DNA of 64,000 bases from a virus, in the IMG/VR virus record IMGVR_UViG_3300047548_000145, positions 1-64,000 of that record; one strand, 5' to 3'. The notes under the pieces are model-generated. The model worked only from the letters and a program-made list of their open reading frames with translations, did no database searches and had not been told where the DNA came from. Shown one piece after another: positions 1-64,000 of this stretch. The stretch's first letter is position 1. The number at the start of each line of letters is the position of its first letter. The translations under genes and the position numbers were made by a program.

Positions 1-325
1 GTTCAAGTCCTGCTTTGTCATATGTTGGTTTTGACGGGTGGTCTAATGCCAAGTGCCACCAGTCGTCGTTGTCAATGATAACCTTTTTCCCAGATTGCTT
101 GCAGATGGCGAAGAAGTTGGCGAACGACTCACCAGAGAAAGGAACAGCTCTGGAGAAGATAACGTGCGTAATGCCTTCCCAGTTATCGGGTTGGATTTCC
201 TGCTTGTAATTGATTATTTTAAAATCAATAAGCCCCTTCTCCTTTAGTAGGGATAGGGGCTTGTAGATGCGGTGGTAAACAACGCCAGAGTTCTCGTCTC
301 CAATGCAAAGGATGTTCGGCTTCAT
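1..325 (-). CDS. Glycosyltransferase, GT-B-like (partial, C-terminus beyond window)
   Basis: The reading frame starts at the ATG at 325 and runs off the left edge. The visible part begins MKPNILCIGDENSGVVYHRI and contains VIIDNDDWWHL. This resembles the gene at 61928-62884, which has GVNYHRLIIPLKRL and LILDNDDYWEL at the same places, so the two are paralogues. That family looks like a retaining GT4-type glycosyltransferase that would use a nucleotide sugar. The start overlaps the stop of the upstream gene by ATGA. Acceptor unknown. Confidence 0.75.
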   Translation of the reverse strand, partial: MKPNILCIGDENSGVVYHRIYKPLSLLKEKGLIDFKIINYKQEIQPDNWEGITHVIFSRAVPFSGESFANFFAICKQSGKKVIIDNDDWWHLALDHPSKPTYDKAGLE

Positions 326-858
326 CTTAGGTAGTTATAGTAACAAAGATAGTCGTTGAGCGTCTTAATCTTTGGGTTCCTTGCCATTAGTGCTTGGGCA
401 AACAATCCGTCTCCTTCGTATATGTATTCGAATCTTGCTTTACCGATAAACCCAATACGAACCATATAGGACGCGGTGTCCACGTTGCCGATTCTGGGCG
501 AGGTTGTGGCGTACAGGCGTGGGTCTCCGTTTCGAAAGCATTGCGCCCAGTTGATAAAGTCCTCCGTGCTATCCTTGACGGCTTCGTACCAGTTCGGATG
601 TATTACGTTGTCGTCGTCTAAGAAGTAAACGTAGTCGTTGTCGCTTGCTGATGCTTGCAGGTAGTCGATTGCCAAGTTACGGAGTGGGTGTCCCCAAGCA
701 CCGCCGAGGTTAGAGCGGATAACCTTTACGCCTTTTGGTACGTTTTTCTTTTTAGTGGAGTAATCCATAAAGACCGTCCAAGTGCAGCCAGCGGGAATTG
801 TCTCCCGTAGGTGTTCGAGGTTCTCGGGTCTTGAGCAAGGGGTGACGATATGAATCAT
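322..858 (-). CDS. Glycosyltransferase, GT-A-like
   Basis: This 178-residue protein opens with MIHIVTPCSRPENL, typical of small GT-A glycosyltransferases. An acidic metal/nucleotide-sugar motif, FLDDDNVIHPNWYEAV, has its Asp cluster at about residues 81-83. It is a clear paralogue of the 178-residue protein at 60630-61166 (MIHIITPCHRPENL, FMDSDNIVHPEWYE), including the shared end YYNY(L/I). It is translationally coupled to the GT-B-like gene at 1-325. A catalytic domain this short is common in phages. Sugar and acceptor cannot be read from sequence. Confidence 0.8.
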   Translation of the reverse strand: MIHIVTPCSRPENLEHLRETIPAGCTWTVFMDYSTKKKNVPKGVKVIRSNLGGAWGHPLRNLAIDYLQASASDNDYVYFLDDDNVIHPNWYEAVKDSTEDFINWAQCFRNGDPRLYATTSPRIGNVDTASYMVRIGFIGKARFEYIYEGDGLFAQALMARNPKIKTLNDYLCYYNYLR

Positions 859-884
859 AATTTATTGTATTAATATCCATCGAA

Positions 885-903
885 TAAGGTTAAACCTTAT
901 TTG
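885..903. repeat. Perfect 9-bp inverted repeat
   Basis: AATAAGGTT (885-893) and AACCTTATT (895-903) are separated by one base, in the gap between the HNH gene and the glycosyltransferase gene. It could be an operator or a weak hairpin. It lacks the U-run expected of a terminator. Confidence 0.5.
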
Positions 904-914
904 GTAGATATGAA

Positions 915-1169
915 TCATTGAGGTATTTTCTTTAAATGTACGGCCTTCAAGAAGTCCTTGGATAACTCAACACCAAAGTCGGCTTCGTGGTGGCACTCAC
1001 GGCAAAGAGCCATAAGGTTTTCTATTACGTCTCGGCTCTTGCTCCCACCCATACCGCGTGGTTCGATATGATGTATGTCCACGGCCCTTCGGCCGCACAC
1101 TTCGCAGCCCAAAAATTCAACCGGGCTTATGCCCATCGCTTGGAAGTAAATCTTCGTGTGCTTCTTCAT
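915..1169 (-). CDS. Free-standing HNH endonuclease
   Basis: This 84-residue HNH nuclease has a Cys pair at residues 22/25 (CEVC), the DIHHIEPRGMGG core with His33/His34, Asn51, and a second Cys set at 56/59 followed by His60 (CRECH). These are the zinc-binding and catalytic elements of the HNH family. It is not inside a recognisable intron. It could be a mobile homing-type nuclease or a packaging/defence nuclease. The start at 1169 gives the conserved KKHTKIYFQA lead-in. A smaller ORF overlaps its 5' end. Confidence 0.85.
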   Translation of the reverse strand: MKKHTKIYFQAMGISPVEFLGCEVCGRRAVDIHHIEPRGMGGSKSRDVIENLMALCRECHHEADFGVELSKDFLKAVHLKKIPQ

Positions 1170-1257
1170 AATGTTCTCCAGAATTTCCGTTTCTTATAAT
1201 AATGCGGAGGCGTTTCTCCTCCTCGTCTTCTACATAGGTATAGTTTGCGCAGCTCAT
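1117..1257 (-). CDS. Small ORF, 46 aa, unknown
   Basis: The ORF runs from ATG 1257 to TGA 1117 and encodes an acidic/basic peptide beginning MSCANYTYVEDEEEKRLRII. It overlaps the HNH start by about 53 bases in another frame. The composition looks protein-like and it fills an otherwise empty gap, but the long overlap makes it uncertain. Confidence 0.35.
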   Translation of the reverse strand: MSCANYTYVEDEEEKRLRIIIRNGNSGEHYEEAHEDLLPSDGHKPG

Positions 1258-1343
1258 AAAGTGTAAAGTGAAATGGTCACATTTTGTAAAGTGATAGATA
1301 TATCGTTCATTAAAGTATTAAATCGCACTTAATGATGGTTTTA

Positions 1344-1568
1344 TCAATCAAGGTTTAGGTTGTTGTCCGACATCAGTTCCCGCAGTTGTTCACGACAGGC
1401 ATAGTAGGCTTTCAGTTCCCCTTCTGACATTCCGTCTGGGGCGTACTTCGTTTTGCCCCTTAGCCATTGGTCCATATCCCAAAGCACTGAGTGCATTCGG
1501 TGTGCGGATGTTGCCAAGTCGAACTCTATCTGGTCGTCTGGCAGATTGTATTCAATGGTCGCTTTCAT
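1344..1568 (-). CDS. Conserved phage hypothetical, 74 aa
   Basis: MKATIEYNLPDDQIEFDLAT followed by a helical segment ending in an acidic/Asn-rich tail. I know similar short proteins (MKAT-[IL]-[EF]-x-NLP-[DE]) from Bacteroidota and other phages, without an assigned function. It overlaps the preceding gene by 17 bases. Confidence 0.7.
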   Translation of the reverse strand: MKATIEYNLPDDQIEFDLATSAHRMHSVLWDMDQWLRGKTKYAPDGMSEGELKAYYACREQLRELMSDNNLNLD

Positions 1569-1722
1569 AATCTTTGTTTTTTATAAAATCAATATGAATA
1601 GCCCAAAACAAAAATGCTATTCGCATAGTGTAACTGTGATTGTAATACTCACCTACATTGTCCCACACGGATAAACCAACGTCAAAGAAAGAACGTGTAT
1701 TTTGTATAAACTCTATTTTCAT
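1552..1722 (-). CDS. Small hypothetical, 56 aa
   Basis: ATG at 1722, TGA at 1552. The peptide begins MKIEFIQNTRSFFDVGLSVW and has a hydrophobic stretch AFLFWAIHIDF. The start overlaps the stop of the upstream gene (ATGA) and is preceded by the TAACACCAACGAGAAATG start-site motif found throughout this operon. Possible membrane-associated protein. Function unknown. Confidence 0.65.
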   Translation of the reverse strand: MKIEFIQNTRSFFDVGLSVWDNVGEYYNHSYTMRIAFLFWAIHIDFIKNKDYESDH

Positions 1723-1964
1723 TTCTCGTTGGTGTTATATGTTTCGTTGTAGTATCGCTCTGACGCTTCTTTAAGAATATCTCCACGTTTTGGACTTGCT
1801 TCAATATAAGTATTAAGAATCTGATGCTTCTCCATTTCTTTGGCTGGGTAGAAAAGGTTGTGCTTCATTATCATAAACTCAATTTTTGAAATTTTTTTAT
1901 CATCATATTTTTCAAATAAAGAATTGATTTCACTTTCATACCACTCTATCGCTGTCTGTTTCAT
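1719..1964 (-). CDS. MKQTA...YNET-tail family protein, 81 aa
   Basis: The N-terminus MKQTAIEWYESEINSLF, the middle AKEMEKHQIL and the end YYNETYNTNEK define a family repeated in this genome (1719, 2924, 4912, 5118, 14126, 58895). The middle is variable and helical. The last residues TYNTNEK are encoded by the start-site motif of the next gene. Function unknown; presumably a small early helical protein. Confidence 0.7.
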   Translation of the reverse strand: MKQTAIEWYESEINSLFEKYDDKKISKIEFMIMKHNLFYPAKEMEKHQILNTYIEASPKRGDILKEASERYYNETYNTNEK

Positions 1965-1976
1965 TTTTCGTTAGTG

Positions 1977-2219
1977 TTAAAGGTTTTTGATTTCTTGTTT
2001 TACTTGATTCCAGTATGTCCTTTGTCTATTTTCAATAGTATTACCTACGTCTTCAAGATATTCTGATGTTGGTAATATCTGTATAATCTCATCAACTGCG
2101 ATTAATGCACATTGTTTAGACAATCGCCAAGCATTTTCTGTGTAATGCTCATCTTTATCATTAATGAATGTATCAAAACATTTACCAATTAATTCTTGTA
2201 CTTTTTCTTTTGGTGTCAT
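1977..2219 (-). CDS. Small hypothetical, 80 aa
   Basis: MTPKEKVQELIGKCFDTFI followed by a helical, Gln/Arg-rich C-terminus (NRQRTYWNQVKQEI). It resembles conserved short phage proteins of unknown role. The stop lies 12 bases before the next ATG, so here the start-site motif of the next gene is non-coding. Confidence 0.65.
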   Translation of the reverse strand: MTPKEKVQELIGKCFDTFINDKDEHYTENAWRLSKQCALIAVDEIIQILPTSEYLEDVGNTIENRQRTYWNQVKQEIKNL

Positions 2220-2551
2220 TTCTCTTTGGTGTTAGATTTAACGATTTCAATCAACTCAGTAAGACAAGCAAGTTCCGCTTCTTCATAAGTGTTAAAATTA
2301 TTTGGTTGTTTTATATAATGTTCTATGTCGGGATATATACACCATTCAAAACCGTACTTTTTGCAACCCTCAACAATTCCATTGTGTTTATGATTATCCC
2401 TAAACCATCTAAATGCTTGTTGGTATAGTGGCATTTTTATATCACTTTTTAATGTAATATCTATATCTGATGCAGTTCCAAAACAAGGTTCATCAAACCC
2501 AAGCTGCTTCAACTCTAAAGCAAGTTGGTATGGTACAAATTCTTGTGTCAT
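2216..2551 (-). CDS. Conserved phage hypothetical, 111 aa
   Basis: Begins MTQEFVPYQLALELKQLGFD and contains the conserved segment YQQAFRWFRDNHK, seen in many phage proteins of about this size (recalled, function unknown). It ends SNTKEK, encoded by the start-site motif of the next gene, with an ATGA overlap. Confidence 0.7.
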   Translation of the reverse strand: MTQEFVPYQLALELKQLGFDEPCFGTASDIDITLKSDIKMPLYQQAFRWFRDNHKHNGIVEGCKKYGFEWCIYPDIEHYIKQPNNFNTYEEAELACLTELIEIVKSNTKEK

Positions 2552-2772
2552 TTCTCGTTGGTGTTAAAGGTTTCGTTGTAATGAGAATCGCCCCATTTTT
2601 TAGCAAACTTATCATCGTTTTTGATTCTATTGATGAATTCTTCTTGTGTAAAAAACTTATAGGTACCATTTATAAGTTCTATCATTTCATCATCATCCAA
2701 AACATCAGGGTTTGTTGATTTATAGTTCTTATAGGCATCAAGGATTAATTCCGTTTGTGATTTTGCTTTCAT
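2548..2772 (-). CDS. Small hypothetical with YNET tail, 74 aa
   Basis: An N-terminus MKAKSQTELILDAYKNY unlike the MKQTA family ends in the family tail HYNETFNTNEK. This suggests that only the C-terminal tail is shared between otherwise unrelated proteins. ATGA overlaps on both sides. Confidence 0.65.
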   Translation of the reverse strand: MKAKSQTELILDAYKNYKSTNPDVLDDDEMIELINGTYKFFTQEEFINRIKNDDKFAKKWGDSHYNETFNTNEK

Positions 2773-2927
2773 TTCCGTATGGCCTTAATGAATCCACGAA
2801 TAAATCCAATACCAAATCTAATTGGCACAGGAGAAAATACCCAAAGCCAAGACCAATCAATAACTGAGGTCACTTTAAGTACGACAAACAATGCTGTCAA
2901 CAGGATTGCAAATAGATTATTCTTCAT
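2769..2927 (-). CDS. Small membrane protein, 52 aa
   Basis: ATG at 2927 and TGA at 2769, with perfect ATGA overlaps to both neighbours. The peptide begins MKNNLFAILLTALFVVLKV and is largely hydrophobic, with one transmembrane segment at residues 4-17 and an amphipathic aromatic part (WSWLWVFSP). The end is basic (KAIRK). Small single-pass proteins of this kind are common in phage early regions. Function unknown. Confidence 0.7.
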   Translation of the reverse strand: MKNNLFAILLTALFVVLKVTSVIDWSWLWVFSPVPIRFGIGFIRGFIKAIRK

Positions 2928-3181
2928 TTCTCTTTGGTGTTAAAGGTTTCTTTGTAGTATTGCTCTGCGTAATCAATGTATTCTAAACTTGATTTTGCAC
3001 TTTGTCTTACGCCTTCAAAATGGCATTGTCTTGCAGTCCTCATAATCTGCTCCTTCTCCATTTCTTTGGCTTTTTCAATTAAATGATACATACTGCTATG
3101 CACTCCAATCGTGCTTTCAAGTTTTACAAACTCATACTCAAGCCACTCTAATGCTGTTCGGTTTGCTGTTTCTGGTTTCAT
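2924..3181 (-). CDS. MKQTA/YNET-tail family protein, 85 aa
   Basis: The N-terminus is diverged (MKPETANRTALEWLEYEF) but the AKEMEKEQIM block and EQYYKETFNTKEK tail are intact. FNTKEK is encoded by the start-site motif of the next gene. Helical, soluble, unknown role. Confidence 0.7.
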   Translation of the reverse strand: MKPETANRTALEWLEYEFVKLESTIGVHSSMYHLIEKAKEMEKEQIMRTARQCHFEGVRQSAKSSLEYIDYAEQYYKETFNTKEK

Positions 3182-3339
3182 TTCTTCTCAAAGTATTCGT
3201 TCAACAGTTCCGCTAAATACTGGGCATCTTCATCTATAGTGTCTCCAATTTTCTCTCCATCTATGAAAACATCGTATCCAGTAGTGTAGCAACACCCATC
3301 AGCGCAAGTGTGTTCGTATGGTACAAGTTCTATCTTCAT
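3178..3339 (-). CDS. Small hypothetical, 53 aa
   Basis: ATG at 3339, TGA at 3178 with an ATGA overlap to the next gene. It begins MKIELVPYEHTCADGCCYTT and contains a Cys cluster (C..GCC), then an acidic region with GEKIGDTIDEDA. The Cys cluster could bind metal. Its upstream copy of the start-site motif (TTTAACACTAACTAGAAATG) lies outside any gene. Confidence 0.6.
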   Translation of the reverse strand: MKIELVPYEHTCADGCCYTTGYDVFIDGEKIGDTIDEDAQYLAELLNEYFEKK

Positions 3340-3358
3340 TTCTAGTTAGTGTTAAAGG

Positions 3359-3559
3359 TTACCACTTACGCAATTCGTTTATTGCCTGTACTATGAATAC
3401 AGGAATCATAGCAATTAATGCTACTAAGATCAGGGGCCATAGCAATGACACACCAGCCTGACCAACTACGTCATCCTCGTTATGTGCATCTTTAGGCCCG
3501 TGTATCCAGGCTGTAACAATAAAGCCTATCACGTAGATGGCTATGTATAGTAGTGTCAT
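3359..3559 (-). CDS. Small membrane protein, 66 aa
   Basis: Two hydrophobic segments, residues 3-18 and about 38-60, flank a polar loop (HGPKDAHNEDD). The ATG overlaps the preceding stop. Function unknown. Confidence 0.65.
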   Translation of the reverse strand: MTLLYIAIYVIGFIVTAWIHGPKDAHNEDDVVGQAGVSLLWPLILVALIAMIPVFIVQAINELRKW

Positions 3560-3768
3560 TTCTCGCTGGTATATAAAAATGCTATGGCAACTATTTCTTC
3601 CCCATCGCTAAATGTTGCGATGTCATCTTCTTGTAATTCGTGAATAGAAGTTATTATTGCCTCATCATCTCCACCTCTTACTTGTTCGTCTTTCAAGTAA
3701 TCGTAGATTACTACATCTACATCTTGTGGAAGTAATTGCAATTCCTGAATAAGTTCTTTTACTTTCAT
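3556..3768 (-). CDS. Conserved phage hypothetical, 70 aa
   Basis: MKVKELIQELQLLPQDVDVV is the N-terminus of a short alpha/beta family I recognise from many phages (x-KELI-x2-L-x-LPQ), function unknown. It ends YTSEK, a variant of the tail specified by the next gene's start site. Probably related in fold to the next protein (3781-3993). Confidence 0.7.
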   Translation of the reverse strand: MKVKELIQELQLLPQDVDVVIYDYLKDEQVRGGDDEAIITSIHELQEDDIATFSDGEEIVAIAFLYTSEK

Positions 3769-3780
3769 TTGTCTTTGGTT

Positions 3781-3993
3781 TTAAATGTTTACATCACTAA
3801 ACTGGAAACAGAGTATCGCAACATATCCACCTCCTGGAATGCGGTGTCTTGCCCACATATCTTTAGTCATTGGTAATTGCATTTCTTCCCTATCATCATC
3901 AGCGGGTACTATGATTATTTTTGTGTCAGATGGATAGTGTGCGATTTCAGATCTCAGTTCTCCGATTGTCATAATGTTGTTGTTTTGTTTCAT
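3781..3993 (-). CDS. Conserved phage hypothetical, 70 aa
   Basis: MTIGELRSEIAHYPSDTKII (from residue 8) matches the layout of the neighbour at 3556, so the two may be paralogues. Translation may start at residue 8 (3972). The stop TAA falls inside the start-site motif of the next gene, leaving that motif non-coding. Confidence 0.65.
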   Translation of the reverse strand: MKQNNNIMTIGELRSEIAHYPSDTKIIIVPADDDREEMQLPMTKDMWARHRIPGGGYVAILCFQFSDVNI

Positions 3994-4316
3994 TTCTCGT
4001 TGGTGTTAAGTTTCTTGGGTTTTCTTTTCAAATACTTGTCAACCTTAATAGATAACCGTTCGGTACAAGGGATTGTAATTACTAATCTCAAATAAGGAAG
4101 CAGTGCTGTAACTCCAATACCCCAATGTCCGCTAATTGTAAAAGCTATTTCAAAATCAAAAGCATCTCGTGTCCACACCTTAAAAAACATCCAATTAAAA
4201 CTCCAATTGAATGTATTATATTCATCGGCTTTTCTATAACTTATTACGGGTATAAGTGGGAATGTATAATTTGTGTACCACTTGCGAAATTTTCTGTTTT
4301 CACAATTTTCAATCAT
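3990..4316 (-). CDS. Conserved phage hypothetical, 108 aa
   Basis: Aromatic-rich protein with FSFNWSFNWMFFKVWTRD-like character and the recognisable string HWGIGVTALLPYLR. The family is widespread in Bacteroidota phages (recalled, no function). The C-terminus KKLNTNEK is written by the next gene's start-site motif. Confidence 0.7.
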   Translation of the reverse strand: MIENCENRKFRKWYTNYTFPLIPVISYRKADEYNTFNWSFNWMFFKVWTRDAFDFEIAFTISGHWGIGVTALLPYLRLVITIPCTERLSIKVDKYLKRKPKKLNTNEK

Positions 4317-4495
4317 TTCTCGTTGGTGTTTAATTCTTTAGCCAGTATAATTACAACGTTTATTGTAGTAAAAACAATTGCATAAACAAACCTTGCTGAC
4401 TCGGTCCATTCGCTTGGATTCATATTCCAATTAACAAATGCAATCAAAAGGTATTGGAATACCATTAGTGCTAAAAATGTAAGTACGTGTTTCAT
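4313..4495 (-). CDS. Small membrane protein, 60 aa
   Basis: Two predicted transmembrane segments (residues 4-21 and 35-52). Ends KELNTNEK through the start-site motif. Unknown function. Confidence 0.65.
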   Translation of the reverse strand: MKHVLTFLALMVFQYLLIAFVNWNMNPSEWTESARFVYAIVFTTINVVIILAKELNTNEK

Positions 4496-4722
4496 TTATT
4501 GTTGGTGTTAAATGTTATTTCTCCTTTTACTTCTGTACAATAATTGTTTGGGTTAAACGTTTGTTGAACTTCTTCTTCGACAATGCAACAGTATCCATAA
4601 GGGTCAAGTTTATTAAAAAACTCCTCGCATTCTTCAGCCGCCTCTCGGTTGGTGAAGTAACCCATATTAATTCCATTATATTCTCCAACCCTAACTATGT
4701 ATATAATCATTATGTCTTTCAT
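4492..4722 (-). CDS. Small hypothetical, 76 aa
   Basis: MKDIMIIYIVRVGEYNGINM, then TNREAAEECEEFFNKLDP. This resembles short alpha/beta proteins with a conserved F-T-[NS]-x-E-A-A motif found in phages. Two Cys sit next to each other (YCCIVEEE). Ends ITFNTNNK from the start-site motif. Confidence 0.6.
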   Translation of the reverse strand: MKDIMIIYIVRVGEYNGINMGYFTNREAAEECEEFFNKLDPYGYCCIVEEEVQQTFNPNNYCTEVKGEITFNTNNK

Positions 4723-4919
4723 TTCTCGTTGGCGTTAAGTATTTCTTTCAATTGGTCGTATGTTGCTTTTGCGGCCTCGCCCCAATACATTTCGCACTCA
4801 CCATCTTTGATAGGCGATTGAACAAAAAAGGATTGGCGCATTCCAGCCATAGCCCTGAATCGGTAACAGGTTCCCTTCATATGGCAACCGTCTCCTTTGC
4901 ATTTGGTTATGTCAGCCAT
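4719..4919 (-). CDS. Small Cys-rich protein, possibly zinc-binding, 66 aa
   Basis: Cysteines at 7, 12 and 18 (KCKGDGCHMKGTCYRF) and one at about 43 (GECEMYW) form a likely metal site. I recall similar short phage proteins with C-x4-C-x5-C and a terminal C-x-MYW. Function unknown. Confidence 0.7.
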   Translation of the reverse strand: MADITKCKGDGCHMKGTCYRFRAMAGMRQSFFVQSPIKDGECEMYWGEAAKATYDQLKEILNANEK

Positions 4920-5121
4920 TGTTGTTAAAGGTCTTGTTAAATAAATCTAATGCAGATGCCCTGCGGTATGATTCGTAACTATTGTCCTTGCACATAAAAT
5001 CCATAGTGAAATCAATCATCTGCTCCTTCTCCATTTCTTTAGCGGCTTGTATATCCAAATCAACTAATCCTTTTTCTTTGATGATTTGTTCAACCAACCA
5101 CTCTACTGCTGTCTGTTTCAT
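4912..5121 (-). CDS. MKQTAVEWL family protein, 69 aa
   Basis: Standard family member: MKQTAVEWLVEQIIKEKGL, AKEMEKEQMIDF, and a degenerate tail LFNKTFNNNG. Overlaps its downstream gene by 8 bases. Helical, unknown role. Confidence 0.7.
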   Translation of the reverse strand: MKQTAVEWLVEQIIKEKGLVDLDIQAAKEMEKEQMIDFTMDFMCKDNSYESYRRASALDLFNKTFNNNG

Positions 5122-5612
5122 TCCTCGCTGGCTTTATCTGTTTTACTTTCATCCCATCCTTTAGATCGTCTACTTGTTATTTCCTTAATTGCTTGTTTAT
5201 ACAACTCATCACTTACCTGGGTTTTGGAAATCATCTCATCCTCATCTTTAAACGGATACATACCAACTTCTTGCATCAGCATAGTTATAACTCTTTCATT
5301 TGGAGTTTCCCATTCCCAATATCCATAAAACATACTCTTTGCAAATAGCTTTACTATTGTTTCTAATTTTTCTTCTCGTGTCATTTGCTCTTTTGTGCCG
5401 AATGTTTCGTTGTAGTATTGTTCAAAGTATTGGAAATTACTATTAAGGCCTTTATGATATGTTTTTCGGTGCTGCTCATTCTCCATTTCTTTGGCCTGCT
5501 TAATGATATATTCTCTTGTACTCTTATAGTTAGTTGTCTTGGGAGCAACTTTCATTTGCTCATCCAAAGCACCCAATGCACTAACCAACCATTCTACTGG
5601 TGTCTGTTTCAT
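5118..5612 (-). CDS. MKQTPVEWL family protein fused to a second small protein, 164 aa
   Basis: Residues 1-76 are a complete family member (MKQTPVEWLVSAL, AKEMENEQH, EQYYNETFGTKEQ). From Met77 (codon 5382-5384) a second protein begins, MTREEKLETIVKLFAKSM. At the junction the usual start-site motif is present, but the frame is continuous instead of stopping at ATGA. The product is therefore either a fusion or two proteins from nested starts. The second half is a helical phage protein of unknown role with an EVGMYPF segment. Confidence 0.7.
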   Translation of the reverse strand: MKQTPVEWLVSALGALDEQMKVAPKTTNYKSTREYIIKQAKEMENEQHRKTYHKGLNSNFQYFEQYYNETFGTKEQMTREEKLETIVKLFAKSMFYGYWEWETPNERVITMLMQEVGMYPFKDEDEMISKTQVSDELYKQAIKEITSRRSKGWDESKTDKASEE

Positions 5613-5833
5613 TATAGTCTAACTTGTATTTCTAAAGATTTCACAAAAGATTCATATTGCTCATCCGTAAGGTGCTTTGGCTTCCTTAATATAAGCATAG
5701 GACTGCAAGAATTTTCATTCCACTTCCATATCGAGTACCCCTTATAGTGCATCTTTTCGATGGTGTATGGATGTTTTACTGATTGTTTCATTTTAATTAA
5801 GTCGATTTCGCCATAATTAGAAATTACTGGCAT
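5612..5833 (-). CDS. Small hypothetical, 73 aa
   Basis: Contains MHYKGYSIWKWNENSCSPML, suggesting a small beta domain. An internal Met at residue 15 (5791) is an alternative start. Overlaps its downstream gene by one base. Function unknown. Confidence 0.55.
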   Translation of the reverse strand: MPVISNYGEIDLIKMKQSVKHPYTIEKMHYKGYSIWKWNENSCSPMLILRKPKHLTDEQYESFVKSLEIQVRL

Positions 5834-5834
5834 T

Positions 5835-6389
5835 TTATAGTGTCGGGAAGTTCACATCGCAGGTAAGCCAAACAACATCATCCTCCATATTCATTGCTGA
5901 TACCGTTAGCCCCTTAAACTTTGGAGACATTCTACCCATCTCTGCCCCTATGCAAATGTAAGGCCCGCCACTTGGGTCTACCATAGTAACTTTCTTGTCA
6001 TCAGACATTGAGAACCTGTAATGCTTGAATGGGCCTTCCCACTTGATTAGGTTAATACTCTGCCAAGTGAATGTGTACAGATCACCGTATCTGTTCTTGT
6101 ACTCTACTTTGCGCCCATTTTTCTTGCCTTGCGCCTGCTTTTCAGGTTTGTAATACTTTCGAATCACCTTAAAGATTCTTGATGTATCACTATCCAAGGA
6201 TATCACACCCGTCTTAGCACCGTAAAATGCTATGGTGTATCCGTAGTTAGCAGTCCAGTCCTCTTTCAGTACAACGTTACCATTAACACTGCGTAGGTAT
6301 ATCCAAGGGATGTTTCCAATAAGTTCGATTTCAATTCCAATCTTGCTGAGTCTGTTCTTCAGCACTTCCAATTCATTTTTCATAGTCAA
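5835..6389 (-). CDS. Conserved phage hypothetical, 184 aa
   Basis: The N-terminal part (residues 1-80, RLSKIGIEIELIGNIPWIYL) belongs to a family I recall from many phages. The C-terminal part (about 95-184) looks like a separate beta-rich domain with SGGPYICIGAEMGR. The two halves are linked by a basic segment (EKQAQGKKNGRK). It may be a fusion of two small phage families. Function unknown. Confidence 0.65.
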   Translation of the reverse strand: MTMKNELEVLKNRLSKIGIEIELIGNIPWIYLRSVNGNVVLKEDWTANYGYTIAFYGAKTGVISLDSDTSRIFKVIRKYYKPEKQAQGKKNGRKVEYKNRYGDLYTFTWQSINLIKWEGPFKHYRFSMSDDKKVTMVDPSGGPYICIGAEMGRMSPKFKGLTVSAMNMEDDVVWLTCDVNFPTL

Positions 6390-6625
6390 TAAGTTAATCG
6401 TTTACCTAGGTTGACAGATTTAGTCACTGCAAGGATGACAATGTCTGTAGCCTTATGTAGGTCATACCTGTAGATAAGTTGATCCATAAGCTTCTTGTCG
6501 TTTCTTATACAGCGCAACTCCATCCAGTCTGTAATTCCCCAAGCCTTCTTCTCAGCCCTCTTCCTAGCCTTGGTGTATGATATCTTTAATTCTAGATACC
6601 ATATGTCGTTAGTCTGTTCGCACAT
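6386..6625 (-). CDS. Small hypothetical, 79 aa
   Basis: Helical, basic protein (SYTKARKRAEKKAWGI). The ATGA overlap couples it to the gene at 5835. It is the first protein-coding gene downstream of the tRNA cluster in the leftward direction. Confidence 0.6.
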   Translation of the reverse strand: MCEQTNDIWYLELKISYTKARKRAEKKAWGITDWMELRCIRNDKKLMDQLIYRYDLHKATDIVILAVTKSVNLGKRLTY

Positions 6626-6639
6626 AGTATTTGTATTAG

Positions 6640-6709
6640 TAGCGGGTGGTGGATTCGAACCACCCTAGACCAGCTTATGAGACTGGTCGGCTCACCAGAG
6701 CTACCCGCA
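6640..6709 (-). tRNA. tRNA-Met (CAT), short D-arm
   Basis: The T-arm is perfect (GGTGG, TTCGAAT loop, CCACC). The acceptor pairs GCGGGT with ACCCGC. The anticodon arm CCAGT-CTCATAA-GCTGG gives anticodon CAT. Oddities: the gene is only 70 nt, the D-stem GCTC/GAGC encloses a 4-nt loop, three bases separate D- and anticodon arms, and positions 1 and 72 are an unpaired T:T. The 1:72 mismatch recalls initiator tRNA, but the GGG/CCC anticodon stem of initiators is absent. It could also be a tRNA-Ile2 precursor with CAT. Confidence 0.8.
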
Positions 6710-6714
6710 GTTTG

Positions 6715-6855
6715 TAGTCAGGGCAAGAATCGAACTTGCTCCCAGGGACGGTTCCCTTATCAGTCACACAGAGCTAATTACTTCCCTGCTTTACCTGCCG
6801 TGTAATGCTTTGTGGCCACTCCACACTACCAAAGGTCTCCAAAGACCACCTGACT
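6715..6855 (-). ncRNA. tRNA-like RNA with large internal insertion (141 nt)
   Basis: The ends form a perfect 7-bp acceptor stem (AGTCAGG at 6849-6855, CCTGACT at 6716-6722) followed by A at the discriminator position. There is a perfect T-arm (GCAAG, TTCGATT, CTTGC). Just inside the 5' acceptor strand a small D-arm-like hairpin GTCT-TTGG-AGAC is present. The remaining roughly 95 nt can form several short hairpins, but no normal anticodon arm can be assigned. Both ends match those of the tRNA-like gene at 7205-7369. It may be an intron-bearing tRNA, a degraded tRNA or a tRNA mimic. Confidence 0.5.
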
Positions 6856-6886
6856 GTGTTGCTCGTCTTTCCGAGCTGTCATTTTA

Positions 6887-7123
6887 TTAATGTAATGACT
6901 TAGCAATACCCTTTACTGCATACATCTGAGCCGTTTCTAGCTCAGTCATTGCAATAGAAAAGCATCGTTTAACTTCTGGATTTGTTGTATGATTCTGTAA
7001 ATTGTTACAGTAATCAATAGCATCTGCCATCATTCGTTTAAACGTCCCAATCTTGTCATCCGAAGATGGGTTAAAGTTAATGTGGCAACGCTCCTCTCCA
7101 AGAGTCATTCCTTCTTGTTCCAT
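6887..7123 (-). CDS. Acb2-like anti-CBASS protein (cyclic-nucleotide sponge)
   Basis: This 78-residue protein has the family layout of Acb2 (T4 Vs.4): an N-terminal MTLGEERCHINFNPSSDDKI, a helical hairpin, and an end ELETAQMYAVKGIAKSL. The -[LM]-GE-x-R-x2-x-NFNPS start and the A-x-M-[WY]-AVK-x2-[AT] end are the parts I recognise. Known members bind cyclic oligonucleotides made by CBASS, and some bind Thoeris signals, blocking effector activation. Its position between two tRNA-like genes, both decoy-capable RNAs, fits an anti-defence patch, though that is inference. Confidence 0.7.
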   Translation of the reverse strand: MEQEGMTLGEERCHINFNPSSDDKIGTFKRMMADAIDYCNNLQNHTTNPEVKRCFSIAMTELETAQMYAVKGIAKSLH

Positions 7124-7144
7124 TGTTTTTTGTATTAAAATGCT

Positions 7145-7167
7145 GCTACCACTTGAACGCAGGTAGC
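7145..7167 (-). other. Hairpin in leader of the Acb2-like gene
   Basis: GCTACC and GGTAGC pair perfectly over 6 bp around an 11-nt loop containing GTTCAAG, about 20 bp upstream of the start. It looks like a remnant T-arm or a leader hairpin. No downstream T-run. Confidence 0.35.
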
Positions 7168-7204
7168 TTCTCGTACCATTTTGTTGGCTTCAACAATTTG
7201 GTTG

Positions 7205-7369
7205 TAGTCAGAGTCTGATTCGAACAGACATTGTACGTCTACAATCCACACGGGTTTCCAAGCTTACGATATACCCTCTACGGTTTATGTATATCTCCCG
7301 AGCTCACGCTTTAATATAGAAACTAAAGGTCGTGTATCTGTGGTGCGTCTACCATTCCGCCACCTGACT
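7205..7369 (-). tRNA. tRNA-Leu-like, class II, with ~81-nt insertion in the anticodon arm
   Basis: The acceptor AGTCAGG/TCTGACT pairs over 7 bp (last pair G-T). The Leu-type D-arm TGGCGGAATGGTAGACGC follows. The long variable arm ATTGT-AGACGT-ACAAT and T-arm GTCTG-TTCGAAT-CAGAC are intact. The anticodon stem halves CCACA (7339-7343) and TGTGG (7246-7250) are separated by 88 nt instead of 7. The insert has its own hairpins (GATATAC/GTATATC, CTTTA/TAAAG). It is too short for a classical group I intron, and no anticodon with U33 can be read with confidence. Confidence 0.65.
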
Positions 7370-7378
7370 ATTTTTTTG

Positions 7379-7510
7379 AGAAGCAGGTGAGAATCGAACT
7401 CACGTTTGCACTTTGGACTGTTGTGCAATCTGTCATACCTTCCAATCAGGTGTCGGTCCTGACTACCCAATCCAGTATGACAAGCGTCTACCACTTCGCC
7501 AATCTGCTTC
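7379..7510 (-). tRNA. tRNA-Leu-like, class II, with ~35-nt insertion in the anticodon arm
   Basis: Acceptor GAAGCAG/CTGCTTC is perfect. The D-arm region GGCGAAGTGGTAGACGC is Leu-like. The variable arm TTGCAC/GTGCAA is long, and the T-arm GTGAG-TTCGATT-CTCAC is perfect. The anticodon arm starts as an 8-bp helix TGTCATAC/GTATGACA but continues into a 36-nt interior with a TCAGG/CCTGA hairpin, so it carries about 35 extra nt compared with a 7-nt loop. Anticodon unassigned. An intron, or a deliberately altered anticodon arm, would explain it. Confidence 0.65.
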
Positions 7511-7537
7511 ATTCCAATATGTCAAAGAACTCTAACC

Positions 7538-7873
7538 TTACTTTTCGATCCCGATGTCTGCCTTCAACTTGACGTGTTTAGCGATGCTGTCAATTGATGC
7601 CCTTCCATCTTTAAATTCATTTAAGCATTCCTTTGAAACAAGGACCGTGTTGTCACCATCTTTATTCACAATCATAATGACGGGCCACCTGTCGTAGTCC
7701 TCGCCCTGTATGGGTTTGTTCAACACTACATCCCTGCCATCAAGTTTGGCGGAGAACAGCTTAAAGTACACAACCTTGCTGTTCTTGTCTAGTCCCCTGA
7801 ATTGGGGGCCATCAGCTCCTATAAAGCTGAGGCCCCATTCAAAACAGAGAAACACACCAATCGCCTTGGTCAT
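7538..7873 (-). CDS. Hypothetical protein, 111 aa
   Basis: Mixed alpha/beta protein starting MTKAIGVFLCFEWGLSFIGA. The start codon overlaps the stop of the SSB-like gene by one base, so it belongs to the recombination operon. No recognised domain. Confidence 0.6.
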   Translation of the reverse strand: MTKAIGVFLCFEWGLSFIGADGPQFRGLDKNSKVVYFKLFSAKLDGRDVVLNKPIQGEDYDRWPVIMIVNKDGDNTVLVSKECLNEFKDGRASIDSIAKHVKLKADIGIEK

Positions 7874-8160
7874 TAGAATGGCAGATCGTCACTGCTCAAC
7901 TGAGGCTGTTCAGGACGGCCTTGTGGAGCAGCTGCACGAGGAGTCTGTCCCTGTGCTGCAGACTGGGCACGTGGGTTGAACACAGTGCAGATAGGCTTAC
8001 CAGACTTGGTATCCTTCACGTCCAGGTTCACGTAGCCCTTCTGGTTGGCGTACTTCTTCAGCTCCTCAAGCTGTTCTACCTTGAAGCTGATTCGGTATCC
8101 ACCGAACTTACCTGCCTCTGCAAACCCGATGATGTCGGAGCTATACGTCTTCTGTTCCAT
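7873..8160 (-). CDS. Small SSB-like protein with acidic SSB tail, 95 aa
   Basis: The C-terminus is a Pro/Gln-rich linker (residues 63-88) ending SSDDLPF, the classic acidic tip by which bacterial SSBs recruit partners. The N-terminal 60 residues contain beta-type sequence (GYVNLDVKDTKSGKPICTVF) but are shorter than a standard OB-fold. The neighbours are an exonuclease and an ERF annealing protein, which supports a role in binding single-stranded DNA in recombination or replication. It could be a miniature SSB or a partner that mimics the SSB tail. Confidence 0.6.
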   Translation of the reverse strand: MEQKTYSSDIIGFAEAGKFGGYRISFKVEQLEELKKYANQKGYVNLDVKDTKSGKPICTVFNPRAQSAAQGQTPRAAAPQGRPEQPQLSSDDLPF

Positions 8161-8183
8161 TTGTTTTTGATTTAGTTATTACA

Positions 8184-8191
8184 CAAAGTTA
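8184..8191 (-). promoter_or_regulatory. Putative -7 box (TAACTTTG)
   Basis: Minus-strand TAACTTTG fits TAnnTTTG and lies 23 bp before the SSB-like start. No TTG sits at the expected -33 distance, so it is either a weak or an activator-dependent promoter. Confidence 0.4.
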
Positions 8192-8224
8192 AGTTAATCA
8201 GTCAGTTACTATGTTAAGAAATTG

Positions 8225-8980
8225 TTAAACCTCTTCTATATCGTAGAATCTGTAGGCTTCCTTTGGACTGAAAACAAAGTTCCTTACATTCTCTACTGCT
8301 CTTTCAAACTTCAAGCGTCCACCTTCCAGAGTACGCTCTGATGCCTGAAATATCTTGGGAGTGTATGGATAACTAGTATCCTGTGCTACCCAATAATACC
8401 GATCCGTGTTCGCCAACTGCGTATAGATATACGCCTGAATGTCGTACCCGAAAGAGTATATGTCACGCTTGAACCCAGAGATAGCACGTGTAGACTTGGA
8501 GTCAGACACGTAGTAACTACCCTTGCAATCCAAGAAACCACGTACAGGGGCATCTCCAATGAATCCAGCCAACTCAACTTGGTACTGACCCTTTAGATAG
8601 TCCTCTATAATACCAGAGTCCTCAAGTCTGTTAATCATATCAATAGCCTTGTTGTAGTCCTCCATTCCAACGAGTGTCTTGCTTGTCTCTGACAACTCAG
8701 CCTTCCACTCCTTGTAAGCCTTGGTGGCACGTGGTGACGCACCTCCAATCTTTGCAACAATCTCAGAGTCATCCATCACCGTGAAGCTGTTCTCAAACAA
8801 CTCTGGTGTGAACAGCAGGGTGTCGTACAGCCTACCGAACGTGAGTGCATCTGAATCTTTATGAAGTTTACCCTGGACGTACAATTCAAATAGACGCACA
8901 TCCTGGATGGCATACTTAAGCGAGGTGTAGGTAAGGTAGTCCTTACCCGTCACCTGCTGTAGTTTAAGTGCAAACTCCAT
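8225..8980 (-). CDS. PD-(D/E)XK exonuclease, RecE/RecB/Cas4-like
   Basis: This 251-residue protein has a nuclease core: GRLYDTLLF (residues 49-57), GFLDCKG with Asp151, SDSKS with Asp160 and Lys162, and a downstream QAYIY at 182-186. The order and spacing match RecE (exonuclease VIII) and related phage exonucleases that resect double-stranded ends. The gene directly downstream of the ERF annealing protein overlaps it by one base, as in lambda-Red-type two-component systems. DSK replaces the more usual D/E-x-K with the same charge pattern. Confidence 0.8.
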   Translation of the reverse strand: MEFALKLQQVTGKDYLTYTSLKYAIQDVRLFELYVQGKLHKDSDALTFGRLYDTLLFTPELFENSFTVMDDSEIVAKIGGASPRATKAYKEWKAELSETSKTLVGMEDYNKAIDMINRLEDSGIIEDYLKGQYQVELAGFIGDAPVRGFLDCKGSYYVSDSKSTRAISGFKRDIYSFGYDIQAYIYTQLANTDRYYWVAQDTSYPYTPKIFQASERTLEGGRLKFERAVENVRNFVFSPKEAYRFYDIEEV

Positions 8981-9585
8981 TACTTCACAAACTTCTTGAG
9001 AGCGCTAATCTGTGCCTCAGAGAAACCTGTACCATACTTGGCGATGATGGCATCATAGGCCTTGGCCTTGTCTGAAGAACTTTTCAGGAAGTCAATTGCC
9101 TGCTGAAACGTATCCTGTGCAGGGGCAGAAGGAACAGCCTTTGTAGTCTGTACATCCTTGCCGTGCGTGTTGGTAGAGTCAGCGTCCTTGGTGTCATCAA
9201 TCAAGAACATCCCGTTGAGCGCATATTTCCTTGCGTATGAGGATGAGGCACCGAAGCACTGAGCGATATCCATACCCTTACGATTCGGATCGATACCTGC
9301 CTGTGCAGACACAGAGATTAAATCTGTACCATCCGTGAGGTGGACATTAGCCTCCACATACACAATACCACAAACTTCCTCAATGCTGTCCGAGATGGTC
9401 ATAGACAAACCATACTTCTTCAGAAGTGGTTTGACAGCCTCAAGGATGTCTTCTGCATTGCGGTAAGAATACTTACCGAAGCTGTTGTACTGACTCTTAG
9501 GAGCCTTTAACTCGCTCTGAATAGCGATTACTTTGTCGTTAAACGACTGAGCATCAGGTTGTGATGCGGGCTTTGTTGTAGCCAT
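8980..9585 (-). CDS. ERF-family single-strand annealing recombinase
   Basis: Residues about 18-140 match the ERF superfamily: SELKAPKSQYNSFGKYSYRN, AEDILEAVKPLLKKYG, and an Ala/Ser-Gly segment FGASSSYARKYAL. ERF proteins form rings on single-stranded DNA and pair complementary strands with the product of a partner exonuclease, encoded next door. The C-terminal 60 residues are a linker plus a small helical region. A host-type promoter lies about 125 bp upstream. Confidence 0.9.
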   Translation of the reverse strand: MATTKPASQPDAQSFNDKVIAIQSELKAPKSQYNSFGKYSYRNAEDILEAVKPLLKKYGLSMTISDSIEEVCGIVYVEANVHLTDGTDLISVSAQAGIDPNRKGMDIAQCFGASSSYARKYALNGMFLIDDTKDADSTNTHGKDVQTTKAVPSAPAQDTFQQAIDFLKSSSDKAKAYDAIIAKYGTGFSEAQISALKKFVK

Positions 9586-9640
9586 AATTGAATTGATTTT
9601 AGTTAATTGAATTGAGTTAAGAATATAGTTGGCGCTACGT

Positions 9641-9695
9641 CCCCTCTTCGCTTGAGCTAGGGGGCTTGAGGCCCTACGCTCTACGCTTTAAACGT
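9641..9695. repeat. Intergenic structured repeat, copy A
   Basis: The sequence around CGCTTGAGCTAGGGGGCTTG and the following GGCCC...ACGCTCTACGC recurs, with changes, at 18722-18774 (copy B). Both can fold a G-rich/C-rich hairpin (AGGG...CCCT on the minus strand). It lies in the 5' leader of the ERF gene, downstream of its promoter, so it would be transcribed. Confidence 0.5.
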
Positions 9696-9707
9696 GCAAA
9701 GACTTTG

Positions 9708-9738
9708 CGAAGATACAAGTCACCGAGGACATAGTCAA
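9708..9738 (-). promoter_or_regulatory. Bacteroidota-type promoter for ERF operon
   Basis: Minus-strand TTG (9736-9738), 20 bp, TATCTTCG (9708-9715). The same -7 octamer serves the nrdB promoter at 60151. The transcript would carry a leader of about 115 nt that includes structured repeat A. Confidence 0.6.
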
Positions 9739-10094
9739 GGATTCTGTGTTAAATTATCGTTAACATTATCTAGGTATCTTACAGCAACACTTGAAAACTC
9801 GTAGCCTTTCTTCTGATTCTGATGGTGTTGCGTCACATAGTTAGCACACATAAGTTCAAGGTCATCTTCTTTGTATAGTGTCAGGTATAACTTTCTGATC
9901 GGATCCTTGGAGGCAATGTATCCATCAAGAGAGTCAAGGTCTCCATCCAGTACGTACTCAATACCCTTGTGTTCAAACAGCAGGTTTGCGCTGTAAGAGT
10001 CGTTGAAGATTAGTTCCTTCTTCACCTTGTCTCCGTCAATAAGCATATCTAACTTCGCACGGATGATGTCTCCTTTTAAAACTTCTAGGTTCAT
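9735..10094 (-). CDS. Hypothetical protein, 119 aa
   Basis: Begins MNLEVLKGDIIRAKLDML. Alpha/beta composition, Asp-rich. Its 3' end overlaps the ERF promoter. Coupled by ATGA to the small membrane gene upstream. No recognised family. Confidence 0.6.
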   Translation of the reverse strand: MNLEVLKGDIIRAKLDMLIDGDKVKKELIFNDSYSANLLFEHKGIEYVLDGDLDSLDGYIASKDPIRKLYLTLYKEDDLELMCANYVTQHHQNQKKGYEFSSVAVRYLDNVNDNLTQNP

Positions 10095-10222
10095 ACGATT
10101 AGGTTTATGATTACTTTGATTATGCTAACAAATACAATCAGGGTGATTACGTTCCTGAGCGCCTTCTTCATCTCGACTACCCGCTTGTTGTACGACTCGT
10201 TGTTATACTTGGCCTGACTCAT
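10091..10222 (-). CDS. Small membrane protein, 43 aa
   Basis: ATG 10222 to TGA 10091. A polar N-terminus (MSQAKYNNESYNKRVVEMKK) is followed by one transmembrane helix (VITLIVFVSIIKVIINLIV). ATGA overlap with the gene at 9735. Function unknown. Confidence 0.6.
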   Translation of the reverse strand: MSQAKYNNESYNKRVVEMKKALRNVITLIVFVSIIKVIINLIV

Positions 10223-10491
10223 AGTCCCTTGCTTGACTCCCAAGTGTTACGACTATCCTCGTTCTTGGTGACGATAAACGTCTCAGAGTTTGACCAGTAC
10301 TTTGGCTGGGTATATACTACCAGACCGCTGTCGAACTTGGTCTCCCAAGCATAGTGCTTTCGGTTCTTGGCTCCGTAGCAGACCTTTCCGCCTGATACTA
10401 CATCTAGTACAGCCTCTACAGCAGCAGCGTGGTCTATGTCTTTCTCCTTGATGTTAATCAGGATTCGATTAATCTTTGTTTCTCGTGGCAT
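10219..10491 (-). CDS. Hypothetical protein, 90 aa
   Basis: Start chosen at 10491 (MPRETKINRILINIKEKDID). A longer reading to 10629 would run deep into the exonuclease gene. It contains HAAAVEAVLDVVSGGKVCYG and ends in a beta-rich half. The start follows the exonuclease stop by one base, with a variant of the operon's start-site motif overlapping that stop. Confidence 0.65.
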   Translation of the reverse strand: MPRETKINRILINIKEKDIDHAAAVEAVLDVVSGGKVCYGAKNRKHYAWETKFDSGLVVYTQPKYWSNSETFIVTKNEDSRNTWESSKGL

Positions 10492-10492
10492 C

Positions 10493-11278
10493 TTATTGGA
10501 TGTTATAGGTTTTGTTGTAGTATTCTTCGAATGTAATCTGTTCTCCTGTTCTGGTGTAAATCTCTGAGTTATTCCAAGCATCTTCAAGTTGGTCTTTGTA
10601 TATATGACGTGCGATGTACATAGTTCCACGTAGCAGTTCTGGCTGTCCCATCTTCAACAGACTCAGGGAAGACAGGTAACGCATAATCCAGGTAGGTAAT
10701 GTGCTGTCGCTGTACTCGTCTAGGATGTTTACGTCTACAATCTCAATGCGCTTCTCTTTATCTACAGGAACCAACTTGTTTACATATCGCATCTGAAGTA
10801 GGCAGTCAACCATAGCGTTGTGGGTCATCTCTTCAGTACCTATGCGCAGGGCCGTGTAATGCTCCCCAATCGGATCGAACAGCCTCTCGATGGTTCTGAT
10901 ATCAAGACACCCCCTGTAGTTGAAGTACAGGTTAACTCCATTCTTACGTGCAAAGTGAGTAAGGATTGGAATATCGAACGTAGAGTGACTCCATATCTGA
11001 CAGCCTTCGTTCTTCTTCAGGAACTTGGACAGGGACTTGAGCGTAGACACCACGTCTGACGTGCCTGAGGTGACGTATGAGCGCACTTTATCCGTTACCA
11101 TAGTGTTCCACCATTCGGTAGTTGATTCGTCATCCTGATAGGCTGTATTGTTGCGAGCCATCCGTTCGTCAAAGGTGTCGATGATTTCGTTCCCTTCCCA
11201 TACTACAGCGGCAATCTGATAGATGAAACATTCAGGCGTTATTCCTGATGTCTCAATGTCAATGGTCATTCGTTTCAT
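10493..11278 (-). CDS. DEDDh 3'-5' exonuclease
   Basis: This 261-residue protein carries all five catalytic positions of DEDDh exonucleases: Asp7 and Glu9 in TIDIETSG, Asp102 in SHSTFDIPIL, His153 and Asp158 in THNAMVDCLLQ. It resembles the ExoX/T4-like exonucleases common in phages. Its last residues, FEEYYNKTYNIQ, are the same tail seen on the MKQTA-family small proteins, which is unexpected on an enzyme. It probably works with the adjacent recombination functions or recycles nucleotides. Confidence 0.85.
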   Translation of the reverse strand: MKRMTIDIETSGITPECFIYQIAAVVWEGNEIIDTFDERMARNNTAYQDDESTTEWWNTMVTDKVRSYVTSGTSDVVSTLKSLSKFLKKNEGCQIWSHSTFDIPILTHFARKNGVNLYFNYRGCLDIRTIERLFDPIGEHYTALRIGTEEMTHNAMVDCLLQMRYVNKLVPVDKEKRIEIVDVNILDEYSDSTLPTWIMRYLSSLSLLKMGQPELLRGTMYIARHIYKDQLEDAWNNSEIYTRTGEQITFEEYYNKTYNIQ

Positions 11279-12135
11279 TACTTCTTGATTTTGAATTTAA
11301 GGTAGTGCCAACCAGTCAACTCTGTCTCTTTGCCATCTTTGTCAACGAGGACTGGTGTGAACTCACTATGATTGAAACCAATCTCCTTAAAGTGATTGCC
11401 TTCAATTGCAAGAATATGCCGAATAAAAATAGGCTTATTTGCTCTGAATGTATCGATTACGAAACTCTCAGTGAAGTTAAACAACTCTGGATTTAATGTC
11501 TTTAAATATGCCTTGAACACATCCTCAACAATTGGACGCTGGGTTGAAGTGGCGGCCTTTAGCATCTCTTCAATCTTCTCTGCCGACACGTGCACAGTTT
11601 CTTGAAATGGTTTAAACATACCTTGAATCTTTCTTTGCCAGGGGCCACAGGCTACATCGTAGATGCGTTTCAATTCACTCACTGGGATAAGTAATCCCTT
11701 CGGATGTAAATCTAAATCTTCAGCAGGCGATAGCCAATCTTGGTGGTAACTATATCCACTGTGAAAATTATCACCAGTGATGTTTACATACCACCCACCA
11801 GGGCTCTCAAATACTTTGGATACAACTCCAATCTTGTCCTTTGTGAGATCCATACTTTTTACCCAATGTGGCTTACCAGATTCATCAATTATTTTTTTTC
11901 TAACGATTACTCGTTGCCCTACTTTGAATTTTGGTTCCATTGTTTCTGTTGTTTCTTGTTTTTTAGATTTGATTTTCTTTAATTTATCTTGATTGGCTGG
12001 CCTTGTGCCGTAATTGTCCCAAAAGATATAGGGTACAGTAGAAATTTCACTAACAGTTCCAACCTCTCCAGCAGGAACACCAAAAGATGCATTTAGTAGT
12101 TCAACCCTGTCTCCTATTTTAAACTTTGGTTCCAT
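11278..12135 (-). CDS. Hypothetical with two N-terminal KOW/SH3-like repeats
   Basis: Start taken at 12135 because a promoter overlaps the longer start at 12168. Residues 1-45 (MEPKFKIGDRVELLNASFG) and about 66-135 (MEPKFKVGQRVIVRKKIID) are duplicated small beta-barrels of SH3/KOW type. The remainder (about 150-285) is mostly helical and ends in a beta segment ETELTGWHYLKF. The tandem barrels suggest binding to a nucleic acid or a large complex. No firm function. Confidence 0.65.
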   Translation of the reverse strand: MEPKFKIGDRVELLNASFGVPAGEVGTVSEISTVPYIFWDNYGTRPANQDKLKKIKSKKQETTETMEPKFKVGQRVIVRKKIIDESGKPHWVKSMDLTKDKIGVVSKVFESPGGWYVNITGDNFHSGYSYHQDWLSPAEDLDLHPKGLLIPVSELKRIYDVACGPWQRKIQGMFKPFQETVHVSAEKIEEMLKAATSTQRPIVEDVFKAYLKTLNPELFNFTESFVIDTFRANKPIFIRHILAIEGNHFKEIGFNHSEFTPVLVDKDGKETELTGWHYLKFKIKK

Positions 12136-12165
12136 CTTGTGTTTAATTAAGTTAATTTGTTTTGT

Positions 12166-12196
12166 CAAAGATACATATACTCAACGATATACGCAA
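12166..12196 (-). promoter_or_regulatory. Bacteroidota-type promoter
   Basis: Minus-strand TTG (12194-12196), 20 bp, TATCTTTG (12166-12173). This is an exact fit to the host consensus and sits 30 bp before the ATG at 12135, so it also decides the start of that gene. Confidence 0.7.
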
Positions 12197-12733
12197 CTAA
12201 AACTTCTCTTTTAGGTTATTTTTTTCTATTACTTTTCGTAGTGCTTCTTCGTAGTGTTGAGCCTCTGCGTAGTTAGACAGCAGGTTGTAAAACTCATCTT
12301 CGGTTCGGCACTTGTTAGCGTAGGCAGCACACCATAGGGCATAGTCCACAACACAGTCCTCCCAGTTGTCGTAGTAGGCGTGGCCTCGGTTAGTCCCTCG
12401 TGCTGTAGTAACACGTTGACGTGCTTGTTTCATCCCGAACAGATTATTATTCTCACGGAAGATTGGCGACTTGAATCCTCCGCTCTCAACCTTGGCCTGC
12501 GCTAAGGCAATGTGCGGGAATCGCAGGTTCAACTTCTTCAATTCACGAATCAGGCGTTCCTCGGTGAAGTTGTTTTGTGACACGTTAACGCTCACAACAG
12601 GTTCGTAGACGAGCGTGTTACCACTGAAGGCCGCAAGTCCAATAGAGGCCATTAAAACGGCTCCTACAGCCACGTTCTTCTTCAGGTTAGACGTGCGTTC
12701 AAACGTCAGGGTTTCTTTATTGTAGCGGTACAT
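12197..12733 (-). CDS. Membrane-anchored glucosaminidase (GH73-like)
   Basis: One transmembrane helix at about residues 19-38 (NVAVGAVLMASIGLAAFSG) anchors a domain with the GH73/Bax signature: HIALAQAKVESGGFKSPIFR, with the likely catalytic Glu at 83, then ENNNLFGMKQARQRVT and a downstream YYDNWEDCVVDYALW. These enzymes cleave the glycan strands of peptidoglycan. In an early operon, separate from the lysis cassette, it may help genome entry, superinfection control or remodelling of the wall rather than final lysis. Confidence 0.85.
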   Translation of the reverse strand: MYRYNKETLTFERTSNLKKNVAVGAVLMASIGLAAFSGNTLVYEPVVSVNVSQNNFTEERLIRELKKLNLRFPHIALAQAKVESGGFKSPIFRENNNLFGMKQARQRVTTARGTNRGHAYYDNWEDCVVDYALWCAAYANKCRTEDEFYNLLSNYAEAQHYEEALRKVIEKNNLKEKF

Positions 12734-13115
12734 AATACTTTGTTACAAATTTTCCCTTTGAAATGTTATACCAAAAATCATATCCTTGACTTGACTTTTT
12801 CCACACGAACGAGCCTGCAATAAACCCAGAAAAGGTATCAGTCCCTTTAAGTAGCCACTCAACATCTGCTTCTCCACGAAGTTTCACCACATCGTGCCTC
12901 CACATAACTTGGACTTCATCAGGCAGTTTGGTAAGCCAACTTGCTCCAGTTCTTACGGATGGCCCACGCAGGTCAATGGTCTTAGGTACAAAGTTCCGCT
13001 TGAACTCAAGCATAGCCTCGATAATCCATTCCCGATCGACAGCGTGGAAGTGGTACTCGTTCTTGTCCTCGTACTTTGCGAGGATTTCACTTGCGATTTC
13101 TTTCTTTGATTTCAT
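12717..13115 (-). CDS. Hypothetical protein, 132 aa
   Basis: Starts MKSKKEIASEILAKYEDKN. The C-terminal half is Trp-rich and beta-like (FIAGSFVWKKSSQGYDFW). Overlaps the glucosaminidase start by 17 bases. No family recognised. Confidence 0.6.
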   Translation of the reverse strand: MKSKKEIASEILAKYEDKNEYHFHAVDREWIIEAMLEFKRNFVPKTIDLRGPSVRTGASWLTKLPDEVQVMWRHDVVKLRGEADVEWLLKGTDTFSGFIAGSFVWKKSSQGYDFWYNISKGKFVTKYYVPLQ

Positions 13116-13330
13116 TTTGTTGATGTTAATTTATTTAATAAGTCAATTTGAGATTCAACTGAATGACCATTCCTTACTCCTTCTTCTATGTCGTTAGATA
13201 ACCTCTGCATATTTGTTCCAAGATGTTTTAGGGAAAAATCAACTATATTCTGGTAATCTTCATCGCTCATCCATTCTTTTCTTGGAATAAGAATGTTCAT
13301 CATTTTGTTTATCTGTTCTTGGTAGTTCAT
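13112..13330 (-). CDS. Small hypothetical, 72 aa
   Basis: Helical protein (MNYQEQINKMMNILIPRKEW). ATGA overlaps with both neighbours. Unknown function. Confidence 0.6.
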   Translation of the reverse strand: MNYQEQINKMMNILIPRKEWMSDEDYQNIVDFSLKHLGTNMQRLSNDIEEGVRNGHSVESQIDLLNKLTSTK

Positions 13331-13845
13331 TTTTCGTTGCTATTAAGTAATTTATTTATTTCTGTAATAATTAAATCTCCGATATACTCACGGCAGATGT
13401 CTGCTGTTTCTTTTGATTTATGTCCCATAGAATTAGTATAGGCAGCATAAGAAGCATAACCATAATCGCTAAAAACAGCATAAAAAGCATCTGTAGCGCC
13501 TAAAGGATTCGCTCTTCCAGTGTCCTTTGCGGCCATCCAAAGAGCGTGTTCAGCATTATTTACAGATTCATTTAAATCTTTAAATGTTGCTCTACCTTCA
13601 CCAAACGCAATAGCTACGTCTACTGCGTTTATACTTTCATCATATTTCATTAAATGTCTAACGGTATTTGCACAATGTCCTTTTGCAAGTGTTAATTTTT
13701 GGAAATCAATTTTTACAATATCTACCAAACTTAATATCCAATCACCCCTGTGGCATTGTTCAATAAACTCCTCAATCGTTTTATCATACGCCCATTTTAT
13801 TAGTGGAATAGATTCAAGTATCAATAATTCATTAAATGTTTTCAT
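13327..13845 (-). CDS. Ala-rich helical protein, Imm5-like family
   Basis: The pattern GDWILSLVD, LTLAKGHCANTVRHLMKY, an Ala-rich central region (NNAEHALWMAAKDTGRAN) and the end KETADICREYI corresponds to proteins commonly annotated as putative immunity protein (Imm5-like). These are widespread in Bacteroidota phages and their phage role is unknown. The C-terminus LLNSNEK is written by the next gene's start-site motif. Its own upstream copy of the motif is intergenic. Confidence 0.6.
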   Translation of the reverse strand: MKTFNELLILESIPLIKWAYDKTIEEFIEQCHRGDWILSLVDIVKIDFQKLTLAKGHCANTVRHLMKYDESINAVDVAIAFGEGRATFKDLNESVNNAEHALWMAAKDTGRANPLGATDAFYAVFSDYGYASYAAYTNSMGHKSKETADICREYIGDLIITEINKLLNSNEK

Positions 13846-13874
13846 TTCTCGCTTGTGTTAAAGGTTTATCAATT

Positions 13875-14129
13875 CTACAGCAAATCTGTTGACCTCAGAT
13901 ATCCAACATACATTCCTCTATCTTCCCAGTAGATATCTCCAGAATGCATTACCTCTTTCCTGACATCTTTCTCTTCATCATCAATATCTTTGATTGAATC
14001 CTCAACAGCTTTGATTGCCATATCTTTATTCTGGAATGCTCCAATCAAACTCCAATCGAGCGCTCCCCACGTGGGGCCTCCTCCTTTGTATGCTAAATGA
14101 ACTTTCATAATCTTGTTTTTCTGTTTCAT
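13875..14129 (-). CDS. Small hypothetical, 84 aa
   Basis: Either Met1 or Met8 (14108, MKVHLAYKGGGPTWGALDWS) could start translation. Acidic, with DIDDEEKDVRKEV. The ATG at 14129 overlaps the preceding stop and carries the start-site motif, which favours the longer form. Confidence 0.6.
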   Translation of the reverse strand: MKQKNKIMKVHLAYKGGGPTWGALDWSLIGAFQNKDMAIKAVEDSIKDIDDEEKDVRKEVMHSGDIYWEDRGMYVGYLRSTDLL

Positions 14130-14353
14130 TTCTCGTTGGTGTTAAAGGTTTCGTTGTAGTAGTCTTCGAATGATTTTTCTTTACCGATATAGTTATCCCC
14201 CATATATTCACTTCTGCTCTCGTCCCATACGTCTCTCATCTGCTCCTTCTCCATTTCTAATGCTCGCTCCAAGACATCGTCTATTTCTGGTTGTTCCATC
14301 CCTGCGCTATTTTGCACTGTGTTAATCAACCATTCTACTGCTGTCTGTTTCAT
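14126..14353 (-). CDS. MKQTAVEWL family protein, 75 aa
   Basis: Complete family member: MKQTAVEWLINTVQNSAGM, ALEMEKEQMRDV, FEDYYNETFNTNEK. The tail is encoded by the start-site motif of the gene at 13875. Here the family recurs 8 kb from the main cluster. Confidence 0.7.
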   Translation of the reverse strand: MKQTAVEWLINTVQNSAGMEQPEIDDVLERALEMEKEQMRDVWDESRSEYMGDNYIGKEKSFEDYYNETFNTNEK

Positions 14354-14532
14354 TTTACTGCTGTTTTAATTTGCTTCTCCTCGACTCGGAAGGAATGGTT
14401 TTTAGGATTTTCTTTTTGCTTGTGGTAGTCAAGGTGCAGGAGCCATTTAGAAGAGTGATTGTGAAATATCTCCCGTGTTCCCTCGATACCGAACCTGTCG
14501 GTTCTCTTAAAATGCAGGACGTAAACTTTCAT
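14350..14532 (-). CDS. Small basic hypothetical, 60 aa
   Basis: MKVYVLHFKRTDRFGIEGTR, His- and Lys-rich. Coupled by ATGA overlaps to both neighbours. Unknown. Confidence 0.55.
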   Translation of the reverse strand: MKVYVLHFKRTDRFGIEGTREIFHNHSSKWLLHLDYHKQKENPKNHSFRVEEKQIKTAVK

Positions 14533-14927
14533 TTGAATTGGATTTGTGTTCTGTTCTTAACATCGTAGGCATACGTTGCTCCTGTGTAGATGGTGGCAAA
14601 CATAGCGTCCTCAAGCCTGTCGAAACGTTCGTACATATTGAGGCTGTACTTCTGCCCCTCCTGAACTAGCCCGTAGTAGTATCCCCTCGGTGCAGGGCCT
14701 GCCTTCTCAAGCCACAGCCGTACCCAGTCCTCCTTCATCACGTAGTGGTGGGCGGACAGGTAGGTGTCTCCTGTTGGAATCAAGTACCCATCCGTGGGCA
14801 TATTCATAGCGCTGTCGATGAAGACCAATGACAGCATTTCGATTCTGCCCGCCATAACGTGCGCTATGGTTTCAGGCGCAGGATTCTTCATCTCCCTGTA
14901 ATAGTTAAAGTTAAAGAAGTTCATCAA
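14529..14927 (-). CDS. Hypothetical protein, 132 aa
   Basis: Starts MMNFFNFNYYREMKNPAPET; alternative start at Met2 or Met13. Aromatic-rich alpha/beta protein with APRGYYYGLVQEGQK. Overlaps the upstream gene by 17 bases. No domain recognised. Confidence 0.6.
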   Translation of the reverse strand: MMNFFNFNYYREMKNPAPETIAHVMAGRIEMLSLVFIDSAMNMPTDGYLIPTGDTYLSAHHYVMKEDWVRLWLEKAGPAPRGYYYGLVQEGQKYSLNMYERFDRLEDAMFATIYTGATYAYDVKNRTQIQFK

Positions 14928-15228
14928 AGTAATAGTTTAAGACATCTACTATAAGTTCTTCACCAAGTGCTGTCTTTGGATTAATGCTGGTCAGCGTAGT
15001 GTTCTGCAATGTGATGCTGTCGTACATCTCCAAGATTTCGAAGTAGTCAACAGCGGCCACCATAGTCGCTCCGTAGTCGTAGTCGAAGTGCTTGTCGCAG
15101 AAGATTTCAAGGTCATCCACCGTTTCTACTCCGTACTTAGACCTGTGCCTGTACAGGTACTCGTCAAGGTCTCCGAGGTCGCATTCAATGTATGCTGTCT
15201 TCGGTCTGCTGTAGGTCAACTTGGCCAT
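14911..15228 (-). CDS. Hypothetical protein, 105 aa
   Basis: Start set at 15228 (MAKLTYSRPKTAYIECDLGD), where TAATG overlaps the stop of the upstream gene. An upstream in-frame Met would overlap that gene by 33 bases. Acidic, Tyr-rich. Unknown. Confidence 0.65.
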   Translation of the reverse strand: MAKLTYSRPKTAYIECDLGDLDEYLYRHRSKYGVETVDDLEIFCDKHFDYDYGATMVAAVDYFEILEMYDSITLQNTTLTSINPKTALGEELIVDVLNYYFDELL

Positions 15229-15548
15229 TAGTTCCCAAGTGCAGCAGTTCGTGGAATACAAAGGGCGTGGACATCGTTGTACTCGTCATTAGAGAAGAAT
15301 ACTCCATCGTACATATAGCCGTCTCGATTCCAATTGCGTGACGTGAATAGTTCCTGCGTGATATGGTGTACGGCTCTGCGTTTCATATCCTCGCTCAATC
15401 CCTTGGTAACCTTGTTTACTTTTTCTTCGGTGGTAAGCATAACGTAAATTTTTAAGTTTAGTTTGTTTTCAATTAGTTCAATTATTTCCTCCTGAGTCAG
15501 GTGCTCAAGTATTTTCTCCATTCGGTCAAGCGCCCAATACCTGTTCAT
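15228..15548 (-). CDS. Hypothetical protein, 106 aa
   Basis: Begins MNRYWALDRMEKILEHLTQE; predominantly helical with a C-terminal VFFSNDEYNDVHALC. Overlaps the upstream gene by 23 bases. Unknown. Confidence 0.6.
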   Translation of the reverse strand: MNRYWALDRMEKILEHLTQEEIIELIENKLNLKIYVMLTTEEKVNKVTKGLSEDMKRRAVHHITQELFTSRNWNRDGYMYDGVFFSNDEYNDVHALCIPRTAALGN

Positions 15549-15942
15549 ATACTGACTCTCCGTTACTGAATGAACCTACTTTTACCATCTTCGCCCAAGG
15601 CCGAACAGCCTTGTTGAAGTTCTTTTCTACCCAAGTATCGGCTTCCTCATCCAAGGCAATTTCTTCCTTGCGTGACAGGTAGGCGGAGTCGGTCTCATCC
15701 GTGCGCACGGACAGGGATACAATGCCGCAGTACTCTGCGATGGCGATTTCCACTACTCCGTTTCGGAGGATTACGTTGTTCTCTCCGACCCATTCATCAC
15801 AGGTTTCCATATTTGGAAACAGGCCCGTAACGTGTTCCTGAATGTCTTCAATCAGGTAGTCGAACAAGACGTGCTCTTCTTCATCGAATTGGAAGTAGAT
15901 AACAGCCTTTGCATTTGGTAGGTAACTTACTGAACGTCCCAT
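15526..15942 (-). CDS. Acidic hypothetical protein, 138 aa
   Basis: Starts MGRSVSYLPNAKAVIYFQFD. Strongly acidic with alternating beta and helix segments. I recall related acidic phage proteins beginning GRSVSYP, without function. A DNA-mimic role is conceivable from the charge but is only a guess. Confidence 0.65.
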   Translation of the reverse strand: MGRSVSYLPNAKAVIYFQFDEEEHVLFDYLIEDIQEHVTGLFPNMETCDEWVGENNVILRNGVVEIAIAEYCGIVSLSVRTDETDSAYLSRKEEIALDEEADTWVEKNFNKAVRPWAKMVKVGSFSNGESVYEQVLGA

Positions 15943-15964
15943 TTTGTTTACTTGTTTTTAATGG

Positions 15965-16153
15965 TTAAACTAATTGGAAGCCGAATGCCTCTTCGAAATC
16001 TTTGCGGCCAAACTCGCCATCCCATTCCTGATACAGGCGCTGTCCTTCTTCAATCCAAGATACGGATACGTTGTACGCTTTTCCTGTCACCTGCAGGTCT
16101 ACCTGTACTTGCTTAGCCTCGAACAGGCTTTGGTTAGTGATTTGTGTTTTCAT
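15965..16153 (-). CDS. Small hypothetical, 62 aa
   Basis: Start at 16153 (MKTQITNQSLFEAKQVQVDL). The longer open frame to 16393 runs through the membrane-protein gene and a promoter and is rejected. It contains AYNVSVSWIEEGQRLYQEWD, a probable small beta domain. Confidence 0.65.
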   Translation of the reverse strand: MKTQITNQSLFEAKQVQVDLQVTGKAYNVSVSWIEEGQRLYQEWDGEFGRKDFEEAFGFQLV

Positions 16154-16158
16154 TTTGT

Positions 16159-16341
16159 TTATTTGTTTAATTTGTTTTTTTGTTCGTAAATGATTTCGAT
16201 TTGGATGTCCACAAAACAGAGGGACAGGGCAGTGATGATTGCGAGAATAGCCCGTGTGTAGTGCTCGGTCTGCATTGCCTGTACGCCTGCGATAATGATG
16301 GCCACGATGGCTAAGCGTACGAGGAAGATTGATGTTTTCAT
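16159..16341 (-). CDS. Small membrane protein, 60 aa
   Basis: Two transmembrane segments (residues 4-21 and 31-48) and a basic C-terminus (YEQKNKLNK). First gene after a strong host-type promoter. Unknown function. Confidence 0.65.
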   Translation of the reverse strand: MKTSIFLVRLAIVAIIIAGVQAMQTEHYTRAILAIITALSLCFVDIQIEIIYEQKNKLNK

Positions 16342-16363
16342 AGTTTGATTTGTTTTGGATAGT

Positions 16364-16393
16364 CAAATGTAATACTAAATTCTGAACTGACAA
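16364..16393 (-). promoter_or_regulatory. Bacteroidota-type promoter
   Basis: Minus-strand TTG (16391-16393), 19 bp, TACATTTG (16364-16371), 22 bp before the ATG at 16341. It provides a second entry point downstream of the ribozyme-bearing operon. Confidence 0.65.
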
Positions 16394-16399
16394 ACTTTT

Positions 16400-16579
16400 T
16401 TAGAAATTATTTTCAATGAACTGGATGAGGGACTTTTTTGTACGGAAGTACATAGTGTGTACGTTCGTCTGCAGGTGGTTGCCCTCAAGTAGTGCCCAAG
16501 ATTTCAGGTATCTGGCAGGCCATTGTGCGTATGCAAAGTAGAAGGTCTTTCCGTTGTGGGTGATGCTCTGTGCTTTCAT
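16400..16579 (-). CDS. Small hypothetical, 59 aa
   Basis: ATG 16579 to TAA 16400; MKAQSITHNGKTFYFAYAQW. Aromatic-rich, probably a compact beta/alpha fold. The predicted cut of hammerhead ribozyme 1 would leave a 19-nt leader on its mRNA. Confidence 0.65.
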   Translation of the reverse strand: MKAQSITHNGKTFYFAYAQWPARYLKSWALLEGNHLQTNVHTMYFRTKKSLIQFIENNF

Positions 16580-16592
16580 TTCGATCGATTTT

Positions 16593-16644
16593 GGTTAAGA
16601 CGGGCTTTCGCCCGTTTCGGATATTCAATCCTCGTCAGTTAACC
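16593..16644 (-). ncRNA. Type I hammerhead ribozyme, copy 1
   Basis: Read on the minus strand: stem I GGTTAA/TTAACC, core CTGACGA, stem II GGAT-TGAAT-ATCC, GAAA, stem III ACGGGC-GAAA-GCCCGT, then the cleavage residue C. All invariant core positions (C3 U4 G5 A6 N G8 A9, G12 A13 A14, A15.1-U16.1, H17) are present. Stems II and III differ from copies 2 and 3 by compensatory changes. Cleavage is predicted between 16599 and 16598. The 5' GGTTAA doubles as the last sense codon and stop codon of the upstream gene. Confidence 0.92.
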
Positions 16645-16791
16645 TTTTAGCATTTTGTTTTTCATTTCTTCGAGCGCCCAAAGTTTGTAGCGCCATAGTG
16701 CGGCAGGGCTCAACTTGTTGGGGACATTAAGGCTGTCCTGCAGGTCTTGGATGGCGGCTATGGTGTCCATCTTTTTTGCTTCGTATTCCAT
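16639..16791 (-). CDS. Small hypothetical, 50 aa
   Basis: ATG 16791 to TAA 16639, MEYEAKKMDTIAAIQDLQDS. Helical, basic C-terminus. Its stop codon lies inside stem I of hammerhead 1, so a ribosome terminating there would cover the ribozyme's 5' strand. Confidence 0.6.
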   Translation of the reverse strand: MEYEAKKMDTIAAIQDLQDSLNVPNKLSPAALWRYKLWALEEMKNKMLKG

Positions 16792-16829
16792 TTTGATAGT
16801 GTTTTTAGTTTTGTTAGTGTATGTTAATA

Positions 16830-17030
16830 TTAGTATTTCTTTTCGGCTGCGTCAAGGAAGGAAATAACGCTAACAGCGAACAGCATCAGGGGGAGGATGC
16901 AGATAATGGCGATACTTGCAGTGATTTCCCCGCCCATTTCTTGGTGACGGATTGTGGCGTAAAGCATAGCGCCTGACTGAATAGCACAAAGTAGCATCAG
17001 GACCGCACGGAAGGTTTGCGTGATTTTCAT
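16830..17030 (-). CDS. Small membrane protein, 66 aa
   Basis: Two transmembrane segments (residues 7-26 and 37-58). Leader begins at the predicted hammerhead 2 cut site 29 nt upstream. Unknown function. Confidence 0.65.
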   Translation of the reverse strand: MKITQTFRAVLMLLCAIQSGAMLYATIRHQEMGGEITASIAIICILPLMLFAVSVISFLDAAEKKY

Positions 17031-17053
17031 TTCGATTGAATTTAGTGTTTCTT

Positions 17054-17103
17054 GGTTAAGACCCCCGAAGGGGTTTCGGCTACTTAAGCCTCTTCAGTTA
17101 ACC
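17054..17103 (-). ncRNA. Type I hammerhead ribozyme, copy 2
   Basis: Minus strand: stem I GGTTAA/TTAACC, core CTGAAGA (N7 = A), stem II GGCT-TAAGT-AGCC, GAAA, stem III ACCCC-TTCG-GGGGT closed by a stable UUCG tetraloop, then C17. Cleavage predicted between 17060 and 17059, 29 nt before the ATG at 17030. The sequence is identical to copy 3 except for one base at the variable position 7. Confidence 0.93.
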
Positions 17104-17115
17104 TGATTTACCGCT

Positions 17116-17499
17116 CTAACCGAATACTATCTCGCTGAAGAACACCTGCTGAAGGATGCAGTCGGCTGTATCTGCGTCATCACGCTCTTCAATCATTTCA
17201 AGCAATTTGTTGACAGGAGTTTGCTGAACTCGCTCGTGAACGTCCTGCAGATTGATGCTGTAACTCTCCTCCGCATCGAGGTCAACTATAGTCAGGCTTT
17301 TCCCGTCTCGCAGAATTTGCATCAGCACGTCCACGTAGCACACATCTGAAGCCTCCTTCACCAACGTAGCATTCGCAGAGGCATAGTCAACAGCCTCGTA
17401 AGTAAGTTGAAGGTCGTAGTAACCCATCTGCGCTAAGCCATTGCACAGGGCGTTGTAGAAGTACATTTCGCTCTCTTGGGGGGTCAATTTGATTTCCAT
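17116..17499 (-). CDS. Acidic hypothetical protein, 127 aa
   Basis: MEIKLTPQESEMYFYNALCN followed by a mixed acidic protein rich in Asp/Glu, ending in a hydrophobic FFSEIVFG. Flanked on both sides by hammerhead ribozymes, so its mRNA would be released as a single-gene unit. Function unknown. Confidence 0.65.
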   Translation of the reverse strand: MEIKLTPQESEMYFYNALCNGLAQMGYYDLQLTYEAVDYASANATLVKEASDVCYVDVLMQILRDGKSLTIVDLDAEESYSINLQDVHERVQQTPVNKLLEMIEERDDADTADCILQQVFFSEIVFG

Positions 17500-17521
17500 T
17501 TCGATTGAATTTTAGGATTTT

Positions 17522-17571
17522 GGTTAAGACCCCCGAAGGGGTTTCGGCTACTTAAGCCTCGTCAGTTAACC
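17522..17571 (-). ncRNA. Type I hammerhead ribozyme, copy 3
   Basis: Minus strand: stem I GGTTAA/TTAACC, core CTGACGA, stem II GGCT-TAAGT-AGCC, GAAA, stem III ACCCC-TTCG-GGGGT, C17. Cleavage predicted between 17528 and 17527, 28 nt before the ATG at 17499. As in copy 1, the GGTTAA strand contains the stop codon of the upstream gene. Confidence 0.93.
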
Positions 17572-17799
17572 TTCGATACCACAGCACTTCTTGAGGTCTC
17601 CGTCCTGTATCATTTGTTGGATTACGTCTATGCAATCCTTCTTGCTGCAGCGGGTGTCCATCCATTCGTTGCCGTAGAACAGGTTCCATTCTCCTGAGGG
17701 AGCGCAGTTATCATTCAGGCGCTGACTTACAAACAGAGGCAAGGGAAGACCTTCGATGGAAACTTGGTACTTACCTGCGATTACTTTAGTGACTTTCAT
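17566..17799 (-). CDS. Small hypothetical, 77 aa
   Basis: First gene of the leftward operon behind the strongest promoter in the window. MKVTKVIAGKYQVSIEGLPL, with five Cys including DTRCSKKDC and KKCCGIEG, so a metal site or disulphides are possible. Being the first early product hints at a host-takeover or anti-defence role, by position only. Confidence 0.65.
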   Translation of the reverse strand: MKVTKVIAGKYQVSIEGLPLPLFVSQRLNDNCAPSGEWNLFYGNEWMDTRCSKKDCIDVIQQMIQDGDLKKCCGIEG

Positions 17800-17834
17800 A
17801 ACGTGTAGTGGTTAGTTGTTGTTGTTTGACATTG

Positions 17835-17864
17835 CAAACATACGGCAACAATCTGAATACGCAA
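17835..17864 (-). promoter_or_regulatory. Strong Bacteroidota-type early promoter
   Basis: Minus-strand TTG (17862-17864), 19 bp, TATGTTTG (17835-17842), 35 bp before the ATG at 17799. Best match to host consensus in the control region. It drives the hammerhead-bearing early operon leftward. Confidence 0.75.
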
Positions 17865-18007
17865 GAAATATTTTTACGGAATATCGCAACTCGCTCATAA
17901 ACCCCAACAAAATCAAGGGTTTACAGGTGAAAAAAAGTTTACAGCAGGGCAACAATTGCACAACAGCACAGCAGAAGGTATCCAAAACTGGCCTCTCCAG
18001 GAACGAG

Positions 18008-18105
18008 GCTAATGGGGACAAGTGGGACAAGGTGGGAACAAGTGGGGAAGGAAAGGGGAAGAAGTGGGGAAGGGGATATAGGTAATAAGGGGAAGGGGAT
18101 TGTCC
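18008..18105 (+). repeat. G-rich purine tract with G3-G4 runs
   Basis: The top strand has more than ten runs of three or four G within about 95 bp, in AAGTGGGGAAGG-like units. This strand asymmetry allows G-quadruplex or R-loop formation when the rightward transcript is made. Confidence 0.6.
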
Positions 18106-18353
18106 CTATCCTCCTCCTCTTTCAACTAACTTCCTCCACCTACTTTCCATCCTCCTCCCAACACACTTCCAAACACAGCAGCAGGTATCCTAAGGTGCTC
18201 TCTATAGGCTGTCAAAAACGCTGAATTCCCACACGGATTTGGATGCTTGGAAGGGGGGTTGGGTTTGGGATTTCGTTTCGGTATATGGAACCGCACGTGC
18301 GTAAAATATATATTATCCCCTGGATGCGTATAACTCTCTCCCATAAAAGAACG

Positions 18354-18420
18354 CAGTTCGTGTCGAAGACTCTGTTCCACAAGTCGCATCTTCGATGCTG
18401 AGTGCCATAGGCACGAACTG
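18354..18420. repeat. Branched inverted repeat
   Basis: CAGTTCGTG (18354-18362) pairs with CACGAACTG (18412-18420). Just inside, TCGAAGA (18363-18369) pairs with TCTTCGA (18389-18395). A third hairpin, GTGCC-ATA-GGCAC (18402-18414), competes with the outer stem for three bases. It may be a cruciform or structured RNA near the iterons. Confidence 0.5.
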
Positions 18421-18470
18421 TACCTTATCACTGAAATGCACGATAGGCTGATTTATCGCCTGAATAGGTG

Positions 18471-18530
18471 ATACCGTACATCATACCGTACATCATACCG
18501 CACATCATACCGTACAAGATACCGCACATC
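18471..18530 (+). repeat. Five tandem 12-bp iterons
   Basis: Units of ATACCGTACATC with two variants (ATACCGCACATC, ATACCGTACAAG) repeat five times at exact 12-bp period. They are followed at 18531-18546 by the palindrome ATATGC-GTGT-GCATAT. The pattern fits binding sites for a replication initiator or a cooperative regulator. There are no spacers, so it is not a CRISPR. Confidence 0.75.
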
Positions 18531-18721
18531 ATATGCGTGTGCATATAAGAATCTGTTCTTAGACTTGTTTATATGCTTGTGCGTATACAGTTCAGGAATC
18601 TGTTGACTTTTGGGAAGTAATTCGGGTATTCCTAGAATTGAATAGGTAAATCTGACATAAAAGCAGACCTCTGGGCGGAGTATACAGCATCCCCATAACC
18701 TCCTTAGTAGTGTCGTCAGTG

Positions 18722-18774
18722 TCGCTTGGCTAGGGGGCTTGGGGGCCCCTGCGCTGTGCTCTATGCGTGTTTAC
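18722..18774. repeat. Intergenic structured repeat, copy B
   Basis: TCGCTTGGCTAGGGGGCTTG followed by GGGGGCCCCTGCGCT resembles copy A at 9641-9695. The shared core can fold AGGGG/CCCCT on the minus strand. Copy B lies in the control region, copy A in the ERF leader. Confidence 0.5.
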
Positions 18775-18985
18775 CAGTGCGATGCAACTGTTAAGCGGGG
18801 AAGCGTGTTGACGTGTTCGGCATCTTACTTACGTCCTATGACGCTGCTAAGGTAAATGAAATAATTGACATTTCCAAATGCGTTTAGACAAAATCTATCA
18901 CAAATGGTATCTTAATAGATTTTATCTATCACCTTATAGAGGACATAGGAACAGCCTATAGTCCCTTACAAGACACAAAAGTGTG

Positions 18986-18993
18986 TATATTTG
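18986..18993 (+). promoter_or_regulatory. -7 box (TATATTTG) for first rightward genes
   Basis: Perfect TAnnTTTG with 18 bp to the ATG at 19012. No TTG at 19-20 bp upstream, as at most rightward promoters here. Confidence 0.55.
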
Positions 18994-19011
18994 TATCTCT
19001 AAAGACAAGTT

Positions 19012-19359
19012 ATGAAAGCTGTTAAGAAATATGCTGTAGGTGGTACAGTGCCCAAGAAAGAGAGTTGGGTACAGTCTGGCAGGTCTCCTATGGATCCAAG
19101 TACCACACAGAAGCAACAGATTACTAACAAGGAGCTTTTAGAGCGTCTCACGCATCAGAAGGCACTAGAGGCACTGAAGAGGTCTGGAGTAGGCACTATC
19201 AGCTCAGACAGCACCAAGGTAGTACGTATGGACGCTTCAGGTAAGACTGAGATCTTAGACAACAACTACGCTAAGACCATCGCACTCGCTAAGGAGAAGG
19301 GTTTATACGATATAGCTAGACAGGAAGCTGTCAAGGATTTTAGAAACAGAAAAGCTTAA
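19012..19359 (+). CDS. Small basic hypothetical, 115 aa
   Basis: First rightward gene. MKAVKKYAVGGTVPKKESWV, then a helical segment (NKELLERLTHQKALEALKRS) and a basic end. The KKY-x-GG start recurs in several genes of this phage (19363, 19518, 45716), which suggests virion-associated peptides. Function unknown. Confidence 0.65.
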   Translation: MKAVKKYAVGGTVPKKESWVQSGRSPMDPSTTQKQQITNKELLERLTHQKALEALKRSGVGTISSDSTKVVRMDASGKTEILDNNYAKTIALAKEKGLYDIARQEAVKDFRNRKA

Positions 19360-19362
19360 GAT

Positions 19363-19521
19363 ATGAAAACAAACAAGAAGATGTATATGGGTGGCGGGAT
19401 GGCACCTAAATACGGTATGGGAGGTATGATGAAGAAGTACCTCAAGGGTGGACAGGTTAAACTGGACAAGGACCAGGATGGCAAGATCACGGGTAAGGAC
19501 TTTAAGATGATGAAGAAATGA
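19363..19521 (+). CDS. Small Gly/Met-rich basic protein, 52 aa
   Basis: ATG 19363 to TGA 19521. MKTNKKMYMGGGMAPKYGMG, followed by YLKGGQVKLDKDQDGKITGK. The DKDQDGKIT segment matches an EF-hand-like calcium loop (D-x-D-x-DG-x-I). ATGA overlap to the next gene. Possibly a minor virion protein. Confidence 0.65.
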   Translation: MKTNKKMYMGGGMAPKYGMGGMMKKYLKGGQVKLDKDQDGKITGKDFKMMKK

Positions 19522-19691
19522 AAATCAAGAAGTACAGCGAAGGCGGTGAGATGGAATCTGGCCGTATGGTAGAGGTGAAGGCTATGAGTCTGGATGAGGC
19601 TGTCAAGCAAGTTATGGCTGCAGTCAAAGTAAGCAAAGAACAGCCTACCCACTACAAGATCAAAGCCTGCTACTACTCCGAGGAGGAATGA
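19518..19691 (+). CDS. Small hypothetical, 57 aa
   Basis: MKIKKYSEGGEMESGRMVEV. Coupled by ATGA overlaps on both sides. Ends KACYYSEEE. Unknown. Confidence 0.6.
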   Translation: MKIKKYSEGGEMESGRMVEVKAMSLDEAVKQVMAAVKVSKEQPTHYKIKACYYSEEE

Positions 19692-19855
19692 AGATCACCA
19701 AGAAGAATAACAAGATGATGGTAACGGCACCAGAGGGATATCACTGGATGTCCGAGAAGGGTCGTTACTACCTGATGAAGCACGAGGGTAAGTTCGTTCC
19801 CCACGAGGGAGCTAGCCTAGAGGCATCGTTCAGGATTAAAGAGAAGCACCAATGA
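19688..19855 (+). CDS. Small basic hypothetical, 55 aa
   Basis: MKITKKNNKMMVTAPEGYHW, then GRYYLMKHEGKFVPHEGASL. Similar short proteins with PPEGYHWM are known to me from Bacteroidota phages, function unknown. ATGA overlaps. Confidence 0.65.
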   Translation: MKITKKNNKMMVTAPEGYHWMSEKGRYYLMKHEGKFVPHEGASLEASFRIKEKHQ

Positions 19856-19992
19856 AACTAATCAAGAGAGCAGACGGCACCTACTCCAAGAGAGGGCTGT
19901 GGGATAACATCCGTGCTAACAAGGGTTCAGGCAAGAAGCCTACCAAGGCTATGCTAGAAGCTGAAAAGAAGATTAAAAATGAAAGTAAGTAA
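19852..19992 (+). CDS. Conserved small basic protein, 46 aa
   Basis: MKLIKRADGTYSKRGLWDNI followed by RANKGSGKKPTKAMLEAEKK. The SYSKRGLWDNIRA-type string is strongly conserved in phages of this kind (recalled). Very basic, so binding to packaged DNA is plausible. Overlaps the next gene by 14 bases. Confidence 0.7.
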   Translation: MKLIKRADGTYSKRGLWDNIRANKGSGKKPTKAMLEAEKKIKNESK

Positions 19993-20227
19993 GACCTCCA
20001 AGTACTACAAGGAGAACCCTGAGGCTGCAGAGAAGCGCAGAGAGTACCAGCGTGAGTACAACAAGTCTACAGAGCGTAAGAAGTACAGAGCACTGCTCAA
20101 TAAGTACAACAGAGAGCAAGGTACCTACGGGAATGGAGATGGCCTAGATGCCTCCCATACCAAGTCAGGTAAACTTGTATTTGAGAAGGCTTCAGCAAAC
20201 AGAGCACGTAACAGAGGGAAGAAGTAA
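19979..20227 (+). CDS. Conserved small basic protein, 82 aa
   Basis: MKVSKTSKYYKENPEAAEKR, RKKYRALLNKYNREQGTYGN, then GDGLDASHTKSGKLV. The GTYGNGDG-x-DASH motif is a hallmark of a small phage family of unknown role. Last gene of the first rightward mini-operon; its end abuts the stop of the opposing regulator gene. Confidence 0.7.
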   Translation: MKVSKTSKYYKENPEAAEKRREYQREYNKSTERKKYRALLNKYNREQGTYGNGDGLDASHTKSGKLVFEKASANRARNRGKK

Positions 20228-20713
20228 CTAGCGCTGGGGGTCTACAATCTGTCCACCCACGAGCCAGTACGACTTTCTCTTGATAGCAGACTTCCCTTCA
20301 AGTTTCTTGTAGAAGTCCTGTACGTGCAACTTACCCTTCTGGGTGAGAGAGAACCGATTGCTATACACCTCTGACTCTATGTTACGCATAGCCAACTGCT
20401 CCATAGTGATGCCCTCACTCTTTCTGTTGTACATAACGTCAATGAGGCCATAGGCACGGATAGTAGGCAGTATCTTGACACGTATATAGCTCTCGGAGAA
20501 CCCTGAACGCTTGGCTGCATAAGGGATAGTAAAGAACTCGTAGTCATACGACCACAACATAAAGGCTACGTGGGCAAATGACAGCCTCCTGTCGTCACGG
20601 AAGTCTCCAACAGCCGATGCAAGATTGCTGCAGTAGCTCGCTCCTATCTTGTCTGGGTCTGCTTTAGAGAACTCTCTGAACTTCCTAGAGGGGTGCTTAC
20701 GAAAACGCTTCAT
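20228..20713 (-). CDS. Winged-helix transcription regulator candidate
   Basis: Start set at the ATG at 20713 because the minus-strand -7 box (20735-20742) leaves a short leader; 20725 is an alternative. About 161 residues. FFTIPYAAKRSGFSESYIRV-KILPTIRAYGLIDVMYN reads as a helix-turn-helix with recognition helix, and NRFSLTQKGKLHVQDFYKKL as the wing and last helix of a MarR/PadR-like domain. It is the only leftward gene inside the late block and shares a divergent promoter with the late operon, so it is a good candidate for the late-gene switch. Confidence 0.65.
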   Translation of the reverse strand: MKRFRKHPSRKFREFSKADPDKIGASYCSNLASAVGDFRDDRRLSFAHVAFMLWSYDYEFFTIPYAAKRSGFSESYIRVKILPTIRAYGLIDVMYNRKSEGITMEQLAMRNIESEVYSNRFSLTQKGKLHVQDFYKKLEGKSAIKRKSYWLVGGQIVDPQR

Positions 20714-20724
20714 ACTTAATTTCA

Positions 20725-20742
20725 TATATTTGTACAAAAATA
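20725..20742. promoter_or_regulatory. Overlapping divergent -7 boxes
   Basis: Plus-strand TATATTTG (20725-20732) lies 17 bp before the ATG at 20750. Minus-strand TATTTTTG (20735-20742) lies 21 bp before the ATG at 20713. The two boxes are 2 bp apart and face each other, so polymerase can occupy only one at a time. Confidence 0.6.
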
Positions 20743-20749
20743 CGAGATT

Positions 20750-21967
20750 ATGGGCAGTTTAGCTTCCGTTAAGGTAAAAGATGGTTACCCCACGCTCCTG
20801 AAGACGGAGACCAGCACTCTGAGCAGTACTCTACAGATTGTAGAAGATGGTATCGGTACCAATTCTGCACTTCTTATTGGAACAGACTCTATCGGTGTGT
20901 CTGGAAACCAGTTCTTCACCAATGGTTTGGTTGTAGACAATACGGAACTCACTGGTGTTTTTCTAGACGCTAACAACAGACTCGTAAAAAGAGAGCTTGG
21001 AACAGACGCATTTTCATCTACAGGTGACTATACAGCCTCTGCACCTATCAGCATCAGCACAAACGTAATAAACCTGCTAGCACCTAGCGTTATCGCACAG
21101 ATTACTGCCGCTGGCCTGGTTTCTGGCGACTCAATGCTAGTATACGACCAGTCAGACTCTGTCTACAAGGGGATGACGATGTTGGACTTTAACGACTATT
21201 TGTTCAAGAATCCATCTTTTACTGTCCGCCCGCCATTGGCATACGATTCTTCCCTGAAGATATTCTCCCTGCAGAACCCAGAAAATATGCCTGCAGGCCT
21301 AATTACGCCTGTAAGCACCACACAGTTCGTTGTGTCTAACCCAACGGGGTCTGGATATGGTGGAGTTACCTTCGATACGCTGGTGACAGAGATTGCTGCA
21401 TCTATTGCACTACCTGCTGCAGGAAGCACTGGACAGATTCAGTTCAATAACTCTGGCGTATTTTACGCATCTTCCTCCTTTGTAATCAGCGGATCAGCAG
21501 GAGCAGAGACCTTGCAGTTTGCTGGTCTTATGTCCGAGAATAAGGAGTCATCCGACTCTGATACTTTCGTCTTCAGAAAGAGTGGAAGCCCTGATTTCCT
21601 AGGAAGTGCAGCCACTAAGACCCTGATGTTCTCCGATGACGTGAATACGGGCCTTGGATGGCGTACTATGGCTACAGTAGATGGGCTTGGTAAGTACAAG
21701 GCTGTCATTATGGACTATGTGATGTACAACGACTCTGAGTCTAAAGTACGTGTAGGTAGGCTGTCTGGCTGCTGGAACACCATCTTGTCGTCTTCTGCCA
21801 CCTATACAGACACCGTCTTGACTTACTTTGGTAGTGGAATTGACGCAAACCCACTGCTGCGTATTTCAATCAGCGGTGCTGGAGTTATCACCATCGAAAT
21901 CAATAACAGCCTTGGTGAGCAGATACACGTCCGTGCTGAGGCTAAGTTTATGTACTCTTACTTCTAA
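20750..21967 (+). CDS. Tail-fibre-like structural protein, 405 aa
   Basis: Ser/Thr/Gly-rich beta protein. The central AGSTGQIQFNNSGVFYASS motif (about residue 225) is typical of phage fibre shafts. The last 110 residues (KAVIMDYVMYNDSESKVRVG to the end AKFMYSYF) look like a trimeric tip domain. It is first in the late operon, with a -7 box directly upstream. Receptor unknown. Confidence 0.65.
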   Translation: MGSLASVKVKDGYPTLLKTETSTLSSTLQIVEDGIGTNSALLIGTDSIGVSGNQFFTNGLVVDNTELTGVFLDANNRLVKRELGTDAFSSTGDYTASAPISISTNVINLLAPSVIAQITAAGLVSGDSMLVYDQSDSVYKGMTMLDFNDYLFKNPSFTVRPPLAYDSSLKIFSLQNPENMPAGLITPVSTTQFVVSNPTGSGYGGVTFDTLVTEIAASIALPAAGSTGQIQFNNSGVFYASSSFVISGSAGAETLQFAGLMSENKESSDSDTFVFRKSGSPDFLGSAATKTLMFSDDVNTGLGWRTMATVDGLGKYKAVIMDYVMYNDSESKVRVGRLSGCWNTILSSSATYTDTVLTYFGSGIDANPLLRISISGAGVITIEINNSLGEQIHVRAEAKFMYSYF

Positions 21968-21979
21968 TAAAACAATCCA

Positions 21980-22261
21980 ATGAAATTTAAAGACTACACG
22001 GACCTGTTTATGTTTGTCAACGAACAGACTCAGGAAATCAAGAACAGAATCGAAGAGTCAGGGATGGATAACGAGGTAGACATCCTTGTAGTCGTATCTT
22101 GCCAGAAGCAGGGCTCCGATAAGGGTCAGGCATATATCGAAATCTCTAACAACGATGTAGAGGTGGTGGCAGATATGCTTGAACTGGTTGTGGACGCTAT
22201 TGACTCAGACGAGAGCAGCCGCATTGACTTTACCAATTTCGACAAGTTAGATATCAATTAA
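21980..22261 (+). CDS. Small acidic hypothetical, 93 aa
   Basis: Begins MKFKDYTDLFMFVNEQTQEI. Alternating beta and helix with an acidic C-terminus (DAIDSDESSRID). Unknown; likely co-expressed with packaging genes. Confidence 0.6.
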   Translation: MKFKDYTDLFMFVNEQTQEIKNRIEESGMDNEVDILVVVSCQKQGSDKGQAYIEISNNDVEVVADMLELVVDAIDSDESSRIDFTNFDKLDIN

Positions 22262-22270
22262 AACAACGTT

Positions 22271-22507
22271 ATGGAAATAATTAGAAAAATCGTCATCGGG
22301 CCAGATCCGATGAAGGCGATGGCCTACTATGTTGGCCAGAAAGCAGGGGCACATACGGTGTCCGCAATTGTACTTGACGAAAAGTATCTGCATATGCACA
22401 ATGAACGCAGGTACGCTATCTACATTCAGGACGAAGACGGGTCGCAGATGATCTGGAAGCGTGTTGAAGGTATGCCTGTAGTAGTCGAGTTCGACTGCAA
22501 CTTCTAA
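22271..22507 (+). CDS. Conserved phage hypothetical, 78 aa
   Basis: MEIIRKIVIGPDPMKAMAYY-VGQ is the conserved start of a family found upstream of terminase in related phages (recalled). Small alpha/beta protein, function unknown. Confidence 0.7.
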   Translation: MEIIRKIVIGPDPMKAMAYYVGQKAGAHTVSAIVLDEKYLHMHNERRYAIYIQDEDGSQMIWKRVEGMPVVVEFDCNF

Positions 22508-22535
22508 GAAAACTCAATTTAATTTACTTACTGGA

Positions 22536-23135
22536 ATGAAACCACTACACGATTTTATCGTATACCTGCCCAAGCGTGTAAAAGACACGGTAACCATTGG
22601 AGGACAGGAAATCTACCTAGAAAGCAAGTTCAACGAGTTTGAGCACCGCATCAACTACGCTGAGATTGTAGCAGTGCCCCTAAAGCATCAGACAGGTGCC
22701 GAGGTTGGAGATATGCTGTTCATCCACCACCACGTGATGGATTACGGAGGAGCGCAGTGCATCGACAAAGAGAAACACCTGTACAAGGTGGTGTACAACC
22801 CTGAGGGAGGATTTGGTACGCAGTGCTACGCCTACAAGAAGAAGGATACAGGAGAGATTCATATGATGACTGACTGGGTGTTTGTAGAGCCAGTAGAACA
22901 GCCTAAAAAACTCAAGAGCGACATCATTGAGATTATTGAGACCGAAGAGCCCGTAAACGAGTACGGACGTGTGTGGTCTGACTCCACCTTCCTGAATGAG
23001 AACGGAGTGTACAAGGGAGACATCGTTCGCTTTGAGAAGAACGCTGACTACTCTATGGACGTGGATGGCAAGAAGGTGTGGCGTATGATGTTTAACCACC
23101 TGATGTTTGTCACCGATGAAGTCCCAGGAAAGTAA
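22536..23135 (+). CDS. GroES-like co-chaperonin candidate, 199 aa
   Basis: The N-terminal half (MKPLHDFIVYLPKRVKDTV, EIVAVPLKHQTGAEVGDMLF, IHHHV) and the C-terminal part (YKGDIVRFEKNADYSMDVDG-KKVWRMM) follow the GroES barrel pattern, in which a hydrophobic strand, an EVGD turn and a final YE/DGKK segment form the heptamer subunit. Phage versions such as T4 gp31 help GroEL fold the capsid protein. Position just before terminase fits. The similarity is from pattern only and the protein is longer than GroES. Confidence 0.5.
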   Translation: MKPLHDFIVYLPKRVKDTVTIGGQEIYLESKFNEFEHRINYAEIVAVPLKHQTGAEVGDMLFIHHHVMDYGGAQCIDKEKHLYKVVYNPEGGFGTQCYAYKKKDTGEIHMMTDWVFVEPVEQPKKLKSDIIEIIETEEPVNEYGRVWSDSTFLNENGVYKGDIVRFEKNADYSMDVDGKKVWRMMFNHLMFVTDEVPGK

Positions 23136-23415
23136 GTTTACCACGGTAGATGCAGCACGAAGGCTGTTGTCTTCTATGGAGCAAGCTATCAATGGACTTA
23201 TTGAGGAGATTCGTAAGCCAGTAGATGCTGAACTTACAGGCTCTGCCAGGAAGGCGGAACTCAGCGCCATCAAGCAGTCTGTTATAGACGCACGTGAACT
23301 GATTCAGGAGCGTCAGAGGTTGGAGGAACTTATCAGGTCGCTAGAAGACAATGACGAGGTATCCGAGGATAGAGACTTTAAGGCTGGCTTTGCCGAGCGT
23401 AAGATAAAAGGATAA
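23116..23415 (+). CDS. Small helical protein, terminase small subunit candidate
   Basis: ATG 23116 chosen (MKSQESKFTTVDAARRLLSS), overlapping the previous gene by 20 bases; a TTG at 23107 is also in frame. Almost entirely helical with a coiled coil (DARELIQERQRLEELIRSLE). It abuts the large terminase by one base. Position and helical nature suit a small terminase, but no motif proves it. Confidence 0.5.
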   Translation: MKSQESKFTTVDAARRLLSSMEQAINGLIEEIRKPVDAELTGSARKAELSAIKQSVIDARELIQERQRLEELIRSLEDNDEVSEDRDFKAGFAERKIKG

Positions 23416-25535
23416 TGGCTGGATTAAAGGTCGTAGACAAGGAGACTATTATAAACATATGTCCCGACAACACTGCTGGTGACATCATAGAGCTATTTGA
23501 CCTATTTATACAGCTTCCTAAGCAGCCAGAGAAGAAGGACATCCTGTTCAGCGATATGAAGAAGTCTGAGCAGATGTGGAGACGCATAGACCTGCCTAAA
23601 GAACTGCTTTCTATCAAGTCTATGGACGAGTGGTACGAGACTCCACGTGAATTTCAATTGCGCTACTCTCCAATCATTGATAAGGAGTTTGACCGCAGAC
23701 GGAATGGTGTGTGGTTTATGAATAATGGAGAGCCTACATACATCACAGGGCACCACTATATGTTCCTACAGTGGTCTCGTATAGATATCGGATACCCATC
23801 TTACCTAGAATTCCAGCGTAGGCTGTTCCTGCATCAGATGGCCTGTGAGGTTGACCCTAGATGTATGGGACAGATTTACGTCAAGTGTAGACGTTCTGGG
23901 TATACCAATATGTGTAGTTCTATCATTACTGACGAGGCTACGCAGGTGAAGGAGAAGTTGCTTGGCGTAATGTCCAAGACGGGTACGGACGCACAGGAGG
24001 CTGTCTTTATGTCTAAGGTTGTCCCCATCTTTAGGTCCTATCCATTCTTCTTCAAGCCCATCCAGGACGGTACCACAAACCCACGTGTGGAGTTAGCGTT
24101 CCGTGAGCCAGCTAAACGAATCACCAAGACCAATAAAACCTCTCAGCGTGGAGAGGCACTCGATACTATAATTAACTGGAAGAATACAACAAACAACGCA
24201 TATGACGGATCTAAAACACACCTACTATTCTTTGATGAGGCTGGTAAGTGGCTCAAACCCAGTGACATACGTGAGTCTTGGCGTATCCATAGAACCTGTC
24301 TCCTTATTGGTCGTAAGATTATTGGAAAGGCTCTTGTAGGTTCTACGGTAAACCCGCTGGATCAGGGAGGTCGCCAGTACAGAGACTTGTACTATAATTC
24401 TGATCCAAAAGACCGAAACGATAACGACAGAACAAAGTCTGGCCTGTATAAGGTATTTATCCCTGCATACGAGGCGCTAGAAGGCTTCTTTGACAAGTAC
24501 GGTAATCCCATCGTGGACGATCCGAAGGAGCCTATTGTTAGTATGGATGGTGATGTCATCAAGATTGGAGCTAAGACGTTCTTGAAGAACGAAAGAAAGG
24601 CGCTAACCAACGACAGCTACGAACTCAACGAAGTCATCCGCCAGTTCCCGTTTACGGAAGACGAGGCGTTCCGAGACTCTACCAAGTCAAGTCTGTTCAA
24701 CATTGGAAAGATATACGAACAGATTCAGTATAACGATGAGTTGTATCCAGACCCCGTGGTGCGTGGAAACTTCGTATGGGAGAATGGAGTACAGGACACC
24801 AAGGTGCAGTTCAAGCCTGATTCGGATGGCAGGTGGTACATCACCTGGATGCCAGACCCTGAGGATAGGAGCGTGATGAAGATGGAGAACGGTAAGCGTG
24901 TGCCGCCTAACCATATGTACGGATGTGGAGGCGTTGACTCCTATGACCTAGATGCTACGGTGGATGGTCGTTCTTCTAAAGGTGCCTGCCATATGTACCT
25001 CAAGTTTAATATGAAGTACCCAAGCAACACCTTCATCGCAGAGTATGCATCAAGGCCGCCATTGGCTAGAATCTTCTACGAGGATGTACTGATGGCTTCT
25101 GTGTTCTTCGGCTTCCCGCTGCTGATAGAAAACAATAAGTACGGCATCGTGAGATACTTTGAGTCTAGGGGGTATGATGGTTATGTTATGGACAGACCTG
25201 AACACCTCGGTGGTTCTACAAACCACGTCACGGTAAAGTCAAAGGGTATCCCATCTAACTCACAGGATGTCATCCAGGCTCACGCACAGGCTATTGAGGC
25301 ATTTATCCACGAGCACGTAGGGCTGAATAATGACAGCGGAACCTACGGAAAGATGTATTTCAATAGGACGCTAGAGGACTGGATCAATTTCAAGATTGAT
25401 GACAGAACCAAGTATGACTTGTCTATATCGTCAGGTCTTGCACTGCTAGCAGCACAGAAGGTAGCCAAGGAGAAGAAGATAGTAAACTTCAACGACAAGG
25501 TGTTCTTCCGCAAGGCAAAACAGATAGTTAGATAA
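23415..25535 (+). CDS. terL: Terminase large subunit
   Basis: 706 residues. The ATPase has a deviant Walker A KCRRSGYT (residues 157-164) and Walker B THLLFFDEAG (Asp274-Glu275). The nuclease domain begins with YGCGGVDSYDLDATVDG (Asp508), typical of RNase H-fold terminase nucleases. It translocates DNA into the prohead and cuts concatemers. It lies directly upstream of the portal gene. Residue 163-164 YT replaces the usual K-[ST] end of Walker A, as in several divergent phage terminases. Confidence 0.9.
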   Translation: MAGLKVVDKETIINICPDNTAGDIIELFDLFIQLPKQPEKKDILFSDMKKSEQMWRRIDLPKELLSIKSMDEWYETPREFQLRYSPIIDKEFDRRRNGVWFMNNGEPTYITGHHYMFLQWSRIDIGYPSYLEFQRRLFLHQMACEVDPRCMGQIYVKCRRSGYTNMCSSIITDEATQVKEKLLGVMSKTGTDAQEAVFMSKVVPIFRSYPFFFKPIQDGTTNPRVELAFREPAKRITKTNKTSQRGEALDTIINWKNTTNNAYDGSKTHLLFFDEAGKWLKPSDIRESWRIHRTCLLIGRKIIGKALVGSTVNPLDQGGRQYRDLYYNSDPKDRNDNDRTKSGLYKVFIPAYEALEGFFDKYGNPIVDDPKEPIVSMDGDVIKIGAKTFLKNERKALTNDSYELNEVIRQFPFTEDEAFRDSTKSSLFNIGKIYEQIQYNDELYPDPVVRGNFVWENGVQDTKVQFKPDSDGRWYITWMPDPEDRSVMKMENGKRVPPNHMYGCGGVDSYDLDATVDGRSSKGACHMYLKFNMKYPSNTFIAEYASRPPLARIFYEDVLMASVFFGFPLLIENNKYGIVRYFESRGYDGYVMDRPEHLGGSTNHVTVKSKGIPSNSQDVIQAHAQAIEAFIHEHVGLNNDSGTYGKMYFNRTLEDWINFKIDDRTKYDLSISSGLALLAAQKVAKEKKIVNFNDKVFFRKAKQIVR

Positions 25536-25540
25536 ATCAA

Positions 25541-25574
25541 TACCTTTGTAGGATATATACGACATTATGTCGTA
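25541..25574 (+). promoter_or_regulatory. -7 box plus inverted repeat before portal gene
   Basis: TACCTTTG (25541-25548) fits TAnnTTTG. Ten bp later TACGACA-TTA-TGTCGTA (25558-25574) is a perfect 7-bp inverted repeat in what would be the 5' leader. It may be an operator or an mRNA hairpin. Confidence 0.5.
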
Positions 25575-25590
25575 AAATAAGGCTTAACGT

Positions 25591-28032
25591 ATGATAGATG
25601 ATGTAGGATTGAGCTCAGGGCTCGGATTTCCAGACCCACTAGCGCCACACGCTACGAAGGTCACAAAGGAATACGGGCTCAAATATGCGAAAGGCGTATA
25701 CGCTCAGTGGGGTGGAACAGAAACTACAGGCTCTCTGTACAATAGACGCTGGAAGGAATTCCAGGTCAACAGGGACTATGCCAACGGTACGCAGGACACC
25801 AATATATACAAACAGATTCTAACCTCGCTGGACCCGAACAACGGAGACGGTGCACTGATGTCCCTAGACTGGACACCTGTACCTATCGTCCCTAAGTTCG
25901 TGAAGGTAGTAGTGAATAAGATTCTGTCCACTGAACCATTCCCCAACGTAGACGCTATCGATCCCATCTCTCAGACCGAGAAAGATAAGGAGAAGGCTAG
26001 AATCAAATTCCGCATTGAGAACAAGGCTGCCATCAAGCAGGCCAAGGACGCAGGTATCGATGTAGACTTCAATCCTGATGATTTGCCCGACACCACCGAG
26101 GAGGCAGAGATTTTCCTAGAGTCTTCCGTTAAGACAGGCGCAGAGATTGCTGCACAGATTGCTACAAGACTTACGCTGTCCTGGAATGACTTCAACGAGC
26201 GCATCTACAGACGTAATGTAGAAGACATCGTCACTGTAGGTATGGCAGTTGTCAAGAGAGACAATGACCCAAACTACGGAATCAAGACCAAGTACGTAGA
26301 CCCAGCATTCTTCATCCATAGTTTCACAGACGACCCGAACTTTACGGACTGCGTCTATATGGGCAGTATCCAGCGGATGACTATCCAAGAGTTAAAGAGA
26401 ATCGCTAGAGACCAATTCACGGAAGAGGAATACGAGCGTATCGCACGTAGCGTAGCCAATAGACTTGGCAACAATGCCGACAGACTGATGGATATGCACT
26501 TCGACCCATCGCTGAGTTCCTACAACTACGGATACGATGAGTTCACCGTAGAGATTATGGACTTCGAGTTTGTGAGCGTAGACCAAATCATCTTCGAGAA
26601 GAAGACCTCACGCTTCGGTAACGAAGGATTCTACTACAAGGGGTACACCTACAAGGCCCCAGCGCAGTCTGTGTACGACAGAGAGCCTGTGGCTATGAAT
26701 AACGCTACCCTCTATGGAGGTAAGTACATCGTAGGTACAGACTACCTATTTGACTACGGCCTGAAGAAGAATATCCCGAAAAACATCCACGACCTCTCTA
26801 GAACTCGGTTCTCGTACTCTGTTGTTGCGACAAACATCAGACGTATGATCCCTAAGTCTATGGTTAGTGGCGTAATTGGATTTGCGGACCAGTTGCAACT
26901 CTCTCACCTAAAGATTCAGCAATCTGTTGCCAAGGCCAAGCCTGACGGATTGCTTGTAGACATCGAGGGTCTTGAGAATGTACAACTCGGACGTGGCGGA
27001 GAACTACAGCCTCTAGACATCCAGGACATCTACGAGCAGACGGGTGTATTCTACTACCGCTCTAAGAACCCTGATGGAGGATTCCAGAACCCACCTGTCC
27101 GCTCACTGGACAACAGCATCAGAAACATCAATGAACTGATTACGCTGTACAACCACTACCTACGTATGATCCGTGACGCTACGGGTATCAACGAGGCTAT
27201 GGACGCTTCTACCCCAAAGGGAGAGCAGCTAGTAGGCGTACGTCAGCAGGCCATTGCGGCTGGAAATAACGCCATCTACGACATTACTAACGCTTCTATG
27301 GTACTCTACCGCAGAGTGTGTGAAGATGTCGTTAAATGCCTTCAAATCATCCCTGTGAACTCTATCCTGTACAAGGCATACGAGAACGCTATCGGAAGAG
27401 AGAATATGTCCGTGCTAAGTTCGTTTAAGGACTTACCTATGTACAACTTCGGTGTACGTGTAGTTACCGAGATGAACGACCAGGACAAGGCTTACTTGGA
27501 GGCTAACATCCAAGCAGCATTGAGCACGGGTGAGATTGACCTAGAAGATGCTATCGCCATCCGACAGCTTCGTGACGTAGATCAGGCCGAGAAGTTGCTT
27601 ATCGTGCGTAGAAAGAAGCGCATCAAGCAGCGTCAGGAGGTTGCAGCACAGAACTCTCAGATGCAGGCACAGGCCAATATTCAGACGGCACAGGCTACTG
27701 CTCAGGGCGAGGCTCAACTGGAGCAACTTAAGTCTCAGCTGGACATCCAGAAGATGCAGATTGAGGCCCAGGTGAAGTCGCAACTCCTGCAGGTGGAATA
27801 CAACCTGAAGATGCAGCTGGAGCAGTTGAAGCTAGGAGTCCAGCAGCAGCAGGATGACCAGAAGACGCAGCAGATGCAGGCAATGGAAGAGATGAAGGAG
27901 GAGAAGAAAGATGAGCGCATCGACAAACAGGCTGTCGCTCAGTCCAAACTCATCTCCCAGAGACAGGGCAAGAGACCTGAACTGACGGACGAACAGGAGG
28001 ATGACATTATGAAAATCCTTGCTGGAGAATAA
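25591..28032 (+). CDS. Portal protein, 813 aa
   Basis: Size, position after terminase and internal pattern support a portal: an N-terminal mixed region, a long central helical segment with DATGINEAMDASTPKGEQLV (about residues 530-550), and a C-terminal Gln-rich coiled coil (about 675-785, repeats of QAQ, QLEQLKSQ, QMQAMEEM). The coiled coil resembles the barrel of podovirus-type portals that extends into the capsid. Confidence 0.85.
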   Translation: MIDDVGLSSGLGFPDPLAPHATKVTKEYGLKYAKGVYAQWGGTETTGSLYNRRWKEFQVNRDYANGTQDTNIYKQILTSLDPNNGDGALMSLDWTPVPIVPKFVKVVVNKILSTEPFPNVDAIDPISQTEKDKEKARIKFRIENKAAIKQAKDAGIDVDFNPDDLPDTTEEAEIFLESSVKTGAEIAAQIATRLTLSWNDFNERIYRRNVEDIVTVGMAVVKRDNDPNYGIKTKYVDPAFFIHSFTDDPNFTDCVYMGSIQRMTIQELKRIARDQFTEEEYERIARSVANRLGNNADRLMDMHFDPSLSSYNYGYDEFTVEIMDFEFVSVDQIIFEKKTSRFGNEGFYYKGYTYKAPAQSVYDREPVAMNNATLYGGKYIVGTDYLFDYGLKKNIPKNIHDLSRTRFSYSVVATNIRRMIPKSMVSGVIGFADQLQLSHLKIQQSVAKAKPDGLLVDIEGLENVQLGRGGELQPLDIQDIYEQTGVFYYRSKNPDGGFQNPPVRSLDNSIRNINELITLYNHYLRMIRDATGINEAMDASTPKGEQLVGVRQQAIAAGNNAIYDITNASMVLYRRVCEDVVKCLQIIPVNSILYKAYENAIGRENMSVLSSFKDLPMYNFGVRVVTEMNDQDKAYLEANIQAALSTGEIDLEDAIAIRQLRDVDQAEKLLIVRRKKRIKQRQEVAAQNSQMQAQANIQTAQATAQGEAQLEQLKSQLDIQKMQIEAQVKSQLLQVEYNLKMQLEQLKLGVQQQQDDQKTQQMQAMEEMKEEKKDERIDKQAVAQSKLISQRQGKRPELTDEQEDDIMKILAGE

Positions 28033-28034
28033 CG

Positions 28035-28042
28035 TATATTTG
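28035..28042 (+). promoter_or_regulatory. -7 box (TATATTTG)
   Basis: TAnnTTTG box just after the portal stop, 48 bp before the ATG at 28091. No TTG at the usual distance. Confidence 0.45.
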
Positions 28043-28090
28043 CATAACATAGTATTGACCCTTGCTTTTTGAACTTTTATCTTTTGAACT

Positions 28091-28363
28091 ATGGCTTACG
28101 AGAATATTCAGGCGGATACTAATTTCTACCGCCAATCCTTCGGTCAGAAGGGCTTTAGAATTATCACATCCGCTTTCACTCCAGTGGCTGACGAGCAGTA
28201 TCGTGTTATTGTCCCGTTAGAGGATTCAACCGTTAGTGCTACTTCACTTGGAGCAGTCGGAGATAATCTGTCATCTACCGCAATTCCTGCTGGGTTAGCG
28301 GTTTATGGACTATTCAGCTCTGTAACTGTATCTACTGGTAAAGTACTAGCCTACATCGCCTAA
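28091..28363 (+). CDS. Small virion protein candidate, 90 aa
   Basis: MAYENIQADTNFYRQSFGQK, then a Ser/Thr/Val-rich beta domain (PLEDSTVSATSLGAVGDNL). Short beta proteins in this position are often capsid decoration or fibre-base proteins. It is separated from the adhesin gene by three bases. Confidence 0.6.
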   Translation: MAYENIQADTNFYRQSFGQKGFRIITSAFTPVADEQYRVIVPLEDSTVSATSLGAVGDNLSSTAIPAGLAVYGLFSSVTVSTGKVLAYIA

Positions 28364-28366
28364 GTT

Positions 28367-30289
28367 ATGTTAGGTTTAGGCTTGGGTGTAAGCAAGTCTG
28401 GCACAACTAAAGATGCAGCCAGTTCTTTGCTCAGTTCCTACATTTCCAGAGTAACTACTGCTGGTGGTTATCTTGAGGGTAATGGATGTGCTCTTCAGAA
28501 ACTTAGGTCTTTAAAGACTCAAGGATTGCTAAATGACGCTTCTTGGGTGCTTATTCCAGAGGGTATTGAGGAAGATATTGTATATGCCCAAAAGTCAACC
28601 AATGGATTGGGGGATTTGACCTTCACCCGTGCGAGCGATGCCACCCGTACCAATAGTGCAGGGGTGATTGAACGGACTCCGTGGAATCTACTTACGTCAT
28701 CGGAAATGTTTACCGATGCAACTTGGACGAAAAGAAACGGCACTATATCTGCAAATGTTGTAAATGCCCCAAATGGAACGTTAACTGCTGACAAAATTGT
28801 AGAGGCTGCTACAACTGGATTTCACTCTATACTGCAATCAAATACTTCTCGTCTTGGCGTAGCATATACCTTCTCGGTTTATCTTAAAGCAGCTGAAAGA
28901 ACTTGGGCATTGGTTTGGTTTGATGCCGAAATCGCTGGTGCTTATGTTAATTTGTCAACTGGCGAACTTGGAACGGTTTCCGCTGGGGTTACCGCAAGTG
29001 TAACAAGTGTTGGCGATGGATGGTATAGGTGTGTTATTTCGAAGAATATAGTCACTGGTGCGAATGTTGCGGTATATACAGCAACAAGCAACGGAGGAGC
29101 ATCTTACGTTGGAAATGGAACAAGCGGTCTTTTTGCTTGGGGAGCCCAACTCGTTGAAGGCACAGACGCAAAGCCCTACTTCGCAACTACCAACCGCCAA
29201 GATGTACCACGCCTGGACTACCGCAATGCAGACGGGAGTTTGAGTACTTGTCCTCGGCTCTTGCTTGAACCCCAGCGCACCAACTCCATCCGCAACTCAA
29301 CGATGGTGGGGGCGGTGGCGGGTAGTCCTGGGACTTTGCCTACGAATTGGGGGGTAACAAGTGGGGGGTTAACGCAAACAATTGTAGGGGTCGGAACTGA
29401 AGACGGACTACCATACATTGACGTGCGATTAAACGGCACGGCAACTGGAACCGCTGCACAAATAAGTAGCGAAGGTGTAGCACAAATTGTAGCTGCTCAA
29501 GGCCAAGTTTGGGCAAATTCAATTTATGCAAAAGTAATAAGCGCCCCAAATCCGCCACTTTCGTATGACATTTCATTTCGTGAAGGAGATTCGGGCAGCA
29601 ATTTAATAGCAACTGGAACGGTGCCTTTTACACCGACCTCGGTACTAACAAGATTTTCAGCAACCAGAACACTAACAGGAGCTGCTACCACCCGTATTCA
29701 GCCAAGGATTCAAATTAACCTCACCAACGGAGCCGCCTACGACTTCACCATCCGCATCGCTGCTCCTCAAATGGAATTGGGGGCAACTGCAAGTACGTTC
29801 ATTCCTACAACGACTGCTGCGGTGACGAGGTTGGCAGATTTTGCAAATAAGACTGGGGTTTCTGATTTGATTGGGCAGACGGAGGGGACTTTTTATACAG
29901 ATTTGCAAATAAGCCAAACAACCACAAGGGCTATATTTTCACTTGACATAGGAACTACCACTAATTACATAGCAGCAACTACAAATACTACTAATCAGGT
30001 GAGGGTAGCCATTGCTCAAGCAGGTTCGGCAACTAACGTAATAACGTCATCTGCTCTAACTTTGGGACGGCATAAATTGGCTATTGCTTACAAATCTGGT
30101 GATTATGCGCTTTACATTGATGGAGTTCAAGCAGGCACAAGTAGTTCAACAAACTTCCCGATTGGTGTATTGAGTCAAATTATACTTGCAAGTTCTGGTT
30201 ATGGCCAATTGAGCGATGGCTATGCCCAAGCTGCTCTATTCCCTACCCGATTGACAAACGCCCAACTGGCACAACTCACCACGCTATGA
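28367..30289 (+). CDS. Receptor-binding/adhesin protein with carbohydrate-binding and LamG-like domains
   Basis: 640 residues. An N-terminal anchor carries TFTRASDATRTNSAGVIE (about 85-102), a motif I recognise in phage fibres. Two similar beta modules with WNLLTSSEMFTDATWTK... and DGWYRCVISKNI look carbohydrate-binding. The C-terminal domain (RHKLAIAYKSGDYALYIDGV) is concanavalin/LamG-like. Codon choice and the G-rich stretches at 29300-29380 differ from neighbouring genes, suggesting recent exchange, as expected for host-range determinants. Confidence 0.7.
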   Translation: MLGLGLGVSKSGTTKDAASSLLSSYISRVTTAGGYLEGNGCALQKLRSLKTQGLLNDASWVLIPEGIEEDIVYAQKSTNGLGDLTFTRASDATRTNSAGVIERTPWNLLTSSEMFTDATWTKRNGTISANVVNAPNGTLTADKIVEAATTGFHSILQSNTSRLGVAYTFSVYLKAAERTWALVWFDAEIAGAYVNLSTGELGTVSAGVTASVTSVGDGWYRCVISKNIVTGANVAVYTATSNGGASYVGNGTSGLFAWGAQLVEGTDAKPYFATTNRQDVPRLDYRNADGSLSTCPRLLLEPQRTNSIRNSTMVGAVAGSPGTLPTNWGVTSGGLTQTIVGVGTEDGLPYIDVRLNGTATGTAAQISSEGVAQIVAAQGQVWANSIYAKVISAPNPPLSYDISFREGDSGSNLIATGTVPFTPTSVLTRFSATRTLTGAATTRIQPRIQINLTNGAAYDFTIRIAAPQMELGATASTFIPTTTAAVTRLADFANKTGVSDLIGQTEGTFYTDLQISQTTTRAIFSLDIGTTTNYIAATTNTTNQVRVAIAQAGSATNVITSSALTLGRHKLAIAYKSGDYALYIDGVQAGTSSSTNFPIGVLSQIILASSGYGQLSDGYAQAALFPTRLTNAQLAQLTTL

Positions 30290-30606
30290 CCTATCTAAAA
30301 CACGCTTGGCCAACCGAAGGCCAATTCATCACCGATATGCTTTCAGCAGGATTCGCCACGATGGAAGAAGACCAAATCACGTTTGTTGATTGCTACGTTC
30401 ATCAAATCGGACTTGTTGAAAACGACCCACGTTGGGCAGTTGACATCATCTGGACGGGTGACGTACAATTTGAATCTTTGTGCGTGTGGCCTACGCCAGG
30501 TAGTGCTGTTCACTTTTTCGCAGGCTATGAAGCTCAGTACGCTGCTGACTTTTGTGCAAACAATCCTGAATCTCCATTTTGTACCTTAGCACTTGAAAAT
30601 GAGTAA
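30286..30606 (+). CDS. Conserved hypothetical linked to adhesin, 106 aa
   Basis: ATGA overlap with the adhesin. MTYLKHAWPTEGQFITDMLS, then aromatic-rich beta sequence ending AHF/FAGYEAQYAADFCANNP. I recall this family next to receptor-binding genes in Bacteroidota phages. It may be a fibre chaperone or tip component. Confidence 0.6.
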   Translation: MTYLKHAWPTEGQFITDMLSAGFATMEEDQITFVDCYVHQIGLVENDPRWAVDIIWTGDVQFESLCVWPTPGSAVHFFAGYEAQYAADFCANNPESPFCTLALENE

Positions 30607-30608
30607 CG

Positions 30609-30770
30609 ATGAAACACGATAGCACAGAGGCCGTAGCAGCATCTTGGGGGCTTACTATAGGTGGCCTAACATTGGCACAAGTACACCAGATTGCTGGTCT
30701 ATTTGTAATGGTAGTATCCTTCTGCTACACTCTGTGGCGTTGGCATAGAGATATTAAAAACGGAAAATGA
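30609..30770 (+). CDS. Small membrane protein, holin candidate 1, 53 aa
   Basis: ATG 30609 to TGA 30768-30770. One transmembrane helix (LTLAQVHQIAGLFVMVVSF) with a basic tail (RWHRDIKNGK). ATGA overlap with the next membrane gene. Place in the lysis cassette suggests a holin or antiholin. Confidence 0.6.
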   Translation: MKHDSTEAVAASWGLTIGGLTLAQVHQIAGLFVMVVSFCYTLWRWHRDIKNGK

Positions 30771-30973
30771 ACTTGCTTATAGAACGCATCTTCAAGAACT
30801 GGAAGACCACACTGCTGGGCTTGGCTATGATAGTCGCCTGCTTTGTGTTGGTATTCCTAGAGAAGGCTACACTATCTGAAGCCTCTATGTTCATTGTAGG
30901 TGGGTTCACTATGCTGTTCTTACGTGACAGCGCAGACTCGGCAAAGCCAACAAAGAAGTACGATGGAGAGTGA
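30767..30973 (+). CDS. Small membrane protein, holin candidate 2, 68 aa
   Basis: Two hydrophobic segments: LLGLAMIVACFVLVFLE (17-33) and ASMFIVGGFTMLFL (39-52), with charged ends. Directly precedes and overlaps the endolysin gene. The pair with 30609 could act as holin and antiholin. Confidence 0.6.
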   Translation: MNLLIERIFKNWKTTLLGLAMIVACFVLVFLEKATLSEASMFIVGGFTMLFLRDSADSAKPTKKYDGE

Positions 30974-31433
30974 ATACTTTGAACTCTGGGAAGTAGAAGC
31001 CTCGCACACTGCGAAGCGTCTAGGCATTGACAACACCGCACCTAAGGATGTTGTAAAGAATGCTGAGTACTTAGCTCAACAGCTTTTAGATAAGGTACGT
31101 GAGCACTTCGGTGTGCCTGTGTACACGTCCTCTTGGTATCGCTCTCCCGCCTTGAATAAGAAGGTGAAAGGTTCATCTACCTCACTCCACCTGACGGGGT
31201 CTGCAGTAGACATTGATATGGATGGACGTAACTCCATCTCCAACAGACAGATATTCGAATACATCAAGGACAACTTGCTGTTCACAGAACTAATCCTAGA
31301 ACATCCTGATAAGAACGGTAACCCAGCGTGGGTACACGTAGCTCTTGTAAAGGGAAGAGAGGAAGAGATGGAAGTATTAATCGCTAAAAGAAACAAAGAT
31401 GGCAAGACTGTTTATTCTCCTTATTCTGCTTAG
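30963..31433 (+). CDS. Endolysin, peptidase M15-like
   Basis: Start at 30963 (MESEYFELWEVEASHTAKRL), not the longer frame from 30900 inside the holin gene. The zinc site of M15 D,D-peptidases is visible: SSTSLHLTGSAVDIDMDGR with His76 and Asp83, and NPAWVHVAL with His125. SSWYRSPALN upstream is also typical. It would cut peptide cross-links of the host wall at lysis. No signal peptide, so it depends on a holin. Confidence 0.85.
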   Translation: MESEYFELWEVEASHTAKRLGIDNTAPKDVVKNAEYLAQQLLDKVREHFGVPVYTSSWYRSPALNKKVKGSSTSLHLTGSAVDIDMDGRNSISNRQIFEYIKDNLLFTELILEHPDKNGNPAWVHVALVKGREEEMEVLIAKRNKDGKTVYSPYSA

Positions 31434-31803
31434 TTCCTGCTCTGCGGAGTGGCACCTAAAGAAGGCACTGAAGAAAGACCCCAAGATTATAGAGACCAAG
31501 GTTATCAATATCTACGATACCCTGTGGACTAACTCTATTAAGTTCAAGGACTCTGTCAACATTGACTTCAAGGACAGCCTTATTATTACGAACGATACCG
31601 TGCAGGTAAAGCTGTACAAGAAAGGTAAGCGTCAACTTATCGTTAAGACGGTAGTTAAGCCATACCCTATCTACAAGAAGGTGAGAATCGTGGAGACTAA
31701 GTACAAGCGGCACTGGAACAGTATTCTGTGGCAAGTAGTATTTGCTGTTGGTTCCGTGTACTGTGCTGGCATTGTAATCAACAACTTGCTAAACAGAAAG
31801 TAA
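31399..31803 (+). CDS. Unimolecular-spanin-like lipoprotein, 134 aa
   Basis: The N-terminus MARLFILLILLSSCSAEW is a lipoprotein signal with lipobox LSSC (Cys14). A periplasmic stretch with coiled/beta character (residues 20-100) leads to a C-terminal transmembrane helix (ILWQVVFAVGSVYCAGIVI). An outer-membrane lipid anchor plus an inner-membrane helix in one chain is the architecture of u-spanins, which fuse the two membranes at lysis. It overlaps the endolysin gene by 35 bases. Confidence 0.7.
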   Translation: MARLFILLILLSSCSAEWHLKKALKKDPKIIETKVINIYDTLWTNSIKFKDSVNIDFKDSLIITNDTVQVKLYKKGKRQLIVKTVVKPYPIYKKVRIVETKYKRHWNSILWQVVFAVGSVYCAGIVINNLLNRK

Positions 31804-34800
31804 GTGGGTCTTATAGACGTATATAGAATCAACCCTGCGGACTCATTCTCCGTAAAGAGCGCTTCCCTAAAGAAGCAGCAGGACATCACGTACTTCACGC
31901 TCCTAGCGAAGATACGTGGAGATCTTAACCTTACTTCTATAGACAGCAATGTAGACAACTGGAACTCCGCATACGACAACGTAGTGGTGTCAGGCAATGT
32001 CACGGGATACAATACCAAAACCATCAACCTAGTACGTAGGGATGGCTCTGTAGTGTCATTCAGCTTTGAGGACTTAAATTCTCCAGAAGTTGACACGCTT
32101 GATACGGTCACCACCAGAGGAAACGTGACTGTGAATACCATAGACGTAGGTGGGGTAAAGACAGACTACGTTCAATTTGACACCACAGCTAGTCCTACGC
32201 TCAGCGTTGGGATGATGGCCTGGAATACTACTGATGGTACTGCAGACATTCGGTTGATGGGCAACAACGTTACCTTGCAGGTTGGTCAGGAGGAAGTAAT
32301 CAGAGTTGTAAACAAGACAGGCTCTAACCTTCTAGAGTCTCAGTATAAGGTAGTGAGGGTACGTACTGCTGCTGAGGGTGGTGCTCAAGGGCAAAGACTT
32401 GCCGTACTTCTTGCTCAGGCAAACAGCAGGGCGAATCACAGCGGTGTCCTTGGACTTGTTACTGAGAACATAAACAACAACCAAGAAGGATTTGTTACCG
32501 CCTTTGGTTTTATTAGAAACATAAATACAACTGGAAATCTTCAGGGAGAGAGTTGGTCTGACGGAGATGCGCTATGGCTGTCTGCAACTGTGGCTGGGAA
32601 TGTTACTAACATTGAACCTGCTGACCACCCCGTACAGATTGGCTATGTGACATATGCACACCAAAATAACGGGAAGATATTTGTAAAGATTGAAAATGGA
32701 GTTGATGAATTATCTGAACTGCACGATGTAAAAATTACGTCTATAGCGAACAACCAGATATTAAAGTACAATTCTTTTACTCAGCGATGGGAGAACGTAA
32801 ATATATCTTCTGTAGCTGCAACACTAGCATTTAGCACTATCGCTGTGTCTGGGCAATTTAGTATAGTAGCTGACTCTACAGCTGATACACTTACTGTTGC
32901 TGCTGGCACTGGTATGTCTATTACGACAAATGCTGGAACTGATACGCTAACAATTACAAATAACGACAGAGGGTCTTCTCAGAATATCTTCAAGAATATA
33001 GCAGTAGCAGGACAGAGCACAGTAGTAGCTGATAGTAATAACGACACGCTTACCCTTATTGCTGGGTCTAATGTTACCATCACCACCGATGCTGTCAATG
33101 ATACGATTACCATCAACTCTACGGGTGGTGGTGGAGGTGCTAGCGGAACTGTTACGTATGTAGATGTAGTAGGAGGTACTGGCATCAGTACTACGGGTGG
33201 ACCTGTAACTACCACTGGTACCATTACCGTTACCAATACCGACCCAGGGTCTGCGCAGAATATATTTAAGAATGTAGCAGTAAGCGGTCAGAGCGATATT
33301 GTAGCAGACTCTAACAACGACACGTTAACTGTTGCTGGAGGTACTGGCATATCTCTAACTACGAATGCAACTACAGACACGCTTACCATTACAAACTCAG
33401 CCCCCGACCAGACTGTAGTACTTACCGCTGGAGCAAACGTATCCATTACGGGAACGTATCCTTCGTTTACCATCGCATCTAGCGACCAGTTTGTAGGCAC
33501 GGTAACTTCCGTAAACCTTACTGCAGGAACGGGTATGGCTGTCTCTGGAGGCCCCATCACCACAAGCGGCTCTATAACCGTCACCAACAACGACAGAGGA
33601 TCTTCTCAGAACATATTCAAGGTTATAGACGTGGCAGGACAGACTCCCGTCACTGCAACGAGCAACAGCACTGTCTTAACAGTAGAAGCTGGAACAGGTA
33701 TCTCTGTAACTACAAACGCACTAGCTGGTTCTATACGGTTCACCAACTCAGACCTGGGTTCTGCACAGAACATATTCAAGAACATAGCAGTAAGTGGAAG
33801 TAGTACTATCGTAGCGGACAACAACAATGACACGCTAACGGTAACGGCTGGTACTGGAATAACTTTGTCTGGTAATGCTACCACTGATACGTTAACGATA
33901 ACAAACAGTGCCCCCGACCAAGTTGTTAGTATCACTGGTGCTGGCACTACCACTGTAAGTGGGACGTATCCAAACTTTACTGTAACCTCTAACGACCAGT
34001 ATGTAGGAACCGTAACTTCTGTGGGTGTTACAGCAGGAACTGGCATTACCGTTTCAGGGTCTCCTATTACTAGCAGCGGGTCTATAACTGTTACTAATAA
34101 CGACAGGGGTTCTAGTCAGAATATATTTAAGAATGTTGCCGTACCTGGAAGCCCTACTATAGTAGCAGCTAACAATAACGATACTTTCACAATTAAACCA
34201 GGCAGCGGTATATCCGCCACGACAACTGGAAATGACATAACGCTGTCAAATACTGACCCAGGTTCTACGCAAAACATATTTAAAAACATTGCAGTAGCTG
34301 GACAGTCTACCATCGTTGCTGATAGCAACAACGATACTCTTACCCTTGTTGCTGGATCTAATGTTACGCTGACTACAAATGCGACAACAGATTCTGTAAC
34401 CATAGATGTATCCACACCTTCATCTGCAACTCCTGCTGACGCTATATACCAAAGGGATTACGCATCTCCGTTTGTAATTCCAGGCACCTGGGCTGTTGTT
34501 AATATAAACTCTTTTGATATTAGAGTGTCTGTAAACAAGACACCTGCAGACGACAACAGAGCGTATTTCTTTGTGACATTTGAGGTAGAGAGTACAGAGT
34601 CTGGTCCACAGTTCCGTATGTTTAAGTATAAGCTGTACAACTCTACTCTTGCGGCAGATGTGACAGATTCAGAATCTTACTGGGTTGGTTATATGTACGG
34701 AACATCAGAAGTGCCATATACTACCTTTTCCTTCCATATTCCTAGTGATGACTCAAATCTAACCGCTGGAGACGTTATAGAACTTCAGGTACAAGAGCTT

Positions 34801-34863
34801 TCAGCAGGCACTGCGCCTAACATTACCTATGCGGCATTAAGCTACATCGATGCTGTTGGATAA
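31804..34863 (+). CDS. Repeat-containing tail fibre/adhesin, 1019 aa
   Basis: Starts with GTG right after the preceding stop. Residues about 345-880 hold six repeats with the core GS-[AST]-QNIFK-x-[IV]-[AD]-V followed by a VADSNNDTLTL-like strand, plus one degenerate copy. Longer spacers NSAPDQ...TYPSFTI occur in repeats 2 and 4, giving an A-B alternation. The last 140 residues form a different beta domain (YQRDYASPFVIPGTWAVV) likely at the tip. Trimeric beta-fibre is the expected structure. Confidence 0.75.
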   Translation: MGLIDVYRINPADSFSVKSASLKKQQDITYFTLLAKIRGDLNLTSIDSNVDNWNSAYDNVVVSGNVTGYNTKTINLVRRDGSVVSFSFEDLNSPEVDTLDTVTTRGNVTVNTIDVGGVKTDYVQFDTTASPTLSVGMMAWNTTDGTADIRLMGNNVTLQVGQEEVIRVVNKTGSNLLESQYKVVRVRTAAEGGAQGQRLAVLLAQANSRANHSGVLGLVTENINNNQEGFVTAFGFIRNINTTGNLQGESWSDGDALWLSATVAGNVTNIEPADHPVQIGYVTYAHQNNGKIFVKIENGVDELSELHDVKITSIANNQILKYNSFTQRWENVNISSVAATLAFSTIAVSGQFSIVADSTADTLTVAAGTGMSITTNAGTDTLTITNNDRGSSQNIFKNIAVAGQSTVVADSNNDTLTLIAGSNVTITTDAVNDTITINSTGGGGGASGTVTYVDVVGGTGISTTGGPVTTTGTITVTNTDPGSAQNIFKNVAVSGQSDIVADSNNDTLTVAGGTGISLTTNATTDTLTITNSAPDQTVVLTAGANVSITGTYPSFTIASSDQFVGTVTSVNLTAGTGMAVSGGPITTSGSITVTNNDRGSSQNIFKVIDVAGQTPVTATSNSTVLTVEAGTGISVTTNALAGSIRFTNSDLGSAQNIFKNIAVSGSSTIVADNNNDTLTVTAGTGITLSGNATTDTLTITNSAPDQVVSITGAGTTTVSGTYPNFTVTSNDQYVGTVTSVGVTAGTGITVSGSPITSSGSITVTNNDRGSSQNIFKNVAVPGSPTIVAANNNDTFTIKPGSGISATTTGNDITLSNTDPGSTQNIFKNIAVAGQSTIVADSNNDTLTLVAGSNVTLTTNATTDSVTIDVSTPSSATPADAIYQRDYASPFVIPGTWAVVNINSFDIRVSVNKTPADDNRAYFFVTFEVESTESGPQFRMFKYKLYNSTLAADVTDSESYWVGYMYGTSEVPYTTFSFHIPSDDSNLTAGDVIELQVQELSAGTAPNITYAALSYIDAVG

Positions 34864-34867
34864 GCAT

Positions 34868-34875
34868 TATCTTTG
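34868..34875 (+). promoter_or_regulatory. -7 box (TATCTTTG)
   Basis: TAnnTTTG box 18 bp before the ATG at 34894; no -33 TTG. Confidence 0.5.
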
Positions 34876-34893
34876 TATTAAATTTAAATCCAT

Positions 34894-35151
34894 ATGAACC
34901 AAGAAAACAAGAAACTCGAACAGAGCGAATTGGACAGCCTCAAGCAGGCAGTTCAGAACACCGCAGAGCTGGAAGCAGCAATCGCAAAGCTGTCTATCCG
35001 CAGACTATCCATCCAGGGTGAGATTGAATCTTACTTTGAAAAGTGGAAGCATCACGCAGAACAGCTTGAAGGTATTCGCAAATCCATCGCTGAGAAATAC
35101 GGAGATGGATCTATTAACATTGAAGACGGAACCTTTACACCTAAGGAATAA
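34894..35151 (+). CDS. Small coiled-coil protein, 85 aa
   Basis: MNQENKKLEQSELDSLKQAV, predominantly charged helix (ELEAAIAKLSIRRLSIQGEI) and an acidic end. A related coiled-coil gene near the scaffold is common in phages of this type. It may be an assembly chaperone. Confidence 0.6.
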   Translation: MNQENKKLEQSELDSLKQAVQNTAELEAAIAKLSIRRLSIQGEIESYFEKWKHHAEQLEGIRKSIAEKYGDGSINIEDGTFTPKE

Positions 35152-35435
35152 TGGACGAACGTATCAAGAATCTGTTGCAGAAGAATGGGCTTAGCGGGGT
35201 TAACAAACCCAAGCGCACACCTAGCCATCCCAAGAAGTCACACGTGGTGCTGGCTAAAGATGGCAACAAGGTTAGGCTTATTCGTTTTGGAGAACAGGGG
35301 GCTGATACAGTTACAGAGAGTAACCCTTCACCGCAGAGAGCAAAGAAGCGGGCTAGCTTCAAGGCACGTCACGCTAAGAATATTGCCAAGGGTAAGATGA
35401 GTGCTGCTTGGTGGGCCGATCGCTATAAGTGGTGA
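35151..35435 (+). CDS. Conserved small basic protein, 94 aa
   Basis: MDERIKNLLQKNGLSGVNKP, KRTPSHPKKSHVVLAKDG, and the strongly conserved KARHAKNIAKGKMSAAWWAD end (recalled as a DUF6321-like family). Very basic; possibly packaged with DNA or part of the head. Overlaps the previous stop by one base. Confidence 0.75.
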   Translation: MDERIKNLLQKNGLSGVNKPKRTPSHPKKSHVVLAKDGNKVRLIRFGEQGADTVTESNPSPQRAKKRASFKARHAKNIAKGKMSAAWWADRYKW

Positions 35436-35480
35436 AAATCAACAAGTTACATACGCAAACACACGCTTGATATTTTTTGA

Positions 35481-35488
35481 TAATTTTG
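35481..35488 (+). promoter_or_regulatory. -7 box (TAATTTTG)
   Basis: TAnnTTTG box 28 bp before the scaffold-like gene, in an AT-rich 80-bp gap. Confidence 0.45.
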
Positions 35489-35516
35489 CTTTTGTTAAAC
35501 CAATAATTTAATTAAG

Positions 35517-36671
35517 ATGAGTGATTCTTTGAATAACGATGACTTGAAGGCCCTAGGCTTTGATGTCTCTGATACTATGCCAGGTGATGTCTCACTAGAA
35601 GGAGTTGATTTTGACAACTCAGGACAGGGAGATGGAGACTTGTCTCAGGTATTCGGTCCAGCAGATATTGATCTGACTAAGACTGCAGAACCTGAACCAA
35701 CAGCCTCGGAGCCAGCAACGGGAAGCGCACCTGCGTCTACTGAACCTGCTCCAGATAGTTCTTTAAATAGTGAACCCCAATCGCAAGACATTTCTGATGA
35801 GGAAATTGAATCTGTTGTATTGGACTTTCTGAGCGAGCGGCTCGGACGTTCAATTGCCAGCCTAGAGGAACTCACAGCAACGTCAAGCGAAGCACAGCGA
35901 GAAATCGATGAGCGTGTGAAGGTGATTGCAGACTTCGTTGAGAAGACTGGCAGATCTCCAGAAGACTGGTTCCGATACCAATCACTCAACCCATCCGATA
36001 TGGATGATATGAGTGCTGTCCGTCTTAAGATGGCGAATGAGTATCCTAATCTGTCCTCAGAAGAGGTCGGCCTGCTTGTCAACTCTCAGTACAAACTCGA
36101 TGAGGATATGTACTCAGAGGATGAAGTCAGATTGTCTAAGCTACGTTTAAAGATTGACGCAGAAAAGGCTAGGAATGAGATTGAATCTGTTCGCAGTTCA
36201 TACCTTATGCCGAAGCCTAAGGAACAGAATCAGGAAGCCGTTTATGAGTCTCCGTTCGATGATTCTTGGAGAGGTCAATTGTACAAGGAGGTTGATGAAT
36301 TTGAATCGATTGAGTTTGAACTCGGTCAGGACAAGTCCTTCAAGTTCGGTATTAACGACACCTACAAGAACGAACTGAAACAAAAGAACGGTAATCTGGA
36401 GACTTTCTTTGACCAGTACGTGAACGAGAAAGGGGACTGGAACTACGAGATGCTGAACGCACACAGAACTGTTTTGGACAACATTGATGAAATTGTCAAG
36501 AATGTCTACAACCAGGGCCTGTCGGACGGTCAGCGCAAACTTGTAGAGAAGGCCGCTAACGTTGACGCTGGATCACCGAACCCAGTCAATGTTCCAACAA
36601 ATGATGCTGTTCTAGAGCAGTTGAGGAATGCTTTAGGACAGTCCGACAATCTCCTCAGATTCCGTGTTTAA
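35517..36671 (+). CDS. Scaffold-like protein, 384 aa
   Basis: Acidic, low-complexity N-terminus (Glu/Pro/Ser/Thr, residues 40-95) and a helical C-terminal half with DEIVKNVYNQGLSDGQRKLV. Position directly before the major capsid gene, acidity and helicity match phage scaffolding proteins, which shape the prohead and leave before DNA entry. Confidence 0.7.
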   Translation: MSDSLNNDDLKALGFDVSDTMPGDVSLEGVDFDNSGQGDGDLSQVFGPADIDLTKTAEPEPTASEPATGSAPASTEPAPDSSLNSEPQSQDISDEEIESVVLDFLSERLGRSIASLEELTATSSEAQREIDERVKVIADFVEKTGRSPEDWFRYQSLNPSDMDDMSAVRLKMANEYPNLSSEEVGLLVNSQYKLDEDMYSEDEVRLSKLRLKIDAEKARNEIESVRSSYLMPKPKEQNQEAVYESPFDDSWRGQLYKEVDEFESIEFELGQDKSFKFGINDTYKNELKQKNGNLETFFDQYVNEKGDWNYEMLNAHRTVLDNIDEIVKNVYNQGLSDGQRKLVEKAANVDAGSPNPVNVPTNDAVLEQLRNALGQSDNLLRFRV

Positions 36672-36690
36672 CACATAAAACAAAAGAAAA

Positions 36691-38112
36691 ATGTCAGTAA
36701 CAGTCCCAGCGGATTTTTCACCCGCAGCGTTTAGACGCTTAGACCCGACCAAGTACGTATCCTTGGGCGATTTTATTAACCAGGTTAACAAACCTGACAA
36801 CCGTGATATGCTGGTTAAGACCTATGGCAACCAGACCATCACAGGATTTTTGCAAATGACAGGAGCTGTCAAGTCTAACGGTACTGCCGATGAGGTTCAG
36901 TACTGGGAAGAGACTCGTCTGCACCCCGCACAAGTTGTTACGTTCGCTGCATCTGCTGCTCCTGGAGCAACTGCTTTGACGTTGAATATGGCTTCTGCTG
37001 CTACTAGTGCAACTGGAGCTACTAAGGCTGCCGCTCAGAAGTACTTGCGCCTGAATGACGTAGTGTTGATTAATGGTGTCGACAGATTCATCATCACTGG
37101 TATTACTGGTGGAGAATTGAGCGGACCTAGTGGAGCTACTGCATCTATGCAAACTGCTACTGCTGCTGCTACTGCTGTTGCTCTGTCTTCTGTTGGCTTG
37201 ACTGCTTCTGCTGCAGCCGCTTCCGCTACCCTTCCTATCGTTGGTAACTTGTTCGCACAAGGTTCTGACCAGAACCAAGGCTACTTGGAGAGCGATGTAG
37301 TTAGACGCACCAATCCTTATATGATCTTGAAAGAGACCTACAAGGTTACTGGTTCTCAGGCTACGAACATCGGCTGGATCAACTTGGGTAATGGCGACTA
37401 CCGCTGGTACATCAAGTCTGAACAAGATACCCGTAAGCGTTTCTTGGACAAGCGTGAGATGATGATGCTGTTGGGTGTTACCAATACTAACAACGTTTCC
37501 ATTAACGGAACCATCGAAGGCTCTGAAGGTTACTTCTCTGCTATCGAGAATCGTGGTATGGTAAATAGCGGATACCTTCAAACCTTGACTGATATTGATG
37601 ATATGGTTAAAGAGTTTGACAAGCAGGGCTCCGCTCCTGAGTACGCTATGTACATTAACCGTCAGCAGGACTTGTTCTTGGATGACCTGATTGCTCGTGG
37701 ATTGAATGGCGCTACTGCAAATGTTGCTACCATCGGTTCTCAAGCCTTCGGCACATTTAGCAATGGAGAGGCTGCTGTTAAGTTGGGCTTCACTTCTTTC
37801 AAGCGTGGTTCTTACACGTTCCACAAGCAGTCTTGGAAATTGTTGAACGAGCCTACCTTGTTGGCAAATTCTGTTTACAAGGGTGTTGCTATCCCAATGG
37901 CTACTGTAGTTGATCCTAAGACTGGAGATCGTTCTCCCGCTTTGGAAATGAACTACAAAGCATCTAACGGATACAGCCGTGAAATGGAGCACTGGATGAC
38001 TGGTTCTATCTTGGGCGTAACGAACACCAACGTTGACTCGTTGCAGTTCAACTACCGTTCCGAGTGCAACTTGGTTACTCGTGCTGCTAACCGCCACTTG
38101 TTGATTAAGTAA
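36691..38112 (+). CDS. Major capsid protein, 473 aa
   Basis: Follows the scaffold gene and precedes a strong terminator, as capsid genes usually do. N-terminal arm (FSPAAFRRLDPTKYVSLGDF), an Ala/Thr/Ser-rich insertion of about 100 residues (85-185) that may be a surface domain, and a C-terminal HK97-type half with NSVYKGVAIPMATVVDPKTG. The codons look strongly biased (few rare codons, many GCT/TTG), consistent with very high expression. Confidence 0.8.
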   Translation: MSVTVPADFSPAAFRRLDPTKYVSLGDFINQVNKPDNRDMLVKTYGNQTITGFLQMTGAVKSNGTADEVQYWEETRLHPAQVVTFAASAAPGATALTLNMASAATSATGATKAAAQKYLRLNDVVLINGVDRFIITGITGGELSGPSGATASMQTATAAATAVALSSVGLTASAAAASATLPIVGNLFAQGSDQNQGYLESDVVRRTNPYMILKETYKVTGSQATNIGWINLGNGDYRWYIKSEQDTRKRFLDKREMMMLLGVTNTNNVSINGTIEGSEGYFSAIENRGMVNSGYLQTLTDIDDMVKEFDKQGSAPEYAMYINRQQDLFLDDLIARGLNGATANVATIGSQAFGTFSNGEAAVKLGFTSFKRGSYTFHKQSWKLLNEPTLLANSVYKGVAIPMATVVDPKTGDRSPALEMNYKASNGYSREMEHWMTGSILGVTNTNVDSLQFNYRSECNLVTRAANRHLLIK

Positions 38113-38126
38113 TCACCTGAGTAGTT

Positions 38127-38165
38127 GGAGGGGCCTTGTGCCCCTCCTTTCTACTCTTTTCTTTT
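38127..38165 (+). terminator. Intrinsic terminator after capsid gene
   Basis: GGAGGGGC-CTTGT-GCCCCTCC hairpin (8 bp, 38127-38147) followed by a T-rich run to about 38165. It would cap the high-level capsid transcript. Confidence 0.85.
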
Positions 38166-38186
38166 TAATGTTAATTATATTCAGTT

Positions 38187-38999
38187 ATGGCTTACCAAAA
38201 AAAGACGGCTCCCGTCTCTCCCGCTGTTGAGGCAGCATCATCCGACATCCCAGTCGTTAAAAGAAAGGAAAAGGTTCAAGATGGACCAAAACAAAAGATT
38301 TACGTAATTGACTCTGGAGGTGGTGTAGTGTTCCGCATCTCTCAGAACGATGTATTTGTATTCGACAAAGAGACTGGGCATAATAGAGCTATTAGGTATT
38401 GTCCTGGAGAGCGCTCTGTGTTTGCCGATGAACAGTCTCCAAATTCTGTCCGTAGCGATGTAGTGTTCCGTGATGGTATGCTTATGGTTGATGCAAATAA
38501 GCCAAACCTCGCCAAGTTCTTGGATATGCATCCAGACAACAGAGCAAATGGAGGTGGTATTTTCCGATTGATGGATACAGAGAAAAAAATTGAGGTTGAA
38601 CTTGACTCCGAGTTCTTGGTACACGATGCCATTACCCTAGTACGTGAGAAGGGCATTGACGAACTGATTCCCGTGGCTATGTCTTTGGGTGTCAATACGG
38701 ACCAGGGCGTTAAGGAGATCAAGCACGAGTTGCTTCGTGAGGCTAAGGCACGTCCACGTGTATTCATTGATATGTTTGACAACCCAGTAGTCAAGACCCG
38801 CTCTATGATTATGCAGGCTATGGACTTCCAGATTATCAGCGCACGTGGCGATGGTATGTACTGGTACGACTCAGGTCGTATTATCGTATCCACTCCAGCG
38901 GGTATGGACAGCGTTGAGGTTATGACTCAGTTCTGTATGACCGACAAGGGTCTGCCTGTTACGGAGGAGTTAAAAAGGGAACTAAGCAAAATTGCTTAA
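38187..38999 (+). CDS. Hypothetical virion-region protein, 270 aa
   Basis: Ala/Lys-rich start (MAYQKKTAPVSPAVEAASSD), then a beta domain (KIYVIDSGGGVVFRISQNDV, about 36-150) and a helical C-terminal domain with ELLREAKARPRVFIDMFDNP. Enclosed between two terminators, so it is a separately controlled gene. Similar proteins follow the capsid gene in related phages (recalled). Possibly a head-completion protein. Confidence 0.6.
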   Translation: MAYQKKTAPVSPAVEAASSDIPVVKRKEKVQDGPKQKIYVIDSGGGVVFRISQNDVFVFDKETGHNRAIRYCPGERSVFADEQSPNSVRSDVVFRDGMLMVDANKPNLAKFLDMHPDNRANGGGIFRLMDTEKKIEVELDSEFLVHDAITLVREKGIDELIPVAMSLGVNTDQGVKEIKHELLREAKARPRVFIDMFDNPVVKTRSMIMQAMDFQIISARGDGMYWYDSGRIIVSTPAGMDSVEVMTQFCMTDKGLPVTEELKRELSKIA

Positions 39000-39020
39000 A
39001 TTCTTAACTGCTTGAAAGTT

Positions 39021-39050
39021 AGAGGGGCCAAGTGCCCCTCTTCTTTTTTC
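39021..39050 (+). terminator. Intrinsic terminator
   Basis: AGAGGGGC-CAAGT-GCCCCTCT hairpin (39021-39041) followed by CTTTTTTC. Nearly the same stem as the terminator at 38127. Confidence 0.85.
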
Positions 39051-39051
39051 T

Positions 39052-39059
39052 TATCTTTG
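39052..39059 (+). promoter_or_regulatory. -7 box (TATCTTTG)
   Basis: TAnnTTTG box immediately after the terminator and 17 bp before the ATG at 39077; no -33 TTG. Confidence 0.55.
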
Positions 39060-39076
39060 TGTCAAAGTATTCTATA

Positions 39077-39790
39077 ATGGCTAGTGTTTACAGGGTATAT
39101 TCGGCACTAAAGGATTTGGTAAACAAGGACCAGCGTGGATTTGTCACGCCATCCGTATTTAACAGCCTTGCCTCTGCGGCACAGATGAACGTATATAATA
39201 ATCTGTTCGAGTCTGCCGCCCTAAATAAGAGACTACGTATGTCCCAGTTTGACGCTGGTGCGGAGAAGTCTCGTGTAAAGATGGACAGCGAAGACCTGTC
39301 GGTGTTCTCTAAGTCTGCTACAGTATCTCTCACGTCAGGTGTCGGGGCTAAGCCTGCAGACCTTGGGCGTATCATCTCTATGGTCAATAATGCAAACTCT
39401 GCACAGGTTGGACTCGTGTATGACGATGCCAAGATTGACTACATCAACAGAAGCTCTCTATCTGCGCCTACTGCGGCTGCTCCTGTGGCGCTTATCAGCA
39501 ATGACATTCAGGTATTCCCTACCAGTGTTGCTGCGGTTAAGTTGCGTTACTACAAGGTGCCCCAGGGTATTGTTCCTGCCACTGGAGCCAAGTCTGCTAG
39601 CCAGCCCAAGTTCGGATACACGGTAACCGCAGGTAAGGAAATCTACAGTGCAGCGAACAGCATTGACTTTGAACTGCCTGAGACTTACTTTTCCGAGTTG
39701 GTGATTGAAATCGCTAAGATGATTGGAGTTAACTTGAGAGACCAGGACGTGTACGCATACGCTGCGAGTCAAGATAAAACAGCTCAGTAA
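39077..39790 (+). CDS. Head-tail connector/adaptor candidate, 237 aa
   Basis: Start at 39077 (MASVYRVYSALKDLVNKDQR), because the longer frame begins in the terminator. Mostly helical N-terminus and a beta C-terminal part. Placed between capsid and the large hub-like protein and followed by a second adaptor-like gene, as in podoviruses. No diagnostic motif. Confidence 0.6.
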   Translation: MASVYRVYSALKDLVNKDQRGFVTPSVFNSLASAAQMNVYNNLFESAALNKRLRMSQFDAGAEKSRVKMDSEDLSVFSKSATVSLTSGVGAKPADLGRIISMVNNANSAQVGLVYDDAKIDYINRSSLSAPTAAAPVALISNDIQVFPTSVAAVKLRYYKVPQGIVPATGAKSASQPKFGYTVTAGKEIYSAANSIDFELPETYFSELVIEIAKMIGVNLRDQDVYAYAASQDKTAQ

Positions 39791-40530
39791 TGGCAAGAAA
39801 TACGGTAACGATTAGTCAGATTGTCAACGACTTTATGTTGGGCATTGACAGCGATGACTACGCAAACAATGTCTCCGATGTAACTGTACGCAACTACGCA
39901 CTGCGTGGTGTACGTGAGATGGGTTTTGATATCCTTAAGCGCATCAAGTCTACGCAGTTGACGCTCAACGCAAACAACACTGTAGACCTCCCTGTAGACT
40001 TCGTAGATATGCTCAAGATTGGAACTATCGGTTCTGACGGGCTGTTCTACGTGTACGGAGAGAACAAGAATATGAACTTGAGCAACGTCACTCCTATTGA
40101 CGACTCGGATAGCCTACTGTACGGATACGACTCCTACCTGTTCAGAAACTACGTGTACTCTACTTCTGATGGACGTATGTACGGACTAGGCGGTGGATTC
40201 TACTCTGGTGAGTTTAGATTTGATATGGAGAACAACAGAATAATTCTGTCCTCTGATTCAAACGTGGAGAACATCTATATGGAGTACATCGCAGACGAAG
40301 CGCTCACTGCTGATCCATCTGTACACGTATACGCTGAAGAGGCGCTGCGTAAGTATATCTACTGGAGCATTGTTCAGAAGAAGGCTAACGTGCCTGCAAA
40401 CGAGAAGGAACGTGCACGTAGAGACTACTACAATGAATTGCGCCTTGCTAACTCAAGACTGAAGTCGTTCTCTAAGGAGGAAGCTCTTAAGACCATCAGG
40501 AAAAATTTCCGCCAATCTCCTAAAGCTTAA
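39790..40530 (+). CDS. Head-tail adaptor candidate, 246 aa
   Basis: Begins MARNTVTISQIVNDFMLGID with helices, then a central beta region (YDSYLFRNYVYSTSDGRMYG), and a C-terminal helical pair (EKERARRDYYNELRLANSRL). This helix-beta-helix layout resembles tail tubular A/gp4-type adaptor proteins. Overlaps the preceding stop by one base. Confidence 0.65.
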   Translation: MARNTVTISQIVNDFMLGIDSDDYANNVSDVTVRNYALRGVREMGFDILKRIKSTQLTLNANNTVDLPVDFVDMLKIGTIGSDGLFYVYGENKNMNLSNVTPIDDSDSLLYGYDSYLFRNYVYSTSDGRMYGLGGGFYSGEFRFDMENNRIILSSDSNVENIYMEYIADEALTADPSVHVYAEEALRKYIYWSIVQKKANVPANEKERARRDYYNELRLANSRLKSFSKEEALKTIRKNFRQSPKA

Positions 40531-40536
40531 GCACTT

Positions 40537-43500
40537 ATGGCTATAGATAAGCTCACCCCCAGGTACCTCAACCTAGATGACGAGGCACGTCTTATCAAGA
40601 ATATGGAGATGACAGATGCACTGAACGTCCGTGTATCTGCTACCGAAGAGGGCAATGAGGGTGTTATTAAGAACGCATTTGGAAACAGTGCTGTAGCCTT
40701 TAAGTCTGGAAACAACTGGCAGAATAAGCCACACGCACTTCCCGCTGGAAGCAATCAGGTAGTAAGTTCTTTGGAGGACAAGGCTACTGGGCAGGTAATC
40801 TTCTTTGTGTGGAATAGTAATTCTAATCATAGCATCTACAGATTTACCACCTCATCGGATTTCTGTGAGTTGGTGTATAGAGATTCTGTTCTTTCGTTCA
40901 GAAGAAACTCACATATTCAGGCGAACATTATCAAGAACCTGAATGATGATTCATTGCTGTACTTTACAGATGGTAACGTATCCCCGAAGAGGATTAATAT
41001 CACAGCGGCAATCAGTGGTTTGTACTCTGATGTGTTAAACAGTGGAACAGCCTCAGAGAAGCTACAGTTCCTTACTGTGGCACGTATGCCTCCGATGGAC
41101 CCTCCTTCGTATCAATTCAGAACTGATACAACATTTGAGGATAATCTGATCTACAACAAGAACTTTCAGTTTGCCTACCAGTACGTATACAATGACGGAG
41201 AGGTATCTGCTATCTCTAAATATACAGACTTAGCAGTTGCGCCTAATCAGTATCTAGATGGCATCATAGACGACCAGCAGGAACTAGAGTACAACTACAT
41301 CAGACTGACTTTAAAGAGCAGCGTTGCTGACGTTAGTAAACTGCGTGTACTTGCACGTAATGGAAATGAAGGGTCGTTCTTTATTATTGGAGAATTACCC
41401 AACCCTATTTCTACCACGGTACAGAATCTCACTCTAGATTTCTACAACGACAGCACGTATAAGTACGTGTCTCAAGACGAGCAGGATAAGCTTTACGATG
41501 CTGTTCCTCTTACCGCTCAGGCGCAGACTATCTCAGGGAACAGATTGTTCTACGGTAACTACGTAGAGGGATACGAAAACACGAACACTTCGTCAACTAC
41601 CCTTGTAAACTACGAAGCTGAGCCACAGACGATTAATATACCTGTAACGCTATCTTACGACACAATACTCAGAGCTGGCCCATCGTTGCAAAATCCTGGT
41701 AATGACTCAGCGCAAAATGCGTATAACAATATAAAAATCAATTTAGATTTATCTGGATACTCCCCATCAAACAGCGTGTCTAGGGCAATCATAAACTTCT
41801 CGTTAAACCTAAGCGGAAAGGAAAACGATAAGGCATTTGATTTGTATTACTTTTTCCCTTTTGGTATATTTTTTAACTGGGTAGAGTTAGATGATGACTT
41901 AATAGAAAAGAACGCTGGTGGATTGTTGCAATATGCTCGTGTTTTAGTTTCTAGCATAAATATAAACAAGTACATAAACATACCAGCAAATACGTCTACA
42001 ACTGATCTTATCAACTTAATAGATAACGAAATATCAAACATCTACACTGCCTCTCTTGGCTCTGACACATCTGTCGCTGGGCAGGCTACAAAAATTCAAG
42101 AGGTAAAATCTCAACTAAATAGCTACCCACGCAGATGGATGTATATGCAAGGGACAGCCTCCTTTGATATATCTCTTTCAAGCAGTTCTGCGACAACGGC
42201 TCAATTTAGTGTAAATTGTTTAAGCGCCAAAGTATCGCCAAAGGCTATATACAGGGGAGATAACTACTGGAGTCTATCAACTGGATATAACTACAATGCG
42301 CTTCCAAGTCCATCTAAAGAAGTAAACTTTAAGTCTTCTGATGAAGTTACTATTTCTTTTACATCTACCAGTAGGGTATACACAAAAACCAAGCTAGTTG
42401 ATGGAGAGGTTATTCCAGATAGCTCTTTTAACGATGTGAATTATGCGGCTATACTTAGAGATATTCCAGTACTAGTAAACTCTCAGGCTTATATAGATGC
42501 TGGTACTTCTAACCTGAAATCATTTAAGGCTGGATCATCTCACTCTATTGGCCTTGTATATTATGACGATAGGGGACGCAGTTCTTTTGTGCAGAAAGTT
42601 AAGGACGCAGACGTTAAGTGGTATACCGACAGACCATATCCATATTACGGAGCTTCGTCTGTAGATTTACGTATCACGTCAAACGGACCTGTATGGGCCT
42701 CTAGATGGGCCCCTGTGCTGCGTAAAGCGGGGCAAGTGAACAGATTCATCCAATACACTGCGATAGACGCTTACACGGCCTCTAATCCAGTCGCTCAGAA
42801 TGCTGTAGCAAACGTATCTAACAACGATGTTGTATACGTGTCTATGCGTTCATTAGAAGGCAAAGAGGATAGCTTCGTAAATGCCAAGAGCGCCCTTCTT
42901 GATTACAAGTATCAGGAGGGTGATAGGCTTCGGATTGTTTCATACAGGGATACAAACATTGCTATTGTAACATTCCAATTTGGAACCACTGTAGCAATTG
43001 GCGATGTGTACTCAAATAACGGAAGTAAGTATAGAGTAATATCTATTGATGCTGTAGGCACATCTAGAAAGATTACCCTTAAGAGAATCTCAGGGACCAC
43101 TACAATCTCCTCATCTGGATTGTTTACTAAAGGTTCTATCATCTCAGCTTTCTTCTCCTTTGTAGATGGGGCTTTCTACGCAGAGCGATATGTATATCCA
43201 GACGTAGAATTCACGGTAGCAACGTATGTAAATCTGACAGACGATGTAACCTCTAACCCTATTCTAAACGAAGCAAATGATGATACTGTATACAATACAA
43301 CTGGATGGTTCCTGGTACTCAACGACAACGATGCCAGATTCTTCAACAAGCAGTCTATTATTGACGGAGACTCTTCCTGGGCAAACGAAGTAGTAGTAGA
43401 AGTATACAGCAAGAAAGTACCATCTAACGAAGACATTTACTTTGAGATTGGAAAGTCATTCCCAATTGTAAACGGGGTACACTCTGGAGACTCAAGACTT

Positions 43501-45699
43501 CTTACGAGTCTGTCCGCACGTGTGCAGAGCGTCACTGCTGGCATTCAGGTTTACTTCACCCAGCGTGTATACAACGGTGATATCATCCGTGACAACAGCA
43601 ACAACAGATTCAGAGTAACAAACGTCCGCAGCGCAGTAAACGTGGCTGGAGGCATTACCTACTCGTATGTTGTAGATGGATTTATCGTGCAAGGTGGCTT
43701 CTCTCCAGGCGCTACCTTTGCTGGAGGTACTGGTTTACAGATTGTTAACACTACTGACGCTGTGTGTAACCTCACTGGTGGTGATGTGTACTTCAGACTG
43801 CGTCAGCTAAGAATTGGAAAAGATGCAAAGACATTTGGATATCTCGTCAGAAGTGTTGAGACTAACTCTGTATCTGACTTCTATAATTCGACTAGCACGT
43901 CCATTGGTAGACCTTCTGCAGAGAGCCCCGATGCTCAGCGCACTTTCAGATCAGGTTCTGTTACTTATTCTGATCCGTTTGTCATAGACTCATATACCCT
44001 TGGACTGTCTTCATTCAATCCATCCAAGGCAAACTTCTATGATTTAAACTACATCCACGGACCTATTCGCTCTCTAGTAAATAGAGACGACTCTGTTGTA
44101 TTCTTACAAGAAAAGAAGGTTGGTATCTTCCCAGTTAATAGAAACATCCTAGAGACTGCTGATGGGCAGAGCGCACTGACAACTACCACAGATGTTGTAG
44201 GAACTCCACGTTATTATCAAGATGATCTAGGCGTAAACAACAACCCAGAGTCTGTTTCGGTAGAACGTGGACGTATTTACTTCACTGACATCCGTGCTGG
44301 CAAAGTTGTACGCTTGTCTCAAGATGGGCTCACTGCTATTTCTGAGGCAAAGCTTGACAGCTACTTCAAGGGTAAGTTTAGAGACATCGTAAAGTTCAGC
44401 ACCGTCAAGAGAGTAATTGGTGGAGTAGACTTGGAGGCTTCTGAGTATATGGTATCTGCTGAAGGAATTAAGCTGTTCTATATCAATGTCTATGCAGACG
44501 GTACTCATACTACCCCTCAGTACCAATACGTCCTACAGACTAATACCAACGGAACCAGTGTGTATGTTCCAATTGTGTACAACGATTCTGTAATATACAA
44601 ATTCGGTACCGAGAACAGAACCTTTATGAACATCTGCGATACGTTCAGCGAGTGCTTGAATGGAATCGTATTCTTGGACAGATTGGCTGACGGTCTTCCA
44701 CTGTACCTTGGTAAGGAGATTGCGGACATAGATCCAGACCCCACGTTTGTGACGTGTATTGCTACAAACAGCACTTTTGACTTCTACATCCAGATTCTTG
44801 TAAACATCTCTGACGGTTCATTCACGTTTATTAACACGTGTGGATCTCACGATGCATACATTGAACAGACTTATGGAGACGTTCTTCCGTTTACCACCTC
44901 CTGGGATACTGATGACTCTGTATGGAACACTCACTATTCATTCATACCTGAAAGCATCATCACCGTTGATGACACCTTGTATACCTTTAAAAACGGGAAT
45001 ATGTACAAGCATCACGATGGAGTAAACAGAGCTACATATTATGGAGTAGCTTATCCGTCTGTTGTAGAGGTAGTGTCTGGATATAACCCATCTATGATTA
45101 AGTCTTACGAGGCAATTAGCATCGAGGGGACCAAGTCTTGGGACGCTGTCCTAACCAACACAGATCAGTCTGCATCTATCAGTGACACCCCTGTTAGTAT
45201 CGGTGGTATTACTTATCCTTTTGGAGAGTATGAGAAGAAGGAGAGAAACTTCTACGCATACATCCCTAGGGACTCCTCTGCTAACACGACTGTAGGTGGT
45301 GAGATTACTGTTCTTTCTGGGTCTTCTGAAGTATACCCACTAGGAGCTGTTACCACTTCTACTATGTATACCATTTCGTTCTCTACGCCTATATCTGATA
45401 TCACGTTCCCATTTGGATCTGAAGTATACCAAGATAATGGAACCACATTGGTTAAAAAGGATTACAAGATTTCTGGAGTTGTTGATCAGAAGACAATTCT
45501 TGTTGACGCTCCTACTGATGCACTTGTGGCTGGGACTCTTCTTGTAGCAATATCTGCAAACCCATCTATTGAAGGAGACCAGATGCGTGACTATTACCTA
45601 AAGGTTAGGCTGTCCAGTAACTACACAGCAGAGACGGAGTTGTATGCGGTGAACGCAGTATACGCAAAGAGCAATCTACATAACGAACTCGGACAATAA
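40537..45699 (+). CDS. Large stabilisation/tail hub protein, 1720 aa
   Basis: The N-terminus MAIDKLTPRYLNLDDEARLI with ALNVRVS and GVIKNAFGN is characteristic of stabilisation/tail-hub proteins that follow the adaptor genes in Bacteroidota podoviruses. Beta-rich throughout, with propeller-like strands (DSVVFLQEKKVGIFPVNRN at about 1186-1204). It probably forms the tail nozzle. Length is far above T7 gp12 (about 800) but usual for this phage group. Confidence 0.75.
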   Translation: MAIDKLTPRYLNLDDEARLIKNMEMTDALNVRVSATEEGNEGVIKNAFGNSAVAFKSGNNWQNKPHALPAGSNQVVSSLEDKATGQVIFFVWNSNSNHSIYRFTTSSDFCELVYRDSVLSFRRNSHIQANIIKNLNDDSLLYFTDGNVSPKRINITAAISGLYSDVLNSGTASEKLQFLTVARMPPMDPPSYQFRTDTTFEDNLIYNKNFQFAYQYVYNDGEVSAISKYTDLAVAPNQYLDGIIDDQQELEYNYIRLTLKSSVADVSKLRVLARNGNEGSFFIIGELPNPISTTVQNLTLDFYNDSTYKYVSQDEQDKLYDAVPLTAQAQTISGNRLFYGNYVEGYENTNTSSTTLVNYEAEPQTINIPVTLSYDTILRAGPSLQNPGNDSAQNAYNNIKINLDLSGYSPSNSVSRAIINFSLNLSGKENDKAFDLYYFFPFGIFFNWVELDDDLIEKNAGGLLQYARVLVSSININKYINIPANTSTTDLINLIDNEISNIYTASLGSDTSVAGQATKIQEVKSQLNSYPRRWMYMQGTASFDISLSSSSATTAQFSVNCLSAKVSPKAIYRGDNYWSLSTGYNYNALPSPSKEVNFKSSDEVTISFTSTSRVYTKTKLVDGEVIPDSSFNDVNYAAILRDIPVLVNSQAYIDAGTSNLKSFKAGSSHSIGLVYYDDRGRSSFVQKVKDADVKWYTDRPYPYYGASSVDLRITSNGPVWASRWAPVLRKAGQVNRFIQYTAIDAYTASNPVAQNAVANVSNNDVVYVSMRSLEGKEDSFVNAKSALLDYKYQEGDRLRIVSYRDTNIAIVTFQFGTTVAIGDVYSNNGSKYRVISIDAVGTSRKITLKRISGTTTISSSGLFTKGSIISAFFSFVDGAFYAERYVYPDVEFTVATYVNLTDDVTSNPILNEANDDTVYNTTGWFLVLNDNDARFFNKQSIIDGDSSWANEVVVEVYSKKVPSNEDIYFEIGKSFPIVNGVHSGDSRLLTSLSARVQSVTAGIQVYFTQRVYNGDIIRDNSNNRFRVTNVRSAVNVAGGITYSYVVDGFIVQGGFSPGATFAGGTGLQIVNTTDAVCNLTGGDVYFRLRQLRIGKDAKTFGYLVRSVETNSVSDFYNSTSTSIGRPSAESPDAQRTFRSGSVTYSDPFVIDSYTLGLSSFNPSKANFYDLNYIHGPIRSLVNRDDSVVFLQEKKVGIFPVNRNILETADGQSALTTTTDVVGTPRYYQDDLGVNNNPESVSVERGRIYFTDIRAGKVVRLSQDGLTAISEAKLDSYFKGKFRDIVKFSTVKRVIGGVDLEASEYMVSAEGIKLFYINVYADGTHTTPQYQYVLQTNTNGTSVYVPIVYNDSVIYKFGTENRTFMNICDTFSECLNGIVFLDRLADGLPLYLGKEIADIDPDPTFVTCIATNSTFDFYIQILVNISDGSFTFINTCGSHDAYIEQTYGDVLPFTTSWDTDDSVWNTHYSFIPESIITVDDTLYTFKNGNMYKHHDGVNRATYYGVAYPSVVEVVSGYNPSMIKSYEAISIEGTKSWDAVLTNTDQSASISDTPVSIGGITYPFGEYEKKERNFYAYIPRDSSANTTVGGEITVLSGSSEVYPLGAVTTSTMYTISFSTPISDITFPFGSEVYQDNGTTLVKKDYKISGVVDQKTILVDAPTDALVAGTLLVAISANPSIEGDQMRDYYLKVRLSSNYTAETELYAVNAVYAKSNLHNELGQ

Positions 45700-45703
45700 G
45701 TAG

Positions 45704-45711
45704 TATTTTTG
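45704..45711 (+). promoter_or_regulatory. -7 box (TATTTTTG) very close to start
   Basis: The box ends only 4 bp before the ATG at 45716, so transcription would begin at or next to the start codon, giving a leaderless or nearly leaderless mRNA. Confidence 0.5.
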
Positions 45712-45715
45712 TATT

Positions 45716-46645
45716 ATGAAGTACCAGAAAGACAAGAACGTAAAGAAATACATCGCAGGTGGTATGTTTCTAATACCAGCCGCTATCGGAGCAGGTCAAG
45801 CAATCTACGGAGCTAGCCAAGCACAGCAGGCCAAGAAGATGGCTGCTGGACTGAAAACACCTAGTGTATCTTCTCCCCAGGAGTACGCACAGATGATGAA
45901 GGCTGCATACGATGCAGAGCTTATGAACAGACAGCTTGACGAAATCAATAGAAGTATGGCCACCTCTGTAGGCGCACTTCAACAGGCTGGTGGACGTGCA
46001 CTTATCGGTGGTCTTCCTGGTGTCACTCGTGCTGCTAACCAAGCTACGTTTGAGGCAGGTCAGTTTGAGAACCAGCAGAGAATTGGTGCTCTTGGTGAAA
46101 TGGCTGGAGCCCAGGAGCGTCAGATGGGTAGAGAGATGGATCTGTACAACCAGCAACTTGGTATGGCCCAGGCCGCACTGAATGCAGGCACTCAGACTGC
46201 TGCTGCTGGCATCGGACAGATTGGTTCTGCCGCTATGTACGGAGCAGATGCTTTCGCTCAATACGAAGACCCAGGTGCTACTGTTTCTGCCCCACAGACA
46301 GAAAAGACGAGCATAGCTACTCCGAGCAGTGGACTTACTGATGGCCTTATGTCTAATAGAATCAATATCCAAAGACAGATACCTGCTGTATCACAAGCTG
46401 AGTATGAGGCTATGCTTAGAAAGAAGTCTAGATTTGGAAATGAATTTCAAATGAAAAATGGAGGTATGATAACAGGTGGCAAGTTCAGCCACGATACCAA
46501 CCCTATCGACATCGTACAGAAAGGCAAGAAGGTTGGCGAGATGACTGGCGGTGAGGTAATCCTAAATCCATCACAGGCAGCGAAGCTGTCCAAGGAGAGC
46601 GCATACTTCCGTAAGCTTCTGAATAAATTTAACAAGAGCAAATAA
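45716..46645 (+). CDS. Internal/ejection virion protein candidate, 309 aa
   Basis: Hydrophobic, Ala/Gly-rich N-terminus (YIAGGMFLIPAAIGAGQAIY) and long helices rich in Gln/Ala (30-180), like T7 gp14-type ejection proteins that enter the membrane. The C-terminus MKNGGMITGGKFSHDTNPID with KGKKVGEMTGGEVILNPSQA is a motif I have seen at ends of phage virion proteins. Followed by two further large virion genes. Confidence 0.65.
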   Translation: MKYQKDKNVKKYIAGGMFLIPAAIGAGQAIYGASQAQQAKKMAAGLKTPSVSSPQEYAQMMKAAYDAELMNRQLDEINRSMATSVGALQQAGGRALIGGLPGVTRAANQATFEAGQFENQQRIGALGEMAGAQERQMGREMDLYNQQLGMAQAALNAGTQTAAAGIGQIGSAAMYGADAFAQYEDPGATVSAPQTEKTSIATPSSGLTDGLMSNRINIQRQIPAVSQAEYEAMLRKKSRFGNEFQMKNGGMITGGKFSHDTNPIDIVQKGKKVGEMTGGEVILNPSQAAKLSKESAYFRKLLNKFNKSK

Positions 46646-47871
46646 TGGCTACAATTTTACCTACTACTCCTATTGAGATGCCAGACCTCGCTGGTCAGGC
46701 GTTTAAACTACAGGAGTACAGAGCAGGACAGAAGGCTGAGGCCGCAAAGGAAGCCAGAGAGCAGCAGGACAGAAGAGGCGCTAGCATCGGCCTAGATAAA
46801 GCCTACGCCCTTGGTGGTGAGGTAGGAAGACTTATGCCTCCCTATATCCCAGAGACTCAGAAAGCATTTCAGGAGTTTATCAAGGCTGGAGAACAGTATA
46901 AGTATAGCGGACTAGAGAGCGACAAGCAGGCGTTCCTGGAGTCTCAGAATAACTTTAACGCACTATTTGGGTCGGCCCTGGAGAAAAGCAATAGCGATAG
47001 AGAAGAGATTGCTGGTTTCGCTAAAAAGCCATCAGCGTATGCTGTTTCTGGCGACCAATTCAATGAATTGACACAGGGCTACCTAAACACTTCACTTAAT
47101 AAAGAACAGATTCTTAACCCTATGGAAAGATTCGTTCTACCAGTGGCGGAACAGATTAAGTTTTTACAGCCTTCAGATATGGCTAAGGAAGCATCTGGAA
47201 TCGTTCTTGGCCCAAAGGTAAACGACTTCTCACCTGATGGAGTTGCGTTCAACAAGGGTAAAGCTGTTGAGTTTGTGGAAAAGCAATGGCTACCATCTAT
47301 GCTCGCTGACCCAGACTTTTACACCAAGGCTATTATCTACGGAGCTAAGAAGACTGGATGGGGAGGTCTTCACAACAAAGAATTAAGTACGGCAGATTTA
47401 GAGCGCCTGAGAACATTGCCAGCTGACCAGAAGGAAGTGCTTGTTAATGAGTTCCGCAATGATACTATGAATCAGGTTCGCCAGACTATTCCTAATTCGA
47501 TAGGTGAGTACGATAAGAAAGATTCTGAAACCAAGATGAGCACTGAGGCTAAGAATTACTCAAACCTTACGGCTGCTGGTACCGCAGCGCAGCCAGGTAA
47601 GTTGACTATCTCAGGAGGTAAGCCTACCTTTACTTCCAGAGGAGATAAGGTAAACGTTAAGATGGTTGAACTCCCTAGCAATCTATTTATAGGAACTAGA
47701 AACTACGACATCGTAGGCTTTGGAAACGGTTCTGATGGACGTGGATATATTCGTACCCTCACTAAGACAGAGGATGGTGAAGTTAAAGAGTTAAGACGAC
47801 TCACTAAAGAAGACCGAACTGTCTTGAAAAACAAGATGAAGGAAGCGTATTGGGATTACTTCAATTATTAA
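46645..47871 (+). CDS. Internal virion protein candidate, 408 aa
   Basis: Overlaps the preceding stop by one base. Helical N-terminal half (AGQKAEAAKEAREQQDRRGA) and a beta C-terminal part. No motif recognised. Its place between the ejection-like protein and the 3019-residue protein suggests it is injected or lines the internal core. Confidence 0.55.
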   Translation: MATILPTTPIEMPDLAGQAFKLQEYRAGQKAEAAKEAREQQDRRGASIGLDKAYALGGEVGRLMPPYIPETQKAFQEFIKAGEQYKYSGLESDKQAFLESQNNFNALFGSALEKSNSDREEIAGFAKKPSAYAVSGDQFNELTQGYLNTSLNKEQILNPMERFVLPVAEQIKFLQPSDMAKEASGIVLGPKVNDFSPDGVAFNKGKAVEFVEKQWLPSMLADPDFYTKAIIYGAKKTGWGGLHNKELSTADLERLRTLPADQKEVLVNEFRNDTMNQVRQTIPNSIGEYDKKDSETKMSTEAKNYSNLTAAGTAAQPGKLTISGGKPTFTSRGDKVNVKMVELPSNLFIGTRNYDIVGFGNGSDGRGYIRTLTKTEDGEVKELRRLTKEDRTVLKNKMKEAYWDYFNY

Positions 47872-47880
47872 CTAAATTTG
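47850..47880 (+). promoter_or_regulatory. Bacteroidota-type promoter before the giant gene
   Basis: TTG (47850-47852), 20 bp, TAAATTTG (47873-47880), 17 bp before the ATG at 47898. It is the only rightward promoter with both elements, and lies within the end of the upstream gene. Confidence 0.6.
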
Positions 47881-47897
47881 CATATTAACAGTAGCAT

Positions 47898-50800
47898 ATG
47901 CAGGAACTGGAAGAATTAGTTAAATCAGCCAAGTTGGATGGTTTTTCACGAGATGAGTTTGTCGAAGCTATCTCACGGAACCCTAGATTCAAGGGAGTAA
48001 AGCCAGAACAGATTGAAGCTGCCTGGGGCGCTGGTGTAAAAAAAAAAGACCAGTCTCAGCCAAGCTCACTTGGGGCAAAGACGGCATCTACGGCCTCTCC
48101 TTTACAGTCAGGCTTAAGAGAACAAGTTACTCCATCTATCTCGGACTCAGAAAGAGCAGCACCTAGTCTATATAAGGCAACTGGCAAGCCATCCGTAAGC
48201 ACTGAGGCTGTTCCCACTCCTGCAGAGCCTGAATTCAAGCTCGCTAGACCAGGTAAAACTCCAGTACAGGCATCTGATGTTACATCTGTAGCTAACGCTA
48301 AGGAGCAGGACTTCTTGCGTCAGTATGGAGCTATCAAGTCTACTGCGGGAGATGCTTTATCCAAGAAGGTGGTTGAAATTGTAAACAACGCTCCAAAAGG
48401 AAAAGCTAGAGAAGCTATAATTACCAAGAAAGGAGAGTTGGATGAACTATATCGACAGTTCTCTCCTGATGAATCTTCTTCTATGTTTTCCCAGGATCAA
48501 GCGGGTAACGTAGATCTAGATGACACTAAGATAAAACAGGTTCTGTCTTTTATGGATATGAAATCCGTAAAGGATATTGCAAAACTTAGAGACCAAGAGG
48601 AGTTCAATAAAGAAGCTGGAGATGCTTGGCTAAACAATTCTATATCTAGAATAGGTCTTAATGCTATCGGGACATTTCTCACTGTTCCTGATATTGTTAT
48701 GAACATCCCTGAACTTGCTCCATATATGGCGAAGGGATTAGCTATTGAACTCGCATCTGGTGGAAATCCGTACATATCTGGAACATTAAGTGCTGCATTT
48801 AATAAAGACTCTGGTTATATAAATAAAACAGAGTTGGGTGAAATCGGTCAAGCTCTGTTTAATTACAGCGCTGAATTAGGAATGGCTGAAAGAATTGATG
48901 ACTTTGGCGAAGAACGTGCGGCTAAGGGAATCACTGGTAATTTCTCAGATGGTACGTTAAAGGGACTTGGAACTGGAGCTGCTATGCTTGGATCTAGTTT
49001 CATTGACAACCTACCTCAGCTGGCATTGACAGTAGCTGCCCCAGAAGTGGCACTTCCTTTTCTTGGTGCTATGTCCGCAAGCGAGACATACAACAGAATA
49101 GTAGATGACTCAAGTCTAAGCGCAGGAGAAAAGGTAACATACGCTCTGGTTATGGGCGGTATAGAGTACGCATCAGAAAAGATTTTAAATTCTGATGTTT
49201 CTATGCTTAGAAAGAGCATTAAAGATGCAGGAGTAGATCTTGGAACAAAACAAGGAAAGAAAGAGCTTGGCGATGCTATCTTCGGTTGGATGCCACCTGC
49301 TGCAAGATCTATCATAGAAGAACCTATTGAGGAAGCTATTGTAGCTGGCGTAGACCAGGTTATGAACAACCACCTGACAGGTAAGGCTGTAGACATTACT
49401 GAAATTGCAGAGTCTGCATTAGCTGGACTTGGCTCTGGAGTTGGCACTACCGTTCTAACACGAGGAGTAACATCTGTGCTGCAATCTGATAAGGTACAAG
49501 ATACCATCAAGAGAACGGCAGCGATGAAAAAACTCAACAGCTTAATACAAGATGAGAATATTTCCGAGGAGGAGCGTTCTATCTTAAAGGAAGAGCTGTC
49601 AGAACTTGTTAAGAAAGATGCCAAGATTAGAAAAGATGCAGCTAAGTTTTACGACAAATTCTCCCAGGAGGATGTTGATGAGACCGTAAAACTGAATGCT
49701 ACTATTATGAATGGAATTTCCTCGTATGCTAATATGCAAACGCAGGAAGGTAAGGACAGAGTCGTAAGTAGAGTAAAGGACGCTATGGCCAAAAAGAAAG
49801 CCATAGAAGCTAAATATCAAGAAAATGTTAGTCAAGAAGGGAAACAAGTACCAGGTACAGAGCAAGGAGGGGAAACCGCTATCCAAGCCGAACCTGTCGA
49901 AGGAGCAGGCAAAAAAGAGACTCCAGCAGGTAGAGTTCTTCAAGCACCTGAAAAAGCGGTAAGCACTGTACGTGGCTTACTTAATAGACGAGCAACTTAT
50001 TCCGATCCCATTTCTGGCACCATCGTAGAAGGTGATGTATACCAGGATGGGCAGCGTGTTGTAGTAGAGACTGAAGAGGGTAAGATCTTCGACATCGGTA
50101 ACATCGATGAGATCCAAGACAGACCCACTTCCGAGCTGGGTCTAAACGAGGCTAAGGGTCGTATCTCTGTAAACGAAGATGGATCATTCACATACAATGG
50201 TGGGGATAATCAGAAGATTCAGGGAGGCACTGTTATGGTTAACAGACAGGGCGGGCTGAAGTCTATCAAGAAAAACAAAGACGGCTCTATCAAGTCTGTC
50301 GCTATGACTAGCCCTGATGGAACTGAGACATACAACCTAAAAGGTCAGGACGCAGTAGATGCCGCATACCAAATAATGTTAAACTTCTCAACCTCTCCAG
50401 AACAGTCTGCAAGAGTTGAGCAAATGCTACAACAAAATGAAAAAGCAAGAACAGAAATCGAATCAGCAAGAGTCGCTCTTGAGCAAACTCCAGAAACTAC
50501 CACAGAAGAAGCAGCTGGAGATACTGTCAATGATACTGTCGGAGGATATGGACCTAGAGTCGGAGGAGTAGGCAAACAAGCTACCACCCAGGAGATTAGG
50601 ACTAGAACAGCTTCAGACCCCCAGAAGGGAAATCTGTACAATGCTGTACGTAGAGCATCTAAGACTCTCTCTAGCATTATTCCTGACGCTACGTATGTAT
50701 TCGTAGACTCTGACGCAGAAGCCGCTGAATACTACAAGGCTAATATGGCTGACGTAGACGCAAAAGAAAGTGGTTCAGACAAGGGAAGAATCTTCCAGAA

Positions 50801-53800
50801 CAAGAACACAGGTAAGGTTGAAATCGTAATCAATACCAGCAAAGCAGACGATGTTACAGCTTATCACGAGTTGTTCCACGCTGCCTTCTTTAGAGTTTAC
50901 GCTCAAGATGCAAAGACTGCTATCGACTTCTCTAACAGACTAGCTAAAGTACTTGAGTCAGGTACAGCTGCTGAGAAGGCTATTGCCAAGCGTGTAAAGG
51001 ATCACGTATCTAAGTATGAAGGAGATGCTGATGCTGTTGTAAGTGAAGAGTTTCTAGCTGAACTCGCTGGAATTATGACTTCTGATGCCAAGTCTATTAC
51101 GCAGGGTATGGCAGCTAAGCTAGCAAACTTCTTCAACAGAATTGCCAAGGCTATGGGCATTGACCCAATCTTCAAGGAAGCAGCTACCACTAAGGAAGTT
51201 GTAGACTTTATGAACTCGTTTGCCAAAGCTGCTCGTCAAGGTGGAGACATATCTGCGTTCTTGAATGGACCAGTTGAGGCGTTCTTGAGCACACGCAGAG
51301 ATGACGCTGTAGACATTAAAGTTAAGCCCAGTAAACAAAAGGATACTCAAACTCTTGAGGAAGCCCGAGATGGTCTTAAGAAGAAACTACGTAAGTTTTT
51401 CCCTACTACAAGTGACGACTTGTTAACTCCGCAAGAAATAAGAGTCTATTTTATGGACGACAATTTCAAGTACAACAGGAAGTTCGGGAAAACATATGAA
51501 AACGTAGCTAATATATTAGCTCATATGGCAGAACAAGAAGACGTGTACTTGTTTCCTAGTAGGAGTCTTCCTGGTGGATTTTTGTTTGGAGACTTCTTAA
51601 ACGGCAGTGAGGCCCTTGATATGAACGTAGAACTGGCGCCAAATGCCGATGGAGACGTATATATCGAGACTGTTGAATCTTTTGATACAGACGGAACGAA
51701 CAAGGGAGCAGGCACTCGATTAATGAATAGGCTAATCGAAGCTGCTGATTTTCTAGGAGTTAAACTTGCTCTAGATGCGTATCCGACCAAGAGATTCCAA
51801 TATGACGAAAACAGAGGAAAGGAGTTTACTAAAAAGCAGCTAGACGGTATGGCTGACAGACTCGTGACTGACTTCTATAGCAAGTTTGGATTTGTGTCTA
51901 AGTCAACTGATTCTAAAAACAAAGAGGAATTCCGCTCTATGTACAGGGAGCCAGCTGCTATGAGCGAAGAGGTTCTGACTGGAACATTTAGACCATCTAG
52001 TAGTAAATCTGTAGGCAAGGTTGATCCCAAGGCCAAGAGAGAGAATCTGGAACGCTCTAAGAACTTCCCAACTCAGACTGTATCCTCTATGGATTACGAT
52101 GGTGAGACTGTTCTCACTACTCCATCTGATAGACTTGCAGCTGGAGCGTACACGCTTCCCTCTGGAGAGAAAGTAGAACTCAAGGGTGGATTTGGATACC
52201 CTGCACAGACTGGAAAGGTTTGGGCGGCATCTAAACTATCAAAAGCAACCCCTCTAGTTGGCCAGATAAATAGACAGATTAAAGAGCGGGGTTATGCACT
52301 TGTCGCTCCTATCATTATGGCTGATGCTTCGCATAAAAGTAACTACACATACTTTAGTGTTGCGATGAAGTTAATCAACCAAGCTGCCGACAAGAAGAAG
52401 CTTAGCAATAAGGATTTCTTGGATCAGGTAAAAAATGCTGGAAAGAAAGCTGGTGTTGATTTGTCAGATGTAAACGCAAAGACTGTAAAGGAGAATACTG
52501 ATATTCTGTTGGACAAGTTCTCTGTAGAAAGCGGGGCTTTTGAACGCAGAAAAGGTTTTATTACTGAGCTTCTTGGGAATACCACACCTGGGGGTAAAAA
52601 CAATGTTAAACTTAATGGCGTTGTAACTTCCGACCAGTTGGCTGCTATGCTGGCTGATCCAATCTTAGATGGTATGCCTAGAGGCGCAATTGTTTCCTTA
52701 ATCAAGGTTACTAAGCCAGTAGTAGCTAGAAAGACATCTATTGAAGAGGACGGATTTCTATTTCACGAATCGTATCCAGCTGTTATTGAGACAGAGGAAG
52801 GTGGTATTGAAATGATTCTCATCGATGACGCTCAACTCGCAATGGAAGCAATTCCAGTAGCAGAGACTACAAATGGTAAAATCGTATCACTTGCGGCAAG
52901 AGATGGCAACAAGAACGATTATGCCACAGATCTTGGCCTTAGCAATATACCAGGTGTCAACAAAGGGACTTTACGTATATCAGATACAGATGCAAATAAA
53001 ACAGAACAAGATGGAAAAGAAGCAAAACGACCAGCAGCAGGCAACAGACTCTTCAATGAGCCCCTCACGGCAGTTAAGAGCATTGCGGACAAGTATTTCA
53101 AAGGAGCTTTCGGAACTGAAAGACCTAAGTTCGAAGGGACGAGGACGCTAGACGAAGCCAGAGCGAAGCGTATTAGTGATGCGTTTGATGCGATGAAACA
53201 TTCGCCAAACGATCCAGAAGTTGCTGCTGCATACGAAGCGCTAGCTAAGGAGACTGTTGACCAGTACAATGCCTTCCTTGATGCTGGATACACCGTTGAG
53301 ATTAACAATGATGAGCCGTATGCTAACTCTCAGGAGATGATTGATGACTTGAGAAACAACAAGCGTATCAAGATTTTCTCCACTGAGTCTGGATTCGGAG
53401 ACACTCCAATTACACCTAAGCAAAGAAAAGAGAACCCATTACTAGCGACTACTAAGTTCAAGGATGTCAACGGACAGCCTATGCTGGTCAATGACTTGTT
53501 CCGTGCTGTTCACGACTTCTATGGACACGCTGAGCTTGGTAACTCTTTCGGTGCAAAAGGCGAGGAAAATGCCTGGAACGTACACGCTCGTATGTTCTCT
53601 CCGCTGGCTAGACGTGCTATGACTACTGAGACTCGTGGTCAGAACTCTTATGTAAACTTCTCTGGTGTTAACGAAAAGATTGACAAACTTAGAGAAAAGG
53701 CTAGGAAGTTGCGTGAGGAGGGTAAGCTTGACGAGGCCCTGGATGTTGCTGGTCAGATTTACGAACTTACTTCATTTGCTGACCAGAAGGTTGGATTGCT

Positions 53801-56800
53801 TCCAGAAGAGTTCTCTCAGATTGATGGCCTTGAGGCTAGAAGCTCTAAGTTTGACGACAGTAAAAGAAGCTTCAGTAAGGCTGAACTTGACGAATTGCCC
53901 AACAGTAGATACACTAAAGAGCAGATCGAGTCGATGATAAACAGCGGGACATATTCTCTTATGTCTGCCGAGAATCCACAAGCTGCTAAAACAGTGGAGG
54001 ACAATGACGAAAGAACTGCTAGAGCTGAAAAGTGGCTAAAGAAAAATGGCTACGGAAATTACACAAAAATCTATGGCGTATTCGGAAACAAGGAGAACAG
54101 CTTCCTTGTGCCAGATATGACTATGGAAGATGCTGAAGCATTCAGGAAAGAGTTTGATCAGGAATCTGTTGCTCACTCTGATGGATATATCGATAAATAT
54201 GGTGTTAATCCAAGAGACAGAGAAGGTAACAAGTTTGGAATAGACTACAAAAATCCGAAAAGCAATAACTACTCTATCATAAAAGACTCTGAAGGTGATG
54301 TTATTTCTTTCCAAACTAACTATAACTTCAAGGAGAGAGAAAGTTTTGATATTGCATCACGTTCATCTAAGGCTTCTCAAGATGCCTATGATATTGTTGA
54401 TGAACTAGCTACAGAAGGAGCGGTTAAGCCCACTACGATGCAGAAGGTTAAGGACAATACGCTCCGTGCATTTGTCCTGACTCCAGAGCAGCAGCTTGTG
54501 CGCTCATACAAAGAGACACAACAGTCTATGGTAGGTAGAGCTGGCAAGAAGATTCGTGTACAGGCAGAATCTCTTAATAAGTTACTCGGCAAGAATGACG
54601 AACTGAGACTAGCGGTAACTGCGTATCTGTCTGGAGATCTTGCTAGCTCATACGATATCATCGACAAGAGCCCGAAGGGAGAACAGATTTTCGACTTGCT
54701 TACTGATATGCGGGCTTTCGTTGACTCTATGTCTAGCGACCTGACTACCAGTCCTTCGTTTATGGCTCTTCCTGATGCCCTGAAGGCCACTATTCAGGCT
54801 AATATCGGCACTTACCTCAGAACCTCGTACAGATTCTGGAAAGATAAGAACTACAACATAGACAAGGCTATGCGTAGAGAGGCTATCGCCCACCAGTTTG
54901 ATAGCAACGTTGCGTATGAACTTGACAAGCTGTTGAAGGAGGGAATGTCTCCCGATGATGCCGAGGTGAAGATCAACTCAAGCCGTGACGAAATACTTCG
55001 CAAGGCAGAGAAGCAGATTGATGAGTATATTGCTGAGGTTGAGAGAATCAGAAACGCCCCTGAGTTCAAGGCTTCTGGAGTAGTGACTGCTGGACAAATT
55101 AAGATCCCTTCAGACCAGTTGTCTGGGAAGAAAACTGTTCCTGATTATATTCAGCAGCTGCTTGGAGTTGAGAAGGATCCTGTGGTTAGATTTGTAGATA
55201 CTGCTGTAGCTCTTGCCAATATCAAATACAAGGGAGAGATGGTCTATAAGATTGTCACCTCGCTTGGAGCTGATTCAATCAAGACTGCTGATCAGGTTAC
55301 TGATGGACAGATTAAGAATAGAGAATTCATCAAGGTTAATGACAAGTTCTCTCCTCTTAACGATATGTACGTGCATAAAGATGTGTTTGATGTAATCAAC
55401 AACGAGGACATATACTCATCTGATATATCTTGGATACAGGGATATTTCAACATTCTAAAGCTGTCCAGAAAAAGTAAGGTTATATACAACTCACCGACTT
55501 GGAGAAAGAACATTACTGGTGGATGGCAAATTATGTTGGCTAATGGTGTAATTAACACTTCAACCATAACAGACTTAGTAAACAGAGCTAAGTTCCTGGC
55601 TGGCAAAGAAGATCCTGAAGTTGCAGTTCTGCTTGATCGTATGGCTGAGTTTGGACTTATTGGCACTGACGTTAATGCAAACATTATTGGAAATGTAGAT
55701 GCCATATATGCCTCTTCGCTCACTGGAGATACAAAGTTTCTTGACAAGGCTTCCAATTACATCAAGTCAGTTGATGCTAAAGTTGGGGAGAAGTACTCCG
55801 CAATTGACGACTACACCAAGATGATTATCTTCAGAAACAAGCGTGACAATGCTGCTAAGAAGATGTTTGGTAAGCCGTTCAGTGAACTAACTGAAGCAGA
55901 ACAATACAAGTCTGATGCTGCGCTGGCAGAGGAGATCAAGAGAACTACACCTACGTTCTCAAGACTTCCACCAGCATACAAGAAACTTGCAAAGCTTCCT
56001 GTTGGTGACTTCTTGTCATTTAAATTGGAAGCCGCTAGATCTATATCTAACGTGTTCATTACAGCTGTAGAGGACATCAAGAAGAGCACAGACCCTAAAT
56101 TGTCTAGCGTACAGAGAAAAGCGTATGCAATTAGTGGTGTCTCTAAGTTGATGGGAGCTTCAACTGCATTGTCTATGGCATACGTAATTCCTGCTATGCT
56201 GTCATCTATGTTCCTAGGCGATGATGAAGAACTGTATGAAGATGCCCTTAAGCTCAGAGCCAACTGGATGGATGGTCACAACCTTGTAGTAAAGAAAGTA
56301 TATCCTGACGGTAGAATCGCTTACTACGATTTGTCTATGGAGGATACGTATGGAGACATCACTAACACTATATTTCAGTTGTCTAATGGCGAGCTAGAGT
56401 CCGCTATTAAATCACTAGCTGCTGACGTACAACCTAATATGGCTGTTGAATTACTTGTATCGATCTTCACTGGGAAGAATGAATATGCTGGAGACTTGTA
56501 CGAGAGTTATGATCCTGTGTATATGAAGGCACTAAAGCTGGCTGGACACAGTGTAAAGAGCACTGTAGCTCCTCCATCAGCATATTCCTCAGGGAGGGAC
56601 GCATCTAAGGCTGTTGAAGACAACCCAGAACTTAATTGGACTCAGGAATTCCTGACCCGTTTTGTCAAGCGGATTGCAGTCAGGGACTACGAGTCTAATG
56701 CAGGAAAGCAGTTCTACTATATCGTTAAAGAGTCCAGTAGTGGAATCACTAAAGATGAACAGTACACCAAGCTTGAGGGAGACGCTAGAGAGAACAGATT

Positions 56801-56957
56801 CGAAGCACTTAGCGATATGAGAGAAGAGTACCTAGCGCTTACAAAGATTTCTCAGTACTACGGCAATAGAGAGCTTAAGAGAAACGCTAAGGACGCAGTT
56901 AAGCGATACCTGAACAAGGATGAAGAAGCTTATGTATTAAGAGGTAAAATAAGATAA
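47898..56957 (+). CDS. Giant polyvalent virion protein, 3019 aa, with zincin and GNAT-like domains
   Basis: Segments visible in order: a helical N-terminus; a hydrophobic,  membrane-active stretch (about 245-545); an SH3-like part (about 695-740); a zinc protease domain with DVTAYHELFHAAFF (His990-Glu991, His994) and a downstream EEFLAE (about 1050); a GNAT-like domain with TNKGAGTRLMNRLIEAADFL (about 1267) and FYSKFGF; a module with LFRAVHDFYGHAELGNSFG and ARMFSPLARRAMTTETRGQN (about 1868-1920); a 700-residue helical C-terminus with further membrane-like helices near 2740. Such proteins are packaged and injected. Enzymatic parts may act on host targets on entry. A10 run at 48038-48047. Confidence 0.7.
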   Translation: MQELEELVKSAKLDGFSRDEFVEAISRNPRFKGVKPEQIEAAWGAGVKKKDQSQPSSLGAKTASTASPLQSGLREQVTPSISDSERAAPSLYKATGKPSVSTEAVPTPAEPEFKLARPGKTPVQASDVTSVANAKEQDFLRQYGAIKSTAGDALSKKVVEIVNNAPKGKAREAIITKKGELDELYRQFSPDESSSMFSQDQAGNVDLDDTKIKQVLSFMDMKSVKDIAKLRDQEEFNKEAGDAWLNNSISRIGLNAIGTFLTVPDIVMNIPELAPYMAKGLAIELASGGNPYISGTLSAAFNKDSGYINKTELGEIGQALFNYSAELGMAERIDDFGEERAAKGITGNFSDGTLKGLGTGAAMLGSSFIDNLPQLALTVAAPEVALPFLGAMSASETYNRIVDDSSLSAGEKVTYALVMGGIEYASEKILNSDVSMLRKSIKDAGVDLGTKQGKKELGDAIFGWMPPAARSIIEEPIEEAIVAGVDQVMNNHLTGKAVDITEIAESALAGLGSGVGTTVLTRGVTSVLQSDKVQDTIKRTAAMKKLNSLIQDENISEEERSILKEELSELVKKDAKIRKDAAKFYDKFSQEDVDETVKLNATIMNGISSYANMQTQEGKDRVVSRVKDAMAKKKAIEAKYQENVSQEGKQVPGTEQGGETAIQAEPVEGAGKKETPAGRVLQAPEKAVSTVRGLLNRRATYSDPISGTIVEGDVYQDGQRVVVETEEGKIFDIGNIDEIQDRPTSELGLNEAKGRISVNEDGSFTYNGGDNQKIQGGTVMVNRQGGLKSIKKNKDGSIKSVAMTSPDGTETYNLKGQDAVDAAYQIMLNFSTSPEQSARVEQMLQQNEKARTEIESARVALEQTPETTTEEAAGDTVNDTVGGYGPRVGGVGKQATTQEIRTRTASDPQKGNLYNAVRRASKTLSSIIPDATYVFVDSDAEAAEYYKANMADVDAKESGSDKGRIFQNKNTGKVEIVINTSKADDVTAYHELFHAAFFRVYAQDAKTAIDFSNRLAKVLESGTAAEKAIAKRVKDHVSKYEGDADAVVSEEFLAELAGIMTSDAKSITQGMAAKLANFFNRIAKAMGIDPIFKEAATTKEVVDFMNSFAKAARQGGDISAFLNGPVEAFLSTRRDDAVDIKVKPSKQKDTQTLEEARDGLKKKLRKFFPTTSDDLLTPQEIRVYFMDDNFKYNRKFGKTYENVANILAHMAEQEDVYLFPSRSLPGGFLFGDFLNGSEALDMNVELAPNADGDVYIETVESFDTDGTNKGAGTRLMNRLIEAADFLGVKLALDAYPTKRFQYDENRGKEFTKKQLDGMADRLVTDFYSKFGFVSKSTDSKNKEEFRSMYREPAAMSEEVLTGTFRPSSSKSVGKVDPKAKRENLERSKNFPTQTVSSMDYDGETVLTTPSDRLAAGAYTLPSGEKVELKGGFGYPAQTGKVWAASKLSKATPLVGQINRQIKERGYALVAPIIMADASHKSNYTYFSVAMKLINQAADKKKLSNKDFLDQVKNAGKKAGVDLSDVNAKTVKENTDILLDKFSVESGAFERRKGFITELLGNTTPGGKNNVKLNGVVTSDQLAAMLADPILDGMPRGAIVSLIKVTKPVVARKTSIEEDGFLFHESYPAVIETEEGGIEMILIDDAQLAMEAIPVAETTNGKIVSLAARDGNKNDYATDLGLSNIPGVNKGTLRISDTDANKTEQDGKEAKRPAAGNRLFNEPLTAVKSIADKYFKGAFGTERPKFEGTRTLDEARAKRISDAFDAMKHSPNDPEVAAAYEALAKETVDQYNAFLDAGYTVEINNDEPYANSQEMIDDLRNNKRIKIFSTESGFGDTPITPKQRKENPLLATTKFKDVNGQPMLVNDLFRAVHDFYGHAELGNSFGAKGEENAWNVHARMFSPLARRAMTTETRGQNSYVNFSGVNEKIDKLREKARKLREEGKLDEALDVAGQIYELTSFADQKVGLLPEEFSQIDGLEARSSKFDDSKRSFSKAELDELPNSRYTKEQIESMINSGTYSLMSAENPQAAKTVEDNDERTARAEKWLKKNGYGNYTKIYGVFGNKENSFLVPDMTMEDAEAFRKEFDQESVAHSDGYIDKYGVNPRDREGNKFGIDYKNPKSNNYSIIKDSEGDVISFQTNYNFKERESFDIASRSSKASQDAYDIVDELATEGAVKPTTMQKVKDNTLRAFVLTPEQQLVRSYKETQQSMVGRAGKKIRVQAESLNKLLGKNDELRLAVTAYLSGDLASSYDIIDKSPKGEQIFDLLTDMRAFVDSMSSDLTTSPSFMALPDALKATIQANIGTYLRTSYRFWKDKNYNIDKAMRREAIAHQFDSNVAYELDKLLKEGMSPDDAEVKINSSRDEILRKAEKQIDEYIAEVERIRNAPEFKASGVVTAGQIKIPSDQLSGKKTVPDYIQQLLGVEKDPVVRFVDTAVALANIKYKGEMVYKIVTSLGADSIKTADQVTDGQIKNREFIKVNDKFSPLNDMYVHKDVFDVINNEDIYSSDISWIQGYFNILKLSRKSKVIYNSPTWRKNITGGWQIMLANGVINTSTITDLVNRAKFLAGKEDPEVAVLLDRMAEFGLIGTDVNANIIGNVDAIYASSLTGDTKFLDKASNYIKSVDAKVGEKYSAIDDYTKMIIFRNKRDNAAKKMFGKPFSELTEAEQYKSDAALAEEIKRTTPTFSRLPPAYKKLAKLPVGDFLSFKLEAARSISNVFITAVEDIKKSTDPKLSSVQRKAYAISGVSKLMGASTALSMAYVIPAMLSSMFLGDDEELYEDALKLRANWMDGHNLVVKKVYPDGRIAYYDLSMEDTYGDITNTIFQLSNGELESAIKSLAADVQPNMAVELLVSIFTGKNEYAGDLYESYDPVYMKALKLAGHSVKSTVAPPSAYSSGRDASKAVEDNPELNWTQEFLTRFVKRIAVRDYESNAGKQFYYIVKESSSGITKDEQYTKLEGDARENRFEALSDMREEYLALTKISQYYGNRELKRNAKDAVKRYLNKDEEAYVLRGKIR

Positions 56958-56958
56958 G

Positions 56959-57093
56959 ATGGCTAAAGCAAAAGAAGGAACAGCCTTTGTTCCAAAACCA
57001 AAGAAGAAGCGTAAAGGAGTACACGCTAAGACCAAGCACTCCAAGAGCAAGAACGCCACCAACTATAAGAAGGTAAGCATCGGACAGGGGTAA
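56959..57093 (+). CDS. Small basic protein, 44 aa
   Basis: ATG 56959 to TAA 57093. MAKAKEGTAFVPKPKKKRKG followed by VHAKTKHSKSKNATNYKK. The KPKKKR-x-G-x-HAKTKHSK pattern is a conserved short gene of Bacteroidota phages (recalled). One base after the giant gene and right before the terminator. DNA-binding or virion filler is plausible. Confidence 0.75.
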   Translation: MAKAKEGTAFVPKPKKKRKGVHAKTKHSKSKNATNYKKVSIGQG

Positions 57094-57100
57094 ATGAAAA

Positions 57101-57118
57101 AGGGGCCAGTAGGCCCCT
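57101..57118. terminator. Bidirectional terminator
   Basis: AGGGGCC-AGTA-GGCCCCT, 7-bp stem, with an A-run on the left (57097-57100) and a T-rich right flank (TCTTTCT). It separates the convergent late operon (ends 57093) and nrdA (ends 57123), and ends both. Confidence 0.85.
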
Positions 57119-57122
57119 CTTT

Positions 57123-58898
57123 CTACCCATCGCAAGATGCACACGATTCGTCCATTGCTCTCGTGGCTATATCCCCACGAAGGACAGATTCTGTACGCAT
57201 ATAGTACAGCGTCTTCACTCCTAATTTCCAAGCCTCCATATGGACTTGGTTGATCCACTTTGGCGTGGCTTCGGATGGGAATGCCAGGTTAAGTGATTGT
57301 GATTGGTCTATGTAACTCTGACGCAGGGCAGCCTGGCGTACCAATTCAAGCTGATTGATTTCTTTAAACGTCTTAAAGATGTCTTTCAACTTGTCAACAG
57401 TTTCAAACGAATCAACCTTGCTCGCCTCCTTCATCTTGCCGTTGACGTAGACCCACTCATCTAGGAAGTCAAGGTTCTGTACGGAACCTCCATCTACTAG
57501 AATCTGTTCCCACACCTCTCTAGTGTTCTTGCCAATCTTGCCTAGCACACGCTCTAGCTCTGGGTTCTTACGGATGAACGTGCCTTTAGCGGACTGCTCA
57601 GTGAATACGTTTGCTGCCCAGGGCTCAATGCCAGCGGACACATTACCAGACAACTTGGAGTTAGACACAGTAGGTGCGATGGCAATCAGGTGCGTGTTAC
57701 GCATACCGAAACCTCGGCACCACAATGGCTCTCCATAGGTGCGGGCCATATCACGGCTAGCACGTTCTGCTTCCATCTTGATGTGTGAGAATACACGTCT
57801 TGTCTCAAGCTGTGCTGCAAGTCCTTCAAAGGGAAGTCCACGCTGCTGTAGGTAGGTATGCCATCCAAGTACACCAAGACCAAGGGCACGTCCCTTCTCT
57901 GCAGAGCGGACAGCATTCTCAAAGCCACGCATCGTCTTAGCCTTCTGAATGAACTCCTCCATAACGCCATCCAAGAACATTGTAGCGTAGTATACAGCAT
58001 CTGTATTGCACCACTCGTCATACTTTGCTAGGTTCATAGAAGACAGACAGCACACGAAGCTGTGCGACTCGTCTGTGTGCAGGGTAATCTCAGAGCAGAT
58101 GTTGGTCATAAAGACCTTCAATCCGTTGTGCTTGTACATCTCAGGGTTGTTCTTGTTCACGTTACCCTTGTACATAATGTACGGCTCTCCTGTTGCCTTA
58201 CGCTTCTGCAGAACCTTAGACCAGCGCTTACGAGCCTCTGCGTCTCCCTCTTCCAACTTACGCATAAACTTGTCTCCTACTACAACACACTGGTGCAGGT
58301 TTAGAGACTGACGATTCACGTCACCTTTAGGCTCTCTGATTTCTAGGAAGTCATAGAAGTCTGGGTGGTCTATGTTCAGGTTTACAGATGCAGCACCTCT
58401 ACGCACGTTGCCCTGTGATGTGGCTAGGATAGAGCTGTCGTATACCTTGCAGAATGGAACGACTCCGTCTGTGGTGCCATCACCGTTTGCAATGGGAGAA
58501 CCTGCAGGGCGAATCATATTCATCCCGATGCCTACGCCCCCTCCGTGCTTGGCCAACAGCATCATCTCAAGGTTCTTAGAACCAATCTCCTGAATGCTGT
58601 CCCCTACGTCAATACCGAAGCAAGAGATAGGAAGCCCACGGTCTGTACCCATATTGGCAAGTACTGGTGTGGCAAGTCCGAGCCAGTTGTTCCACATCAG
58701 GTCAAAGAACTTAGCCTTCAGGTTTGGAGCCTTTAGTCTGTTCGCTGCTGCTGTAGCCACTCGGTTGTATGCATCTCTAGGTGTCTCGTTTCCAATAAGA
58801 TACCCCTTGGATATAGTCTTAACGTACACCTCAGTGTTACCCCATTCGGGCAGGTCCACACCTAGGACCCACCCAAACTGTTCTCCGTGATTTTTCAT
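57123..58898 (-). CDS. nrdA: Ribonucleotide reductase, class Ia large subunit
   Basis: 591 residues. Visible catalytic residues: Cys93 (ISCFGIDV) and Cys284 (CCLSSMNL) form the redox pair, Cys268 in NICSEI with Asn266 and Glu270 is the radical site, and the C-terminal DESCASCDG carries the shuttle pair (586/589). No N-terminal ATP-cone is present, so it lacks overall activity control. It makes dNTPs from host NDPs for phage replication. The start codon overlaps the stop of the small gene 58895 and carries the start-site motif. Confidence 0.95.
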   Translation of the reverse strand: MKNHGEQFGWVLGVDLPEWGNTEVYVKTISKGYLIGNETPRDAYNRVATAAANRLKAPNLKAKFFDLMWNNWLGLATPVLANMGTDRGLPISCFGIDVGDSIQEIGSKNLEMMLLAKHGGGVGIGMNMIRPAGSPIANGDGTTDGVVPFCKVYDSSILATSQGNVRRGAASVNLNIDHPDFYDFLEIREPKGDVNRQSLNLHQCVVVGDKFMRKLEEGDAEARKRWSKVLQKRKATGEPYIMYKGNVNKNNPEMYKHNGLKVFMTNICSEITLHTDESHSFVCCLSSMNLAKYDEWCNTDAVYYATMFLDGVMEEFIQKAKTMRGFENAVRSAEKGRALGLGVLGWHTYLQQRGLPFEGLAAQLETRRVFSHIKMEAERASRDMARTYGEPLWCRGFGMRNTHLIAIAPTVSNSKLSGNVSAGIEPWAANVFTEQSAKGTFIRKNPELERVLGKIGKNTREVWEQILVDGGSVQNLDFLDEWVYVNGKMKEASKVDSFETVDKLKDIFKTFKEINQLELVRQAALRQSYIDQSQSLNLAFPSEATPKWINQVHMEAWKLGVKTLYYMRTESVLRGDIATRAMDESCASCDG

Positions 58899-59119
58899 TT
58901 CTCTTTGGTGTTAAATGTTTCGTTGTAAAGGCGTTTAATTGTACTTAATTCTTCGGGGCGTATCCATTTATATTCTTTAAGGACTACTTTGGAAAATTTA
59001 ACAATCTGCTTCTTCTCCATTTCAAGGGCCTTTTCCCATTGTTCATCAAGTATGTGCTCCTCGTAAGCTGGCTGATTTTCATATAAATCTCTCAACCATT
59101 GTACTGCTGTCTGTTTCAT
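58895..59119 (-). CDS. MKQTAVQWL family protein, 74 aa
   Basis: Start at 59119 (MKQTAVQWLRDLYENQPAYE), which follows the nrdB stop by two bases. Family blocks ALEMEKKQIVKF and RLYNETFNTKEK intact. It lies between nrdB and nrdA, so the family is not confined to the left cluster. Its tail is written by the start-site motif of nrdA. Confidence 0.7.
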   Translation of the reverse strand: MKQTAVQWLRDLYENQPAYEEHILDEQWEKALEMEKKQIVKFSKVVLKEYKWIRPEELSTIKRLYNETFNTKEK

Positions 59120-59121
59120 AC

Positions 59122-60120
59122 TTACCAAATTGATTCAAAGTCCTCTCCCTCATTTGCCTTGCTGTAGTCTGTTGGACGCATAGCGAAGAAGTCGGTCCAA
59201 GTTATGCCACCTGTCAGGTGTCCGAACCATTCCATACGCTCTAGGGCTTCCTCGTCTACCTTGTAAGCAGACTCGTATCCTAGTTCCATCAGTTTCGTAT
59301 TAGTGCGGTGCTTGATGAAGTTCTTCAGATCACTTGCTGACAAGTTCTCCAGTGATGCGTTCTCAATCTGGAAGATACCATCAATAAAAAACATCTCCAT
59401 CTGAAGCATTAATGCAGCAGCCTGTTGCACCTCTTCACGAACAGCCTCACGAAGTTCTGGGTACTCGTTACACATATGATTAAACAGAGCAACGCCCATC
59501 GTACTATGCAGAGACTCGTCACGCACTGACCACTTCATCTGCTGACCAATCCCCTTCAACAGATTACGCATCTGGAAGGAGTACAGGACTGCAAAGGAAG
59601 AGTACAGAGCGACTCCCTCAGCAAAAGCAGAGAATATAGCGATAGAACGTGCAACGTCCCTACGTGCCTCCTCAGATGCCTTCAGGTCCTCGTGTGTATA
59701 GTCTGCCTTGGTGTTGACCAGGTTCTCGAAGCGCTTAGCCATAACCTCATCGTGCATAAATGCTTCGTAGTCCTCAAGGCCGAGCGTGTCGTTCAAGTAA
59801 CTGTATGCAGCAGCGTGGATGGTTTCCTGGGACCCGAACATCATTGCCATCTGACGAATCTCGTGCTTGGGGAACCACTTGGTGACCATCGTTGTCCAGT
59901 AGTCCCCGACTGCACACTCTGTCTGAGCAAAGCCTAGTAGGATGTTTCCCACCACTTGGCGTTCGTCATCTGACAGATTCTCCCTGAAGTCTTTCAGGTC
60001 GTTCTGCATTGGAATTTCAGTGTGCATCCAGAAGGCTTGTGCCTGCTTTAGCCATCCGCCTGTATAGTAGACGGGATAGTCGAACGGCTTGTAAGGAATC
60101 CGTTCATCAAATAGTCCCAT
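59122..60120 (-). CDS. nrdB: Ribonucleotide reductase, class Ia small subunit
   Basis: Start at 60120 (MGLFDERIPYKPFDYPVYYT), fixed by a promoter at 60151 that overlaps the longer open frame. Diiron ligands and radical site are visible: TECAVGDYW (Glu69), SQETIHAAAY with Glu99, His102 and Tyr106, FAEGVALYSS (Glu) and RDESLHSTM (Glu, His). It stores the tyrosyl radical used by NrdA, encoded two genes downstream. Confidence 0.95.
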   Translation of the reverse strand: MGLFDERIPYKPFDYPVYYTGGWLKQAQAFWMHTEIPMQNDLKDFRENLSDDERQVVGNILLGFAQTECAVGDYWTTMVTKWFPKHEIRQMAMMFGSQETIHAAAYSYLNDTLGLEDYEAFMHDEVMAKRFENLVNTKADYTHEDLKASEEARRDVARSIAIFSAFAEGVALYSSFAVLYSFQMRNLLKGIGQQMKWSVRDESLHSTMGVALFNHMCNEYPELREAVREEVQQAAALMLQMEMFFIDGIFQIENASLENLSASDLKNFIKHRTNTKLMELGYESAYKVDEEALERMEWFGHLTGGITWTDFFAMRPTDYSKANEGEDFESIW

Positions 60121-60150
60121 AGGTGTTTTTTGTTTTTGGTTAAAGGGCTG

Positions 60151-60180
60151 CGAAGATAACACTTATCCAGCTCCTGTCAA
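60151..60180 (-). promoter_or_regulatory. Bacteroidota-type promoter for nrdB-nrdA
   Basis: Minus-strand TTG (60178-60180), 19 bp, TATCTTCG (60151-60158), 30 bp before the ATG at 60120. Same -7 octamer as the ERF operon promoter, so replication and recombination genes may share timing. Confidence 0.65.
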
Positions 60181-60630
60181 ATCATTCCAAGTAATAAATA
60201 TGCACTTCTCTTTGGGTACGTGATACATAATATCAGAACCATTTCTATGTGAGGTGTTTATGTTTTTATGTACTCTGTATTCATCCCTAAAGATTTCATC
60301 GCTATGGCACATAACCATACTCAGAGTCTCCTTGCATATGATAACGTACCAGAATCCAATCTCTGCCCACTTCTTTTTCCTAGCAAGGAAAGAGACGGTA
60401 GGAAACTTGAAATCTTCTTCGCTAGTGAATGGGTAATTTTTCTTTACCTCAACTTCGTAGTAACTCTCTTTGCCGTCTTTAATGGCTGTTATGTCAACTC
60501 TGTAGTCTTCTTTTGGTTTATTGAGTACTTCATACTCCCTCATCCGTAGAATGCGTGAGAAGTGCTCTATTGACCAATCGTTTTCTTCTTCGTAGGCTTC
60601 CTTGACGAACTTTCCTGCCGCTGTACCCAT
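60163..60630 (-). CDS. PD-(D/E)XK-like nuclease candidate, 155 aa
   Basis: A nuclease-like core reads DYRVDITAIKDGKESYYEVE-VKK: Asp46, Glu59/Glu61 and Lys63 in the D...E-x-K order of the restriction-enzyme fold. The rest is alpha/beta (residues 70-150). Could be a phage nuclease or a DNA-modification partner. Overlaps the glycosyltransferase stop by one base. Function not proven. Confidence 0.5.
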   Translation of the reverse strand: MGTAAGKFVKEAYEEENDWSIEHFSRILRMREYEVLNKPKEDYRVDITAIKDGKESYYEVEVKKNYPFTSEEDFKFPTVSFLARKKKWAEIGFWYVIICKETLSMVMCHSDEIFRDEYRVHKNINTSHRNGSDIMYHVPKEKCIFITWNDLTGAG

Positions 60631-61166
60631 TACTGAATGTAATTGTAGTACGCAATGTACTTGTTCAGAGCCAGCACTCTTCCCTGTTTAGATACTTCCT
60701 CAGCGTACTCACCATCGTGGGTGTAGTTCTCTGACCAGCGGAACTGCTTTGCGTACTTCCACTTGACGATGTACGAAGCCGAGTCAATGTTACCTACTTG
60801 TGGAATTGTCACAGGAACGAGACGTTTTTCTCCACTTTTTACAATTTGACCCCAGGTTATCATAGCAAAATCCTTATCTAGGTGAGGTTTTATAGACTCG
60901 TACCATTCAGGGTGAACGATGTTATCGCTGTCCATAAATGCTACCCAGTCCTCATCCTGGAAAGGATAGTTCTCTAGGGCGTGGTTTCTGTTGTGGGCTC
61001 CGAACGCACCAGTCATACCTGAGCGCATTACTACAGCACCTTCGAGGTCTGGATGGTCATCCATAAGCTTGTCGTAGACTATAACCCAGTTACATTCTGC
61101 AGGTATAGACTGCTTAATTGTATCTAGATTCTCAGGTCTATGGCAGGGTGTGATGATATGAATCAT
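60630..61166 (-). CDS. Glycosyltransferase, GT-A-like
   Basis: 178 residues, paralogue of the gene at 322-858. MIHIITPCHRPENLDTIKQS at the start, DXD-type motif FMDSDNIVHPEWYESI (Asp79, Asp81). Lies just downstream of the split tRNA-Arg. May glycosylate phage DNA, virion proteins or host surface sugars. Confidence 0.8.
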   Translation of the reverse strand: MIHIITPCHRPENLDTIKQSIPAECNWVIVYDKLMDDHPDLEGAVVMRSGMTGAFGAHNRNHALENYPFQDEDWVAFMDSDNIVHPEWYESIKPHLDKDFAMITWGQIVKSGEKRLVPVTIPQVGNIDSASYIVKWKYAKQFRWSENYTHDGEYAEEVSKQGRVLALNKYIAYYNYIQ

Positions 61167-61327
61167 AATTTTTTTTTGTTTTGTGGTGTTAGTACCCCCG
61201 ATCGGATTCGAACCGATGACCGATTGCTTAGCTTACCACTCCATATTACTATGGCCCCTTTCGAGTTGTGGTCTGGACTATATCTTCACCATTTCAGGTG
61301 GAATGCGTATAGTCTCTACGGATCCTG

Positions 61328-61825
61328 TCATAAGGCAGTTTCCTCGGGGTTGTCCAGAGAATTAAATTCTCTTAGGATATTCACCGATATAGCACTCTCC
61401 ACTTTACTGGTTTCTCTGTTAAGTTGCATTTTTCTTGACAGCTTACCACGGCAGGATCTTGAACAGCAGGTAAAACTACCCTTCTTTTTCCCTATGTGAG
61501 TCTGTCTTTTCTCTTTCACGAAAACAGTAGAACATTCTGGGCATTTCAACTCAAACATTGTTCTACCTGTTTCAGGCATATGTAGTCTCCTATGATCTGA
61601 AGCAGTTAGGACTTCAAGGTTTTCAATCCTGTTGTCTTTCTTTATTTCGTTTTTGTGATGCACAACCTCATCAGCAGTGAGAAGTCTACCTAGATGATTT
61701 TCCATTACTGCTCTATGATGAAGAACATAATTGTTCTTTGTCCGATTAGGATGGTTCCTAACGATGCAGTAATTGTAATCACCCTTGCTTACAACCTTCT
61801 CAATGTTCCACAGTAAAGGCTCCAT
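61328..61825 (-). CDS. Intron-encoded HNH homing endonuclease
   Basis: 165 residues. NHN/HNH core VLHHRAVMENHLGRLLTADE followed by VVHHKNEIKKDNRIENLEVL (His56-His57, Asn59, Asn69), then a zinc-binding pair C-P-E-C (95/98) and CCSRSC (120-125). Such enzymes cut intron-less alleles so the intron is copied in. It lies wholly within the intron loop, upstream of the P7 region. A -7 box (61854-61861) provides its own promoter. Confidence 0.9.
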   Translation of the reverse strand: MEPLLWNIEKVVSKGDYNYCIVRNHPNRTKNNYVLHHRAVMENHLGRLLTADEVVHHKNEIKKDNRIENLEVLTASDHRRLHMPETGRTMFELKCPECSTVFVKEKRQTHIGKKKGSFTCCSRSCRGKLSRKMQLNRETSKVESAISVNILREFNSLDNPEETAL

Positions 61826-61853
61826 TTCGTATCCGTATTTAAGTTATTCTTGA

Positions 61854-61861
61854 CAAATATA
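61854..61861 (-). promoter_or_regulatory. -7 box (TATATTTG) for intron endonuclease
   Basis: Minus-strand TATATTTG, 28 bp before the ATG at 61825, inside the intron near its 5' end. It lets the nuclease be made from a transcript that is not a tRNA precursor. Confidence 0.5.
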
Positions 61862-61927
61862 CAAAAACTTAGGCTACTTTGCTAAAGGCAATTGCTCTAT
61901 CCACTGAGCTACGGGGGCTAATACCAA

Positions 61928-62884
61928 TTACTTAATCATAGAGTTGATACGAATCTGGTTGAGTTTGTCAATGTGGTAATACTCCACACAGTAATCGTAC
62001 AGATTCTTTGCAAGTCTGTTCGCCTCAGGCTTGGTCATAGACTCAATGGCTTCCTTCCATTCTCCCTTGTCGTTTACCAAGATGCCAGTCACTCCGTGCT
62101 CAATTACCTGCTTGTAGGGGGTAACGTTAGACGCAATGACTGCAGTCTTAGAGAATCCTGCCTCAGAAATCTTGAGGTCGGACTTGCAGTTGTTGAACTT
62201 GGTATTGTTCAGCGGAACCAGAGACACATCGAAGTACTCGTATGCACGTCCGTAGCTAAACGTATCAGATGGAGACATAACATACTTGGCTCCAAGTCTG
62301 TCTGGATAGTCCTCTAGCATAACGCTGTACATCTCCTTGTCTGAGAAGTCGTATCCAATCAAGTCCAAGTCCTTCCCGTGTCCCATAGCGCCAAGGTATC
62401 CGAAGCGTACCTCTTTGCTAGGAATCTTCTGGATGTCCCACTGAGGGTCATCAGGATCAATTCCATTCGGGACGTAGTGATACTCAGCCTTAGGATTCAA
62501 CCTACGCATCTCCTTAATGAGAACGTGAGACGGTGACCAGATGATGTCTGCAATCTTGATGGTACCCTTGATCTCCTTGGCGAAGTACCTAAAGTACAAC
62601 TCACGTGCAGCATTGTGTGACTCCAACTCCCAGTAGTCGTCATTGTCCAGGATCAACTTCACGCCATACTTATCTAGAATCTTTCTAAATAAGGAGTGGT
62701 CTTCCACGTTCAACTTACGAGAGACAATCAGGTAATCAACCTTCTCTAGGTCAAGTTCTGCCAGACCCTTGAGTGAGTCAATCCAGTGGAAGAAGTGTCC
62801 CTGTTCCTGAAGTCGCTTCAGGGGGATAATGAGTCGGTGGTAGTTTACTCCGTGTAAACCATCCACATATACTACGCTTATCAT
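61928..62884 (-). CDS. Glycosyltransferase, GT-B-like (GT4 type)
   Basis: 318 residues. N-terminal Rossmann half with GVNYHRLIIPLKRL and VKLILDNDDYWEL; C-terminal half with EVRFGYLGAMGHGKDLDLIG and the acceptor-side block SLVPLNNTKFNNCKSDLKIS-EAG, which is the E-x7-E-like region of GT4 enzymes. Ends in helices. It is a paralogue of the partial gene at 1-325. ATGA overlap with 62881. Confidence 0.8.
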   Translation of the reverse strand: MISVVYVDGLHGVNYHRLIIPLKRLQEQGHFFHWIDSLKGLAELDLEKVDYLIVSRKLNVEDHSLFRKILDKYGVKLILDNDDYWELESHNAARELYFRYFAKEIKGTIKIADIIWSPSHVLIKEMRRLNPKAEYHYVPNGIDPDDPQWDIQKIPSKEVRFGYLGAMGHGKDLDLIGYDFSDKEMYSVMLEDYPDRLGAKYVMSPSDTFSYGRAYEYFDVSLVPLNNTKFNNCKSDLKISEAGFSKTAVIASNVTPYKQVIEHGVTGILVNDKGEWKEAIESMTKPEANRLAKNLYDYCVEYYHIDKLNQIRINSMIK

Positions 62885-63102
62885 TTGCTCGCCTCCTCGT
62901 GGTATTCACGTGCCATATCACGGATGAAGTCTACGTTCCACCGAATCTCCCGCATAGCATTTGCCGTGATCTTAGCAACTCGCTCTGGGTCCACAATCGG
63001 CTCTCCGTTACTTTCGTGTACAGCCTCGTACAATCTGTTTGCGATTTCGTGAAGTTCGTCACATCCTCTGAAGTAACCTTCTGATAGTCTATTAATTTCC
63101 AT
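62881..63102 (-). CDS. Small helical hypothetical, 73 aa
   Basis: MEINRLSEGYFRGCDELHEI, then EPIVDPERVAKITANAMREI. Charged helical protein. Overlaps both neighbours. Unknown. Confidence 0.6.
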   Translation of the reverse strand: MEINRLSEGYFRGCDELHEIANRLYEAVHESNGEPIVDPERVAKITANAMREIRWNVDFIRDMAREYHEEASK

Positions 63103-63541
63103 TCTTTATTAGTTTTATTACGTGGTCAACTTGCTCTTTATTCTTCGGTATGTACAAGTCGTAGTCCATATGGTTAGCGTGTAGAAACTTCATAAACATC
63201 TTCCACCTAAGAGGAAAGCTGTCATTCGCCCTAACAAACCCCTTGGTCTCTATCACGAATCTATGCTTATGGCTTACGAAATCAGGCTTGTAAGTGATTG
63301 GTAACACTTTCTTGCCAGTTGAGACAACCATCTCTTTGCTTTTAGGCACAGATTTAATGTAAGTGTTGGACGGTGTGAAACCCTCTTGTATGGTAAACGA
63401 CTCTGATTCATAGCCGTAGTCGATACCTTCTTCACTGAGTCTTTTGGCGCAGTACGCTTCAAGGGCACTTTTGTAGATGCCGAGGTCTTTTTTCGTGGTT
63501 CTTTTTCCATTTGATTTATTTCGTTTTAGTGGCATACGCAA
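63092..63541 (-). CDS. PD-(D/E)XK endonuclease, T7 endonuclease I-like candidate
   Basis: 149 residues. Catalytic pattern ITYKPDFVSHKHRFVIETKG with Pro86-Asp87 and Glu98-x-Lys100, preceded by a basic N-terminus (MPLKRNKSNGKRTTKKDLGI). The following helix (FPLRWKMFMKFLHANH) and layout resemble phage Holliday-junction resolvases of the endonuclease I type. Next to a replicative helicase, so a role in resolving replication or recombination forks is likely. Confidence 0.7.
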   Translation of the reverse strand: MRMPLKRNKSNGKRTTKKDLGIYKSALEAYCAKRLSEEGIDYGYESESFTIQEGFTPSNTYIKSVPKSKEMVVSTGKKVLPITYKPDFVSHKHRFVIETKGFVRANDSFPLRWKMFMKFLHANHMDYDLYIPKNKEQVDHVIKLIKNGN

Positions 63542-63546
63542 AGCTA

Positions 63547-64000
63547 TTAAAAGATATCGGCTCCTGCAATACCTGGTTCAACATTTAGGTTAAAAGTTTC
63601 TTGTACAAATTCGTAGGCCAGAGGCTTGAACAGCTTTGGCCCTATGATGGGATTAAAGCCCGTATTCGAGGAGTTCATCTCAAAGTAGATAGGCGAGTCG
63701 TATGGAGTCTGTTCTCCTCCTGTCTCTACCTCTCGTACCTTTCTGACGTGCACCTCTGTTGTCCTGCGGATATGCGCCTCAGGGTGTCCAATCTTGCGGT
63801 GGATGGTAATAAATCCATCAGCACGGTTGACAAACTTGCCCCCTCCTTCGGTATCCTCAGCCATAGGCGCTACAGGCTGTCCTGATTCGTCTCGTCTACG
63901 CTGTGCTTCCGTCACTGCGTGGGTGTTGAGCCACACTGCAATGTTGTTCTTCTTGGCGTAGGTGAGGAACTCAGACGCTGCCTCGTAGTGATACTCGTGG
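63547..64000 (-). CDS. Replicative helicase / RecA-fold ATPase, C-terminal part (partial)
   Basis: The frame is open to the right edge; the GTG at 63936 is not the start. Visible text includes YAKKNNIAVWLNTHAVTEAQ, then EDTEGGGKFVNRADGFITIH. The hydrophobic strand with WLNTH, followed by a GGG-K-FVNRAD-x-F motif, matches the C-terminal part of DnaB/RecA-type phage helicases, where the gamma-phosphate sensor and ring contacts lie. The Walker A is outside the window. Confidence 0.75.
   Translation of the reverse strand, partial: HEYHYEAASEFLTYAKKNNIAVWLNTHAVTEAQRRRDESGQPVAPMAEDTEGGGKFVNRADGFITIHRKIGHPEAHIRRTTEVHVRKVREVETGGEQTPYDSPIYFEMNSSNTGFNPIIGPKLFKPLAYEFVQETFNLNVEPGIAGADIF

What the first reader, a model, noticed from the sequence alone, without database searches (positions are those of the whole stretch)
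16593..17571. Array of three type I hammerhead ribozymes between early genes
Three copies (16593-16644, 17054-17103, 17522-17571) carry every invariant base of the hammerhead core: CTGANGA, GAAA, the A-U closing pair and C17. Stem I is GGTTAA/TTAACC in all. Copy 1 differs in stems II and III by paired substitutions, which is covariation within one genome. Each is placed after one gene's stop and 19-29 nt before the next gene's ATG in the first operon behind the strongest early promoter. Cleavage would turn the polycistronic early mRNA into single-gene pieces with 5'-OH ends. Hammerheads are known in phages, but I am not aware of a tandem intercistronic set of this kind.
Basis: partly seen in the sequence, partly recalled or inferred. 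Interest (0 to 1): 0.95.

Follow-up and report, generated by a model that had tools for sequence, protein, structure and literature searches.

The report
Phage self-cutting RNAs between genes
Three small self-cutting RNA enzymes (type I hammerhead ribozymes) sit between neighbouring genes of a bacterial virus, where they probably chop one long message into shorter ones; the idea was published in 2011, but this virus's version belongs to a large standardised family found in many viruses and also in some bacterial chromosomes, with cultured viruses in which its purpose can now be tested.

Summary
On the minus strand, 16593-16644, 17054-17103 and 17522-17571 carry complete type I hammerhead cores, the only ones in the window.

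Comparative evidence is strong. A pattern blind to stems I and III finds viral sites of which 122 of 124 have both stems, against about 1% of random positions. All stems covary. Elements lie in sense between genes: the preceding stop is inside or beside the element in 254/299 (random 13%), and an ATG follows within 60 nt in 268/289. Long phage records carry 1-9 copies.

Most likely they split the leftward operon's mRNA, leaving 19-29-nt 5'-OH leaders. Tandem intercistronic phage hammerheads with this hypothesis were published in 2011 (PMC3088659), so the novelty claim falls. Apparently new: the family's size and uniformity, the stop codon embedded in stem I, natural stem II alleles in cultured Flavobacterium phages, and the same element in a conserved Flavobacteriales chromosomal operon.

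The parts
17522..17571 (-). Hammerhead ribozyme, copy 3 (first in the transcript): stem I GGTTAA/TTAACC, core CTGACGA, stem II GGCT/AGCC with loop TAAGT, GAA, stem III ACCCC-TTCG-GGGGT, C17 at 17528; predicted 5'-OH at 17527
   Evidence: own core scan, CM R1 E=4e-14
17054..17103 (-). Hammerhead ribozyme, copy 2: same as copy 3 except N7 = A; C17 at 17060; predicted 5'-OH at 17059
   Evidence: E=1e-13
16593..16644 (-). Hammerhead ribozyme, copy 1: stem II GGAT/ATCC with loop TGAAT, stem III ACGGGC-GAAA-GCCCGT; C17 at 16599; predicted 5'-OH at 16598
   Evidence: E=4e-17; orthologous element in L102 differs only at N7, in two compensated stem III pairs and in the tetraloop
17566..17799 (-). Gene 1 of the operon, 77 aa, no known family; its TAA stop (17566-17568) is part of stem I of copy 3
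17116..17499 (-). Gene 2, 127 aa, weak C-terminal match to phrog_2355 (unknown function); leader 28 nt from cleavage site of copy 3
16830..17030 (-). Gene 3, 66 aa, no known family; leader 29 nt from cleavage site of copy 2; no ribozyme between it and gene 4
16639..16791 (-). Gene 4, 50 aa, no known family; its TAA stop (16639-16641) is part of stem I of copy 1
16400..16579 (-). Gene 5, 59 aa; leader 19 nt from cleavage site of copy 1; 68% identical homologue in L102 is also preceded by a hammerhead
17835..17864 (-). Bacteroidota-type promoter-like motif TTG-N19-TATGTTTG ahead of gene 1 (weak evidence; motif not clearly enriched in the window)
16364..16394 (-). Promoter-like motif TTTG-N19-TACATTTG behind gene 5, marking the likely start of the next transcription unit (weak evidence)

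Best explanation
The three elements are active type I hammerhead ribozymes that cleave the leftward operon transcript in cis, 3' of C17, as it is made. Each cut leaves the upstream message with a folded ribozyme and a 2',3'-cyclic phosphate at its 3' end, and gives the downstream message a short defined 5'-OH leader (28, 29 and 19 nt here; family median 24 nt) ending at the next ATG. The polycistronic mRNA for small orphan phage proteins is thus split into gene 1, gene 2, genes 3+4 and gene 5. Because the preceding gene's stop codon is usually inside or beside stem I, a terminating ribosome would cover stem I and part of the core, so cutting probably happens before ribosomes arrive or after they leave, and it separates the translation and decay of neighbouring genes. 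Shown: core, stems, covariation, orientation and placement. Inferred: cleavage itself, its timing and the benefit (independent decay and expression; 5'-OH ends avoiding 5'-monophosphate-dependent decay).
For: Complete core with three stems in all copies. The stem-blind pattern finds viral sites of which 122/124 have stems I and III, against 186/20000 random positions. Covariation: 13 of 16 pairs have changes on both sides, 244 cells against 67 in shuffles (pairing itself was a selection criterion there). The orthologous element ahead of the gene 5 homologue differs only at the free N7, in two compensated stem III pairs and in the loop. Sense placement: ATG within 60 nt in 268/289 (antisense 38; random 35%), median leader 24 nt; preceding stop at -20..+30 in 254/299 (random 13%). 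60 of 61 multi-copy loci have all copies on one strand. 1-9 copies per long record. Independent precedents of cleavage in cells: A. tumefaciens array in E. coli, and the HF1/HF2 transcript 5' end at the site (PMC3088659). The same element is conserved with covariation between two cellular genes in Flavobacteriales.
Against: No cleavage or RNA-end data for this phage. Not every gene junction has an element (genes 3/4), so single-gene splitting is incomplete. Some Flavobacterium phages carry a stem II allele with two mismatches, so activity at that site is either robust or dispensable. In 4 of 18 consensus hammerheads tested in 2011 no cleavage was seen (PMC3088659).
Confidence: 0.83

Rival explanations
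1. The ribozymes cleave, but the main purpose is the 3' end: the folded ribozyme with a cyclic phosphate caps and protects the upstream message, and the new 5' end is a by-product.
For: A type I hammerhead leaves nearly the whole structure on the upstream product. The element directly abuts or contains the upstream stop codon.
Against: The distance to the downstream ATG is also tightly kept (median 18 nt from the element, interquartile 15-25), which a pure 3'-protection role does not require.
Confidence: 0.2
2. Non-catalytic structured spacers or mobile repeats that only resemble hammerheads, spread by recombination.
For: Copies 2 and 3 are almost identical; many copies per genome; sizes vary in stem III.
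Against: Catalytic bases are invariant while stems covary and N7 and loops vary freely. Copies are nearly always in sense and at a narrow distance to an ATG. 122/124 stem-blind matches are complete.
Confidence: 0.04
3. Paired ribozymes release unit-length RNAs that are re-ligated into circles or trans-spliced products, since all copies in this phage share stem I.
For: Shared stem I would let any upstream 3' end pair with any downstream 5' end; type I products keep the catalytic part with the cyclic phosphate (discussed in PMC3088659).
Against: Stem I identity is not a rule across the family: within-locus identity averages 0.23 for stem I and 0.22 for stem II in loci found with a stem-I-blind pattern. 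No RtcB ligase gene in the record. The 2011 study looked for spliced and circular products and found none.
Confidence: 0.05
4. Regulated cutters whose cleavage is gated by a ligand, salt or ribosome traffic, so that operon splitting is switched during infection.
For: The stop codon inside stem I would allow gating by terminating ribosomes. Regulation by environment was proposed for HF1/HF2 (PMC3088659).
Against: Loops are minimal (5-nt loop II, tetraloop III), with no aptamer-like extension in this phage.
Confidence: 0.12

Closest known systems
Clustered prophage hammerheads of Perreault et al. 2011 (PMC3088659), e.g. the A. tumefaciens triple array around ardA
   Same: Several hammerheads in tandem flanking single genes or short gene blocks in phage DNA; proposed mRNA splitting; cleavage shown in vitro and in E. 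coli.
   Different: Found in prophages of Clostridium, Azorhizobium and Agrobacterium with types I-III. The present elements are one uniform type I design; no match to model R1 in 200 sampled genomes of the family of the Rhizobium contig L124 (strict filters, no positive control).
HF1/HF2 halovirus hammerhead (HHphage)
   Same: Between two early genes: 1 nt after one CDS and 11 nt before the helicase CDS in the current HF2 record; transcript 5' end mapped to the cleavage site (PMC3088659).
   Different: Type II architecture (Rfam RF02276) and a single copy; not found by model R1.
Hammerhead of Pseudomonas phage PaP3 (PMC3088659, Fig. S6 legend)
   Same: Model R1, built without it, finds one element in PaP3 (33 bits): CTGATGA core, short stem I directly after a TAA, next gene downstream. 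Also missed by Rfam thresholds.
   Different: Stem II is interrupted, stem III is long and imperfect, and it is a single copy. I inferred, but could not confirm from the figure, that this is the published element.
Rfam RF00163 Hammerhead_1 and RF03152 RAGATH-1 hammerhead
   Same: Same type I order of stems and the same core; sub-threshold matches of 17.5 and 22.3 bits to copy 1.
   Different: Score far below the curated cut-offs (34 and 56.3).

Membership tests
Hammerhead ribozyme (catalytic core) | CUGANGA, GAA, A15.1-U16.1 pair and H17 (not G) | tested here: met
   All three copies; C17 in each
Hammerhead ribozyme (catalytic core) | Three helices around the core, supported by covariation | tested here: met
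   phages; Flavobacteriales orthologues; orthologous pair; stem-blind test
Hammerhead ribozyme (catalytic core) | Self-cleavage 3' of position 17 in Mg2+ | not testable with these tools
   Needs in vitro transcription
Type I hammerhead | 5' and 3' ends in stem I; stems II and III closed by loops | tested here: met
   minimum-energy folds of copies 1 and 2 give exactly this; for copy 3 the energy model prefers a slightly different fold
Rfam RF00163 Hammerhead_1 | Score at or above 34 bits | tested here: not met
   17.5 bits for copy 1; no hit in the window or record; none in 15 relatives' loci
Rfam RF03152 RAGATH-1 hammerhead | Score at or above 56.3 bits | tested here: not met
   22.3 and 19.8 bits
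Tandem intercistronic phage hammerheads (Perreault 2011) | Several hammerheads in sense flanking single genes in phage DNA | tested here: met
   family-wide
Short-stem family described here (model R1) | A + 6-bp stem I + A, 4-bp stem II with a UNANU loop, stop inside or beside the element, ATG about 18 nt on | tested here: met

The most novel reading that the evidence does not exclude
These elements are copies of a standardised, portable RNA-processing part: a 6-bp/4-bp hammerhead that supplies the upstream stop codon and the downstream leader in one ~70-nt unit, so that placing it between two genes turns a polycistronic mRNA into independent messages and couples cutting to ribosome release. 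Phages of Bacteroidota and other hosts use it in their small-gene regions, and marine Flavobacteriales use the same part in their own chromosome between a TonB-dependent receptor gene and a lipoprotein gene.
Probability: 0.4. Interest if true: 0.75.

Novelty: new member of a known kind. Interest (0 to 1): 0.58.

Why it matters
What hammerheads do for phages and bacteria is called an open question in a 2017 review (PMC6155905). This family gives uniform placement statistics over about 300 elements and names cultured phages that carry it: Flavobacterium elemo phages on host BAL314, and Pelagibacter phages HTVC019P, HTVC131P and Jormungand. The elemo phages have natural paired and mismatched stem II alleles, which makes the question directly testable. 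It also shows that Rfam thresholds miss this widespread group, so automatic annotation does not see it; in the elemo phages a probably spurious reverse-strand gene (gp65) is annotated over the ribozyme. A conserved chromosomal operon with the same element would be an unusual case of a hammerhead in cellular gene expression.

Tried and rejected
1) Universal constancy of stem I (GGTTAA/TTAACC), first suggested by the seeded search, was rejected after a stem-I-blind search gave 70 different stem I pairs among 147 elements. Sharing of stem I within a locus is no greater than that of stem II (per-locus means 0.23 and 0.22), so a trans-acting reader of stem I is not needed. 2) RtcB-type ligation partner in the phage: none found. 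3) Relatives by DNA similarity in GenBank phages: none for the 2-kb region. 4) Short blastn probes in GenBank phages found the elemo and Pelagibacter elements, but also chance hits (Paenibacillus, Streptomyces, Salmonella), which I did not use. 5) Agrobacterium-type arrays as members of this family: not supported, no R1 match in 200 genomes of that family, but without a positive control. 6) Promoter claim: motifs are present but not clearly above chance. 7) PHROGs/Pfam on the flanking genes: no informative function.

Full report
WHAT IS THERE. The three elements are real and lie on the minus strand, in the direction of the genes around them. Read 5' to 3', each is GGTTAA, CTGANGA, a 4-bp stem II with a 5-nt loop, GAA, stem III starting with A15.1 and ending with U16.1, C17, then TTAACC. 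An independent scan for the hammerhead core with three stems over both strands of the 64-kb window returns exactly these three. A covariance model built from 47 elements (46 from other phages plus copy 1) returns the same three in the window and the whole record. Copies 2 and 3 differ only at N7; copy 1 differs by a compensated pair in stem II and by a different stem III.

RFAM. At curated thresholds Rfam has no hammerhead hit in the window. On a short stretch the type I model aligns over its full length to copy 1 with 17.5 bits (cut-off 34) and RAGATH-1 with 22.3 (cut-off 56.3). Over 15 loci carrying many relatives there was again no hammerhead hit. As a control, the HF2 hammerhead was found by Rfam (type II model), while PaP3, a phage with a published hammerhead, gave no hammerhead hit.

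THE FAMILY. A second pattern that fixes only the core and loop II, leaving stems I and III free, gave at least 120. Among its testable matches in newly fetched viral loci, 122 of 124 had stems I and III, and stem I was exactly 6 bp in all 122; random positions gave 186 of 20,000. In bacterial genomes the same pattern is mostly chance (19 of 83 complete). Over 306 unique elements, stem II is 4 bp in 272, the base before stem I is A in 295 and the base after it is A in 282, and loop II is mostly UNANU (loop II was part of one of the search patterns). A fixed stem length next to conserved A's and a conserved loop is what a stem I-loop II tertiary contact would look like; that contact is inference. 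Pair counts on 47 sequences show changes on both sides at 13 of 16 pairs; those sequences were selected for having stems, so the fairer tests are the stem-blind one and the orthologous pair: the element ahead of the gene 5 homologue in L102 (protein 68% identical) differs from copy 1 only at N7, in two compensated stem III pairs and in the tetraloop.

PLACEMENT. An ATG with an open frame of at least 30 codons follows within 60 nt in 268 of 289 elements on the sense side and in 38 on the antisense side; random sense positions give 35%. The cleavage-site-to-ATG leader has a median of 24 nt. The stop of the preceding gene falls between 20 nt before and 30 nt into the element in 254 of 299, against 13% at random. 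Peaks lie at the UAA of stem I, the UGA of CUGA and a UAG formed with the first G of stem I. In the window the stops of genes 1 and 4 are the UAA of stem I. Of 61 loci with several copies, 60 have all on one strand, with a median spacing of about 540 nt. Forty-four long records have 1 to 9 copies. The downstream genes are small (median 76 aa) and those sampled have no known function.

WHOSE PHAGE. The record is 67.2 kb. Its terminase and portal match PHROGs 6681 and 6547. The closest named terminases are an uncultured podovirus (48%) and Flavobacterium elemo phages (40%), then Cellulophaga and others, so a Bacteroidota host is likely. Promoter-like TTG-N19-TANNTTTG motifs bracket the five-gene operon, but the motif count in the window (9) is within the range of simulated sequences (mean 5.1, maximum 12), so 'early' and 'strongest promoter' are inference.

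NATURAL ALLELES. Elemo phages of Flavobacterium sp. BAL314 carry an element of this family (one found in elemoE_6-9C), under a probably spurious reverse-strand ORF. Between strains, stem II is GACT/AGTC, GGTT/AACC (both changed pairs compensated) or GACT/AACC, which has two mismatches. This is a ready test series.

MECHANISM. The best account is cis cleavage after C17 during or soon after transcription, splitting the operon mRNA. Precedents with data are the A. tumefaciens array cleaving in E. coli and the HF1/HF2 5' end at the cleavage site (PMC3088659). Which end matters, and whether ribosome termination gates cutting, is open.

NOVELTY. The kind of thing and the hypothesis are known since 2011; hence 'new member of a known kind'. 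The parts not found in the held literature are the scale, the standard geometry, the embedded stop, the natural alleles and the chromosomal operon. Most subscription papers could not be searched, so priority is not established.

SIDE FINDING. Model R1 rings once in each of 24 of 298 sampled genomes of one order, the Flavobacteriales. In all 24 the element sits directly behind the 3' end of a TonB-dependent receptor gene. In most it is 16-21 nt ahead of a ~95-115-aa lipoprotein gene with a C-x-x-C-H motif; in three my simple start search stopped at an earlier ATG. Stems covary in this orthologous set: 11 of 16 pairs have changes on both sides against 5.2 in shuffles, although that alignment was fitted to the structure.

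Noticed in passing
L138, L155, L159, L185, L191, L192, L331-L352 (Flavobacteriales chromosomes): A hammerhead of the same design lies between a TonB-dependent receptor gene and a small Cys/His-containing lipoprotein gene, once per genome in 24 of 298 sampled genomes, with covarying stems. It looks like a cellular, non-phage use of an intercistronic hammerhead.
   Followed up: partly
L127, L140, L152, L183 (Daejeonella, Mucilaginibacter, Aquimarina chromosomes): Strong hammerheads of the family with no gene start just downstream; context unknown.
   Followed up: no
L045 (record G015, 82.7 kb phage): Seven elements in the record, several followed not by an ATG but by a shared sequence close to AAAAGTCAGGTGCAGACTATAACAGGC; a second conserved part may ride with the ribozyme.
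   Followed up: no
L144 (5.8-kb contig binned with Aliivibrio) and record G033 (L224): Eight elements in 5.8 kb and nine in 4.3 kb; the densest arrays seen.
   Followed up: no
NC_055854.1 gp65 (L315:7290-7397) and homologues in other elemo phages: A short reverse-strand 'hypothetical protein' is annotated over the hammerhead; probably not a gene.
   Followed up: partly
Pelagibacter phages HTVC019P, HTVC131P, Jormungand, MedDCM-OCT-S35-C6 (L316, L308, L307, L309): Members, mostly with A17 instead of C17, upstream of the MarR-type regulator and integrase genes; Jormungand also has ardA nearby, echoing the published A. tumefaciens context.
   Followed up: partly
window 18480-18540 (+): Short direct repeats of ATACCGTACATC/ATACCGCACATC in the divergent region between leftward and rightward genes; possible control or replication region.
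   Followed up: no
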